A DNA stretch of 46,303 nt from positions 1 to 46,303 of the forward strand of contig JALSPK010000062.1 of assembly GCA_026986005.1 (NCBI GenBank), in the 5' to 3' direction. Below are positions 1 through 46,303 of the stretch, in pieces. The notes below the pieces were generated by a model, which was not told the DNA's origin, ran no database searches, and was given only the letters and a program-made list of their open reading frames with translations. Each line of letters begins with the position of its first letter. Position 1 is the first letter of the stretch. This DNA is from Saprospiraceae bacterium. Lineage in GTDB: Bacteria; Bacteroidota; Bacteroidia; Chitinophagales; Saprospiraceae. Made by a program: the position numbers and the translations under genes.

Positions 1-854
1 AGAAACAAAAAAAATCAAGGCTGTATTCTTTTTTTCACGCTCCAAAATCACTTAAAATTCTAAACGTATTAAACTCACCCGACTTCGTCAGGGCTTAAAC
101 AGTAATCCGTTTTTAACGAATTTTAACTGATTTTTCCACTAAAAAGAATAATGCCATTCCACCACCTCCCAAAATTAACAAGTTTTACCGAATTTTTAAA
201 ACTTTTAGCTTAAAAATCAATATTTTCTCCCAATTTACCCAAAATGCGCGTTGGCAATTTTTACTTTTTTTGCCTGAACTCAAGGGATTATCACTAATTT
301 TCAGTCTTAATTTCCAAACTTGATTTTAACGGTAAAAAATGTCTAAAACACTGAATTATCAACTAAGCTCAATGAAATTTACCGATTCGTAGTGGTAATT
401 TATGAACTATCACTATCCTTAAAGCTCAATTGCCAAAGTTCGATTTTTTCCTTTTTTCCAAGACTGAAGAACAACACTTTTTTGCCCTTAAAAATCCCGA
501 ATCAAATGATGTCTTTTCTGCAAGATAAACACACAAACCTTTATGAAAAACTCCTAAATATCTACTAAATTCCAATAACCCTGCTGAGATATAACTTGTT
601 TATATACGGAACAAATATATAAAAAATATCTTAGAATAAAAAAAAATAACATTTTTTCTACTGGGTTATTAACATTATATCCTTAAGACCTGTGTCTTAT
701 GGTGTATTAGCGCCCTTTTTTGATACTCTCGCGATGTCATATTTGGATCTTTGCAGAACTGTATATTTTAGTTCTTATTTTGGTATCGACAGAGATTTTC
801 ATACTGCTTATCGGTATTACTTATCTTATCGCTACGGCATCTCGCGTCGAATTC
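1..854. other. AT-rich region without a recognised gene
   Basis: No reading frame with protein-like composition, tRNA or rRNA was seen on either strand. A 60-codon open frame at 720-902 has no recognisable domain and runs into a miniature element, so I do not call it. A small imperfect hairpin with CCC/GGG and GAC/GTC arms lies near 78-93. The sequence may be the distal intergenic part of a gene beyond the window. Confidence 0.6.
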
Positions 855-1011
855 GTGCCCGTCCATAAAGTGCATGAGTTTTTTTTAAAAGATTTTAGAT
901 GAGATTTTTATCTTTCTGATAATCAGAGATACCTTAGTATCTGTGAGTTGAGGAAAATAGAAATATCGCAAAAGATTATTTTAAAATTTTAATAACTTTA
1001 TGGACAGACAC
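855..1011. repeat. Family B miniature inverted-repeat element, complete copy (B1)
   Basis: The left end (855-871) reads GTGCCCGTCCATAAAGT. The right end (995-1011) reads ACTTTATGGACAGACAC, which is its reverse complement except at two positions. The 157-base element has no coding capacity. Its right two-thirds resembles 38571-38685 closely, and its terminal part recurs at 42127-42178 and, inverted, at 43370-43442. A 6-bp hairpin (AGATAC, loop CTTA, GTATCT) sits at 927-942. It lies about 180 bases upstream of the sigma-54 activator gene. Confidence 0.75.
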
Positions 1012-1120
1012 TATGTGACATACGACAATATCCTTCGCATATTCAAAAACACATTGCTAATTTCATAAATTTATAGTTAAATATTTTGTAATTTATTATA
1101 CATTATTAAAATATTTAATA

Positions 1121-1130
1121 TATATTTGCA
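1121..1130 (+). promoter_or_regulatory. Putative -7 promoter element upstream of the response regulator
   Basis: TATATTTGCA matches the Bacteroidota -7 consensus TAnnTTTG. It lies about 60 bases before the start codon at 1191. No clear TTTG -33 box occurs at the usual 17-23 base spacing, so this is a half-supported promoter. Confidence 0.45.
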
Positions 1131-1190
1131 CTCTAAAGTTAAAACTTTAATTTTAGATGTATTTAAGATGAAATAAGAAACTACAATCCT

Positions 1191-2477
1191 ATGGCAAAAA
1201 TTTTAATAGTAGACGATGATAGAAGTATAAGAAATACTTTAAAAAACATACTCGAGTTTGAAAAATATCAAGTTGATGAGGCTAGTGATGGCTTTGAGTG
1301 TCTTATCAAAATCAAAAGAAATGATTATGATATAATTATCCTAGACATAAAAATGCCTAAGATGGATGGAATGGAGACACTTGAACGAATTCAGACATTA
1401 AATCCGGATGTCCCTGTGGTTATGATCTCTGGTCATGGGACTATTGATACGGCTGTAGAAGCAGTAAAAAAAGGGGCTTACGACTTTATACAGAAGCCAC
1501 CGGATCTTAATAGACTATTAATCACTTTAAGAAATGCACAAGATAGGACTACGTTAATAACGGAGAAAAAAGTATTGCAAAAAAGAATAAAGAACACACA
1601 ACCAACAACTATTATAGGAAAATCAAAAATAATCAAAGAATTATTTAATACTATTGACAGAGTAGCACCTACTGAAGCCAGAATACTCGTAATGGGAGAA
1701 AATGGTACAGGAAAAGAGCTTGTCGCAAGAAATATCCATGAAAAAAGCAACAGAAAAGATAGACCTATTGTAGAAGTAAACTGCGCTGCAATACCTTCTG
1801 AATTGATTGAAAGCGAACTATTTGGACATGAAAAAGGTTCTTTTACCTCAGCTGTAAAACAAAGAATCGGAAAATTCGAATTAGCAAATGGAGGAACTTT
1901 ATTTCTTGATGAGATAGGTGACATGAGTTTGTCAGCTCAGGCAAAAGTCTTACGAGCATTGCAAGAGAACAAAATCATGAGAGTAGGAGGCGAGAAAGAG
2001 ATCAAAGTAAATGTCAGAGTAATTGCTGCCACCAATAAAGATTTAAAATCACTAATCAGAAAAGGAAAGTTTCGTGAAGATTTATATCACAGATTGGCAG
2101 TTATCATAATAAACGTACCTAAACTAAACCAGCGTATTGAAGATATCCCATTACTAGTTGACTATTTTTCGACATTAATTTGCAATGAATATAATATCTC
2201 CAAAAAAGAATTTACGGCAGGAGCTATAAAAGAATTACAAGAACTACAATGGACCGGAAATATCAGAGAACTTAGAAATGTAGTGGAAAGGTTGATTATA
2301 TTAAGTGAGAAATCCGTTAGTAAAACTGATGTTCAAAAAAATGTTTTCAATCCTAAAAAAGAAAGCAATGATCTGGACATGCTTTTTAACAAGTTTGATA
2401 CTTACGACGAATTAAAACAATTTATTGATGAAAAATTTAATTCGTATAAAGAAAGCTCATTTATAAATAATAACTAG
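1191..2477 (+). CDS. NtrC-family sigma-54 response regulator lacking its DNA-binding domain
   Basis: Residues 1-120 form a receiver domain with acidic residues D8-D10, phosphoacceptor D52 and K102. Residues 140-385 form the AAA+ domain that remodels sigma-54 RNA polymerase, with Walker A GENGTGKE (169-176) and Walker B LFLDEIGD (237-244). The sigma-54 contact loop normally reading GAFTGA is GSFTSA (216-221), a variant I associate with Bacteroidota members. The protein ends at residue 428, just after the linker helix where relatives continue into a Fis-type helix-turn-helix (usually a motif like NWNISKTAEEL). I find no such motif in any frame just downstream. The loss may be real (acting from solution or as a co-regulator) or a truncating mutation. 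No partner histidine kinase is adjacent. Family assignment is secure; target genes are unknown. Confidence 0.93.
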   Translation: MAKILIVDDDRSIRNTLKNILEFEKYQVDEASDGFECLIKIKRNDYDIIILDIKMPKMDGMETLERIQTLNPDVPVVMISGHGTIDTAVEAVKKGAYDFIQKPPDLNRLLITLRNAQDRTTLITEKKVLQKRIKNTQPTTIIGKSKIIKELFNTIDRVAPTEARILVMGENGTGKELVARNIHEKSNRKDRPIVEVNCAAIPSELIESELFGHEKGSFTSAVKQRIGKFELANGGTLFLDEIGDMSLSAQAKVLRALQENKIMRVGGEKEIKVNVRVIAATNKDLKSLIRKGKFREDLYHRLAVIIINVPKLNQRIEDIPLLVDYFSTLICNEYNISKKEFTAGAIKELQELQWTGNIRELRNVVERLIILSEKSVSKTDVQKNVFNPKKESNDLDMLFNKFDTYDELKQFIDEKFNSYKESSFINNN

Positions 2478-2589
2478 TGTGATGTCAAGCAAGATTCAGG
2501 TATACCAAGTCTTAACTTTTTAACATTTAGCATCGTTAAGACTTGCAAATTGTTCTATATTGAGTCTTTCCATAATATCATCGAAAATA

Positions 2590-2697
2590 ATACCAAACCG
2601 CTACCAGTATACTGATTATATAATGCTTAGTTTTTACTTCTTCATCTTCAAATACTAATTCTTTTTCTATTTCACCATCTTGATAACGGTTTGGTAT
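2590..2697. repeat. Family A miniature inverted-repeat element, short form (A1)
   Basis: The element opens with ATACCAAACCG (2590-2600) and closes with CGGTTTGGTAT (2687-2697), an exact inverted repeat. It is 108 bases long and non-coding. It aligns with the 160-base copy at 10353-10512 but lacks about 50 internal bases, the usual signature of internal deletion in non-autonomous transposable elements. It lies between the truncated sigma-54 activator and the LOG-family gene. Confidence 0.75.
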
Positions 2698-2845
2698 AAA
2701 AATTGAACAACATAATTACTGTATTTTTATTTTTTTCAAATAACAGATGCTAATTCAACACACTTGTGTATTGACAAAATTTACATTCACATTCTTTGTC
2801 ACAAATAAACCCGACTTATATTATCTCCGAAACATATTATTTTCG

Positions 2846-2853
2846 TATCTTTG
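2846..2853 (+). promoter_or_regulatory. Putative -7 promoter element for the LOG-family gene
   Basis: TATCTTTG fits the Bacteroidota TAnnTTTG consensus and is followed by TG. It would give a leader of roughly 100 bases before the start at 2964. No TTTG box is seen at the correct upstream spacing. Confidence 0.45.
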
Positions 2854-2963
2854 TGTTCTTTTCTCAAAAGTTTTTAAGAAACTTGAGAAACTAGATTTTG
2901 TTTTTATATTATGATTTAAATTAATTGTAATATAGACATTTAAATACATAAAATAATTCACAT

Positions 2964-3680
2964 ATGACACGAAAAGAGTTAATACCAAAAGAAAGGAGAC
3001 AGTGGAAATCAATAAAAGGGGAAAATTCTTGGACAATGTTCAAGGTAATGTCCGAGTTTGTTGATGGTTTTGAAACGATGAACAAAGTTGGCCCTAGTGT
3101 AACCGTTTTCGGTTCAGCTAGAACCAACGTTAAACACAAGTATTACCAATTAGGAAAAACTATTGCTAACAAACTAGTGGAAGAGGGTTTTGGAATCATT
3201 TCAGGAGGAGGTCCAGGTATAATGGAAGCAGCAAATAAAGGAGCCACAGAGAAAGGAGGTGCCTCAATTGGACTAAACATAGATTTACCTTTTGAACAAG
3301 AAGCAAATCCTTATATTGATTATGACAAATTAATAGATTTCAAATACTTTTTTGTAAGAAAGGTTATGTTTGTAAAATATTCTCAGGCTTTTGTTGTGAT
3401 GCCAGGAGGTTTTGGAACTTTAGATGAGCTATTTGAAGTATTAACTTTAATCCAAACAAAAAAGATAACAAGGGTTCCTGTTGTACTGGTAGGCTCTGAA
3501 TTTTGGTTAGGGTTGAGAGATTGGATTATCAACATAATGTTAAAACAAGAAAAAAATATAAGCGCTCATGATTTGGACTTAATTCCTGTACTAGACGATC
3601 CTGATGAAGTTGTAAAATACATCTCAGATTACTATTCAGGAGAAGGAGAGACAAAACTCAAGCCTAATTATGAATTGTAA
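2964..3680 (+). CDS. LOG-family (TIGR00730) nucleoside 5'-monophosphate phosphoribohydrolase-like protein
   Basis: The 238-residue protein has the two LOG signatures: a glycine-rich GGGPGIMEA loop (81-89) and PGGFGTLDE (147-155), where the conserved glutamate takes part in N-glycosidic bond hydrolysis. Characterised relatives split cytokinin ribotides or purine/pyrimidine 5'-nucleotides into base and ribose 5-phosphate. Many bacterial members were misannotated as lysine decarboxylases. The first 40 residues are a charged extension with W and K/R residues before the Rossmann-like core. It appears monocistronic: 486 bases upstream hold a miniature element and a promoter, and the next gene is 286 bases away. 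The substrate cannot be read from sequence; cytosolic, no signal peptide. Confidence 0.9.
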   Translation: MTRKELIPKERRQWKSIKGENSWTMFKVMSEFVDGFETMNKVGPSVTVFGSARTNVKHKYYQLGKTIANKLVEEGFGIISGGGPGIMEAANKGATEKGGASIGLNIDLPFEQEANPYIDYDKLIDFKYFFVRKVMFVKYSQAFVVMPGGFGTLDELFEVLTLIQTKKITRVPVVLVGSEFWLGLRDWIINIMLKQEKNISAHDLDLIPVLDDPDEVVKYISDYYSGEGETKLKPNYEL

Positions 3681-3966
3681 AACAAGACTTGTCTCAAAAT
3701 CATTTAGCATATTGATAAAAGAAGGTGATTTTTAAAATCGTGATGATTTGTGGTATTTTCCTGCATTCACTATTTAGACAGGCACTATTTAGACAATTAT
3801 AAATAGCACTCTAATTCATTTTGAAGAAACTTTTTCTATTCTTCTTTGTTAGAAATTTTAGTTATTTATAATTAATCTAACTAACGATAAGTTTTATATA
3901 TAACTCAAATGATTTTGATGATTATGCAAATAACTGCAATGAGATTTTTTATAAAAAATTATAGTC

Positions 3967-4770
3967 ATGTTAATAAATTCTGAAACAAAGATATCAGAGA
4001 TAATCAAAGAAAATGAAGATGCGATTGATACAATAGCAACGATAAACAAGCATTTTAAAAAACTAAAAAACCCAATATTAAGAAAGGTGTTGGCATCAAG
4101 AGTTACAATAGCTGATGCTGCTAAAATCGGTGGAGTATCAACAGAAATTCTACTTGACAGATTATCTTCAATAGGTTTTGATATTGAAAAGAGACAGGAT
4201 AGTGGCAAATTGGTATTAAAAAATAAAACAGACCATTTTACAGATAAAGTAATTATAGATTTTGACGCAAGACCGGAATTAGAGAAAGGGATAGACCCAT
4301 TCAAATCAATTATACGAGAATTAAAAAACCTTCCTATTGGTAAGACTTTAAAAATCATAAATACATTTGAACCATTACCATTGATAAAGATTCTTACAGA
4401 AAAAGGCTATGCTTTCAAGGTAGAAAGAGAAGATGGACTAGTTTATACTTATTTGACTAAAATCAATGCTGAGAACTCAAATAAGGATTTGCCCAAAGAA
4501 ATAATAGAAGATGATCCGATGCTTTTCGCCAAATTAGAAAAAATATTTGAAGGTAAATTGCAAGAAGTAGATGTGAGACAATTAGAAATGCCTTTACCTA
4601 TGGTAACGATTTTGCAAGAAATTGAAAATTTAAAACCCGGCAAGGCTCTATTTGTTCATCACAAAAGAATTCCACAGTTTTTGCTTTCGGAACTGGAACA
4701 AAGGGGATACAATCTAGTAGGGAAAAAAATTGATGAAACCAATACAAATCTTATAATATATAAAAAATGA
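3967..4770 (+). CDS. DUF1858 plus tandem DUF2249 domain protein
   Basis: This is a soluble 267-residue protein of three small modules. Residues 5-75 match DUF1858 (related to the N-terminal domain of ScdA/RIC di-iron repair proteins), recognised by the NKHFKKLKNPILRK and TIADAAKIGG segments. Residues 95-165 and 200-266 are two DUF2249 units, each a short alpha/beta fold starting with V-[IV]-D-x-R. Such proteins recur near nitric oxide and Fe-S maintenance genes, but no biochemical role is firmly established to my knowledge. Its TGA overlaps the ATG of the next gene (ATGA at 4767-4770), so the two are translationally coupled. A role in metal or redox handling alongside the membrane partner is an inference. 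Confidence 0.88.
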   Translation: MLINSETKISEIIKENEDAIDTIATINKHFKKLKNPILRKVLASRVTIADAAKIGGVSTEILLDRLSSIGFDIEKRQDSGKLVLKNKTDHFTDKVIIDFDARPELEKGIDPFKSIIRELKNLPIGKTLKIINTFEPLPLIKILTEKGYAFKVEREDGLVYTYLTKINAENSNKDLPKEIIEDDPMLFAKLEKIFEGKLQEVDVRQLEMPLPMVTILQEIENLKPGKALFVHHKRIPQFLLSELEQRGYNLVGKKIDETNTNLIIYKK

Positions 4771-6053
4771 TAGGTCTAAGTACGGAAAGATCGCCCTCTA
4801 CTAAGGTAGTTGCTCCTCATTTTATCGCTGCAGCTCTAGGCGTATTGATACTGTCTATTTTAGTATTTTTATCTAGTAATGATTTTATCGGCCATTTTTA
4901 CACACCACATATTTTAACAATTGTACATATCGCAGCCTTGAGTTGGGGAACCATGATAATAATTGGTTCTCTCTACCAATTAATTCCTGTAGTCTTTGAG
5001 ACAAAACTGTATAGTGAAAAATTGGCTATTTTCAATTTTTGGCTATTTGTAATAAGTATCTCTTTATTTGCATATTCTTTTTGGTCTTCAAAACTATTGG
5101 AATTAATGCCATATTCCTCAAGTTTGATATTTATTTCAGTTTGGCTATTTACCATCAACATAATACTTTCATATACCAGTGCAAATAAAAAAGATATAAG
5201 TGCAAGATTCATTATCACAGGTATATTTTGGTTGATGATGACAAGTCTATTAGGTCTTCTATTGGCTTTCAATTACAAATATGGTTTCCTTGACAATAAC
5301 AACTACAGATACCTGAAAATTCATGCTCATTTTGGTATGGTGGGATGGTTTTTACAATTAATAATGGGTGTAGGGACAACTTTAGTACCGATGTTTCTCG
5401 TTTCCCACAAATTGGATAATAACAAATTGGAAAGAGCATACTACTTACTCAATTCAGGTCTAGTGATTCTCTATCTAGATTGGCAGTTTATACAAAGTTC
5501 ATTTTTAATATACATATATTGGATTTTAATATCCTCATCAATCATCCAATATGGGTCATTTATCTACGATTCATATAAAAACAAGCTTAGAAAATTGGAT
5601 ATTGGAATGAAACACACTATGCTGGCTTTTGTCTTAATATTTTTACCGGTTATTTTTTCAGCAATTATAATCTTTTTACCTTATAATGATTTTTATTTTT
5701 TAAAAAATATAATAATATTGTATGGCGTCTCAATCTTTTTAGGCTTTTTTACAAACATGATTTTTGGGCAGACATACAAAACAATACCATTCATTATTTG
5801 GTTGAATAAATATCAAAAATTTGTTGGTAAAACAAAAACCCCGTTCCCTAGAGAATTGTACAATGAAAAAATAGCGAATTATCAATTTTACACATACAAT
5901 ATCATGTTATTAACATTTGGATTAGGGATTATAATAAACATGCTATTACTAGTACAAATAGGTGCAGCACTCCTAATACTCACAGCTTTATTATACAATA
6001 TAAATATGTTCAAAATTATTTTTGACCACAATAAAATAAATATTGATAAGTAA
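4767..6053 (+). CDS. Multi-pass membrane protein resembling heme-copper oxidase subunit I / NnrS-type proteins
   Basis: The 428-residue protein has about twelve hydrophobic segments. Histidines cluster in two places: H43, H48 and H54 before and in the second segment, and H186 and H188 in a HAHFGMVGW motif at the start of the sixth. The glycine-rich GSLYQLIPV and GVGTTLVPMF segments that follow are typical of heme-binding relatives of cytochrome oxidase subunit I. I do not see the tandem HH that helps bind CuB, so classical oxygen or NO reductase activity is doubtful. A heme-binding or NO-sensing/handling membrane protein is more likely. It starts inside the stop codon of the DUF2249 gene, with an MIP18-type gene 11 bases downstream. 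Membrane topology is clear; the precise family is less so. Confidence 0.72.
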   Translation: MIGLSTERSPSTKVVAPHFIAAALGVLILSILVFLSSNDFIGHFYTPHILTIVHIAALSWGTMIIIGSLYQLIPVVFETKLYSEKLAIFNFWLFVISISLFAYSFWSSKLLELMPYSSSLIFISVWLFTINIILSYTSANKKDISARFIITGIFWLMMTSLLGLLLAFNYKYGFLDNNNYRYLKIHAHFGMVGWFLQLIMGVGTTLVPMFLVSHKLDNNKLERAYYLLNSGLVILYLDWQFIQSSFLIYIYWILISSSIIQYGSFIYDSYKNKLRKLDIGMKHTMLAFVLIFLPVIFSAIIIFLPYNDFYFLKNIIILYGVSIFLGFFTNMIFGQTYKTIPFIIWLNKYQKFVGKTKTPFPRELYNEKIANYQFYTYNIMLLTFGLGIIINMLLLVQIGAALLILTALLYNINMFKIIFDHNKINIDK

Positions 6054-6064
6054 TATAAAAATAA

Positions 6065-6385
6065 ATGAAAACACCTGCAGAAATAGAGAAAATAGAACAA
6101 GATGTAAGAGAGTTACTCAAATCTGTTATTGATCCTGAAGTCGAAATTAATCTCGTTGACTTAGGTTTAATTTATAATATAGATTATGACGGAGATAAAT
6201 ATTTTGATATTACGATGACACTATCAACACCGTCTTGTCCGATCGGTGATTCAATAGTCATGAGTGTTATGCAAACAGTAAATGAAGCATATCCGGGTTA
6301 TGACACAAATGTAAACCTGACTTTTGATCCTCCTTGGACACCGGATATGATTAGTGATGAAGGTAAAAAAGCTTTAAATAAATAA
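6065..6385 (+). CDS. MIP18/SufT-type (DUF59) iron-sulfur assembly factor
   Basis: This 106-residue protein is almost entirely one DUF59 domain: a DPEVEINLVDLGLIY opening (23-37) and a TPSCP motif with the single conserved cysteine C58. Relatives are SufT and the eukaryotic CIA component MIP18, which help deliver Fe-S clusters to target proteins; PaaD, involved in phenylacetate oxygenase maturation, is a more distant cousin. It is the third gene of the operon with the DUF1858/DUF2249 protein and the heme-oxidase-like protein, suggesting that the module concerns cluster-containing or heme enzymes. No suf or isc genes are nearby. Its stop is 13 bases from the stop of the convergent fabH gene, with no clear hairpin between. 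Confidence 0.9.
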   Translation: MKTPAEIEKIEQDVRELLKSVIDPEVEINLVDLGLIYNIDYDGDKYFDITMTLSTPSCPIGDSIVMSVMQTVNEAYPGYDTNVNLTFDPPWTPDMISDEGKKALNK

Positions 6386-6398
6386 AAATAAGTTTTTC

Positions 6399-7457
6399 TT
6401 ACCACCTAACCAAGGCACTACCCCATGTAAATCCACTACCAAAAGCAGCAAGCACAACTAAATCACCCTCTTTTACTCTCCCCTGCTCCAACGCCTCTGT
6501 TATTGCGATTGGAATAGATGCCGCAGTTGTATTGCCGTACTTCTGTATATTATTGAACATTTGATCATCTCTTAAATGAAGCAATTTTTGAACGAACTGA
6601 CTTATTCTCAAGTTAGCTTGATGTGGTATTACCAAATTCACATCATTTGTGGTATAGCCTGCAGTATCCAACGCTTTCTTAATCACTTCCGGAAACTTTC
6701 TCACAGCTGTCTTAAAAACAGTTTGTCCTTCCATAAATGGATAAATTAAAGAATCTTCCATCATTTTATCAGTCACCAAGACAAATGGATGATCTGTTGA
6801 AACATCATAACCTCCTTCTTTGTGATCCTCATCATAGTATCCACCGTGCATTCCGGGATTTTTTGCAGAAAGTATCTCTGCCTGCGACCCGTCAGAATGA
6901 ATATGTGTCGTTAGAATACCTTTATCTTTGTCGGTTGGTTGTAAGACTACAGCTCCTGCACCATCTCCAAATAGTACACTTATTCCCCTTCCCCTCGTTG
7001 ATATATCAATCCCACCGGAATGATATTCAGCTCCGACTAACAAAATATTTTTATACTTTCCTGTTTTTATAAATTGATCTGCCACTTCAAGACCATAGAC
7101 AAATCCACTACACTGATTTCTGATATCTAAAGCCGGAATCTCCGTTTTAGTTATCCCCAAATGCCTTTGGAGCATCACTCCATTTCCTGGAAAGAAAAAA
7201 TCAGGACTAAGAGTTGCGAAAATTATAAAATCTATATCTTCTGCTTCTATCCCAGCCATTTTTATTGCATCTTTTGATGCCTTTGCTGCCATCGTAGAAC
7301 TAGTCTCTTCCCCTCTACGCAACCAATGTCGTTCCTCAATTCCTGTTCTTTCCCTGATCCATTGATCTGAAGTCTCCATCAATTTTTCCAAATCTTGGTT
7401 TGTTACCACTTTTTCAGGGATAAACTTACCTGCTCCTGCTATTTTAGTATTATACAT
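6399..7457 (-). CDS. fabH: 3-oxoacyl-[acyl-carrier-protein] synthase III (KAS III, FabH type)
   Basis: It condenses an acyl-CoA primer with malonyl-ACP to start fatty acid synthesis in the cytosol. The Cys-His-Asn triad is intact: C116 in NQCSGF, H279 in IPHQAN and N309 in KYGNTTAAS. The N-terminal GAGKFIPEKVVTN and the DQWIRERTGIEER segment are standard for the family. At 352 residues it is slightly longer than E. coli FabH (317), mainly through an insertion around residues 195-235. It is the last gene of a minus-strand run after the TolC and adaptor genes, with a 96-base gap that may hold its own promoter. It could instead be a paralogue used for a specialised lipid, because plsX and rpmF, frequent fabH neighbours, are absent. 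Confidence 0.93.
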   Translation of the reverse strand: MYNTKIAGAGKFIPEKVVTNQDLEKLMETSDQWIRERTGIEERHWLRRGEETSSTMAAKASKDAIKMAGIEAEDIDFIIFATLSPDFFFPGNGVMLQRHLGITKTEIPALDIRNQCSGFVYGLEVADQFIKTGKYKNILLVGAEYHSGGIDISTRGRGISVLFGDGAGAVVLQPTDKDKGILTTHIHSDGSQAEILSAKNPGMHGGYYDEDHKEGGYDVSTDHPFVLVTDKMMEDSLIYPFMEGQTVFKTAVRKFPEVIKKALDTAGYTTNDVNLVIPHQANLRISQFVQKLLHLRDDQMFNNIQKYGNTTAASIPIAITEALEQGRVKEGDLVVLAAFGSGFTWGSALVRW

Positions 7458-7553
7458 AGTTAATATTTTTGGATAAATATACAGCTATTATCCTAAAACG
7501 AAAAAAAATATTGATTTTTTATTTAAAAAATTGCATAAACGATAACAATTAAT

Positions 7554-8891
7554 CTACTCTTTGTCTTTATTTTTTTTCTCAATAACCTTCTCTCCGCTTT
7601 TAAGTTTTTTTGATACTATCCTATAAGGTCCCGTTACAACCTTATCCCCAACAGCAACACCACTTAACACTTCAATAAACTCATCATCTTGTATTCCTGT
7701 TTCAACTTTTACTTTTTTGACTGTATCCTGGCTAACTATAAAAATGACCTCATCCAAATCCTCTGTGGATTTACCCCCTTTTTTTGTTTTGACTTCACGG
7801 GTAGTTACTGCTTGAATCGGCACACACACAACCCCGGATTTACTTTTTGTAAATATATCAACAGTTGCAGACATTCCGGGTCTGAAGGGAAACATCTTTG
7901 TCTTATTATTGAGTAAATCTTTATATGAATCCTGATCGATTCTTACTTTAACTATAAAATTTGTTACTTTATCAGAATTAAGCGAATTATTTGAAATATC
8001 AGATGAAGAATTAGCTACTTCAAATACTTCTCCCAAAAACTTTTTTCCTACATACGCATCAACTTCAATCTCAACCTTATCCCCTTTTTTTACCTTCAAT
8101 ATATCATTTTCTGATATTTCAACTCTAACTTCCATATTATTCAAGTTTGAAATGCGCATCATTTCCGTGCCTTTCATCTGAATTGTTCCTACTACCCTTT
8201 CTCCCTCTTCGACTGCAAGCATGGTAATAATCCCATCTATAGGGGAATGTATCGTAGTCCTTTTCAAATTAGCTTTAGATTCTTTTAACGATGCCTGAGC
8301 ACTTTTTACCATATATTCGGATGCACTAGCACTTTCTTTGGCTGATTGTATATTAGCTTCAGCTGATTTAAGGTTGGCTTGTAATCCTTCATAGCTAGAT
8401 TGCGCATTCTCAAAGTCTGATTCTGAAACAACCCCTTGTTCGAATAATTTTTTACTTCGTTCAAAAGCTTTTTTCGCCTTTTTCAACTGTGCCAAAATCT
8501 GTTCACGTTGCGCTATATTCGCTTGAATTCTGGATCTTGAATTTGCTAACTGTGCTTTTGCATTATTAAGACTTGCGTTGGCTCTTTCCACTATTGATTC
8601 ATAGGTATCGGGGTTCACTATTGCCAAGACTTGATTTGCTTTCACGCTATCTCCTTCTTTTATCATTAATTTCACTATCTCTCCGGAGACATCCGAACTT
8701 ATCTTGACTTCTATCTCAGGATAGATTTTACCGCTTCCGGCTACTACTTCCTTTATCGTCCTTGTCTCCACTTCTGCCATCGCTACTTTGATTCCTTTCT
8801 TCGAACTTTTACCTTTGACTATAGCAGCAATAATCAAAGCTACTAACAATATTGCACCGGCAATATAAATCCATTTTCTATTCTTTTTCAT
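7554..8891 (-). CDS. Periplasmic adaptor (membrane fusion) subunit of an efflux pump, HlyD/MacA type
   Basis: The 445-residue protein has one N-terminal membrane anchor (about 7-27). A lipoyl half (ISSDVSGEIVKLMIKEGD) follows, then a long alanine-rich alpha-hairpin (about 95-210) of the length that docks onto TolC trimers. The second lipoyl half (IHSPIDGIITML), a beta-barrel and a C-terminal membrane-proximal domain complete it. Such adaptors bridge an inner membrane ABC or RND pump to an outer membrane channel. The tolC-like gene lies 11 bases upstream in the same operon. The usual next gene, a MacB-type ABC transporter, is not here; fabH follows instead. Substrate unknown. Confidence 0.92.
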   Translation of the reverse strand: MKKNRKWIYIAGAILLVALIIAAIVKGKSSKKGIKVAMAEVETRTIKEVVAGSGKIYPEIEVKISSDVSGEIVKLMIKEGDSVKANQVLAIVNPDTYESIVERANASLNNAKAQLANSRSRIQANIAQREQILAQLKKAKKAFERSKKLFEQGVVSESDFENAQSSYEGLQANLKSAEANIQSAKESASASEYMVKSAQASLKESKANLKRTTIHSPIDGIITMLAVEEGERVVGTIQMKGTEMMRISNLNNMEVRVEISENDILKVKKGDKVEIEVDAYVGKKFLGEVFEVANSSSDISNNSLNSDKVTNFIVKVRIDQDSYKDLLNNKTKMFPFRPGMSATVDIFTKSKSGVVCVPIQAVTTREVKTKKGGKSTEDLDEVIFIVSQDTVKKVKVETGIQDDEFIEVLSGVAVGDKVVTGPYRIVSKKLKSGEKVIEKKNKDKE

Positions 8892-8902
8892 CTGTTTATA
8901 AT

Positions 8903-10333
8903 TTAATTAAAACTCAAATTCTCTCCTAAATAGTAATCTAATATTTTGCTTTTGAATATATATTGATATTTAGACAATAACAAACTATTTTGTGCTTTCT
9001 CAAATAAAAGCTTCGCATTAATCAAATCGTATGAACCAAGGCCTCCTACGTCATACTGTAGTTTGGCATTATCAAAGGCTGCTTTTTGAGCTTCAAATGC
9101 TTTTTTTGAAGCTAAATACTGTGATTTTGCTGCTTTGGAATCGGCAAAAGCCAATTGAATCTTTGATTTAATATTTTGAGCGATTTGCTCTTTAGCAATC
9201 TTTTGATTTTCTATACTTATTTTTGCTCGATCCAACCCGGCTCTAGACGAATATTTATTGTAAATCGGTATATTTACTTGTAAAGCCATTCCAAACCCCA
9301 GATTATTCTTTAGTTGATCAACATATATTTGTTTCCTTGTAATAGGCTCTGAAAATGGAATTCCGACATTTACTTCTTGATTATTTATAATAAAAATACT
9401 TTCCCTTATCTTCTGATCATATCCCGTCACCTCCAATGCTCTATTAGCATAATTAGTTGAAAGTCCTCCACCCAAACTTACCGAAGGCAAAAATGATGCT
9501 TTGGCTATATCTCTTTGCAGCAGACTGCTTTTAAGCCTATATTCTGCAGCACTATACCCAGGATAATGCTGCAAGGCAGAGACATACAGTTCAGACAAGG
9601 ATAATGCAATATTATCACCATTATCATTCATATCAATAATTGGAGTTTTAATCTCTACTCTCTCAGAATCTTCCAGTAAAAGTAGATTTTTTAAATTCAG
9701 GTAATTTCTCTCCAACTCATTATTGCCAGCTACCAATTTTTGCTCATCTGACAATAGCTGAGCTTCCATACTCAATGAAGCCGATTTTGGCTTGAGCCCT
9801 GCATCAATCAATTTATTTAATTTGACTAGCTGCTCCTTTGTAGATTTATATTGATTCTCTAGATTTTTCAGACTCTCCTGAGCAAAAAGTATCGAAAGGT
9901 ATGTATTCGTAACTAATAAGGCAATATCTCTTCTCATTTGCTCAATATCTTCCTCTGAAGCATTTTTATCAAAAATAGCTTTTTTAATATTTTTACGCAA
10001 CCTACCACCATTATATAATGTAATACCTGAATTCAAATTTATTCCCTGCGATATAAATGATTGAGACAGATAGGAATTAGTTGTAGGATCAATCCGTCTT
10101 CCTACGTTATATGACAAAGATGAATTAGCATTTAATGAGGGTAGAAGCTGTTGCTTTGAAAATTTCAAATTTATTGAAGCTCCCTCTTTAGCCAATACCC
10201 CCTTTTTAATATCCAAACTATTATTTTGTGCTATCTTTATACATTGCTCCAAAGATAAAACTCTCTGAGCTTTAGCCTCAATCCCGGACAGTATAATTAA
10301 AGCAAAAACATATACTAATGATATAAACTTCAT
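8903..10333 (-). CDS. TolC-family outer membrane efflux protein
   Basis: It begins with a signal peptide (hydrophobic to about residue 19, likely cut near AKA-Q). The mature part shows the internal duplication of the OEP family: two long helical-hairpin regions, starting with SLEQCIKIAQNNSLDIKKG (27-45) and repeated after about residue 245. Glutamine- and alanine-rich heptads are typical of the periplasmic helical barrel. At 476 residues it is normal for Bacteroidota members. TolC proteins form trimeric channels through the outer membrane for drugs, ions or proteins. It is the first gene of the operon with the adaptor. A family A miniature element ends only 20 bases upstream of its start codon. 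Confidence 0.93.
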   Translation of the reverse strand: MKFISLVYVFALIILSGIEAKAQRVLSLEQCIKIAQNNSLDIKKGVLAKEGASINLKFSKQQLLPSLNANSSLSYNVGRRIDPTTNSYLSQSFISQGINLNSGITLYNGGRLRKNIKKAIFDKNASEEDIEQMRRDIALLVTNTYLSILFAQESLKNLENQYKSTKEQLVKLNKLIDAGLKPKSASLSMEAQLLSDEQKLVAGNNELERNYLNLKNLLLLEDSERVEIKTPIIDMNDNGDNIALSLSELYVSALQHYPGYSAAEYRLKSSLLQRDIAKASFLPSVSLGGGLSTNYANRALEVTGYDQKIRESIFIINNQEVNVGIPFSEPITRKQIYVDQLKNNLGFGMALQVNIPIYNKYSSRAGLDRAKISIENQKIAKEQIAQNIKSKIQLAFADSKAAKSQYLASKKAFEAQKAAFDNAKLQYDVGGLGSYDLINAKLLFEKAQNSLLLSKYQYIFKSKILDYYLGENLSFN

Positions 10334-10352
10334 TTTATTACTTTTTTAGTTT

Positions 10353-10512
10353 ATACCAAACCACTACCAATATACAGATTATAAAAAACTTAGGTTTCAC
10401 TTCTTTATCTTCAAAATATATCTCCGTATCTAAGGCTATGCAAAGATTTTTTCATTGAATAAACAAAAACTAATTCTTTTTATATTTCACCATCTTGATA
10501 ACGGTTTGGTAT
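10353..10512. repeat. Family A miniature inverted-repeat element, long form (A2)
   Basis: The copy runs from ATACCAAACCA to CGGTTTGGTAT, giving terminal inverted repeats of at least 11 bases with one mismatch, and is 160 bases long. It contains about 50 bases (around 10425-10475, including CTAAGGCTATG) that the copy at 2590-2697 lacks, and it shares its left half with 38470-38570. It sits 20 bases upstream of the tolC-like start codon, so it must lie in or just beyond the promoter region. Confidence 0.75.
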
Positions 10513-10955
10513 TAATCCTTTTAAAATATTTTAATGTTACAATAATACAATTAATATAATTAACAATAAATTTTATTATATCAAATGCTATTATTTACCG
10601 ATAGAATCTATTGAATTTTTGGATTAAATAAAAATCATGCCTACAAGAAAACCCAAAACAAACAAAAGCTAAAGTAGATTCTACTTTTAATAAAACAATA
10701 TCATAATTTCACAATTAGACTATAGCAATATCACCAAATTTATTTTCAAAACATCCAAATAAGCTTTCAAAAACTACTAAAATTTACCAAATTTTCCAAC
10801 TCACATTAAAGTTTGGTATAATATTTGTCTTATAACACTTATAAATAAACAAATTATTTAATAAATAGATTCTTAAAATTATTAAAAACTGTTTCTCAAT
10901 AACTTAAAAAATCTAATAAATAATTATTAAACTAAAAAATAATTTATAAATACAT
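10513..10955. other. AT-rich intergenic region upstream of the type IX cargo gene
   Basis: No gene or structured RNA was recognised. A near-match to a Bacteroidota promoter (TTTG followed by TATAA-rich sequence) occurs around 10811-10845, but the spacing and -7 sequence are not convincing. Confidence 0.5.
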
Positions 10956-13900
10956 ATGAAATATTTGTTTTACAATACAAAAAGAACGAAAATGAAAAAA
11001 ATTGAACTTAATTTAATTAGTTTTTTGTCAATACTATTATTGATGTTTGTTATACAAACCGGATCAGCAAAAAGCAATAGTGAACTAAATCTCAATTCAA
11101 CTATAGCTTGTAATGATACTGTAGAAATCTCAATGGGCGTAAATTGCCAGGCAACAGTAAGTCCTGATCAACTATTAGAAGGAAATTATCCTGATTATGG
11201 GATATTTACCGTAAATATAATAGATCAAAATGGTCTTTCTATAGGAGACAACCTAACTTCAGACAATGTGAGCTTCAATTTATCAGCTGAAGTATATGAT
11301 ACTGTGTCTACAAATAGGTGCTGGAGTACGATTAGAGTTGTTGACAAACTCGCTCCACCTATAGAGTGTAGTGACATTTATACTACATGTTACAAGGAAC
11401 CCGTTCCAGGTTCTCTTACCCCTCACAATTACAGATTTGCTTTTGATCAAAAAGCTAAAATCCCGGATAATGATACTTTAAAATATCAAATGATTGTTGG
11501 AAATATCCCCGGAGCATTGATTACTGACATGAATGTAGCAATAAATATATTTCACCAAAGGCTTCTCGATTTGGAAGCATTTTTAGTCTCACCTACAGGT
11601 GATACGGTAAAACTATTTGGCAACCTAACATGTGGAAATGCCAATATGGATATTGAACTTGATGACTCTGCAGCTAATAGTGCAGCAGATTTATCTGTAG
11701 CATGCTCTATAAACGACCCAGCTATAGAAGGTGAATTCAAACCTTCGGAAAATTTATCAACATTTAACAACCAATCACCTTCAGGAATATGGATACTTAA
11801 TGTCATAGACAAAAATGCAGGTATGGTAGGGGCTTTGCAACATGTAGACTTGCTAATTAAACAAAACCATGGTTTTATCAACTTCCCAATACCAAATACT
11901 GCCTCTAACCCTGTTCAAGTATACGGAGTGGAAAATACTTATAGAGTTGTTAGTGGTTTTGATCCATGCGGTGAGGTGATACTTTCATACACCGATTCTC
12001 TCAAGTCATTTGATTGTACTTCAAATTACTCCGGTATAATAGAAAGAGAATGGCACGCTGAAGATGAATCCGGTAATATCTCAACTTGTACACAATATAT
12101 ATATATAATAAGGACAGGGACTGCTTTTTTAGAGTTTCCTCACAACTATGACAATATAGATTATGATGCACTTTCCTGTAATAATCCGGATGCATTCACA
12201 GGTGAACCTGGAACTGAATTATGTAATATGGTGACTGTTTCATTTACCGATGACACTATTAGGATTTGTTCGGGTTCATATAAAATATTAAGACATTGGA
12301 AAATATCTGAAATGTGTTCAAATGAGGTAATTGAACATGATCAAGTGATTGCTGTTATGGATACAGAAGGACCACTTATGGCCAAACTATCCAATTTCAC
12401 AATGGAAGCAAAGTCTCTAGAGTGCTCCGCAGATATTGATGTTACATTTCCTGAAATACTAAGTGATTGTTCGGATTTTGATAAAATGATATTCGATGTA
12501 GGATATCAGATTCTTGATGCTTCTGGTAACCCTACTACCTCAGAATTACTACGAGATAACTTAACACATTCAGGCAATGTTTACACACTTAAAGATGCTC
12601 CAATAGGCAAAGTGAAATTCACATACACAGTAACGGATGACTGTGGAAACAGCTCTTCAAGGTCAAATACGGTAACTATTTATGATAATTCTGCCCCAAC
12701 AGCAGTATGTGATCAACATACTCAAATCGTAATTGGAACTGATGGCGTCGCTAAAGCACCGGCTATCGTATTTGATGACGGTAGTAATGATAACTGTTCC
12801 GACATCACTTTTAAGGTCAGAAGAATGGATGCAAAGTGTGATTATAATGATATAAATTTCAGAGACACTATCTCATTTTGTTGCGCTGATGTAAATACAA
12901 CACAAATGGTAGTACTACAGGTAGAAGATGAATCGGGTCTGAAAAATTCATGCATGGTAGAGGTAAATATAATAGATAAGATTCCACCGGCAATTAAATG
13001 CCCCAAAAATATATCAATTGAATGTACTGATGATTACTTGAATCAGGACTTGACAGGATATGCAAAAGCATATGACAATTGCGAAATTGATACCTTTTAC
13101 CACAATGATATAGTAAAAATCAATCAATGTAATGTTGGTTATGTGATAAGAACATGGCATGCAAAGGATAAAACAGGGTTTTGGGCTCAACCTTGTGAAC
13201 AAAGAATAAATATCAATGATTCATATAAATTCAAATTTAAAGGATCTGATATTCATTGGCCGACTAATAAGACATACACAAATTGTGTAGAAAACTTTGA
13301 CACATCTATAACCGGTTCTGTAACTTTCAGTAATGAAGATTTTTGTAGTATGGTTGCATCTAGATTTAAGGATGACACCTTCAAAGTTGTTGACAATGCT
13401 TGCCTAAAGATATTGAGACATTGGGAAGTGATAGACTGGTGTAATTTTGACATTGATCCTCAAGGAAGTACTTGGACTCACACACAGGTAATCATGTTGC
13501 AAAATGAAGTGGCTCCGACATTTGACACTGAATGTAAAGACACAACATTCTGCACTTACGGAAAATGCCGAGGATTAGTTGACTACAAGAAAACAGCATC
13601 CGATGATTGCACTTTAGATCCAAATGATTTACTTTGGTCTTATAAAATTGATATAGACAATGACGGAACATGGGATTTAGGACCTTTTGAATCTAACCAT
13701 ATTTACAGAGTATTTGACAACGGAACATATAGAGTAGCCTGGTCAGTTGAAGATGGATGTGGAAACATAAGTACTTGTGAAGAAACATTCACAGTAAAAG
13801 ATTGTAAAAAGCCAACACCTCTTTGCATTACCGAACTTACAACTGTGGTAATGAATTATGTGGGAATGGTAACAATTTGCGCTAAAGATTTTAATTTGGG

Positions 13901-15383
13901 AACTAACTGTTATAATTGCAATACCGGTTCTTACGATAATTGTACACCAAAAGATGAATTGAAATATTCTTTTTCTGAAGATATAGCAGACTCTTGTACA
14001 ACTTATACTTGTGATAGCATCCCTAACGGTGTACAAATTCAGAAAAAACTAAAAATGTGGGTAACAGATAATGCAGGAAACCAAGATTACTGTACCGTTT
14101 TCATCAATCTTGAAGACAACCTTGGAAATGCTTGTAAAGATACTACTGTGGGATCAATTGTTTATGGATTTGTCCATAATCCTCAAAATACTACATTACA
14201 AAATATTGAGCTAAAACTAAAGACTAATGAAAATGAAAAAATTGCTATTACTAATGCCGACGGTCGATATGAATTTAATAATCTTGCCGAGGATGAGAGT
14301 TATAGATTGGAATCCAATATGGATACTAGATACCTGTTGGGAGTAACTACGCTTGATATTGTCTTGATTCAAAAGCATTTGCTAGGAATCAAACATTTCA
14401 CAAAGCCTTATCAATACATTGCGGCTGATGTCAACAACTCACAATCAATAACCGCAAGTGATATTTTGAATATCCGAAAACTTATACTGGGAGTGACCAA
14501 TGATTTCAATGGAGAATCAAAATCTTGGGCTGTAGTTAAAGAAAGTGATAATATTAATAATAATAACGATATCCTTCATACCCAATACAATAAAATTGTT
14601 ATTGACAAATCATCATTTGATAAAAACGTAAGTCTTGTAGGTATCAAAATGGGTGATATAAATGGAAGTAGCGATAAAACTATCAAAGATGAATTGATAC
14701 CAAGAAGTACTAAAAGCACTACTCTGCTAGCAAAAGAAACGGCATTTGATAAAAACGAAATAGTGTATGCAGAGTTTGATATAGATCAGCTAAGCGATTT
14801 TGTAGGTGGTCAATTTACCCTTAATTTTAATTCAGAGAACTTAGTATTTGATGAATTGGTACTCGACAATGAAGTGGTAGACAATAATAATTTTGGTCTT
14901 ACAAATGTAAAAAATGGAAAAATAACATTTAGCTGGGTAAAACCAAGTACGATGACAGTTAATCAATCTCAACTATTCAAAGTCAAATTTAAAGCTAAGA
15001 ATAATGGAAAATTATCATCAAACATCTGGCTAAGTAATGATATCACAACGATTGAAGCTTACGATACCGATCTAGAAATAATGGGCATTAAGCTTTTATT
15101 CAGAGATAATACGGAAGAAAACGGAAATTATGCGCTATATCAAAATATCCCAAATCCATTCTCTGGTGAAACAACAGTATTGTTTGATTTACCTTCAAAC
15201 CAAAAAGCTACATTATCTTTTTATGATGTGACCGGCAGAAAAATAAATGAAGTTTCTAAAGTCTTCAGTAAAGGTAGAAATTCTGTTACTTTATCATTTG
15301 ATAAAAAAATAACAGGTATAATTTACTACACTCTTGAGACGGATGGATTCACAAAAACAAAGAAAATGATAAATCTAAAATAG
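10956..15383 (+). CDS. Large secreted type IX cargo protein with P-domain, cysteine-rich repeats, dockerin-like and cohesin-like regions
   Basis: The 1475-residue protein has a signal peptide that fits better from the internal Met13 (10992; MKKIELNLISF, hydrophobic to TGSA at about residue 38). A Saprospiraceae-type opening (ACNDTVEISMGVNCQATVSP) precedes a proprotein convertase P-domain (about 175-305). A long array of HYR-like, cysteine-paired units follows (about 310-1110) with recurring VTDDCGN/VEDGCGN motifs. Residues 1110-1240 combine a carboxypeptidase-regulatory-like fold with two dockerin-like calcium loops (TTLDIVLIQKHLLG and ADVNNSQSITASDILNIRKLILG). About 1262-1385 is a cohesin-like sandwich. 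The last about 85 residues (from YQNIPNPFSGET) are the type A sorting domain cleaved on type IX export. No catalytic domain is seen, so surface adhesion or a structural role is likely. It stands alone and ends at a bidirectional terminator. Confidence 0.92.
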   Translation: MKYLFYNTKRTKMKKIELNLISFLSILLLMFVIQTGSAKSNSELNLNSTIACNDTVEISMGVNCQATVSPDQLLEGNYPDYGIFTVNIIDQNGLSIGDNLTSDNVSFNLSAEVYDTVSTNRCWSTIRVVDKLAPPIECSDIYTTCYKEPVPGSLTPHNYRFAFDQKAKIPDNDTLKYQMIVGNIPGALITDMNVAINIFHQRLLDLEAFLVSPTGDTVKLFGNLTCGNANMDIELDDSAANSAADLSVACSINDPAIEGEFKPSENLSTFNNQSPSGIWILNVIDKNAGMVGALQHVDLLIKQNHGFINFPIPNTASNPVQVYGVENTYRVVSGFDPCGEVILSYTDSLKSFDCTSNYSGIIEREWHAEDESGNISTCTQYIYIIRTGTAFLEFPHNYDNIDYDALSCNNPDAFTGEPGTELCNMVTVSFTDDTIRICSGSYKILRHWKISEMCSNEVIEHDQVIAVMDTEGPLMAKLSNFTMEAKSLECSADIDVTFPEILSDCSDFDKMIFDVGYQILDASGNPTTSELLRDNLTHSGNVYTLKDAPIGKVKFTYTVTDDCGNSSSRSNTVTIYDNSAPTAVCDQHTQIVIGTDGVAKAPAIVFDDGSNDNCSDITFKVRRMDAKCDYNDINFRDTISFCCADVNTTQMVVLQVEDESGLKNSCMVEVNIIDKIPPAIKCPKNISIECTDDYLNQDLTGYAKAYDNCEIDTFYHNDIVKINQCNVGYVIRTWHAKDKTGFWAQPCEQRININDSYKFKFKGSDIHWPTNKTYTNCVENFDTSITGSVTFSNEDFCSMVASRFKDDTFKVVDNACLKILRHWEVIDWCNFDIDPQGSTWTHTQVIMLQNEVAPTFDTECKDTTFCTYGKCRGLVDYKKTASDDCTLDPNDLLWSYKIDIDNDGTWDLGPFESNHIYRVFDNGTYRVAWSVEDGCGNISTCEETFTVKDCKKPTPLCITELTTVVMNYVGMVTICAKDFNLGTNCYNCNTGSYDNCTPKDELKYSFSEDIADSCTTYTCDSIPNGVQIQKKLKMWVTDNAGNQDYCTVFINLEDNLGNACKDTTVGSIVYGFVHNPQNTTLQNIELKLKTNENEKIAITNADGRYEFNNLAEDESYRLESNMDTRYLLGVTTLDIVLIQKHLLGIKHFTKPYQYIAADVNNSQSITASDILNIRKLILGVTNDFNGESKSWAVVKESDNINNNNDILHTQYNKIVIDKSSFDKNVSLVGIKMGDINGSSDKTIKDELIPRSTKSTTLLAKETAFDKNEIVYAEFDIDQLSDFVGGQFTLNFNSENLVFDELVLDNEVVDNNNFGLTNVKNGKITFSWVKPSTMTVNQSQLFKVKFKAKNNGKLSSNIWLSNDITTIEAYDTDLEIMGIKLLFRDNTEENGNYALYQNIPNPFSGETTVLFDLPSNQKATLSFYDVTGRKINEVSKVFSKGRNSVTLSFDKKITGIIYYTLETDGFTKTKKMINLK

Positions 15384-15434
15384 TGCCGACACGAAACAAT
15401 AAGAAAGAAATAAAGATTTCCTTCTTTCATAATC

Positions 15435-15462
15435 AAAAGCACTCGGATTTCCGGGTGCTTTT
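15435..15462. terminator. Bidirectional terminator between the cargo gene and the P-type ATPase gene
   Basis: AAAAGCACTCGG pairs with CCGGGTGCTTTT around the loop ATTT, a 12-bp stem with one T-G wobble, flanked by A-runs and T-runs on either side. It can end transcription from both convergent genes. Confidence 0.85.
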
Positions 15463-15464
15463 TG

Positions 15465-17936
15465 TTATATAACCCCTTTCCTTTTTGCTAAAAGAGTACT
15501 TGACACTATTCCAAAAATCACAACAGAAACAGAACTAATAGGCATCAAAATTGCTGCAATTAGCGGAGAAAGTTGACCGCTTGCTGCAAAACTCACACCC
15601 ACAATATTGTATATAAAAGCAATTATATATGCTGCATATATCAATTTGCGAGCATCTATTATATAGTCAATATAATTCCTGATTTTATCAAACCGTTCTG
15701 CACTTACAATCACATCACTAGCAGGAGTAAAGTTATTAATATTCTCTGTAATAACAACACCTACATTGCTTTTTTGCAAAGCACCGGCATCGTTCAGACC
15801 ATCACCAAAGTACATTACCCTCTCTCCTCTTTCCAGCAATCCGGATATGTAATTAAGTTTGTCCTTTGGCTCTTGTTCAAACAGCATTTCAGTATTATCA
15901 GGAAAAATCTTTTTCAGACTATCCCTTTCTCCATCGGTATCACCTGAGATTAAAGCTAGTGAATAACTTGATCCAAAATAATTTACAAACTCATTTAATC
16001 CTTTACGATAAATATTGTTTATCGTGAAATAACCTTTTAGCTTTTCATCTATCGATACAAATACTCCATTATATTCTGAATTATCATCCTTGCGCCCCTT
16101 CACAAAGTCTTCAGAGCCAATTTTAATTATGTGCCCATTTACTTTCCCTGTTACACCTTTACCTACTATCTCTTCAAATTTTTCTACTTCGAGTATTTCA
16201 CTATCCAGTGACTCATAAATCTGCCTACTCAAAGGATGAGAAGAGTGAAATGAAAGCGATTTAATATATTTCTTTTCATCTTCACTTAATTGAATGCCTT
16301 CGTATGAGATCTCATTTTTAACCGCATAAGTAAGAGTCCCTGTTTTATCAAATACTACACTTGACACTTTTTGTATTGATTCAAAAACATCCGTATTTTT
16401 AAGATAGAAGTCATTTTTACCCAATATCCTCATTGCATTACCAAAAGTAAAAGGAATAGAAAGTGCAACTGCACATGGACATGCTACAACTAATACCGCA
16501 GCAAAAGCAAAAATAGCTTTTGAAGGATCTTCATAAAGCCAATAACCCAATGTTGAAAAAGCTACAAATAGTACAACATAAGTAAATGAAGTACCTATCT
16601 TATCAGCCAATTCACTAATGGGTTTAGTATTTTGCTTTTCAAAAGCACTATCATTCCACAATTGAGTAAGATAGCTTTGCGACACCCTTTTGGTAACAGT
16701 TATTTCAATTGATTCCCCGGTTTGCTTTCCTCCGGCAAATATCTTTTGACCTGCTTGAAGCGGTACCGGCAATGACTCTCCTGTAACAAAACTATAATCT
16801 ATTCTCGCACTTCCCTTCAGCAATATACCATCAGCAGGTATAAGCTCATTGCTCTTAATCATAATGGTATCGCCGGGCACAACTTTATCCACTACAATGG
16901 TAACAGGTTTCCCATTTTCCTTTTTTGTCACAGCTATTGGAAAATAGGATTTGTAATCTCTATCAAATTCAATTGAATGATAAGTCTTTTGCTGAAACCA
17001 TTTCCCAACCAACAAAAAAAATACGAGACCGGTTAAACTATCAAAATATCCATGCCCTATACCACTTACCGTTTCGTAAATACTCCAAAAGAATATCGAC
17101 AAAATTCCAAGGCTTATAGGAACATCAATATTCAAATTCCTTTTCTTTAATCCCAACCAAGCTGATCTTAAGTAATCAGCCCCACCATAAAATACAACAG
17201 GAATTGAGATAACCAAATTCACAAAGCTGAAAAAAGTAAAAAAACTCTGATCAGACTTTTTGAGTAGCCCTAAATATTGGGGAAAAGTAAATAACATTAC
17301 ATTTCCGAAAGCAAATCCAACCAAACCAAGTTTGTAATATAACGACCTATCTGCAACTTTTCTTGATTTATCATCCAAATTAGACATATTAATAGCAGGA
17401 GCATAACCGATAGAATCCAATAGTTCGACTACATTTCGCAATGAAGCCTTTTCGTTAATATAATTGATAAATATCTCTTTCTTAGTGAAATTAACTCTAG
17501 AAACAGTAATCCCTTCATTAAATTTGTAAAGATTCTCAAGTAGCCAGACACAAGCTGCGCAATGCATTTGGGGAAGATGAAATGTGACTTTACTAATAGT
17601 ACCATCAGTAAAATCAATTATCCTCTCAATCACTTCCGGATCGTCAAGCCAACCATACTGCTCTTGTTGCCTCCCTTTAAGGCTAAGCCCCGGACTACTA
17701 TCAATATCGTAATACTGACACATTCCTGTATCCTCTAATATTTCAAATACAGTTTTGCATCCATTGCAACAAAAATACTTGTTACCAATAAAAACCGCAT
17801 CATTTGGACATACATCACCACAATGATAACAAATAAGTTCACCGTTATCATTTCTAAGAATCAGATTGTCTTTATCAACACCTCTTTCTGATTCGACATC
17901 TAAATCCAATTTATCAAATAGTTCTTTAGTCTCCAA
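15465..17936 (-). CDS. Copper-type heavy metal P1B ATPase (CcoI/FixI-like)
   Basis: The 823-residue protein starts with a cysteine-rich metal-binding module (C36, C39, C43, C56, C57, C60; PF12156-type), then an HMA domain with CAAC at 126-129. The P-type core follows: TGES (385-388) in the actuator domain, membrane motif CPC (486-488) for ion passage, phosphorylation site D530 in DKTGTLT, SHP (566-568) in the nucleotide domain and GDGLND (711-716). This architecture matches CcoI/FixI, which exports Cu(I) to the periplasm for assembly of cbb3 cytochrome oxidase. In many Bacteroidota it precedes ccoS and ccoNOP, but none are in this window. An imperfect palindrome, CAAATATCAATTTG, lies about 100 bases upstream (18039-18052) and could be a regulator site. 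Confidence 0.93.
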   Translation of the reverse strand: METKELFDKLDLDVESERGVDKDNLILRNDNGELICYHCGDVCPNDAVFIGNKYFCCNGCKTVFEILEDTGMCQYYDIDSSPGLSLKGRQQEQYGWLDDPEVIERIIDFTDGTISKVTFHLPQMHCAACVWLLENLYKFNEGITVSRVNFTKKEIFINYINEKASLRNVVELLDSIGYAPAINMSNLDDKSRKVADRSLYYKLGLVGFAFGNVMLFTFPQYLGLLKKSDQSFFTFFSFVNLVISIPVVFYGGADYLRSAWLGLKKRNLNIDVPISLGILSIFFWSIYETVSGIGHGYFDSLTGLVFFLLVGKWFQQKTYHSIEFDRDYKSYFPIAVTKKENGKPVTIVVDKVVPGDTIMIKSNELIPADGILLKGSARIDYSFVTGESLPVPLQAGQKIFAGGKQTGESIEITVTKRVSQSYLTQLWNDSAFEKQNTKPISELADKIGTSFTYVVLFVAFSTLGYWLYEDPSKAIFAFAAVLVVACPCAVALSIPFTFGNAMRILGKNDFYLKNTDVFESIQKVSSVVFDKTGTLTYAVKNEISYEGIQLSEDEKKYIKSLSFHSSHPLSRQIYESLDSEILEVEKFEEIVGKGVTGKVNGHIIKIGSEDFVKGRKDDNSEYNGVFVSIDEKLKGYFTINNIYRKGLNEFVNYFGSSYSLALISGDTDGERDSLKKIFPDNTEMLFEQEPKDKLNYISGLLERGERVMYFGDGLNDAGALQKSNVGVVITENINNFTPASDVIVSAERFDKIRNYIDYIIDARKLIYAAYIIAFIYNIVGVSFAASGQLSPLIAAILMPISSVSVVIFGIVSSTLLAKRKGVI

Positions 17937-18236
17937 GATTCTTTTGTTAAATTATAAAAAAAAACTCAACCAAATTCACACTACAGCTAATATCTTTCAC
18001 TATTAAAAGCTATAACTTTCCGAAAAAGTAAAAAAACACAAATATCAATTTGAATACAAAATAACCGTCAGAAAAATAAACCGTATTTTTTCCGGATTTA
18101 GATAAGAAAAGGCAAAACCCTTAGTTGTGTCCGATCTTTACAATTCGGAAGTCAAAAAAAAATTAACAGTTATATCGTTTCATCTTGATATTAGATATGT
18201 AAAAGTAAAACAATTATTCATATTGATATAAAAAAA
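17937..18236. other. Intergenic region between the P-type ATPase start and the rplQ terminator
   Basis: No gene is seen. It must contain the promoter of the ATPase gene, but no convincing -33/-7 pair was found. The near-palindrome CAAATATCAATTTG (arms CAAAT/ATTTG with a four-base centre) lies at 18039-18052; it does not match the FNR consensus TTGATnnnnATCAA. Confidence 0.45.
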
Positions 18237-18262
18237 GGGAATAAACATTGCTGTTTATTCCC
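18231..18262 (-). terminator. Rho-independent terminator of the ribosomal protein block
   Basis: On the minus strand, GGGAATAAACA, loop GCAA and TGTTTATTCCC form a perfect 11-bp stem, followed directly by a T-run (A-run at 18231-18236 on the plus strand). It lies about 28 bases beyond the rplQ stop and closes the block. Confidence 0.92.
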
Positions 18263-18289
18263 TCTTCAATAATAAAATCTATAATATTG

Positions 18290-18757
18290 CTATTCCTCTT
18301 CTTTTTTAACAACAGGAGTAGTAGCCTCACTCTTTTTCCCTCTTCTTCTTCTTCTCTTTGATTTACCAGCTGAAGTGGCTTTAGCTGCTAATAATAATTC
18401 ATTAAAATCAACAAGTTCAATCATCGCCATCGCAGCAGCATCTCCTTGTCTAAAACCCATTTTGATAATACGAGTGTAACCTCCAGGTCTATCAGCAACT
18501 TTAGGTGCTATAACGTCAAATAACTCAGTAACAGCATATTTATTACTAAGGTTTTTAAAGACCATCCTCCTCGAATGTGTAGAATTATCTTTAGACTTTG
18601 TAATAAGCGGTTCAATAAATACTCTTAACGCTTTAGCTTTAGCCAAAGTAGTATTTATTCTTTTGTGTTCAATCAATGAAATTGCTAAATTTTTTAAAAG
18701 TGCTTCTCTGTGCTTTTTCTTTCTTCCTAAATGATTAAATTTCTTTCCGTGCCTCAT
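18290..18757 (-). CDS. rplQ: 50S ribosomal protein L17
   Basis: L17 lies near the polypeptide exit region of the large subunit. The opening [23 protein letters not shown] is the family signature, and the core ends around residue 118 with [10 protein letters not shown]. The 155-residue protein has a C-terminal tail of about 35 residues with an arginine run (KRRRRRGKK) and an acidic end, longer than the 127-residue E. coli form. It is the last gene of the alpha operon, downstream of rpoA as usual, and is followed by a strong terminator. Confidence 0.97.
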
Positions 18758-18885
18758 TTTTTCATGTTTTTTGTATCACTTTGTGCAAATCGACCACCGG
18801 CTATCATACTTTACACTCGGTTAATATTTTAGTTAATTAATAAATTGGGAAGGTCTTTTCCCAATACCGGATTCCTATTATTTAT

Positions 18886-19884
18886 TTACTTCAGATTGTA
18901 TTTTCCTAAATCCATTCCAAAGGTTAATTCTTTATTTTCTAGTAATTCTTCAATCTCAACCAAAGACTTTTTACCAAAGTTTCTAAACTTCAATAATTCA
19001 TGCCTTTCGATTTCTACCAATTCACCCAACGTATCAATTTTTGATGCTTTTAAACAGTTGAATGCTCTAACTGACAGGTCTAGGTCCTCCAACTGAGTTT
19101 TCAGCAATTTACGCATATGCAATATATGTTCATCGACAAAGTCTTCACTCTTTTTAGCGGGATCATCAAATGTTATATTCTCATCGGTAATCAACATCAA
19201 ATGTTGAATGAGGATTCTAGAAGCTTGTTTTATAGCCTCCTCAGGATGAATAGTCCCATCTGTTTTTATCTCAATATCAAGTTTTTCATAATCTGTTTTT
19301 TGACCAACTCTCGTATTAGAAACCTTATATGATACATTTTTAATCGGAGTAAAAATCGAATCAACAGGTATTGTACCGATAGGCATTACTGATTCTTTCA
19401 CATCGCCGGCAGGAACATATCCCCTACCCTTGCTAACTGTTAATTCTATTTCAAGGTTAACAAAAGTTTCCATATTACAAATAATTATCTCCGGATTTGT
19501 GATTTCAAAAACATTTGTAAACTTCATAATATCAGCTCCTACAAATTGGTTTTGACCGGAAATAGTCAAATATATTTTTTCATCATCAATTTCTTCCTCC
19601 TCTTCTTCAATAACTTTTTTAAATCGAACTTGTTTAAGATTCAAAATCAAATCAACAACATCTTCGTACACACCTTTAATGGTTGAGAATTCATGATCGA
19701 CGCCGGCAATTCTAATTGCAGATATCGCATATCCCTCAAGAGAAGATAACAAGACTCTTCTAAGAGAATTTCCTAATGTTTGTCCAAAACCGGGTTCCAA
19801 AGGTTTAAATTCAAAAAAACCGTGAAAGTCATCTGATTTTTTTAAATTAATTTTTTCAGGTTTTTGAAAATTTAATATATTCAT
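18886..19884 (-). CDS. rpoA: DNA-directed RNA polymerase subunit alpha
   Basis: The N-terminal domain (about 1-230) drives dimerisation and enzyme assembly, with FGQTLGNSLRRVLLSSLEG (33-51) as the classic conserved stretch. The C-terminal domain (about 255-325), which binds UP elements and activators, is recognised by DLDLSVRAFNCLK and LLKFRNFGKKSLVEIEE. Length 332 is normal. An acidic insertion (EEEEEIDDEK, about 96-105) lies in the N-terminal domain. It sits between rpsD and rplQ. Its 131-base upstream gap contains a 12-bp inverted repeat close to the start codon. Confidence 0.98.
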   Translation of the reverse strand: MNILNFQKPEKINLKKSDDFHGFFEFKPLEPGFGQTLGNSLRRVLLSSLEGYAISAIRIAGVDHEFSTIKGVYEDVVDLILNLKQVRFKKVIEEEEEEIDDEKIYLTISGQNQFVGADIMKFTNVFEITNPEIIICNMETFVNLEIELTVSKGRGYVPAGDVKESVMPIGTIPVDSIFTPIKNVSYKVSNTRVGQKTDYEKLDIEIKTDGTIHPEEAIKQASRILIQHLMLITDENITFDDPAKKSEDFVDEHILHMRKLLKTQLEDLDLSVRAFNCLKASKIDTLGELVEIERHELLKFRNFGKKSLVEIEELLENKELTFGMDLGKYNLK

Positions 19885-19905
19885 ATTCTATTTAATTATT
19901 TATAC

Positions 19906-19944
19906 AACAAAAATCAAAATATATAAATATACTTGATTTTTGTT
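19906..19944 (-). promoter_or_regulatory. Long inverted repeat in the rpoA leader
   Basis: AACAAAAATCAA (19906-19917) and TTGATTTTTGTT (19933-19944) form a perfect 12-bp stem with a 15-base AT-rich loop. It ends about 22 bases before the rpoA start codon. There is no uninterrupted T-tract after the stem, so it is not a standard terminator; a leader structure or a dyad operator are alternatives. Confidence 0.45.
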
Positions 19945-20015
19945 TAATTTTTAAAACAGTACTCAAATGATACTACCTACTAAATAAACCACACAGCCGG
20001 CAAAGGCTATAAAGA

Positions 20016-20624
20016 TTACTTAGAATACAGTTCAACAATCAACTGAGCATTAATGTTTTCAGGTATTTTTTCAACTTCCGGATAAGCGAGAAATTTGCCG
20101 ACACCTTGGTCAGCACTAAATTCTAGCCATCCATACACAGTAGCATTTGAAGACCCCATTGCATTTTTAATAACGTCAAGGTTTTTTGATTTTCCTCTTA
20201 TTGTAATAATATCACCAGCTTTTAACAATGTTGAAGGTATATTATTAACAATTCCATTTAGTACAATGTGTCCATGATTAACTAATTGGCGAGCTGCTCT
20301 TCTCGTAGGAGCAAATCCCAATCTAAACACTGTATTATCCAATCTAGATTCTAATAACTGCAATAAGATATCTCCGGTTACACCATCTTTCCTATTAGCT
20401 CTATCAAATAAATTTCTAAATTGTCTTTCTAATAAACCGTATGTATACTTAGCTTTTTGTTTTTCCATCAACTGAACAGCATAGTCAGACTTTTGCTTTC
20501 TTCTTCTGTTAGGACCATGTTGTCCAGGGGGATATTTTCTTTTTTCAAACGCTCTATCAGCTCCGAAGATTGCTTCTCCGAATTTTCTTGCTATTTTAGT
20601 TTTTGGACCAGTATATCTTGCCAT
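20016..20624 (-). CDS. rpsD: 30S ribosomal protein S4
   Basis: S4 is a primary 16S rRNA binder that nucleates small subunit assembly, and in many bacteria it represses its own operon. The 202-residue protein opens with [17 protein letters not shown] and carries the S4 RNA-binding domain (about 94-155: [27 protein letters not shown]). The N-terminal region has no cysteine zinc knuckle, so this is a zinc-independent form. It follows rpsK by 31 bases and precedes rpoA, the normal alpha-operon order. Confidence 0.97.
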
Positions 20625-20655
20625 TTTTTATAATATTATAAATTTCAATCAAAAA

Positions 20656-21045
20656 TTAAACTCTTCTTTTCTTAGGTGGTCTACATCCATTATGAGGTAT
20701 TGGAGTAACATCAATAATTTTTGTAACCTTGATTCCTGTAGCATCAATCTCTCTAATAGCAGCCTCTCTACCAGCTCCAGGGCCTTTCACAAAAACCTCA
20801 ACTGATCTCATACCAGCCTCAAGTGCATCTTGTGCAGCAGTTTTAGCAGCGATTTGTGCAGCATATGGGGTATTCTTTTTTGACCCTCTAAAGCCAGCTT
20901 TACCGGCAGATCCCCAAGAGACAACTTCTCCTTTACTATTAGTCAATGTAACTATTACATTATTAAAAGAAGCTTGTATATATGCTCTACCTTTCGGCTC
21001 GACATTAACTTTTCTAACTTTTTTATTTTTTCTTGCTTTTGCCAT
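20656..21045 (-). CDS. rpsK: 30S ribosomal protein S11
   Basis: S11 shapes the platform of the small subunit near the mRNA exit. The 129-residue protein shows the family motifs [29 protein letters not shown] and the C-terminal [16 protein letters not shown]. It lies between rpsM and rpsD with gaps of about 30 bases, consistent with one transcript. A basic N-terminal extension (about 1-15) is typical of Bacteroidota. Confidence 0.97.
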
Positions 21046-21077
21046 AACTATAATTCATCTATTTAATATAAAGTTAT

Positions 21078-21455
21078 TTATTTAACTGCTTTCTTTTTAT
21101 TAGCAACGGTTTTCTTTCTTCCTTTACGAGTCCTCGCATTAGTTTTAGTCTTTTGCCCTCTAACAGGAAGACCTTTTCTATGACGCAATCCACGATAACT
21201 CGCAATATCCATCAAACGTTTAATACTTTGCTTAACCTCAGATCTTAATTCCCCTTCAACAGTATAATCTTCTTGTATAATCATTACGATTTCACGAATA
21301 TTATCATCTGTCCATTGATTGACTTTTGTATTCTCATCAATACCTGCTTTTCGAAGAATATCTGCAGCGCGAGTCCTACCGATCCCATAAATATAGGTCA
21401 AACCGATTACACCTCTTTTGTTCTTAGGAATATCTACTCCTGTAATTCTTGCCAT
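21078..21455 (-). CDS. rpsM: 30S ribosomal protein S13
   Basis: S13 sits in the small subunit head and contacts the large subunit and P-site tRNA. The 125-residue protein starts [26 protein letters not shown] and ends in a basic tail. [25 protein letters not shown] (about 94-118) is the strongly conserved signature. It follows rpmJ by 15 bases, as usual at the head of the alpha operon. Confidence 0.97.
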
Positions 21456-21470
21456 AATATAAAAATTTTA

Positions 21471-21587
21471 TTAACCTTGACGTTGTTTAAACTTAGGATT
21501 CTTTTTATTAATAACATACAACTTCCCTTTCCTTCTCACTACCTTACAGTCTGCTGACCGTTTTTTAATTGATGCTTTCACTTTCAT
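21471..21587 (-). CDS. rpmJ: 50S ribosomal protein L36 (zinc-independent form)
   Basis: A 38-codon gene reads [20 protein letters not shown] and ends with KFKQRQG, the L36 hallmark. L36 is the smallest large-subunit protein and stabilises 23S rRNA near the stalk base. Of the four zinc ligands in the classical form (C11, C14, C27, H33), only C14 remains, so it is the C-minus type, expected to work without zinc. It lies between infA and rpsM, the conserved position, with 38 bases to infA. Confidence 0.96.
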
Positions 21588-21625
21588 CTCTATAATATTT
21601 TATTAAATCCTTAAATAATTTAATT

Positions 21626-21844
21626 CTATTTGTATCTATATGTAATTCTTCCACGAGTCAAATCATATGGAGAAATCTCAACTTTCACTTTATCCCCAGG
21701 CAAAATTCTAATATAAAACATTCTCATTTTACCTGAAATAGTTGCTATAATCAAATGGTCATTTTGAAGCCGTACTCTAAACATCGCATTTGAGAGTGAT
21801 TCTTCAATAATTCCATCCTGCTCTATAAGTTTTTGTTTTGCCAT
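21626..21844 (-). CDS. infA: Translation initiation factor IF-1
   Basis: IF-1 occupies the ribosomal A site during initiation and assists IF-2 and IF-3. The 72-residue protein is one OB-fold with the conserved [35 protein letters not shown] and [13 protein letters not shown] segments. It lies between map and rpmJ. A sequence close to a Bacteroidota -7 box (TAATTTCG on the minus strand, near 21850-21857) lies just upstream, so an internal promoter is possible but unproven. Confidence 0.97.
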
Positions 21845-21879
21845 AATTCAAATTGGGTCGCGAAATTACAATTTATTTT

Positions 21880-22686
21880 TTATAATTGCTTAATATTTAC
21901 GTTATTTTTAATTGATTCTTCAACAATTTCATGATTTGACAACAATTCTGCCTTTTTTTTCCTAATAACTACAGAATGTTCGTAATGAGCTGATGGCTTT
22001 CTATCTCTTGTAACAATTGTCCATCCATCTCTTAAAACCCTAACCCTTTTTGTTCCCATGTTAACCATCGGCTCTATTGCAATAGTCATCCCCTCTTTCA
22101 AAACAGGCCCTCTACCTCTCTTTCCAAAATTAGGTACTTCAGGATCCTCATGCAAATCTTTTCCTACTCCATGACCCACCAACTCTCTAACTACACCATA
22201 GCCCAAAGTTTTCTCCGTATATTTTTGAATAGCATAACCTATATCACCAACTCTTTTACCAGCTATTGCTTGTTCTATTCCTAAATACAAACTCTTATTT
22301 GTAGCTCTTAACAAATCCATAGTCTCTTCATCAACATCTCCTACAGCAAATGTATATGCGGCATCTCCGTGAAAACCGTTCATAAACACGCCACAGTCTA
22401 TAGACACAATATCACCATTTTTTATTTCAACTTTTGAAGGAATACCATGCACTACAGCATCATTGACTGAGATACATAATGCAGCTGGAAATCCTTGATA
22501 TCCTTTAAATGATGGTATTCCACCATTATCTCTTATAAGCTCTTCAGCTTTTTTATCAAGTGCCCTTCCAGAAATTCCCGGTTTCAACATTTCTCCCATT
22601 AGAGAAAGTGTTTTTGAAACCAACAAATCACTTTTTCTTATTAATTCAATCTCTTCTTCTGTCTTAATATAAATTTTCTTCCCCAC
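21880..22686 (-). CDS. map: Type I methionine aminopeptidase
   Basis: It removes the N-terminal methionine from nascent proteins. The di-metal site is intact: the two aspartates in SIDCGVFMNGFHGDAAYTF, the histidine of GHGVGKDLHEDP and the glutamates in AIEPMVN and YEHSVV. The start is uncertain: no ATG precedes the conserved IYIKTEEEIELIRKSD. I chose GTG at 22686, 11 bases after the secY stop. A TTG at 22713 would add nine residues and overlap secY by 17 bases. It is co-transcribed with secY, as in many bacteria, linking secretion and N-terminal processing to the ribosomal genes. Confidence 0.95.
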   Translation of the reverse strand: MGKKIYIKTEEEIELIRKSDLLVSKTLSLMGEMLKPGISGRALDKKAEELIRDNGGIPSFKGYQGFPAALCISVNDAVVHGIPSKVEIKNGDIVSIDCGVFMNGFHGDAAYTFAVGDVDEETMDLLRATNKSLYLGIEQAIAGKRVGDIGYAIQKYTEKTLGYGVVRELVGHGVGKDLHEDPEVPNFGKRGRGPVLKEGMTIAIEPMVNMGTKRVRVLRDGWTIVTRDRKPSAHYEHSVVIRKKKAELLSNHEIVEESIKNNVNIKQL

Positions 22687-22696
22687 TACTTCTATA

Positions 22697-24073
22697 TTAC
22701 ATTCCTGAACCAATAGGATTCAATCCACCGGAATTTCTTCCTTTCAATTTACCTGACTTCACCAATCCATCGTATTTTCTCATTAGCAGATGACTCTCTA
22801 TCTGCTGCATAGTATCTAATACAACTCCTACCAGAATCAATAATGACGTACCTCCAAAAAACAATGCAAATGCTTGATTTACTCCAAAAGCAGCAACGAA
22901 AGCAGGAAATATCGATATAAATCCCAAAAATACTGAACCTGGTAATGTGATTTTAGTCACAACAGAATCAATATATTCTTCAGTAGACTTTCCCGGTTTT
23001 ACTCCGGGAATAAAAGCATTCATCCTCTTCAAATAGTCAGAATATTGCTTTGGATTAACAATCAATGCAGTATAAACATACGTAAAAATAACAACTAATA
23101 AGAAAAACAAAATATTATAAACAGGAGAATCCCATCTATTCAATGCAGTCAACATACTACCTGCTGAATTTCCGCCTTTTGATACCCATTGCATTACAGT
23201 AACAGGCAAAAACATTATGGCCTGAGCAAAAATGATAGGCATAACTCCGGCAGCATTTACCTTTACAGGAATATAGTCTCTTGCACCTGCAACCGGTATT
23301 TGACTAGCCCCTTTACCAACCATTTTTTTTGCAAATTGTACAGGAATCTTCCTTACTCCTTGTGTAATAAGAACAGTTAAAAGGACAATAGCAAACAAGG
23401 CAACCAATTCAATCACAAAAACAATCAATCCACCATTTTTGGCTAGTTGAGCTTGGATTTCCGCAAAGAAAGCACTAGGCAATCTTGAAATAATACCAAT
23501 CATAATCAACAATGAAATACCATTTCCAATACCTCTATCAGTAATCCTTTCACCCAGCCACATAGCAAATACAGTACCTGTAGTTAGTATTATAATATTG
23601 GTAATCCAAAACACATAAGGATTAACTGAAGGATCCATCGCTCCTGCAGAAACAATTGTAGTAAGATATCCACCTCCTTGAACCAATGTAATCAAAACAG
23701 TCAAATAACGTGTAATTTGGTTTATTTTATTACGTCCTGACTCACCTTCTTTCTCTTGCAAACGTTGGAAATAAGGTACTGCAAAACCCAGTAATTGTAC
23801 AATAATTGAAGCAGTAATATAAGGCATAATACCTAACGCAAAAATGGAAGCTTTAAACAAAGCCCCACCTGTAAATGTATTTAATAAGCCTAATATATCA
23901 TTAGCTCCCCGACCTTGAACAGCCTTTAACAAAACTTGAGGCATAACTCCGGGAAGAGCAACATAAGAACCAAATCTATATATTGCAATCATAGCAACCG
24001 TAAATAATATCCTTTTACGAAGCTCCTCAATCTTCCAAATATTCTTAATACTGTCAATAAATTCTTTCATCAA
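22697..24073 (-). CDS. secY: Protein translocase subunit SecY
   Basis: SecY forms the protein-conducting channel of the inner membrane. The 458-residue protein has ten hydrophobic segments. Characteristic stretches include IYRFGSYVALPGV near the first segment, ALGIMPYITASIIVQLL in the second (the lateral gate region), GERITDRGIGNGISLLI and the cytosolic loop GVRKIPVQFAKK that contacts the ribosome and SecA. Start MMKEFIDSIKNIWKIEELRKRI is normal for the phylum. It lies in the spc operon, 7 bases after rplO and just before map. Confidence 0.97.
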   Translation of the reverse strand: MMKEFIDSIKNIWKIEELRKRILFTVAMIAIYRFGSYVALPGVMPQVLLKAVQGRGANDILGLLNTFTGGALFKASIFALGIMPYITASIIVQLLGFAVPYFQRLQEKEGESGRNKINQITRYLTVLITLVQGGGYLTTIVSAGAMDPSVNPYVFWITNIIILTTGTVFAMWLGERITDRGIGNGISLLIMIGIISRLPSAFFAEIQAQLAKNGGLIVFVIELVALFAIVLLTVLITQGVRKIPVQFAKKMVGKGASQIPVAGARDYIPVKVNAAGVMPIIFAQAIMFLPVTVMQWVSKGGNSAGSMLTALNRWDSPVYNILFFLLVVIFTYVYTALIVNPKQYSDYLKRMNAFIPGVKPGKSTEEYIDSVVTKITLPGSVFLGFISIFPAFVAAFGVNQAFALFFGGTSLLILVGVVLDTMQQIESHLLMRKYDGLVKSGKLKGRNSGGLNPIGSGM

Positions 24074-24080
24074 TTATTAT

Positions 24081-24530
24081 TTAAGCTAATGTAATACTTC
24101 CTCCTTTACCTTCAATCTTCACTTTTGCTGTCTCTGAAAATTTATGAGCCTTTATGTTCAATGCTTTTTCACATTCTCCGTTTCCTAATACTTTAATCAA
24201 ATCGTTTTTTCCAATGATCCCTTTTGATAGTAGAAACTCAGGATTAATATCAGAAACTGAATATTTTTCACTAATTGCTTGCAATCTATCAACATTTATC
24301 GCAACATAAGCAACTCGAAATGGATTCTTGAAGCCTCGCTTTGGCAAACGCATTTGCAAAGGGGTTTGACCACCTTCATAATTTCTCTTTCTTGACCAAC
24401 CTGCACGAGATTGAGCTCCTTTATGTCCTCTCGTAGAAGTACCACCTTTACCGGATCCTTGTCCTCTACCGATTACTTTCCTAGCTTTTTTAACCGCACC
24501 CTTCGCAGGCTTAAGATTATGCAATTCCAT
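24081..24530 (-). CDS. rplO: 50S ribosomal protein L15
   Basis: L15 is a late assembly protein of the large subunit. The first 50 residues are the extended glycine-rich tail (AKGAVKKARKVIGRGQGSGKGG, then TSTRGHKGAQSRAG) that threads into rRNA. The globular part (about 60-149) includes PLQMRLPKRGF. At 149 residues it is of normal length. It follows rpmD by 18 bases and precedes secY by 7. Confidence 0.97.
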   Translation of the reverse strand: MELHNLKPAKGAVKKARKVIGRGQGSGKGGTSTRGHKGAQSRAGWSRKRNYEGGQTPLQMRLPKRGFKNPFRVAYVAINVDRLQAISEKYSVSDINPEFLLSKGIIGKNDLIKVLGNGECEKALNIKAHKFSETAKVKIEGKGGSITLA

Positions 24531-24548
24531 CTTTATATATTTTAAATA

Positions 24549-24722
24549 TTAAATTTCTTCAATAGTTACCAAGTGGCTGATCTTATCAACCATACCTTTA
24601 AGCGAAGGATTTAATTCAATTTCCACGCTTTTTCTAATTCCCCTAAGTCCCAATGATTTCAAAGTTTCCTTCTGTTTCTTTGTCTGACCAATAGAACTTT
24701 TTATTTGAGTAATTCTAATCAT
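24549..24722 (-). CDS. rpmD: 50S ribosomal protein L30
   Basis: A 57-codon gene beginning MIRITQIKSSIGQTKKQKET and containing SLGLRGIRKSVE, the L30 signature; it ends LVTIEEI. L30 is a small alpha/beta protein on the surface of the large subunit. Its location between rpsE (14 bases away) and rplO is the canonical spc-operon position. Start and stop codons are clear. Confidence 0.96.
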   Translation of the reverse strand: MIRITQIKSSIGQTKKQKETLKSLGLRGIRKSVEIELNPSLKGMVDKISHLVTIEEI

Positions 24723-24736
24723 CTTAAAAATATTTT

Positions 24737-25258
24737 CTAACCGTTATACAATTTGTCCAAATCAATACCTCTCTCCTGAGCAACTTGGTACGGATCTCTC
24801 AATTTCATCAAAGCATCTAATGTAGCCTTTATCACATTATGAGGATTTGAAGACCCCTGAGCTTTTGCAAGGACATTGTGATATCCTGCAGTTTCCAATA
24901 CAGCACGCATCGCACCACCAGCTATAACACCGGTACCTTGAGACGCAGGCTTTATCAATATTCTTCCACCACCATATTTACCTAACTGCTCGTGAGGAAT
25001 TGTTCCTTTCAATATTGGCACTTTTATCAAGTTTTTCTTAGCTACTTCCGTTGCCTTACCTATAGCTTCAGATACATCTCTAGACTTACCTAATCCATAA
25101 CCTATCACTCCGGCACCATCTCCAACAACTACTAATGCTGCAAAACTAAAAGTTCTACCCCCTTTAGTAACTTTTGTAACTCTATTAAGGGTAACTAATT
25201 TTTCTTTTAATTCGCTTATATCTGTAGGTTTAACTCTACTATTTCTGTTATTTCCCAT
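24737..25258 (-). CDS. rpsE: 30S ribosomal protein S5
   Basis: S5 contributes to mRNA entry and decoding fidelity. The 173-residue protein has the N-terminal double-stranded RNA-binding fold ([19 protein letters not shown], then [20 protein letters not shown]) and the C-terminal domain with [19 protein letters not shown] and [16 protein letters not shown]. It lies between rplR and rpmD with short gaps in the spc operon. No unusual residues were noticed in the region where spectinomycin-resistance changes are known. Confidence 0.97.
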
Positions 25259-25272
25259 TTTATAATTGTTTA

Positions 25273-25632
25273 TTAGAATTTCAATCCACCTTCTCTAGCA
25301 CCTTCAGCAAGAGATTTAACCAATCCATGATAAATGTATCCGCTTCTATCAAATACTACGTTCTCAACACTACTATCGAGTGCTCTTTTCGCTAAGTTAA
25401 TACCAACTTGCTTTGCAACTTCCGTCTTTGTACCTTTAGACAAATCTTTATCTCTGAATGAAGCACTTGCAAGAGTAACAGCATTAACATCATCAATCAA
25501 TTGAGCTGAAACACCTTTATTACTTTTAAAAACTGATAGTCTTGGTATCTCCGGTGTACCTACGACATTTTTACGAATTCCAAAATGAATCCTTCTGCGT
25601 CTTTTTACTTTTTTACTAGTTCTTTTTCTCAT
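25273..25632 (-). CDS. rplR: 50S ribosomal protein L18
   Basis: L18 binds 5S rRNA together with L5 and L25. The 119-residue protein has the basic N-terminus ([23 protein letters not shown]) and ends with the family motif [26 protein letters not shown] (about 94-119). It is positioned between rplF and rpsE as expected. Confidence 0.97.
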
Positions 25633-25658
25633 TTCTTTAAATCTTAAATATTTTTAAA

Positions 25659-26213
25659 TTAAGCACCAGCAGACTTACCAACTTTTCTTCTAATTTCTTC
25701 ACCTTTATATCTAACTCCTTTACCTTTGTAAGGCTCAGGTTTACGATATGCTTTAATCTTTGCTGCAACTTGCCCAACCAATTGTTTATCAATACCTGAT
25801 ATTATTATTAAAGGATTTTTCCCTTTTTCTGTTACTGTTTCCAATTGTAACTCATCAGGAATTGCAAAATAAATTGGATGTGAAAATCCTAATTGCATTT
25901 CAAGTAAATTTCCGGTATTTGCAGCTCTAAATCCAACTCCGACCAATTCCAATTCTTTTTTAAAGCCATTTGTTACACCCTCAACCATATTATTAATCAA
26001 AGATCTATACAATCCATGTATAGATTTATGACGAATAGAATCTGTTGGTCTGGCGACAGTTAATGTTCCATCCTCTATCTTTATTTCCAAGTCTTGATCT
26101 ACCTGCTGAGTCAAAACTCCTTTACTTCCTTTTACCGTAACTAGATTACCCTTACTGATATCTATCTCAACTCCTGCGGGTATACTTATCGGTGCATTAC
26201 CAATTCTTGACAT
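25659..26213 (-). CDS. rplF: 50S ribosomal protein L6
   Basis: L6 lies near the factor-binding site and sarcin-ricin loop. Two similar alpha/beta repeats are visible in the 184-residue protein. It starts MSRIGNAPISIPAGVEI, and the C-terminal signature is IKAYRKPEPYKGKGVRYKGE (about 152-171). It is in spc-operon order between rpsH and rplR. Confidence 0.97.
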   Translation of the reverse strand: MSRIGNAPISIPAGVEIDISKGNLVTVKGSKGVLTQQVDQDLEIKIEDGTLTVARPTDSIRHKSIHGLYRSLINNMVEGVTNGFKKELELVGVGFRAANTGNLLEMQLGFSHPIYFAIPDELQLETVTEKGKNPLIIISGIDKQLVGQVAAKIKAYRKPEPYKGKGVRYKGEEIRRKVGKSAGA

Positions 26214-26233
26214 TTCTTAAAAGTTTAAATTTT

Positions 26234-26635
26234 TTAATATACTAAACACAATACCTCTCCTCCCACATTTTCTCTCCTAGCTGCTTTATCTGTCATCACT
26301 CCTTTTGAAGTAGAAACAATGGCTATACCTAGCCCATTAATCACTCTAGGTAATTTATCGGCAGCAAAATACTGTCTTAACCCCGGTTTACTCAACCGCT
26401 TCATACTTTTTATAACCGGCTCATTAGTCAAAGGGTTATATTTTAAAGCTATAAAAATCTTTCCTGATTTTCCGTCCTTTTCAAATTTATACTTTAAAAT
26501 ATATCCTTGATCATAAAGAATCTCAGTCATTTTTCTTTTCATCTTTGACCCGGGAATAATAACCATTCTATGGTTTGCCATCTGTGCATTTCTAATGCGA
26601 GTCAAATAATCTGATATTGGATCTGTTACTGTCAT
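26234..26635 (-). CDS. rpsH: 30S ribosomal protein S8
   Basis: S8 binds the central domain of 16S rRNA and represses the spc operon in E. coli by binding its mRNA. The 133-residue protein has [14 protein letters not shown] at the start and the conserved C-terminal [28 protein letters not shown]. It follows rpsN by 19 bases. Whether S8 regulates this operon cannot be decided here. Confidence 0.97.
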
Positions 26636-26654
26636 AATAATCTAATTATTTTTT

Positions 26655-26924
26655 TTACCAACTGGCTTTTGTTACACCAGGAATTTTACCATCTAACGCC
26701 ATTTCTCTAAATTTCACTCTACAAATACCAAATCTTCTAATATATCCTTTTGGTCTTCCTGTTAATTTACACCTATTGTGTAACCTAATAGGATTAGAAT
26801 TTTTTGGTAATTTATCTAATTCATCCCAATTTCCTTCTTCTTTTAGCTTTTTACGCTTGGCTGCGTATTTATTTACGAGCTTTTTTCTCTTTTCCTCTCT
26901 TGCTATAAGTGATTTTCTCGCCAT
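26655..26924 (-). CDS. rpsN: 30S ribosomal protein S14 (long, zinc-independent form)
   Basis: The 89-residue protein is the long class of S14, with an N-terminal helical extension ([24 protein letters not shown]) before the conserved core [25 protein letters not shown] (about 51-75). The short 61-residue class has two CxxC pairs binding zinc; here only two single cysteines remain, so zinc is not needed. S14 helps form the small subunit head. It lies between rplE (6 bases) and rpsH. Confidence 0.97.
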
Positions 26925-26930
26925 TATGAT

Positions 26931-27488
26931 TTATTTTCTTTGATTTTTAAAAGGCATTCCAAAATGTTTTAATAATGCTAATGCTTCAGCATCAGTCTCC
27001 GCTGTGGTAACAAAAGTTATATCCATTCCCAATACTCTATTAACTTTATCCAATTGAATTTCAGGAAAAATTGTATGCTCTTCAACACCCATAGAATAGT
27101 TTCCTCTTCCGTCAAAACTCTTATCGTTGATTCCTCTAAAATCCTTTACTCGCGGTAAAGCAACAGAAATCAATCTATCTAAAAATTCATACATCTTTTC
27201 ACGTCTCAATGTCACTTTAGTACCTACACTCTGTCCTTCTCTAAGTTTAAAATTAGAAACAGACTTCTTCGCTTTTATCGAGATAACTTTTTGACCGACT
27301 ATTGCAGCTAAATCTTTCATAGCTTCATCAATAATCTTCTTATCCTGTGTTGCATCACCCAAACCTTGATTAATAGAAATCTTAACAAGTTTTGGTACTT
27401 GCATTGAAGATTTGTAATTAAACTCCTCTTTCATTTTAGGAATAATCACCTCTTCATACTGTTTTTTTAATCTTGGACTATAACTCAT
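26931..27488 (-). CDS. rplE: 50S ribosomal protein L5
   Basis: L5 binds 5S rRNA in the central protuberance and contacts P-site tRNA. The 185-residue protein contains PKLVKISINQGLGDA, the VTLRREKMYEFLDRLI segment and RVKDFRGINDKSFDGRGNYSMGVEEH. Its ATG overlaps the last base of the rplX stop codon (TAATG at 27486-27490), indicating coupled translation. Gene order rplX-rplE-rpsN is standard. Confidence 0.97.
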   Translation of the reverse strand: MSYSPRLKKQYEEVIIPKMKEEFNYKSSMQVPKLVKISINQGLGDATQDKKIIDEAMKDLAAIVGQKVISIKAKKSVSNFKLREGQSVGTKVTLRREKMYEFLDRLISVALPRVKDFRGINDKSFDGRGNYSMGVEEHTIFPEIQLDKVNRVLGMDITFVTTAETDAEALALLKHFGMPFKNQRK

Positions 27489-27820
27489 TACTTAATAATT
27501 TCTCCTGATTTTTTAGAATAACGTACCATTTTACCATCTAGCAATTTTCGACCTATTCTGGTCGCTTCACCGGTTTTAGGATCTACGAGCATAATATTAG
27601 AGATATGTATCGGTGCCTCTCTTTCAATAATCCCACCTTGCGATTCGTTAGTAGGCTTTTGATGTTTTTTTATAAAATTCACACCTTCTACCAATGCTCT
27701 ATATTTTTTTGGAAACACTTCCAATACTCTTCCTTTTTTACCTTTATACGCACCTTCAGTTACGATTACTTCGTCTCCTTTTTTGATGTGTATTTTTTTT
27801 GCAAATCTATCTGATGCCAT
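27488..27820 (-). CDS. rplX: 50S ribosomal protein L24
   Basis: L24 initiates large subunit assembly and lies near the exit tunnel. The 110-residue protein contains a KOW motif ([23 protein letters not shown], about 13-35) and the later [21 protein letters not shown] signature. It follows rplN by 19 bases and overlaps rplE by one base. Confidence 0.97.
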
Positions 27821-27839
27821 AACAATAATAATTTATTTT

Positions 27840-28205
27840 TTATAATACCTCCGGTGCCAAAGATACTATTTTCATATAATCCTCACCACGAAGTTCACGT
27901 GCTACAGGTCCAAAAATACGAGTTCCTCTAGGGTCACCACCTTCATTTAAAAGAACAACAGCATTTTCATCAAATTTTATATAGGAACCATCACTTCTTC
28001 TGATTTCCTTTTTAGTTCTCACAACAACAGCTTTCGTCACAGTACCTTTTTTGATACCGGTCGGTGTAGTACTTTTAACAGTAACTACTATTTTATCACC
28101 GACATGCGCATATCTTCTCTTACTGCCTCCCAATACTTTTATACAAAGCACTTCTTTCGCACCGCTATTATCAGCTACCTTCAATCTAGATTCTTGTTGT
28201 ATCAT
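27840..28205 (-). CDS. rplN: 50S ribosomal protein L14
   Basis: L14 binds 23S rRNA at the subunit interface and is the docking site for the silencing factor RsfS. The 121-residue beta-barrel protein starts [27 protein letters not shown] and ends [23 protein letters not shown], both highly conserved. It is placed between rpsQ and rplX. Confidence 0.98.
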
Positions 28206-28235
28206 GATTTATTTTTTAATTTATTACTCAGAAAA

Positions 28236-28493
28236 TTACTTCGCCTTTTCTAAAATTTCAACTAGCCTCCACCTTTTTTTCTTACTCAATGGTCTAGTTT
28301 CCATAATTTTTACTTTATCCCCCTCTTTGCATTCGTTAGCTTCATCGTGAGCCATAAATTTCTTACTAAATTTAACGAATTTTCCGTAAAGTGGATGTTT
28401 AAGCTTTCTCTCAACTAAAACAGTAATACTCTTTTCCATCTTATCACTTACTACAACCCCTGTTCTTTGTTTACGATTTTTTCTTTCACTCAT
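28236..28493 (-). CDS. rpsQ: 30S ribosomal protein S17
   Basis: S17 is an early-binding small subunit protein with an OB fold. The 85-residue sequence shows [24 protein letters not shown] and [24 protein letters not shown]. It follows rpmC by 15 bases, as in the standard S10 operon. Confidence 0.97.
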
Positions 28494-28508
28494 AACTCAA
28501 ATGAATTT

Positions 28509-28772
28509 TTATTTGTTAAGTTTTCTACGCAATCTTAATCTATCTCTTTTAGCTATTTCTGCTTCTGTCATAGCCACGATCTCTCTTCTTCTAATCTCTG
28601 TGTTCAGTCTAGCTATATCTCGTCTCAAAGACCTAAGTGATAATGGATTTTCTAATCCGGTTACAGAATGATCAAATTTCAATTTCACAAAGTCTTCTTT
28701 TGCTTCACTCAATTCTTTTCTCAAATCCTCATCAGATAGATCTATTACTTCTAAATATTTTTTAGTTGCCAT
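28509..28772 (-). CDS. rpmC: 50S ribosomal protein L29
   Basis: L29 sits beside the tunnel exit near L23 and the sites for trigger factor and SRP. This version has 87 residues; the family core of about 62 (DLRKELSEAKEDFVKLKFDHSVTGLENP, SLRSLRRDIARLNTEIRRRE) is followed by a C-terminal extension of about 20 residues rich in R and K. It is located between rplP and rpsQ. Confidence 0.96.
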   Translation of the reverse strand: MATKKYLEVIDLSDEDLRKELSEAKEDFVKLKFDHSVTGLENPLSLRSLRRDIARLNTEIRRREIVAMTEAEIAKRDRLRLRRKLNK

Positions 28773-28784
28773 TTTTCTATTTTT

Positions 28785-29204
28785 TTATTTCTCGTAATCA
28801 GGTCTAATAACAAACTTTGTTTTTATAGGCATTTTCTGTGCTCCCAATCTCAAAGCTTCTTGAGCTCTTTCTAAACTGACACCGTCTATTTCAAACATTA
28901 TTCTTCCGGGTTGTACTCTTGCGATATAGTGATCCAAAGCTCCTTTCCCTTTACCCATTCTTACTTCCAAAGGTTTAGAAGTAATAGGTTTATCGGGAAA
29001 AATCCTAATCCAAACTTTACCTTCTCTTTTCATATATCTGGTCAACGCAACCCTGGCAGCTTCAATCTGTCTACTAGTAATGAATGCTCCCTCCATTGCT
29101 TTCATCCCGAAACTACCAAAAGCAATAGTATGACCTCGCATAGCTATACGTCTGTTTTTCCCTTTCTGCTGCTTCCTATATTTTGTTCTTTTTGGTTGTA
29201 ACAT
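28785..29204 (-). CDS. rplP: 50S ribosomal protein L16
   Basis: L16 organises the A-site tRNA region of the peptidyl transferase centre. The 139-residue protein begins [19 protein letters not shown] and holds [23 protein letters not shown] (about 62-84), which includes the region hydroxylated on arginine in some bacteria. A 66-base gap to rpsC contains a perfect TACCTTTG promoter -7 box, so rplP and the genes after it may also be read from an internal promoter. Confidence 0.97.
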
Positions 29205-29237
29205 CTCTAATTATTTTTCTTTTTTTCAAAAGTTTTG

Positions 29238-29245
29238 CAAAGGTA
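29238..29245 (-). promoter_or_regulatory. Putative internal promoter -7 box upstream of rplP
   Basis: Minus-strand TACCTTTG, followed by C, is identical to the -7 boxes before rpsL and rpsJ. It lies in the 66-base rpsC-rplP gap, about 34 bases before the rplP start. A TTTG -33 box at about 20 bases spacing is not evident, so strength is uncertain. Confidence 0.5.
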
Positions 29246-29270
29246 CACCTTTTATTTTAAAAACCTTTAA

Positions 29271-30020
29271 TTAACCTCTATTTCTTTGATTTCTGTCGTT
29301 TCTTCTTCCTCCTCCTCTATTATTATCTCTTCTATTGCCTCCTCTTTGTCTTCCTGTTTTCTTTTGAGCTCCAATATTTGGAGACAGATCTCTTTTACCT
29401 AAAACTTCTCCTTTGAAGACCCAAACTTTAACACCTATTTTTCCATAAATCGTTTGTGCTTCAACCAAAGCATAATCAATATCTGCTCTAAAAGTATGCA
29501 AAGGAATACGACCATCCTTAAATTCTTCAGATCGTGCCATTTCAGCTCCATTCAATCTACCGGATACTCTTATTTTTATTCCTAAAGCACCTGCTCTTAT
29601 TGATGATTGAATTGCCATTTTTACAGCTCTTCTAAAATTAACTCTGGATTCCAATTGTTTCGCTACATTTTCACCAACAATATAAGCATCCATTTCAGGT
29701 TTCCTGATTTCAACAATATTAATTTGAACATCTACACCAGTCAACTTTTTCAATTCTTCTTTTAATCTATCAACTTCTTGACCACCTTTACCAATTATAA
29801 TTCCCGGACGAGATGTATGAATAGTTACCGTAATTCTTTTCAAAGTACGCTCTATTATAATACGAGCAATACCTCCTTTAAAAATACGAGCTCTTATGTA
29901 TTGTCTAATTTCAACATCTTGCACTAATTTAGTTGCAAAATCTTTTCCACCAAACCAGTTGGAATCCCAACCTCTGATTATTCCTAATCTGTTACCAATC
30001 GGATTTGTCTTTTGACCCAT
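29271..30020 (-). CDS. rpsC: 30S ribosomal protein S3
   Basis: S3 forms part of the mRNA entry channel with helicase activity. The 249-residue protein has the KH domain ([21 protein letters not shown], about 69-89) and the C-terminal domain with [30 protein letters not shown]. The last about 35 residues are an arginine/glycine/asparagine-rich tail ([19 protein letters not shown]), a lineage-specific extension that probably contacts RNA. It follows rplV by 16 bases. Confidence 0.97.
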
Positions 30021-30036
30021 TATAACAATTTATTTA

Positions 30037-30414
30037 TTAATTATCAACATTTTCATTTTCTGCAAAAGGCACAGTATTCTTCACAACAAGAGTAACGTGA
30101 TTTGTTCTCTTCTTAATCGGATTCGCTCTACCGTGAGGTGCAGGTCTAAATCTCTTCAAACTAGTACCGCCATCTACGAATATTTCTTTTATTACAAGTT
30201 TATATTCATCAGCACTTTTAGACATATCGGTTTTATACTCCCAGTTTGCAATTGCAGACATTAGTACTTTTTCCAACCATCTCGATCCTTCTCTTTTATT
30301 AAACTTCAATATATTCAGAGCCTCCTCTACTTTTTTTCCTCTTACAGCATCCGCTACCATCCTCATTTTACGAGGAGACATCGGACAATTTTTTAATTTT
30401 GCAACAGCTTCCAT
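30037..30414 (-). CDS. rplV: 50S ribosomal protein L22
   Basis: L22 lines the exit tunnel with a long beta-hairpin. The 125-residue protein has SPRKMRMVADAVRGKKVEEALNIL near the start and the hairpin region with RFRPAPHGRANPIKKRTNHVTLVV (about 89-112). No deletion in the macrolide-related loop is apparent. It is in the standard order between rpsS and rpsC. Confidence 0.97.
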   Translation of the reverse strand: MEAVAKLKNCPMSPRKMRMVADAVRGKKVEEALNILKFNKREGSRWLEKVLMSAIANWEYKTDMSKSADEYKLVIKEIFVDGGTSLKRFRPAPHGRANPIKKRTNHVTLVVKNTVPFAENENVDN

Positions 30415-30442
30415 ATCTATAATATTATTCTATTATTTCTAA

Positions 30443-30709
30443 TTATTTTCTATTACCTGAATGTCCTCTAAATGTACGCGTAGGAGAAAATTCACCCAAT
30501 TTATGACCAACCATGTTCTCGGTCAAAAATACTGGTACAAAAGTTCTTCCATTATGTACGGCAATTGTTAATCCAACCATATCAGGAATCACCATTGATG
30601 ATCTTGAATACGTTTTAATAACAGATTTCCTGGTACTTTCTTTTGCCTTATCTACTTTCTTTAAAAGTTTGTGATAGACATATGGTCCTTTTTTTATTGA
30701 TCTAGCCAT
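30443..30709 (-). CDS. rpsS: 30S ribosomal protein S19
   Basis: S19 works with S13 in the small subunit head. The 88-residue protein begins [20 protein letters not shown] and contains [23 protein letters not shown] and [18 protein letters not shown], all family hallmarks. It lies 7 bases after rplB. Confidence 0.98.
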
Positions 30710-30716
30710 TCAATTT

Positions 30717-31541
30717 TTATTTTTTCCTTTTAGAAATTATAAGTTTACTTGAACTCTTCTTTGGATTACGAGTCTTTTGTCCTTTTGCAAAGACACCTGT
30801 TCGCGATCTAGGATGTCCTCCGGAAGCTCTTCCTTCACCACCACCCATTGGGTGATCTACAGGATTCATAGCGACACCTCTTACTCTTGGTCTTCTTCCC
30901 AACCATCTTGTACGACCGGCTTTACCTGAGACTACTAAGAAATGGTCACCATTGGATGTATTGCCAATCGTAGCTTTACAAGTCAAAAGGATTTTCCTGA
31001 TTTCTCCTGATGGCATTTTGACAATTGCAAATTTACCTTCTCTACCTACCAATACACCATTGGTACCGGCACTTCTAGCGATAGCAGCACCTCTACCCGG
31101 GCTCATCTCGATGGCATGTATTGTCGTACCTAAAGGCACTTCACTAAGATACAATGCATTTCCAACATCAGGAGTAGCACCTTTACCAGAGACAATATTA
31201 TCACCAATTTTCAAACCTTTGGGTGCAATAATATATCTCTTCTCACCATCAGCATAAAATAGAAGAGCAATATGGGCAGTTCTATTTGGGTCATACTCAA
31301 TAGATTTTACTATAGCAGGAATCCCTTCCTTATCTCTTTTAAAATCTATAACTCTGTATTTTCTTTTGTGACCACCACCTTTTTGCCTCATAGTCATACG
31401 ACCAGAGCTATTACGACCTCCTGTCTTCTTATGCTTTTTTGTAAGAGATTTTTCAGGATTATTCTCAGAAAGATCCGAATAATCAAGTCCTGTTCTAAAT
31501 CTCATTCCCGGAGTTACCGGATTATATTTCTTAATTGCCAT
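30717..31541 (-). CDS. rplB: 50S ribosomal protein L2
   Basis: L2 is central to subunit association and peptidyl transferase structure. The 274-residue protein contains [10 protein letters not shown]-type OB-fold sequence, [22 protein letters not shown] and the C-terminal [23 protein letters not shown] loop with the conserved histidine close to the catalytic centre. It lies between rplW and rpsS. Confidence 0.98.
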
Positions 31542-31570
31542 CTTAGATTATTTTAACTACTACAAACTAA

Positions 31571-31861
31571 TTATACATTTCCGTAGATATCAATGCTCTC
31601 TCCTTCTTCGACAGAGATAATTGCTTTTTTAAATGATGATTTTTTACCAACTTGATAACCGGATCTCGTTCCTCTAACTTTGATTTTGCCCGGCATCCGT
31701 ACAGTATTAACATCTGTTACATTCACACTATAAAGAGCTTCCACAGCGTTTTTAATTTGAATTTTATTAGCTTCTTTTGCAACCACAAAAGTGAATTTAT
31801 TCATTTCTTCAGCTAAAGTTTCCGCTTTCTCAGTAATTACTGGTTTTAATAAAACTTGCAT
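31571..31861 (-). CDS. rplW: 50S ribosomal protein L23
   Basis: L23 at the tunnel exit docks trigger factor and SRP. The 96-residue protein shows LLKPVITEKAETLAEE, FVVAKEANKIQIKNAVEALYSV, and the loop region RGTRSGYQVGKKSSFKKAIISV. It is between rplD (10 bases) and rplB. Confidence 0.97.
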   Translation of the reverse strand: MQVLLKPVITEKAETLAEEMNKFTFVVAKEANKIQIKNAVEALYSVNVTDVNTVRMPGKIKVRGTRSGYQVGKKSSFKKAIISVEEGESIDIYGNV

Positions 31862-31871
31862 AATTAATCTT

Positions 31872-32495
31872 TTAGAAAATTTCTTTTATTTTTTCAATTG
31901 CACTTTCAAAAAATACTAACTTATCAGCATGCAGTATTTCATAGGTAGTCAATTGCCTTACTTCTTTCATCTGTGCTTTTGGTAAATTTCTATTGGAAAG
32001 CAATAGTGTCTTATCACTTTCTCCAACCAAATGCAATACTTTTTTATTTAAGATACCTAAATTGCTTAATACATTGCTGTACTCCTTAGTTTTAGGTTTA
32101 TCGAAAGAAAAGTCCTCAACTACTATTATCGAATCAGTTTTAGCTTTCACTGACAACGCAGAAGCTCTAGCCAAACTTTTCACTTTTTTATTAAGTTTCA
32201 AGCTATAATTTCTAGGTTTAGGTCCAAATATTCTTCCTCCACCTCTAAAGACAGGACTCTTAATGGATCCTGCTCTTGCAGTACCTGTACCCTTTTGTCT
32301 TTTAATCTTCCTAGTAGACCCTCTAATCTCACCTCTATCTCTAGAACTATGAGTTCCTTGTCTTTGATTAGCTAAGTACTGTTTTACAGCCAAATACATA
32401 ACGTGTTCATTTGGCTCAATACCAAACAATGAATCAGGAAGTTCGATAGACCTTCCGTTTTCTTTTCCGTTTGTATCAACAATATTTATTTTCAT
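31872..32495 (-). CDS. rplD: 50S ribosomal protein L4
   Basis: L4 extends a loop into the exit tunnel and in E. coli also represses the S10 operon. The 207-residue protein has the tunnel loop GSTRKIKRQKGTGTARAGSIKSPVFRGGGRIFGPKPR (about 59-95), rich in arginine and glycine, and a globular Rossmann-like part with SALSVKAK. It follows rplC by 71 bases. Confidence 0.97.
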   Translation of the reverse strand: MKINIVDTNGKENGRSIELPDSLFGIEPNEHVMYLAVKQYLANQRQGTHSSRDRGEIRGSTRKIKRQKGTGTARAGSIKSPVFRGGGRIFGPKPRNYSLKLNKKVKSLARASALSVKAKTDSIIVVEDFSFDKPKTKEYSNVLSNLGILNKKVLHLVGESDKTLLLSNRNLPKAQMKEVRQLTTYEILHADKLVFFESAIEKIKEIF

Positions 32496-32566
32496 CTCTT
32501 AAATATTTTATATTCAAATACTATACCTAAATATAATACTTTTCTACTGAATTAATATCAGTTCAA

Positions 32567-33187
32567 TTATTTTTCAATTATGACATAAGCCCCTTTATGA
32601 CCGGGTACTGCACCACTAATCAATATAAGATTCTTTTCCGGTAGCATTTTCACCACTTTCAAATTCTCCATCTTTATTCTTTTATTACCGGTTTGTCCAC
32701 CCATCCTCATACCTTTAAAGACTCTAGCCGGATAAGATGCCGCACCGATTGAACCAGGTGCTCTTTGTCTATCTTTTTGACCGTGTGTCATATCACCTAC
32801 ACCGTGAAAACCATGCCTTTTAACAACTCCCTGAAATCCCTTTCCTTTAGAAATTCCTATTGCATTTACAATATCTCCTTCTTGGAAAATTTCATCCATA
32901 GATATCGTATCTCCAAGATTTTTATTAATCTCAAAATCTCTGAATTCTATGAGCTTTCTTAAAGGATCTGTTTTGGCATTTTTAAAATGCCCTAATAAAG
33001 GTTTAGTTGTATTCTTAACTTTTGCTTTATCAACACCAAGTTGCAAAGCATTATAATTATCTGTATCCTCAATTTTTACTTGAGTTACAACGTTTGGTTC
33101 GGCCTCAATGACAGTAACGGCAATCATCTTACCATTCTCATCAAATATACTGGTCATTCCGACTTTTTTCCCAATTATTCCGTTCAT
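32567..33187 (-). CDS. rplC: 50S ribosomal protein L3
   Basis: L3 is a primary assembly protein that reaches the peptidyl transferase centre. The 206-residue protein starts [22 protein letters not shown] and includes [38 protein letters not shown] (about 112-149), whose glutamine is the methylation site in E. coli. It follows rpsJ after a 96-base gap that can form a small AT-rich hairpin. Confidence 0.97.
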
Positions 33188-33283
33188 GACTAAAATTTTA
33201 GGTGCAGACTAAGCCTCTACATTTAAACTCTATAAAAAAATATTTTATAGAATACTAAAAGCTTCTACACTTTTTAAGTTAAT

Positions 33284-33592
33284 TTAAGTTAATTTAACTT
33301 GAATATCCACTCCGCTCGGCAATTCTAACTTCGACAAAGCATCTACTGTTCGCGGAGTTGGAGTATATATTTCAATTAAACGTTTGTGGGTTCTCAATTG
33401 AAACTGCTCGCGAGCTTTTTTATTGACATGTGGTGATTTCAACACAGTAAATACTTCTCTCTTCGTCGGCAGCGGAATCGGACCCATTACAACTGCACCG
33501 CTATTGCGAACAGCTTTTACTATTTTCTCCGTTGATTTGTCCACTAAATTGTGGTCGTATGAACGAAGTTTTATCCTAATTTTTTGATTCAT
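33284..33592 (-). CDS. rpsJ: 30S ribosomal protein S10
   Basis: S10 is a small subunit head protein and, as NusE, part of transcription antitermination complexes. The 102-residue protein contains [22 protein letters not shown] and the loop [39 protein letters not shown]. It is the head of the S10 series; fusA lies 95 bases upstream, and that gap carries a well-formed promoter. Confidence 0.98.
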
Positions 33593-33629
33593 AACCCTAA
33601 TTTAAATCTCATTTCTTCAAAACGAGCTG

Positions 33630-33660
33630 CAAAGGTACAACTATATTTTAAAAAAACAAG
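33630..33660 (-). promoter_or_regulatory. Promoter of the S10 operon (-33 CTTG, -7 TACCTTTG)
   Basis: On the minus strand, CTTG (33660-33657) is followed after 19 bases by TACCTTTG (33637-33630) and GC. Spacing and -7 sequence match the Bacteroidota sigma-ABfr consensus TTTG-n(17-23)-TAnnTTTG. It lies within the 95-base fusA-rpsJ gap, about 38 bases before the rpsJ start. Confidence 0.7.
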
Positions 33661-33687
33661 GATTTTATTTATTTTTTAATAATTATT

Positions 33688-35811
33688 TTATCCTCTTGCT
33701 TCTTCAATCACTTCTTTGGCAATATTTGCCGGTAATGCAGAATAATGTGAAAACTCCATAGTGCTACTAGCTCTACCGGAAGTCAATGTTCTAAGTTGAG
33801 TAACATAGCCAAACATCTCTGACAATGGCACATCGCCTTTGACGACAACAACTCCACCTGCTCCTACATCCTGACTCTTTGGAATACCTCTTCTTCTATT
33901 AAGATCTCCAATCACACTTCCTACGTATTCTTCAGGAGTAACTATCTCAAGTTTCATGATTGGCTCCAATATTATCGGCTTTGCTTTTGGTGCAGCTGAT
34001 CTGAATCCTTCTTTAGCACACAACTCAAATGCTATTGGTTTTGAATCTACAGGGTGAGTACGTCCATCATAAATCCTAACTTTCATACTATCCATTGAAT
34101 ACCCTGCTAATATTCCGTTATTCATCATCGACTCAAATCCCTTTTGAGTAGGCCCAACCAATTCCTTTGGAATCGATCCTCCAAAGATGTCGTTTACAAA
34201 TTGCATCTTCACTTTACCGTCTTTAAACTCATCGCTGTCCAAAAATTCTTGGTCAGCAGGTCCAATTTCAAATGCAACTTGTGCGAAAAGACCGGAACCC
34301 CCTGATTGTTTCTTTAATTTCTCTGTATGGTCTACTGTCACAGTAAGGGCCTCTTTATAATTCACCTGAGGTTGCCCTTGGTTGCATTCAACACCAAATT
34401 CCCTTTTCAATCGATCAACAAGTATCTCAAGGTGCAATTCTCCCATTCCACTTATAATAGTCTGATTTGTATTCTCATCATAAGCAACTTTAAAAGTAGG
34501 ATCTTCTTCTGACAGTTTATTTAATGCCATTCCCAATTTATCTAAGTCTTTTTGTCCTTTGGGTTCAATAGCAATGCTAATAACAGGATCAGGAAATGTC
34601 ATTGTTTCAAAAACAATAGGATGCTTCTCGTCAGTCAAAGTATCACCTGTCCTTATATCTTTAAATCCAACACCGGCTGCGATATCTCCAGCTTCCACAA
34701 ATTCAATTGGATTCTGTTTATTTGAATGCATTTGATATAGTCGTGAAATTCTTTCTTTCTTACCTGATCTCGTGTTTAATACATAAGACCCTGCATCTAA
34801 TTTACCTGAATAGGCTCTTAGAAAAGTCAATCGACCTACATACGGATCAGTAGCAATTTTAAAAGCCAAAGCAGAAAAATGGTCATTGACATCAGGTTTT
34901 CTATATTCTATTTCCTCTGTTTTAGGATTAATTCCCTCAATAACATCCTTATCTAATGGAGATGGCAAAAATGCGCATACCGCATCCAACAAAGCCTGAA
35001 CTCCTTTGTTTTTAAATGCCGAACCACACATAATAGGCGTAATCACCATTCCAACAGTAGCTTCTCTAATAACCTTAATCAATTCAGCCTCAGTGATACT
35101 ATCAGGGTCTTCAAAGTATTTCTCCAATAGATGGTCATCAACTTCAGCCAAAGCTTCTATCATCCTTGTTCTCTCTTCCTCTACTACATCAACTAAATCT
35201 TCAGGAATATCAATAGTTTTATAGGTCATACCCATATCATCTTCATTCCAAACGATAGCTTCGTTTGTAATCAAATCCACTACACCTCTGAAATCATCCT
35301 CAGATCCAATTGGCACTTGTAATGGGATAGCATTGGCTCCCAACTTTTCTCTTACATCTTCGACTACTCTAAAAAAATCAGCTCCGGTTCTATCCATTTT
35401 GTTGACAAAACCAATACGCGGAACTTTGTACTTATCTGCTTGACGCCAAACTGTTTCTGACTGAGGCTCTACACCAGAAACTGCACAAAAAAGTGCCACA
35501 GTACCATCCAAAACTCTCAAAGAACGTTCTACCTCAACAGTGAAATCTACGTGTCCGGGAGTATCTATTATATTGATAGTGTATTCATTCCCACCCCAAG
35601 GCCATTGTGTTCTAGTAGCAGCGGAAGTAATTGTAATACCCCTTTCTTGCTCTTGCTCCATCCAGTCCATTGTAGCTGCACCATCATGTACCTCACCAAT
35701 TTTATGACTAAGCCCTGTATAGAACAAAACTCTTTCTGTCGTGGTAGTTTTCCCTGCATCAATATGCGCAGCGATACCAATATTTCTAGTTAAACTTAAA
35801 TTTCTTGCCAT
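33688..35811 (-). CDS. fusA: Elongation factor G
   Basis: EF-G is the translocation GTPase. The 707-residue protein has all G motifs: [19 protein letters not shown] (G1, about 15-33), RGITITSAA (G2), DTPGHVDF (G3), NKMDRTG (G4) and GSAFKN (G5). Domains II to V follow, ending with the expected [14 protein letters not shown] and [20 protein letters not shown]. It lies between rpsG and rpsJ, the str-operon order typical of the phylum where tuf is elsewhere. No unusual change was noticed in fusidic acid-related regions, though this was not checked residue by residue. Confidence 0.98.
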
Positions 35812-35829
35812 CTTTTATTAAATATTATC

Positions 35830-36297
35830 TTATGCTTTAAAATGTGCGAAAGCACGGTTAGCTTCAGCCATTCTGTGCGTATCTTCTTTCTTCTTTACTG
35901 CTCCACCTTCTCCTTTACTAGCGGCGATTAATTCAGCAGACAATTTGTCAGCCATTCCTTTACCACTCCTTGCACGAGCAAATTTAATCAACCACTTCAT
36001 ACCGTTTGAAGTTTTCCTTGCTTGGTAAATCTCTGTCGGTATCTGAAATGTAGCTCCACCTATACGCTTACTTCTTACCTCAACCTGAGGAGTAGCATTA
36101 GTGAGCGCTTTTTTCCATACTTCATGTGGATTTTCTTCTGTTTTTTCTGCAATTATATCCATTGCATCGTAAAACAATCTGTAAGCAACAGCTTTTTTAC
36201 CGTTCAACATAAGATTGTTTACAAATTGAGTAACCATTATATCACCATATCTTGGATCAGGTATTATCAGACGCTTTTTTGGTTTTCTTTTTCTCAT
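35830..36297 (-). CDS. rpsG: 30S ribosomal protein S7
   Basis: S7 nucleates assembly of the small subunit head and lies at the E site. The 155-residue protein shows [25 protein letters not shown] and the [31 protein letters not shown] stretch. It is 18 bases upstream of fusA and 44 bases after rpsL. Confidence 0.98.
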
Positions 36298-36341
36298 AAT
36301 ATTATAAAATTTTTATCCTATTTACTTTTCACAGGACAGGT

Positions 36342-36722
36342 TTATTTTTTAGGTCTTTTTGTTCCGTATTTAGATCTTGATTGCGTTCTATCAGCAACAC
36401 CGGCAGTATCCAAAGCTCCTCTTATGATAGTATATCTTACACCAGGCAAATCTTTAACCCTACCTCCTCTCACCAATACAATAGAGTGTTCTTGAAGATT
36501 GTGCCCTTCACCCGGAATATATGCAATAATCTCCATCCCGTTGGTTAATCTAACCTTTGTAACTTTTCTCAAAGCTGAATTAGGTTTCTTTGGAGTAGTA
36601 GTATATACTCTTGTACAAACACCTCTTCTTTGAGGATTACCTTGCAAGGCTTTTGATTTACTTTTTAAAATTATCTGCTTCCTTCCTTTTCTAACTAATT
36701 GATTAATTGTTGGCATAATCAA
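36342..36722 (-). CDS. rpsL: 30S ribosomal protein S12
   Basis: S12 monitors codon-anticodon pairing in the decoding centre. The 126-residue protein has the invariant [13 protein letters not shown] and [12 protein letters not shown] loops. The lysines equivalent to positions 43 and 88, mutated in streptomycin-resistant strains, are the wild-type residues. It is the first gene of the block, behind a well-formed promoter and a leader of roughly 65-70 bases. Confidence 0.98.
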
Positions 36723-36796
36723 ATTTTTCTTGTTGATTTAAATAAAATATTTCACTCTTAAACAGGAAAAGACGCCCCCTTTCCCAAAAAGAATTG

Positions 36797-36829
36797 CAAA
36801 GGTATGTTTATTTTTAAATATAATCAAAA
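36797..36829 (-). promoter_or_regulatory. Promoter of the str operon (-33 TTTTG, -7 TACCTTTG)
   Basis: On the minus strand, TTTTG (36829-36825) is followed after 20 bases by TACCTTTG (36804-36797) and CA. This is a near-ideal Bacteroidota primary-sigma promoter and the only strong one between rpsL and the upstream intergenic region. Confidence 0.75.
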
Positions 36830-37337
36830 GAATTTCAATAATATTTATAATTTTTATCGAATTATCGGTTTATTTGCACAAGTTTTACCCCCTTGTAATG
36901 ACAAAAGTATCTTTTTTTTTTATAATTGATACCAATTATTGATATAAAATAGTCAAAAATAAATATGAATTATTATTATAAGTTCATCGCAAATAGGCAG
37001 GCTTAATCTTAGCCAAAATGATTTTTTTAATGCGGAAATCACGGAAATAAAATGATTTATTGGGCTATTATGCATGATTTATTCTCATTACCAAAATATA
37101 TTCAAGATTTTTTAAATAAAAATACTAGCACATTCATTGCTCATAAAGCTTTCTTATAATCATTATATGCAAATTTGATTAGGATTTCATCACACTCGTC
37201 GATAAAAATCGGAGCATTATATAAAAATAATAAATTATTTTATAAATATAAGCTACTTTTGAACTTATTTTTAATTTACACATTTAGTATTTGTAGTAAG
37301 TTTATTTGTTTAACATTATTTTTCTAAAATATTCACA
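36830..37337. other. AT-rich divergent intergenic region
   Basis: No gene is supported. On the minus strand a short open stretch around 37141-37220 reads IFIDECDEILIKFAYNDYKKAL before a stop. It looks protein-like but has no start, domain or continuation in the same frame, so at most it is a gene remnant. The promoter of the small plus-strand gene at 37338 must lie here, but only an imperfect -7 candidate (TAGTATTTG, near 37287) was seen. Confidence 0.45.
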
Positions 37338-37661
37338 ATGGCTCAAAAATACAAAATGACAGGCTGTGCTAAATTTTTTATCTTTTTTATTATCGCTGCT
37401 CCACTATCGTATATCGGTGCCAGCTACTACAATGGTGTTGATCCTTTTGCTAAATTAAAGAGTATAGAGATTTTTAAATCAGGTGGTTCAACTAATTCTG
37501 AAAAAACAAAAAAAATTAACCTTGATAATACAAATAGCAATTCATTTCAAAAAGAAATTGAATTAAAAGATGAGGAAATTAAATATTTAAAGAAAAAAAT
37601 CAATAAACTTGAAGACTTGATTAAATCTCAAAAAGAAGAATTATCAAAATTAAAGAGATAA
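37338..37661 (+). CDS. Small membrane-anchored coiled-coil protein of unknown function
   Basis: I do not recognise a family. The 107-residue protein has one hydrophobic segment near the N-terminus (about 12-28: AKFFIFFIIAAPLSYIGAS). A polar linker follows, then a charged heptad-like helix (about 70-107) rich in E and K with leucine/isoleucine spacing suggestive of a coiled coil. The likely topology is a single membrane anchor with the coiled coil on one side. It is followed by a terminator at 37752-37778 and so appears monocistronic. Composition and start context are gene-like. Confidence 0.65.
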   Translation: MAQKYKMTGCAKFFIFFIIAAPLSYIGASYYNGVDPFAKLKSIEIFKSGGSTNSEKTKKINLDNTNSNSFQKEIELKDEEIKYLKKKINKLEDLIKSQKEELSKLKR

Positions 37662-37751
37662 AGACTGGACTTCTCCGGAATAGTGGACGATAAGATATGT
37701 TTGAATCTTTTATATTTTCATATGTATCGTTCCTACAATAATTGTCAACTC

Positions 37752-37778
37752 GCCTTTTTCTAAAATAGGCTTTTTTTT
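37752..37778 (+). terminator. Terminator after the small coiled-coil protein gene
   Basis: GCCTTTTTC and AAAATAGGC can pair with one mismatch over a short loop, followed by eight T residues. It lies 91 bases after the gene's stop and 15 bases before the PAP2 gene. Confidence 0.6.
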
Positions 37779-37792
37779 AAAAAATATCAATA

Positions 37793-38356
37793 ATGAAAAA
37801 TTCTTTCCTCATCGCTCTTATATTTATGTTCACTTTTACAAATTGCAATCTGTATTCTCAAAAATCTAACTTCGAACTATCTGGGGATATACTAAGTATA
37901 TTTATTCCTGCTTCAGCTTTTACCTCAACATTAGTGCTCAACAATGACAATTGTGATGGTTCAATACAATTCGCAAAGTCAATAGGAGTCGCAATGATAA
38001 CAACATACAGTTTGAAATATATTATTAATAAAAAAAGACCGAATGGAGGCAGTTTGAGCTTTCCTTCCGGTCATACGATGAGCGCTTTTACCGGAGCTGC
38101 TTTTTTGCAAAAGAGATATGGTTGGAAAGTTGGAATACCTGCATATATTACAGCATCGTATGTTGGATGGACAAGAATCAACGCTAATAAACATGATTAT
38201 TGGGATGTATTGGGGGGAGCGATAATTGGCACTATAAGTGCTTACATATTTACAAAACCATTCATTAGAAAACATGCAAACATATCTTTTAGAAAAATAA
38301 ATGACCAACTAAACTTACAAGTGACGGTTGTATTAAGCCATCATAAGATTTTATAA
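37793..38356 (+). CDS. PAP2-family membrane-associated phosphatase
   Basis: The three phosphatase signatures are present and ordered: K75-x6-R82-P83, then PSGHT (91-95), then R128-x5-H134-x3-D138. Such enzymes remove phosphate from undecaprenyl pyrophosphate, phosphatidic acid or lipid A on the periplasmic side. The 187-residue protein starts with a hydrophobic segment ending near NCNLYSQ, either a signal peptide or a lipoprotein signal. The body has few membrane segments, like the shorter secreted PAP2 proteins of Bacteroidota. Its substrate cannot be assigned. The 3' end runs directly into a GC-richer palindrome-bearing sequence, so the last few residues may have been altered by an insertion. 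Confidence 0.88.
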   Translation: MKNSFLIALIFMFTFTNCNLYSQKSNFELSGDILSIFIPASAFTSTLVLNNDNCDGSIQFAKSIGVAMITTYSLKYIINKKRPNGGSLSFPSGHTMSAFTGAAFLQKRYGWKVGIPAYITASYVGWTRINANKHDYWDVLGGAIIGTISAYIFTKPFIRKHANISFRKINDQLNLQVTVVLSHHKIL

Positions 38357-38469
38357 TATCCCCTTCAGGTTTAATTGCAACGCTGCCCTCAGGGCTATTC
38401 AGTTCTAACGAATTTTGGCTATACAACCTCTTAGCCTCCTACAGGAGGTGCATCAACCGACGCTATTTT
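38357..38469. repeat. GC-richer intergenic segment with two short perfect palindromes
   Basis: GCCCTCAGGGC (38385-38395) and CCTCCTACAGGAGG (38435-38448) are small hairpins in a stretch clearly richer in G+C than its surroundings. It starts right after the PAP2 stop and ends at the family A left end at 38470. It resembles the remnant intergenic repeats I associate with Bacteroidota, but no second full copy is in this window. Confidence 0.4.
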
Positions 38470-38685
38470 ATACCAAACCGCTATCAAGACACTGATTATA
38501 AAAAGTTTATTTTTTACTTTTTCTGTTTCAAAAATCATTTCCATAGCTAAGGCTATATAAAGATTTTTGATGAGATTTTTGCCTTTCTGAGGATTAGTGA
38601 TGCCATAGCATCAGTAATTTGAATAAAGTGAAAATATCGCAAAAAGATTATTTTTAAATTTTGATGACTTTATGGACAGACACTA
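38470..38685. repeat. Chimeric miniature element: family A left part joined to family B right part
   Basis: It opens with the family A end ATACCAAACCG and follows family A through CTAAGGCTATA (to about 38560). It then switches to family B sequence (from GATGAGATTTTTGCCTTTCTG, about 38571) and ends with the family B terminus ACTTTATGGACAGACACTA (38667-38685). A second partial, inverted family B end (TAGTGTCTATAAA) begins at 38688. The family B hairpin is present at 38598-38613 (TGATGC, loop CATA, GCATCA). Confidence 0.65.
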
Positions 38686-38849
38686 GATAGTGTCTATAAA
38701 CGTTAAAGTATTGTTAAAAAGCCACGTTTACGGTGCATTTTTTATCCACATTTTCGTTAAGGTTATCTGTGCGGTATTTATCGCAAATCTTAAAATTATT
38801 CTTTAGAAATTTCAAATTAGATTAGATTATTAAATTAAATATTAAACCA

Positions 38850-40019
38850 ATGGAAAATAAAAAATATTTTTTGTCAATTATCCTAGCAGGAGTAATTGGG
38901 GGGATAATTGCAGTAGCAGGAAACAAATTATTGCTAAATGAGAAACAATATGTACCGGCAAACAATAATCATCAAGTAAAACAAGTCGGGTATTCGCCGG
39001 AATCTATGCCTTTTAACTTTACCAAAGCAGCTAGTTTGGGCACTAAAGCAGTAGTACATATAAGAGCGGAAGAAAGTGAAAGCAAAGCAAAAAGAAGATA
39101 TAAGCAAGGAAGACAAAGGCAATTTGATTACTCACTTAATGACCTTTTTGACTTTGGATACAACCGACAATTTTACCGTATGAAAGGTGGTGGATCAGGA
39201 GTAATAATATCCAAAGACGGTTATATCGTTACCAACAATCATGTTGTCGATTTTGCTGATGATTTAATCGTTACTCTTTCAAACAAGAGAGAGTATAAGG
39301 CAAAAAAAATAGGAACAGATCCATCTACTGACTTAGCTGTTATTAAAATCGAAGAAAACAATCTTCCTGTGTTAGATATAGCAAATTCGGACAAAGCTAA
39401 AGTGGGTGAATGGGTTATGGCTATTGGCAATCCCTTTGATTATCTTACTTCATCTGTGACTGCAGGCATTATAAGTGCAAAAGCACGAAATATAAACATA
39501 ATAAAAGATGAACATGCATTGGAAGAGTTTATTCAAACAGACGCTGCCGTTAATCCGGGCAATAGTGGAGGAGCTCTTATAGACTCTGAAGGCAGACTAT
39601 TGGGTATCACATCTGCTATTGCTACACCTACGGGTTCATACGCAGGATACTCTTTCGCAATACCCAGTAATCTTATGAAAAAAGTTACAGATCAAATAAT
39701 ACAAAAAGGATCAGATTTAAACTCAAAAATTTCACTTGGTGTCTCCGCTGCGACAATTAACAAACAAATACAAAAAGACATGAACTTAAAAATTGATTTT
39801 GGCGTTTATGTTGATGAAGTTCAGACAGGTAGTTCCGCAGAATTTGGTGGAGTATTGCCTGGGGATATTATTGTAAGAGCTAATGATTCTGACATTAAAA
39901 CATTTGAAGATTTAAGAAAAGTGTTAAATTTTGTTAAGATTGGAGATATATTAAAATTAAAGGTATTAAGAGACAATAAATATCGTACTTTAAAAGTTAA
40001 ATTAAAGCAGAGTTTATAG
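38850..40019 (+). CDS. HtrA/Deg-family serine protease with one PDZ domain
   Basis: The 389-residue protein has an N-terminal membrane anchor or uncleaved signal (about 6-28), a trypsin-like domain (about 58-285) with the catalytic triad H131 (NNHVVD), D161 (STDLAVIK) and S239 (NPGNSGGAL), and one PDZ domain (about 290-385). It degrades or refolds misfolded envelope proteins in the periplasm. Many Bacteroidota Deg proteins have two PDZ domains and near 480 residues; this one resembles DegS in layout. A charged insertion rich in K and R (about 75-95) precedes the core. Transcription ends at a strong terminator at 40049-40082. Confidence 0.93.
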   Translation: MENKKYFLSIILAGVIGGIIAVAGNKLLLNEKQYVPANNNHQVKQVGYSPESMPFNFTKAASLGTKAVVHIRAEESESKAKRRYKQGRQRQFDYSLNDLFDFGYNRQFYRMKGGGSGVIISKDGYIVTNNHVVDFADDLIVTLSNKREYKAKKIGTDPSTDLAVIKIEENNLPVLDIANSDKAKVGEWVMAIGNPFDYLTSSVTAGIISAKARNINIIKDEHALEEFIQTDAAVNPGNSGGALIDSEGRLLGITSAIATPTGSYAGYSFAIPSNLMKKVTDQIIQKGSDLNSKISLGVSAATINKQIQKDMNLKIDFGVYVDEVQTGSSAEFGGVLPGDIIVRANDSDIKTFEDLRKVLNFVKIGDILKLKVLRDNKYRTLKVKLKQSL

Positions 40020-40048
40020 TAAAAGTTGGTTTTTCGTTTTGTTTATGG

Positions 40049-40082
40049 CGCTTGTCTTTCCCCAGACAAGCGTCTTTTTATT
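40049..40082 (+). terminator. Rho-independent terminator after the HtrA gene
   Basis: CGCTTGTCT and AGACAAGCG form a perfect 9-bp stem with loop TTCCCC, followed by TCTTTTTATT. It lies about 30 bases beyond the stop codon. Confidence 0.92.
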
Positions 40083-40100
40083 TAGCGTCTGTCTATAAAA
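40083..40100. repeat. Solitary family B element end
   Basis: TAGCGTCTGTCTATAAAA matches the family B terminal repeat (TAGTGTCTGTCTATAAAG) at 16 of 18 positions. No partner end was found nearby. It lies between the htrA terminator and the small minus-strand reading frame. Confidence 0.5.
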
Positions 40101-40102
40101 CA

Positions 40103-40306
40103 CTATACCTCTACCAAAAAAGACTCCCGTAATGCAAAAGGAGGTGCATCATCCCACCCTATTTCAGTACTTTGAAGTAGTGGATTGATTTCCTTCCTCG
40201 CATACCTGAAAAATTCACCAAGCTCCAAGGCAAAGGTATCCCTGGCTCTTGCCGGTATTAATTTCTCCTTTGGAGGAGGCAGTTGTTCTGTTCTTGACGC
40301 GTACAT
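40103..40306 (-). CDS. Small hypothetical protein of unknown function
   Basis: I do not recognise a family. From ATG at 40306 the frame encodes 67 residues (an upstream ATG at 40330 gives 75). The sequence is proline- and charge-rich at the start (RTEQLPPPKEKLIPARARD), then helix-like (TFALELGEFFRYARKE), then ends IGWDDAPPFALRESFLVEV. Codon composition is less AT-biased than most shadow frames here. Its stop lies directly against a family B terminal repeat, so it could be part of, or truncated by, a mobile element. It has no conserved neighbour. Confidence 0.4.
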   Translation of the reverse strand: MYASRTEQLPPPKEKLIPARARDTFALELGEFFRYARKEINPLLQSTEIGWDDAPPFALRESFLVEV

Positions 40307-40350
40307 AAATAAATACAATACAAATTGCAAATAAGATAAAAGAACTTAAA

Positions 40351-40382
40351 TTTAGAATCTTTCAAATGATTTTATACATTTG
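40351..40382 (+). promoter_or_regulatory. Putative promoter of the GAPDH gene
   Basis: TTTAG (40351-40355) and TACATTTG (40375-40382) are spaced by 19 bases; the -7 box fits TAnnTTTG exactly and the -33 box approximates TTTG. A leader of about 105-110 bases precedes the start at 40498. Confidence 0.55.
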
Positions 40383-40497
40383 TGGAGTAATGCTAAAATG
40401 CAATCATAACAATGAAAATAAATATTCCCTTTTTATATCATTTTCTTTATATAAATTTAAGATAAACACACTTTTTAACACTTAAAAATAAAATAAC

Positions 40498-41967
40498 ATG
40501 GCTAAAACAAAATTGATTAAACAGTCTAATGAGAGTTTGAATAAGTGGCGTGAAAAAGAAAAGAAAGCAATAGAATTATTAAAGGTTTCAATGGACATGA
40601 GATTGGATAGAAGTATTGATCTTGTATTATTCAGAAAACCTATCTATGACACAAGACCCAGTAAGATAATTCACAATCATCTTCACAGTAAAAACTATAT
40701 TCAAAAATCTATTACAGTAGATTTGAGTTTACAATTGGCAAAAGCTATTGAACAAATAAAAGACATAGCTCCTGTAAAAATTGATCTGGGACATCTCGCC
40801 ACTCACTGGATAGATGAACAAGATAACTACAAAGATATTGATGAATTTGTAAGATTCAGACTGAGCAGCTATATTAAGGTGAATGAAAAAGGAAAAGGCT
40901 CAAAAGATGTAGTCCTATATGGTTTTGGTAGAATCGGTCGGATAGTGGCTCGTGAGATTATTTATCAAACCGGTAGAGGTGAACAGCTAAGACTTAAAGC
41001 AATAGTCATAAGACCAAAAATGGGAGATAAAGCTAAAGAAATAACCAAAAGAGCCAATTTATTGAGAGCAGATTCGGTACATGGAGATTTTCAAGGGTCG
41101 ATGGAAATATTGACTGAAACAGACGAATTATTGTTGAATGGAAATCGGGTAAAATTTATTTTTGCTAATAGTCCTGAAGAAATAGATTATACGGAATACG
41201 GTATCAATAATGCCTTGTTGATTGATAATACCGGAATGTGGAGAGATAAAAAAGGATTGAGCAATCATCTAAGACCCGGTATTTCCAAAGTATTGTTGAG
41301 TGCTCCGGGTAAAGATATCCCCAATATAGTTTACGGAGTAAATCATAAAACTGTGAATGTAGATGTGATTAATGTATTTAGCGCAGCATCTTGTACTACT
41401 AATGCTATTGTGCCTGTAATAAAGGTTATAAATGATAAATATGGTGTTGCAAAAGGACATATTGAGTCAATACATTCATATACAAATGACCAAAATCTTT
41501 TGGATAATTTTCATAAAAAGCCTAGAAGGGGAAAAGGTGCAGCTACCAATATGGTATTGACTACTACAGGTGCTGCTAGCGCTGTGGCAAAAGTAATACC
41601 CGAGCTTGAAGGAATATTAACAGGTAATGCGGTACGAGTACCCACACCAAATGTTTCCCTTGCAATTTTGAATCTGACCATAAATAAAGCTACTACTTTA
41701 AATCAATTGAATTCAGCAATGAAAGAGGCTTCTCTGCATGGCGATTTGGTAGATCAAATTCATTTTTCAGAATCAGACGAATATGTCTCATCAGATGCAA
41801 TAGGGATGATTACAACATCAGTAGTCGATTCTCCTTCGACCAAAGTATCAAAAGACGGCAGAAGTATTACCGTGTATTTATGGTACGATAATGAATGGGG
41901 ATATAGTGTACAATTGGTTAAGCTTGCCAAGTATATCGCGCAAGTGCAAAGATATGTATATTCGTAA
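40498..41967 (+). CDS. Glyceraldehyde-3-phosphate dehydrogenase, long form
   Basis: It catalyses the phosphorylating oxidation of glyceraldehyde 3-phosphate in glycolysis or its reverse. The nucleotide-binding GFGRIGR is at 142-148, the catalytic cysteine C299 is in ASCTTN, and HSYTNDQN holds the catalytic histidine. At 489 residues it is about 150 longer than the classical enzyme because of an N-terminal extension (1-135) with no known domain, a long form seen in Bacteroidota and some other bacteria. The end of the second Rossmann strand reads AIVIRP, without the acidic residue that favours NAD, so NADP use is possible (inference). It is monocistronic, with a solo family A element end four bases after the stop. 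Confidence 0.92.
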   Translation: MAKTKLIKQSNESLNKWREKEKKAIELLKVSMDMRLDRSIDLVLFRKPIYDTRPSKIIHNHLHSKNYIQKSITVDLSLQLAKAIEQIKDIAPVKIDLGHLATHWIDEQDNYKDIDEFVRFRLSSYIKVNEKGKGSKDVVLYGFGRIGRIVAREIIYQTGRGEQLRLKAIVIRPKMGDKAKEITKRANLLRADSVHGDFQGSMEILTETDELLLNGNRVKFIFANSPEEIDYTEYGINNALLIDNTGMWRDKKGLSNHLRPGISKVLLSAPGKDIPNIVYGVNHKTVNVDVINVFSAASCTTNAIVPVIKVINDKYGVAKGHIESIHSYTNDQNLLDNFHKKPRRGKGAATNMVLTTTGAASAVAKVIPELEGILTGNAVRVPTPNVSLAILNLTINKATTLNQLNSAMKEASLHGDLVDQIHFSESDEYVSSDAIGMITTSVVDSPSTKVSKDGRSITVYLWYDNEWGYSVQLVKLAKYIAQVQRYVYS

Positions 41968-41970
41968 AAA

Positions 41971-42012
41971 ATAATTCTTTTTCTATTTCACCCTCTTGAT
42001 AGAGGTTTGGTA
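41971..42012. repeat. Solitary family A right end
   Basis: The sequence ATAATTCTTTTTCTATTTCA followed by CCCTCTTGATAGAGGTTTGGTAT matches the right ends of the elements at 2590-2697 and 10353-10512 with a few differences. No left end is present. It begins immediately after the GAPDH stop codon. Confidence 0.6.
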
Positions 42013-42126
42013 TAAAAGAATCATATATTTTGAAGGAATAGTGGCGCTATTTCAAGAAATATTGATAAATTTCAATGCAAAAAGAACTTTTTTCAGCCAG
42101 AAAGATTCTATCTGTGTAGTTACATA

Positions 42127-42178
42127 ATATCGCAAAAAGATTATTTTTAAATTTTGATGACTTTATGGACAGATACTA
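42127..42178. repeat. Solitary family B right end
   Basis: From ATATCGCAAAAAGATTATTT to CTTTATGGACAGATACTA it is nearly identical over about 50 bases to 38634-38685 and closely similar to 960-1013. The sequence before it (42013-42126) shows no clear left terminal repeat. Confidence 0.65.
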
Positions 42179-42236
42179 ATTACACTTTTGGCTCTGCTAG
42201 GAGACTTAGGTCTACTGATTTTTTACAACAAAAAGT

Positions 42237-43331
42237 TTAAATTAAAAATACACCATTTTCATACACCAATTCACCATCTGCAAAAATTTTCCCTTGTTTT
42301 TTCATATCGGTTATCATATCCCAGTGAATTGAAGATTCATTCTTTCCTCCGCATTGCAAATAAGATTGTCCAATCGCCATATGTATTGAACCTCCCATTT
42401 TTTCATCAAAGAGGATGTTTTTAGTTATTTTATCAATATTAAGATTTGTCCCAATAGCTGCTTCTCCAAATCTTCGTGCCCCTTTTAATGCAAATATACT
42501 ATCCAAGAATTCTTTCCCTTTATCAGCCTCCCATTTTTCAATATATCCATCCTTTACCCAAAGAGTAACGCCTTCAACTTCATTTCCCATATAAATACCG
42601 GGATATGAGAAATGGACTTTACCATTTACACTATTTTCAACAGGGGAAGTATACACTTCACCTGAGGGCATATTTGTTTTTCCATCAGAGTTTATCCACT
42701 TCCTTCCTTTAGTATTAAAACTGATCTCAAAGCCATCTCCTTTATAAGTAAAATTTGTTCTTTGATTTAAAAAATCAACAATCCTCTGTTGGAATCGGCC
42801 AACTTCTCTCCAACTTTCGGCAGGATTGTCATCATACAGGCGACAAGCATTGTACACAAAATTTTCATATTCCTCTAATGACATTCCTGCTTCCTGAGCA
42901 CTTGCTTGTGTAGGAAATAGACAGGTATTTCTTTTTAAATCTCTGGTAGCTGTTCGTTCAAAATAAGTTTTCAATATCGGAGCTACTGCCCGACGATGTT
43001 TTTTAATTTTATCACCATCAGAATTTCGAATTTCGTTTAGATTGAATGGTGCCATTATATTGATAAAACAATCAAACTCCTCCATTGCTTTTTTATACAA
43101 TGGAGACACATGACCTAATTGTGCATCTGAGGCATTTTTATAAAAAATCCGATTTTTCTCCTGAAAAGCCATACTAATCTCAACATTAGCACCTTTCTTA
43201 ATTGCCTCCCTATAAATTTCCTTTATAAGAGATTCCGCTAAGGTAGTACTACTGATAAAAAGATTATCTCCTTGTTCTACTTCCACACAATAATTGACAA
43301 GTAGCTCTGCATATTTACTTAATAAACTCAT
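42237..43331 (-). CDS. M29-family metalloaminopeptidase (AmpS / aminopeptidase T type)
   Basis: The enzyme removes N-terminal residues using two metal ions. Expected ligands are present: the glutamates of SGEVYTSP and GEAAIGTN, the histidines of SIHMAIGQSY and SIHWD and the aspartate of HWDMI near the C-terminus. I start it at Met 43331 (MSLLSKYAELLVNYCVEV), where family homology begins; an upstream ATG at 43358 would add nine residues. At 364 residues it has the usual length of about 370. Cytosolic, no signal peptide. A 73-base family B element separates it from the phosphate transporter gene upstream. Confidence 0.92.
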   Translation of the reverse strand: MSLLSKYAELLVNYCVEVEQGDNLFISSTTLAESLIKEIYREAIKKGANVEISMAFQEKNRIFYKNASDAQLGHVSPLYKKAMEEFDCFINIMAPFNLNEIRNSDGDKIKKHRRAVAPILKTYFERTATRDLKRNTCLFPTQASAQEAGMSLEEYENFVYNACRLYDDNPAESWREVGRFQQRIVDFLNQRTNFTYKGDGFEISFNTKGRKWINSDGKTNMPSGEVYTSPVENSVNGKVHFSYPGIYMGNEVEGVTLWVKDGYIEKWEADKGKEFLDSIFALKGARRFGEAAIGTNLNIDKITKNILFDEKMGGSIHMAIGQSYLQCGGKNESSIHWDMITDMKKQGKIFADGELVYENGVFLI

Positions 43332-43369
43332 AATATTTTTTAATTTAAGATCCTGCATTTGTATTAAAA

Positions 43370-43442
43370 TAGTGCCTGTCTATAAAGTTATTGAAATTTA
43401 ATAGTAATCTTGTTAAAAAAAACACTTTATAGACTGACACTA
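43370..43442. repeat. Family B miniature element, 73-base copy with both ends
   Basis: TAGTGCCTGTCTATAAAGT (43370-43388) and ACTTTATAGACTGACACTA (43424-43442) are inverted repeats matching at 17 of 19 positions. The reverse complement of the left interior (from AACAAGATTACTATTAAATT) resembles the inner part of the family B right end. It fills the gap between the M29 and PiT genes and, as a long hairpin, might also stop transcription. Confidence 0.75.
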
Positions 43443-43479
43443 TAATCTAACAATGCAAATATGAAATTGATTCTCTACT

Positions 43480-45738
43480 TTAGATTTTATTTCTTTTTAC
43501 TTGTAAATCAAAATCCTGATACAGTTCCAATAAATTCATAATTGATGAAATCAAATCTTTAGTCTCTACTAAAATACCAAAATACAGCGTGGTATTCTTT
43601 TTACTTGATTCTTCAGTTCTTATTCGTTTTACCTGTCTATCTATTGATTCTGAGACATGTTCAAATAATTTTTGCTTTTCCGCTAGAATATTGACAATAT
43701 TATTAAAGTTTCTATTTTTAAATGTATCTTCTATATCTCCTAACAGAGCTTCTAAATCATTGTCAATTACCGTCAAATCGTCTTTTTGCCCTTTTTTAAG
43801 GTCTTTGTGATTATTATTGACATGCTTGTAACTGGAATTGGAAATATACCTGATGGATTGTGATATATCCTGCAAGTAACCCAAAATCAGTATATAAACT
43901 CTACTTGCTTCTACAGAACTATCATCCAAAGACTTGATAAAATCAAAAACTTCTTCTTTCAATTCATATACTTCACTATTCAATTTTTTTACGTGTTTAT
44001 CAGTCTTTTTTAGCTTATCCAAATCGTGATTTGATAAATCCTTGACTACATTTGAATACAATTTATTTACTCTTTTCACCACTTTGGAAATATGATCAGA
44101 ACTTTCTTCTATCACCTCCCCTATTGTCAATAATTCAGCTTTTTTCCTTTTTCGAACCAACTTCTTCTCTTTCTCTGATTTTGCGTACTTTATATAACTC
44201 TTGGCAATCAATAAAAATGCTAACAGCAAAAGTATTGCAACAACAACAGAACCTCCCAAATGAATAAAATAAAGCACTGTAGCAGCCCCAATAAAAGCAG
44301 AAAAAGCGGTAAAAAACCATCCTCCAATAATATTTAACACTCCGGCAACTCTATACACAGCACTTTCTCTTCCCCATGCCCTATCTGCCAACGAAGTACC
44401 CATAGCAACCATGAATGTAACATATGTAGTCGACAATGGAAGTTTAAAAGATGTTCCTATCGAGATTAAAACAGAAGCAATAATTAAATTTATTGATGCC
44501 CTGATAAGGTCAAATGCAGGCAGATCATATGTTTTATTCATTGGCAATGCAATACTTGGTGTTTCAAAGCGTGATCCAATCCAATCTACAGTCTTAGCAG
44601 GGACAATTTTAGTCAATAAAGTATTAATCCCAATCCCCAGTCTTACAATAAATCGAGACATCATATTTGGCTCAAATTTTTCTTTAGCTTCATTTTGACT
44701 CGACAAATTAATGCCTGTCTCTATCACGGTTCTAGCTTTTTTAGAAAACCACAAGGTCAAGACCATTACAGCACCTGCCATTAACAATAACAATGTACTT
44801 GATGGTACTTTTTTCCCTAGCACACCCATTGAAAATTCGTTTGCAGGAAGGCCTGAGGCATGCCATGCATCATAAGAGTTTAAAGCAGCAATCGGTACGC
44901 CTATAAAATTTACTAAATCATTTCCTGCAAAAGCTAATGCGATAGAAAAGGTCCCGATTCCAACAATAAATATAAAAATATTTAATTTAAAAAAACTAAT
45001 CAATGCTTGTGATATCATTGTCCATAATATAAAAGAAACAGCCATAATCTGAAGCGTATTCCCCTCTACCAAATACTTTATGTCTTTGTAAAAAGGTGTC
45101 CCCTTCAATCCTTTAATAAAAATGAAATAAGTTATTGCCGTTATAGCAAAACCACCAAACAAAGATGTAACAAAACTAGATCTTTTATGAAACTCAAAAG
45201 AAAAAATCAATCTCGATATCCATTGTACAATAGCACCAACGGAAAAAGCAACCACAACAGAAAGCAATATACCAAATATAATCAAGAGTGCTTTTTCATG
45301 GTTTATGTACTTCCAAATATCTGAAACAGTCTCAGTTTCATTAGCTGATATTTTAATAAACGCCATAGCTACCGCTGCTCCTAACAATTCAAAAACAATG
45401 GACACTGTAGTCGAAGTTGGCATCCCAAAACTATTAAATGTATCCAAAAGGATGATATCAGTAATCATCACAGCCATAAAAATATACATGATCTCGTTAA
45501 AGTAAAAATACTCCGGAACAAAAATACCTTTACGTGCAACCTCCATCATACCACTTGAAGTCACTGCTCCAACAAAAACTCCAAGACTTGCAATAATCAT
45601 AATATTGCGCATTGAAATAACCTTTGAGCCTATTGCTGAATTCAAAAAATTAACTGCATCGTTACTCACACCAACGACGAGATCCATAACAGCAAGCACA
45701 CCAAGAGCTACTAGCATCAAAATGTAAACATCTCCCAT
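43480..45738 (-). CDS. PiT-family inorganic phosphate transporter with C-terminal PhoU-like domain
   Basis: PiT carriers import phosphate, usually as a metal complex, driven by protons or sodium. The two family signatures are present: GVSNDAVNF (23-31) and FAGNDLVNF (268-276), each starting one half of the duplicated membrane domain. About a dozen membrane segments span residues 1-520. The remaining about 220 residues (530-752) are soluble, highly charged and helical, resembling PhoU/DUF47 regulators that in many bacteria are encoded as a separate gene next to pit. At 752 residues it is longer than E. coli PitA (499). A possible promoter lies upstream at 45770-45804. Confidence 0.93.
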   Translation of the reverse strand: MGDVYILMLVALGVLAVMDLVVGVSNDAVNFLNSAIGSKVISMRNIMIIASLGVFVGAVTSSGMMEVARKGIFVPEYFYFNEIMYIFMAVMITDIILLDTFNSFGMPTSTTVSIVFELLGAAVAMAFIKISANETETVSDIWKYINHEKALLIIFGILLSVVVAFSVGAIVQWISRLIFSFEFHKRSSFVTSLFGGFAITAITYFIFIKGLKGTPFYKDIKYLVEGNTLQIMAVSFILWTMISQALISFFKLNIFIFIVGIGTFSIALAFAGNDLVNFIGVPIAALNSYDAWHASGLPANEFSMGVLGKKVPSSTLLLLMAGAVMVLTLWFSKKARTVIETGINLSSQNEAKEKFEPNMMSRFIVRLGIGINTLLTKIVPAKTVDWIGSRFETPSIALPMNKTYDLPAFDLIRASINLIIASVLISIGTSFKLPLSTTYVTFMVAMGTSLADRAWGRESAVYRVAGVLNIIGGWFFTAFSAFIGAATVLYFIHLGGSVVVAILLLLAFLLIAKSYIKYAKSEKEKKLVRKRKKAELLTIGEVIEESSDHISKVVKRVNKLYSNVVKDLSNHDLDKLKKTDKHVKKLNSEVYELKEEVFDFIKSLDDSSVEASRVYILILGYLQDISQSIRYISNSSYKHVNNNHKDLKKGQKDDLTVIDNDLEALLGDIEDTFKNRNFNNIVNILAEKQKLFEHVSESIDRQVKRIRTEESSKKNTTLYFGILVETKDLISSIMNLLELYQDFDLQVKRNKI

Positions 45739-45769
45739 ACTATAAATTTATTCTTAAAAAATCAAGCGA

Positions 45770-45804
45770 TAAAGATAGTAAAATACAATTATATATTCAT
45801 CAAA
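45770..45804 (-). promoter_or_regulatory. Possible promoter of the PiT transporter gene
   Basis: Minus-strand TTTG (45804-45801) is followed after 23 bases by TATCTTTA (45777-45770), one base off the TAnnTTTG consensus. It lies about 32 bases before the start codon at 45738. Confidence 0.4.
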
Positions 45805-46303
45805 TATATCACTATGAAATTTTAATTTAGAATTATTTCGTATTAGACTAATCGTAAAGTCAACTATTTTGTCCACAAAAAGACACAAATGAATTGAAAC
45901 TATAATTTCAGAACAACTGAACCATTGTGAATTAAGGTAACCGTAAAATATCCAAATTTTTGTTTTTTACGTTATCCTCTAACTCCCCATTTCTACTAAT
46001 CTCGGCGAAATCAGCAGAAAATCTCTTAAATTTCCTTTTGTCTTTTTATTTATTATTTTTCAAAAGGAGCATTCTTAATTCACATATAAAAAAGTATAAA
46101 ATCAATTATTTACCTTATTTTCAAACAATTATTAAATCTATTGTTTGTATGAGGTCAGTTGTTCTAAATTTATATTATCAATACAAATCATAATTTAAAC
46201 CAAACGAATAGGAAATTCCTGATTTGTAAGAATTATAAACATATTCATTGTTTTTAAACTTAATAGTACGCCGAACAGATTGATTCAATATATTTTTAAG
46301 CTT
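45805..46303. other. AT-rich region without a recognised gene
   Basis: No coding sequence, RNA gene or copy of either miniature element was recognised up to the window edge. An open frame of 77 codons at 45960-46193 is rich in F, L, S and K, has no domain-like features and is probably fortuitous. Confidence 0.55.

Follow-up and report, generated by a model that had tools for sequence, protein, structure and literature searches.

What function is served by three adjacent genes that encode a soluble protein with DUF1858 and DUF2249 domains, an oxidase-like membrane protein and an iron–sulfur (Fe-S) factor is the question raised by this locus. The genes lie in a contig from a Saprospiraceae bacterium, the window analysed being a whole stretch of 46,303 nucleotides. 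An earlier note, made from the letters of the sequence, had taken them for an uncharacterised system concerned with nitrosative or redox damage, possibly a single complex protecting or repairing metal centres, and this interpretation as a whole is partly supported here. The trio proves to be genuine and widespread, and it is tied to N-oxide respiration. The tight operon described at the outset is exact in its coordinates, with all three genes on the forward strand; genes 1 and 2 share an ATGA overlap and an 11-base gap (6054–6064) separates genes 2 and 3 (Table 1). No terminator was found between positions 3650 and 6450 (0, compared with 0.9 in shuffled sequences) and promoter-like matches in the same region showed no excess (22 versus 17.9 in shuffles, s.d. 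5.4), while a by-eye comparison of the upstream region with two close relatives gave no convincing footprint.

Table 1. Features of the trio locus, with positions counted from the first letter of the window.
Feature	Position	Strand	Remarks
Intergenic region 5' of trio	3681-3966	+	Expected promoter location; no promoter site pinpointed
Gene 1, DrpB-like protein, 267 aa	3967-4770	+	DUF1858 and two TusA-fold DUF2249 domains
Gene 2, 12-TM membrane protein of predicted heme-copper-oxidase fold, 428 aa	4767-6053	+	Pfam COX1 PF00115
Gene 3, MIP18/DUF59 Fe-S factor, 106 aa	6065-6385	+	Pfam PF01883

The product of gene 1 scores above the Pfam cut-offs for DUF1858 (PF08984; 42.6 bits, cut-off 32.2), for DUF2249 (PF10006; two stretches, 78.6 bits, cut-off 29.5) and also for TusA (35.5 bits versus 28.6). 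Its N-terminus had been likened to the ScdA/RIC repair proteins; this did not hold, as the match is to DUF1858 and not to ScdA_N, and identification of gene 1 as RIC is rejected because neither ScdA_N nor a hemerythrin domain was detected in the Pfam scan. None of the 267 residues is a cysteine. The TusA catalytic cysteine is thus absent and a sulfurtransferase role for the DUF2249 domains is rejected, the likeness to TusA being one of profile and fold only. Residues invariant among 40 sequences include His232 in the second DUF2249 domain and the P-x-P and M-P-x-P-M motifs. In the structural model (pLDDT 87.6, pTM 0.41) the individual domains are confident and their mutual arrangement is uncertain. 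Profile positions 8–73, comprising DUF1858, match 2fi0 (E 2.1e-06); a Foldseek search with the model found nothing at E <= 0.001, the weaker rows including TusA/SirA-like chains and 2fi0. A single comparison with the DrpB counterpart of Thermus (strain SG0.5JP17-16) shows 31% identity over the whole length (E 5e-38). Both proteins consist of DUF1858 followed by two DUF2249 stretches, and this architecture, in combination with the gene company described below, suggests that gene 1 is an orthologue of Thermus DrpB.

Gene 3 had been called an Fe-S delivery factor, and its Pfam match agrees (PF01883; 51.8 bits, cut-off 23.5). The only cysteine, Cys58, is invariant in 18 sequences, and the Cys-Pro motif common to gene 3 and the SufT/MIP18 (DUF59) proteins is likewise invariant. 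However, the protein falls short of the NCBIfam cut-offs for all three of the SUF-associated, long SufT and PaaD families (TIGR02945, 88.1 versus 143.4 bits; TIGR03406, 83.4 versus 202.6 bits; PaaD also missed), and 'MIP18/DUF59-type' is therefore the safe name. The accessible text of PMC4982691 describes the DUF59 protein SufT of S. aureus as contributing to Fe-S maturation.

The membrane protein encoded by gene 2 matches COX1 in Pfam (36.5 bits, cut-off 34.8). Its AlphaFold2 model, calculated with 61 sequences, has a mean pLDDT of 92.0, a pTM of 0.90 and 12 transmembrane-length helices. The top Foldseek match of the model is CcoN (3mk7; E 2.5e-07, TM 0.79), and superposition with VIA-align gave Z 36.7 for the cbb3 subunit 8smr_E (r.m.s.d. 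3.0 Å, 396 residues) and Z 33.0 and 34.2 for two NorB proteins. A heme-copper-oxidase fold is predicted from this model along the whole chain, which is the kind of fold on which the earlier note had made its interpretation depend. By sequence, profile positions 32–118 match the last third of CcoN, and residues 18–186 align with Ensifer NorB over its first 180 residues (hhalign; probability 89.5, E 2e-06), with His54 placed on His53 of NorB; matches to the end of one protein and the start of the other are expected of an oxidase built from three four-helix units. Lysine and arginine residues are divided between the even loops plus termini (22) and the other loops (3), indicating that both the N- and the C-terminus are inside.

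Nine histidines are present in gene 2 (18, 43, 48, 54, 186, 188, 214, 283 and 421), of which only His54 in TM2 and His186 in TM6 are invariant, in the alignment of 22 sequences as well as in that of 61. No HH pair occurs anywhere in the protein, as had been correctly observed before, so that the histidines of CuB (HH in TM7) are lacking; TM10 (309–352) contains no histidine and hence no HxH heme ligands. Gene 2 therefore has the whole-chain fold of cbb3 CcoN and NorB but differs from both in lacking the CuB pair and a TM10 histidine and in carrying its second invariant histidine on TM6. Counted back from the by-eye-aligned glycine of each unit, His54 lies at −13 and His186 at −15; the same by-eye count in CcoN from the same genome places the HxH histidines 345 and 347 at −15 and −13 and His60 at −16. 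In oxidases the low-spin heme is ligated by the −13 histidine of TM10 and a TM2 histidine, and the interface between units 1 and 2 is not known to hold a cofactor. Since the positions of His54 and His186 within their units are almost those of this ligand pair, but the units are the first and the second, a single bis-His heme in gene 2 would be expected at the interface that is left empty in oxidases.

Oxidase-homologous (HCOH) families without CuB, among them three-unit families, are said to be described in Pei et al. 2014, where NnrS is reportedly also counted among the homologues. Compared with the three-unit families by this description, gene 2 is similar in its 12-TM oxidase fold, two conserved histidines and denitrification context. 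A close relationship to NnrS itself was not seen: the Pfam scan gave no match to PF05940 at E <= 1, and hhalign against one NnrS sequence, from Ensifer, was not significant (probability 0.8%, E 0.07). Comparison of gene 2 with one 398-aa membrane protein (L141:6756-7952) by hhalign likewise showed no close relationship.

Conservation of the arrangement was assessed in two samples: 247 genomes of the host's class and a set of named loci from a scan of genome contigs. The named loci are the best 80 of at least 493 confirmed relatives and as such lean towards the nearest kin of the window. Matches to the membrane protein at E <= 1e-10 were obtained in 60 class genomes. In 38, including the window's own genome, they are full-length, and these genomes were counted as positive (in G128 the match is split over two contigs); the other 22 were excluded from the positives as they match over a short CcoN-like stretch only. 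At least six loci belong to both samples (L072, L074, L076, L078, L091 and L104 are L122, L121, L120, L125, L124 and L123, respectively). The trio is complete in 29 of 30 class loci (L003–L032, own included), L013 having no PF01883 gene. In the 37 class loci besides the own one, the DrpB-like gene is present in all and the PF01883 gene in 35; of the two exceptions, G128 has the gene on its second contig (L157) and G064 is without it.

In the best 80 of the 493 or more relatives, the DrpB-like gene always lies 5' of the membrane gene on the same strand (within 400 bases in 79 loci, at 496 bases in one). The PF01883 gene lies 3' of the membrane gene in 74 of these 80, within 400 bases in 71 and at 552–1280 bases with one gene between in three. 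The six loci without it comprise three in which the contig ends (L064, L097 and L107) and three that lack the gene (L061, L098 and L106). These 80 loci come from Bacteroidota groups, Melioribacteraceae, Chlorobiota, Calditrichota and Neomarinimicrobiota, and the closest relative among the matches listed is named as a member of the Saprospiraceae and has 85% identity. As the trio is kept across many loci, the arrangement is far beyond chance, and the recurrence in other genomes by which the earlier idea was to stand or fall is found.

Genes for RIC, Rrf2 regulators and N-oxide respiration accompany the trio, as had been anticipated from family contexts. One representative served to name each neighbour family and also as the tblastn query for counting it. 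In 34 of the 37 class loci RIC lies no more than 5.2 kb from the membrane gene, the exceptions being L149, with only 1.1 kb of upstream sequence, and L150 and L154, where it was not found. Its representative combines PF10006, ScdA_N and hemerythrin domains (TIGR03652; 238.5 bits, cut-off 204.7), and one alignment covers both the DUF2249 and the RIC part in all 34, consistent with a DUF2249–RIC fusion. This fusion near the trio of relatives recalls RIC/YtfE/ScdA, from which gene 1 differs in having no ScdA_N, hemerythrin domain or cysteine. An Rrf2 regulator (representative PF02082) lies within 4 kb in 23 of the 37 loci, and further neighbour-family representatives are of the hemerythrin and Crp/Fnr types. 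Among the best 80 named loci, many of them on short contigs and each family searched with one query, RIC was found in 16 and Rrf2 in nine, which speaks against Fe-S maintenance; the DUF2249 part is in the same alignment in 15 of the 16 RIC finds.

More distant counterparts are more varied. Matching plasmid records number 76, all with less than 60% identity. In T. thermophilus SG0.5JP17-16, narI is followed by genes for an MFS transporter, a DUF2249 protein whose position and size mark it as DrpA, DrpB itself, a 144-aa protein scoring below the COX1 threshold (22.3 versus 34.8 bits), protoglobin, the membrane protein and a metal–sulfur factor. The cluster thus resembles the window in having the membrane gene and an annotated metal–sulfur cluster assembly factor downstream, but includes the additional DrpA, 144-aa and protoglobin genes, whereas the window has the trio alone. 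In Ensifer and Sinorhizobium the order is nor genes, hemN, DUF2249, membrane gene, double DUF2249, metal–sulfur factor, NnrS and nirK. The archaeal Haloprofundus has the membrane gene close to nirK and three DUF2249 genes, and an Aliarcobacter plasmid carries a weakly DUF2249-like gene, the membrane gene and a metal–sulfur factor among transposases. Several of these features count against Fe-S maintenance: the genes standing between DrpB and the membrane gene in Thermus; the order in the two rhizobial loci, which is unlike that of the window, and the lack of DUF1858 in the four rhizobial DUF2249 proteins scanned; the absence of a PF01883 or metal–sulfur gene annotated beside the membrane gene in the incomplete gene table of Haloprofundus; and the size and score of the Aliarcobacter upstream gene (107 aa; DUF2249 23.2 bits versus a cut-off of 29.5).

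The tie to N-oxide respiration is clearest in the class genomes. At least one of NarG, NirK, c/qNOR and NosZ is present in 38 of 38 positive compared with 65 of 209 negative genomes (Fisher p 3e-17, kinship ignored). Taken singly and again ignoring kinship, the counts in positive and negative genomes are 32/38 and 52/209 for NosZ, 18/38 and 13/209 for NarG, 11/38 and 12/209 for c/qNOR, 9/38 and 13/209 for NirK and 37/38 and 51/209 for RIC over its cut-off. Here, c/qNOR denotes matches that have 43–49% identity or lie in frames of at least about 600 aa, with a 192-aa fragment (G050) added; NOR matches of 439–502 aa at 22–28% identity, seen in 35 genomes, were left out, and their addition gives 24/38 versus 27/209 for any NOR. 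The NirK count includes six genomes under the curated cut-off and the NarG count one. NapA, which is not part of the 38/38 count, occurs in two of the 247 genomes (the own genome and G228). NarG is absent at E <= 1e-100 from 20 of the 38 positives, among which only the own genome has NapA, leaving 19 without both at these thresholds.

The own genome contains NapA, a NorB homologue (44% identity), two tandem NosZ-like genes, one NosD-family gene and one sub-threshold NrfA-family match. No NirK (E <= 1e-30), NirS or NarG (E <= 1e-100) was found in its 220 contigs. RIC (E <= 1e-10) and hemerythrin-domain matches were missing as well, a further point against Fe-S maintenance, and RIC is accordingly not essential to the trio; since the assembly is 96.9% complete, none of these absences is final.

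The description of the system as uncharacterised was right in part: the membrane family and the DUF2249 link are partly published, and the MIP18/RIC company and the heme site proposed here look new. Oxidase homologues without CuB are reportedly known, as mentioned above, and COG4309 is presumably the same family as DUF2249. The suggested relevance of COG4309 to NO reductase (PMC1274295) and the induction of four DUF2249 genes in denitrifying H. mediterranei (PMC11218638) are stated in the accessible parts of these papers, the latter of which also annotates a DUF2249 domain in an iron–sulfur carrier P-loop NTPase of the nar operon and cites Pei et al. 2014 for the link between DUF2249 and oxidases. 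Thermus DrpB has been studied genetically. According to the accessible sections of PMC6282519, the drpAB double mutant makes NarG without nitrate dependence but with an activity of 90 ± 26 versus 900 ± 52 U, and deletion of drpB renders nar expression constitutive. The authors read DrpA and DrpB as nitrate sensors, which argues against Fe-S maintenance, and also as needed at the level of reductase maturation; the regulatory model is restated in PMC7694296, as far as its accessible text goes. In the searched literature, with most subscription papers outside its coverage, no statement was found on the trio with PF01883 or RIC.

The gene company (PF01883, RIC and Rrf2) and the one mutant phenotype suggest that the trio is a membrane-anchored accessory module of N-oxide respiration that maintains the activity of Fe-S, and possibly other metal, enzymes during respiration of nitrate, nitrite, NO or N2O, a reading that we judge to have roughly even prospects. 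The membrane protein would contain one b heme with His54 and His186 as ligands near the outer face, receiving electrons from the quinone pool or binding NO, and its positively charged cytoplasmic face could hold DrpB. Without a cysteine of its own, DrpB might act as an adaptor, used by the PF01883 factor and by RIC in genomes that have it, so that client enzymes such as nitrate reductase would have their clusters inserted or repaired; on this view, the deregulation of nar transcription in drp mutants would be a secondary effect. This offers an alternative reading of the Thermus 'nitrate sensor' mutants, in which the enzyme is made but inactive. The three proteins may form one complex and may protect or repair metal centres, as first proposed in the earlier note. 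A more specific version, in which a complex powered by the respiratory chain passes quinol electrons through the only heme of the oxidase-fold protein, at a TM2–TM6 interface that is vacant in oxidases and NO reductases, to a cytoplasmic machine of DrpB, the PF01883 factor and in some cases RIC that rebuilds or loads clusters in the course of N-oxide respiration, is speculative and appears rather unlikely. The model predicts a single b heme ligated by histidines of TM2 and TM6, and it ties an orphan family of putative membrane heme proteins to genes of Fe-S delivery and iron-centre repair in N-oxide respirers. N2O-reducing Bacteroidota may need the trio as an accessory function.

Alternatively, the membrane heme protein and the DUF2249 proteins could act as sensors of nitrate, NO or redox state that regulate the N-oxide respiration genes, with the Fe-S factor only loading the regulator. 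The transcriptional phenotypes of the drpAB and drpB deletions favour such signal transduction, and the conserved motifs of DrpB, together with its lack of cysteine, would be fitting for a regulatory adaptor; however, the NarG of the double mutant is mostly inactive, for which the authors themselves require the second role in maturation, and they found neither a DNA-binding nor a phosphorylation motif in DrpB (PMC6282519, accessible sections). As NarG is missing at E <= 1e-100 from 20 of the 38 positive class genomes, and NapA from all but one of these, the conserved thing is not a nitrate-specific sensor, though it may be one for NO or redox state; we regard signal transduction overall as unlikely.

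The prevalence of NosZ among the positive genomes and the work of Rodionov et al. could instead favour a factor dedicated to assembling a single enzyme, either nitrous oxide reductase or NO reductase, over general Fe-S maintenance. The counts given above name no universal partner, even NosZ being absent from some positives. The catalytic subunits NosZ and NOR, unlike some of their accessory proteins, are not known to be Fe-S proteins, which leaves the PF01883 factor out of place in this explanation; dedication to one enzyme is improbable. Oxidase or NO reductase activity of the membrane protein itself, as the full-length match of its modelled fold to cbb3 subunit I and NorB might imply, is scarcely credible and was rejected on the ligand histidines. 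It is also quite improbable that the membrane heme protein works in the manner of NnrS, binding NO or its iron complexes and shielding the iron pool while its two partner proteins make good the losses. The presence of NnrS in the Ensifer and Sinorhizobium clusters and its reported place among the oxidase homologues are in keeping with this possibility, but the hhalign comparison with Ensifer NnrS is against it, and bis-His ligation would leave no free NO site unless one histidine dissociates. The accessible text of PMC9409073 places NnrS in an iron-responsive regulon and does not mention the trio, and the available part of PMC6710368 includes a table for a Bradyrhizobium nnrR mutant in which the DUF1858 gene bsl7085 stands at −29.2.

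An Aliarcobacter plasmid carries a DUF2249-like gene, the membrane gene and a metal-sulfur factor (L037:7661-9534) flanked by Tn3 and IS21 elements, and because this copy lies on a plasmid between such elements the module may be able to move. In two Flavobacteriales loci a gene of 149-150 residues separates the membrane gene from the PF01883 gene (L066:11316-11768 and L086:6606-7055), and in the 73%-identical relative the membrane protein occurs twice in tandem, with the second, diverged copy occupying the same position (L119:11284-12567). A 398-residue protein with an HAHSHF motif is encoded two genes past the membrane gene in another locus (L141:6756-7952); scans against Pfam and NCBIfam at E <= 0.01 produced no match, and hhalign with one sequence each detected no similarity to the membrane protein.

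Proteins with about 24-25% identity to NorB, in frames of 443-457 residues, are encoded no more than about 11 kb from the membrane gene (see table) and possibly represent another NO-reductase-like family. The Thermus locus contains a 144-residue protein between DrpB and a protoglobin (L038:7539-7973) with a sub-threshold match to COX1, which may be a single oxidase-like unit standing alone.

Divergent NosZ-like genes occur as a tandem pair in the genome from which the window derives (G000:C141:44904-49009). In the search of class genomes, NosZ scores were at least 896 bits in 82 of the 84 NosZ-bearing genomes. NapA is also present (G000:C212:62400-65180, 1348 bits); among the 247 class genomes it was found only in this one and one other. 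At a distance of about 1.2 kb from it is a weak NrfA-family stretch (66362-66619).

Locations of NosZ-like and NorB-like genes
Feature	Location	TIGR04246 score (cut-off 625 bits)
First NosZ-like gene, own genome	L159:8773-10971	395.5 bits, below cut-off
Second NosZ-like gene, own genome	L159:11004-13400	649.7 bits, above cut-off
NorB-like protein near membrane gene	G003:C1:125562-126833	
NorB-like protein near membrane gene	G037:C131:63713-64978	
NorB-like protein near membrane gene	G102:C28:23166-24461	
NorB-like protein near membrane gene	G232:C6:77923-79182	

Elsewhere in the window, a 1475-residue open reading frame (10956-15383), judged by eye from its sequence, resembles a repeat protein that would be secreted and carry a sorting domain at its C-terminus.
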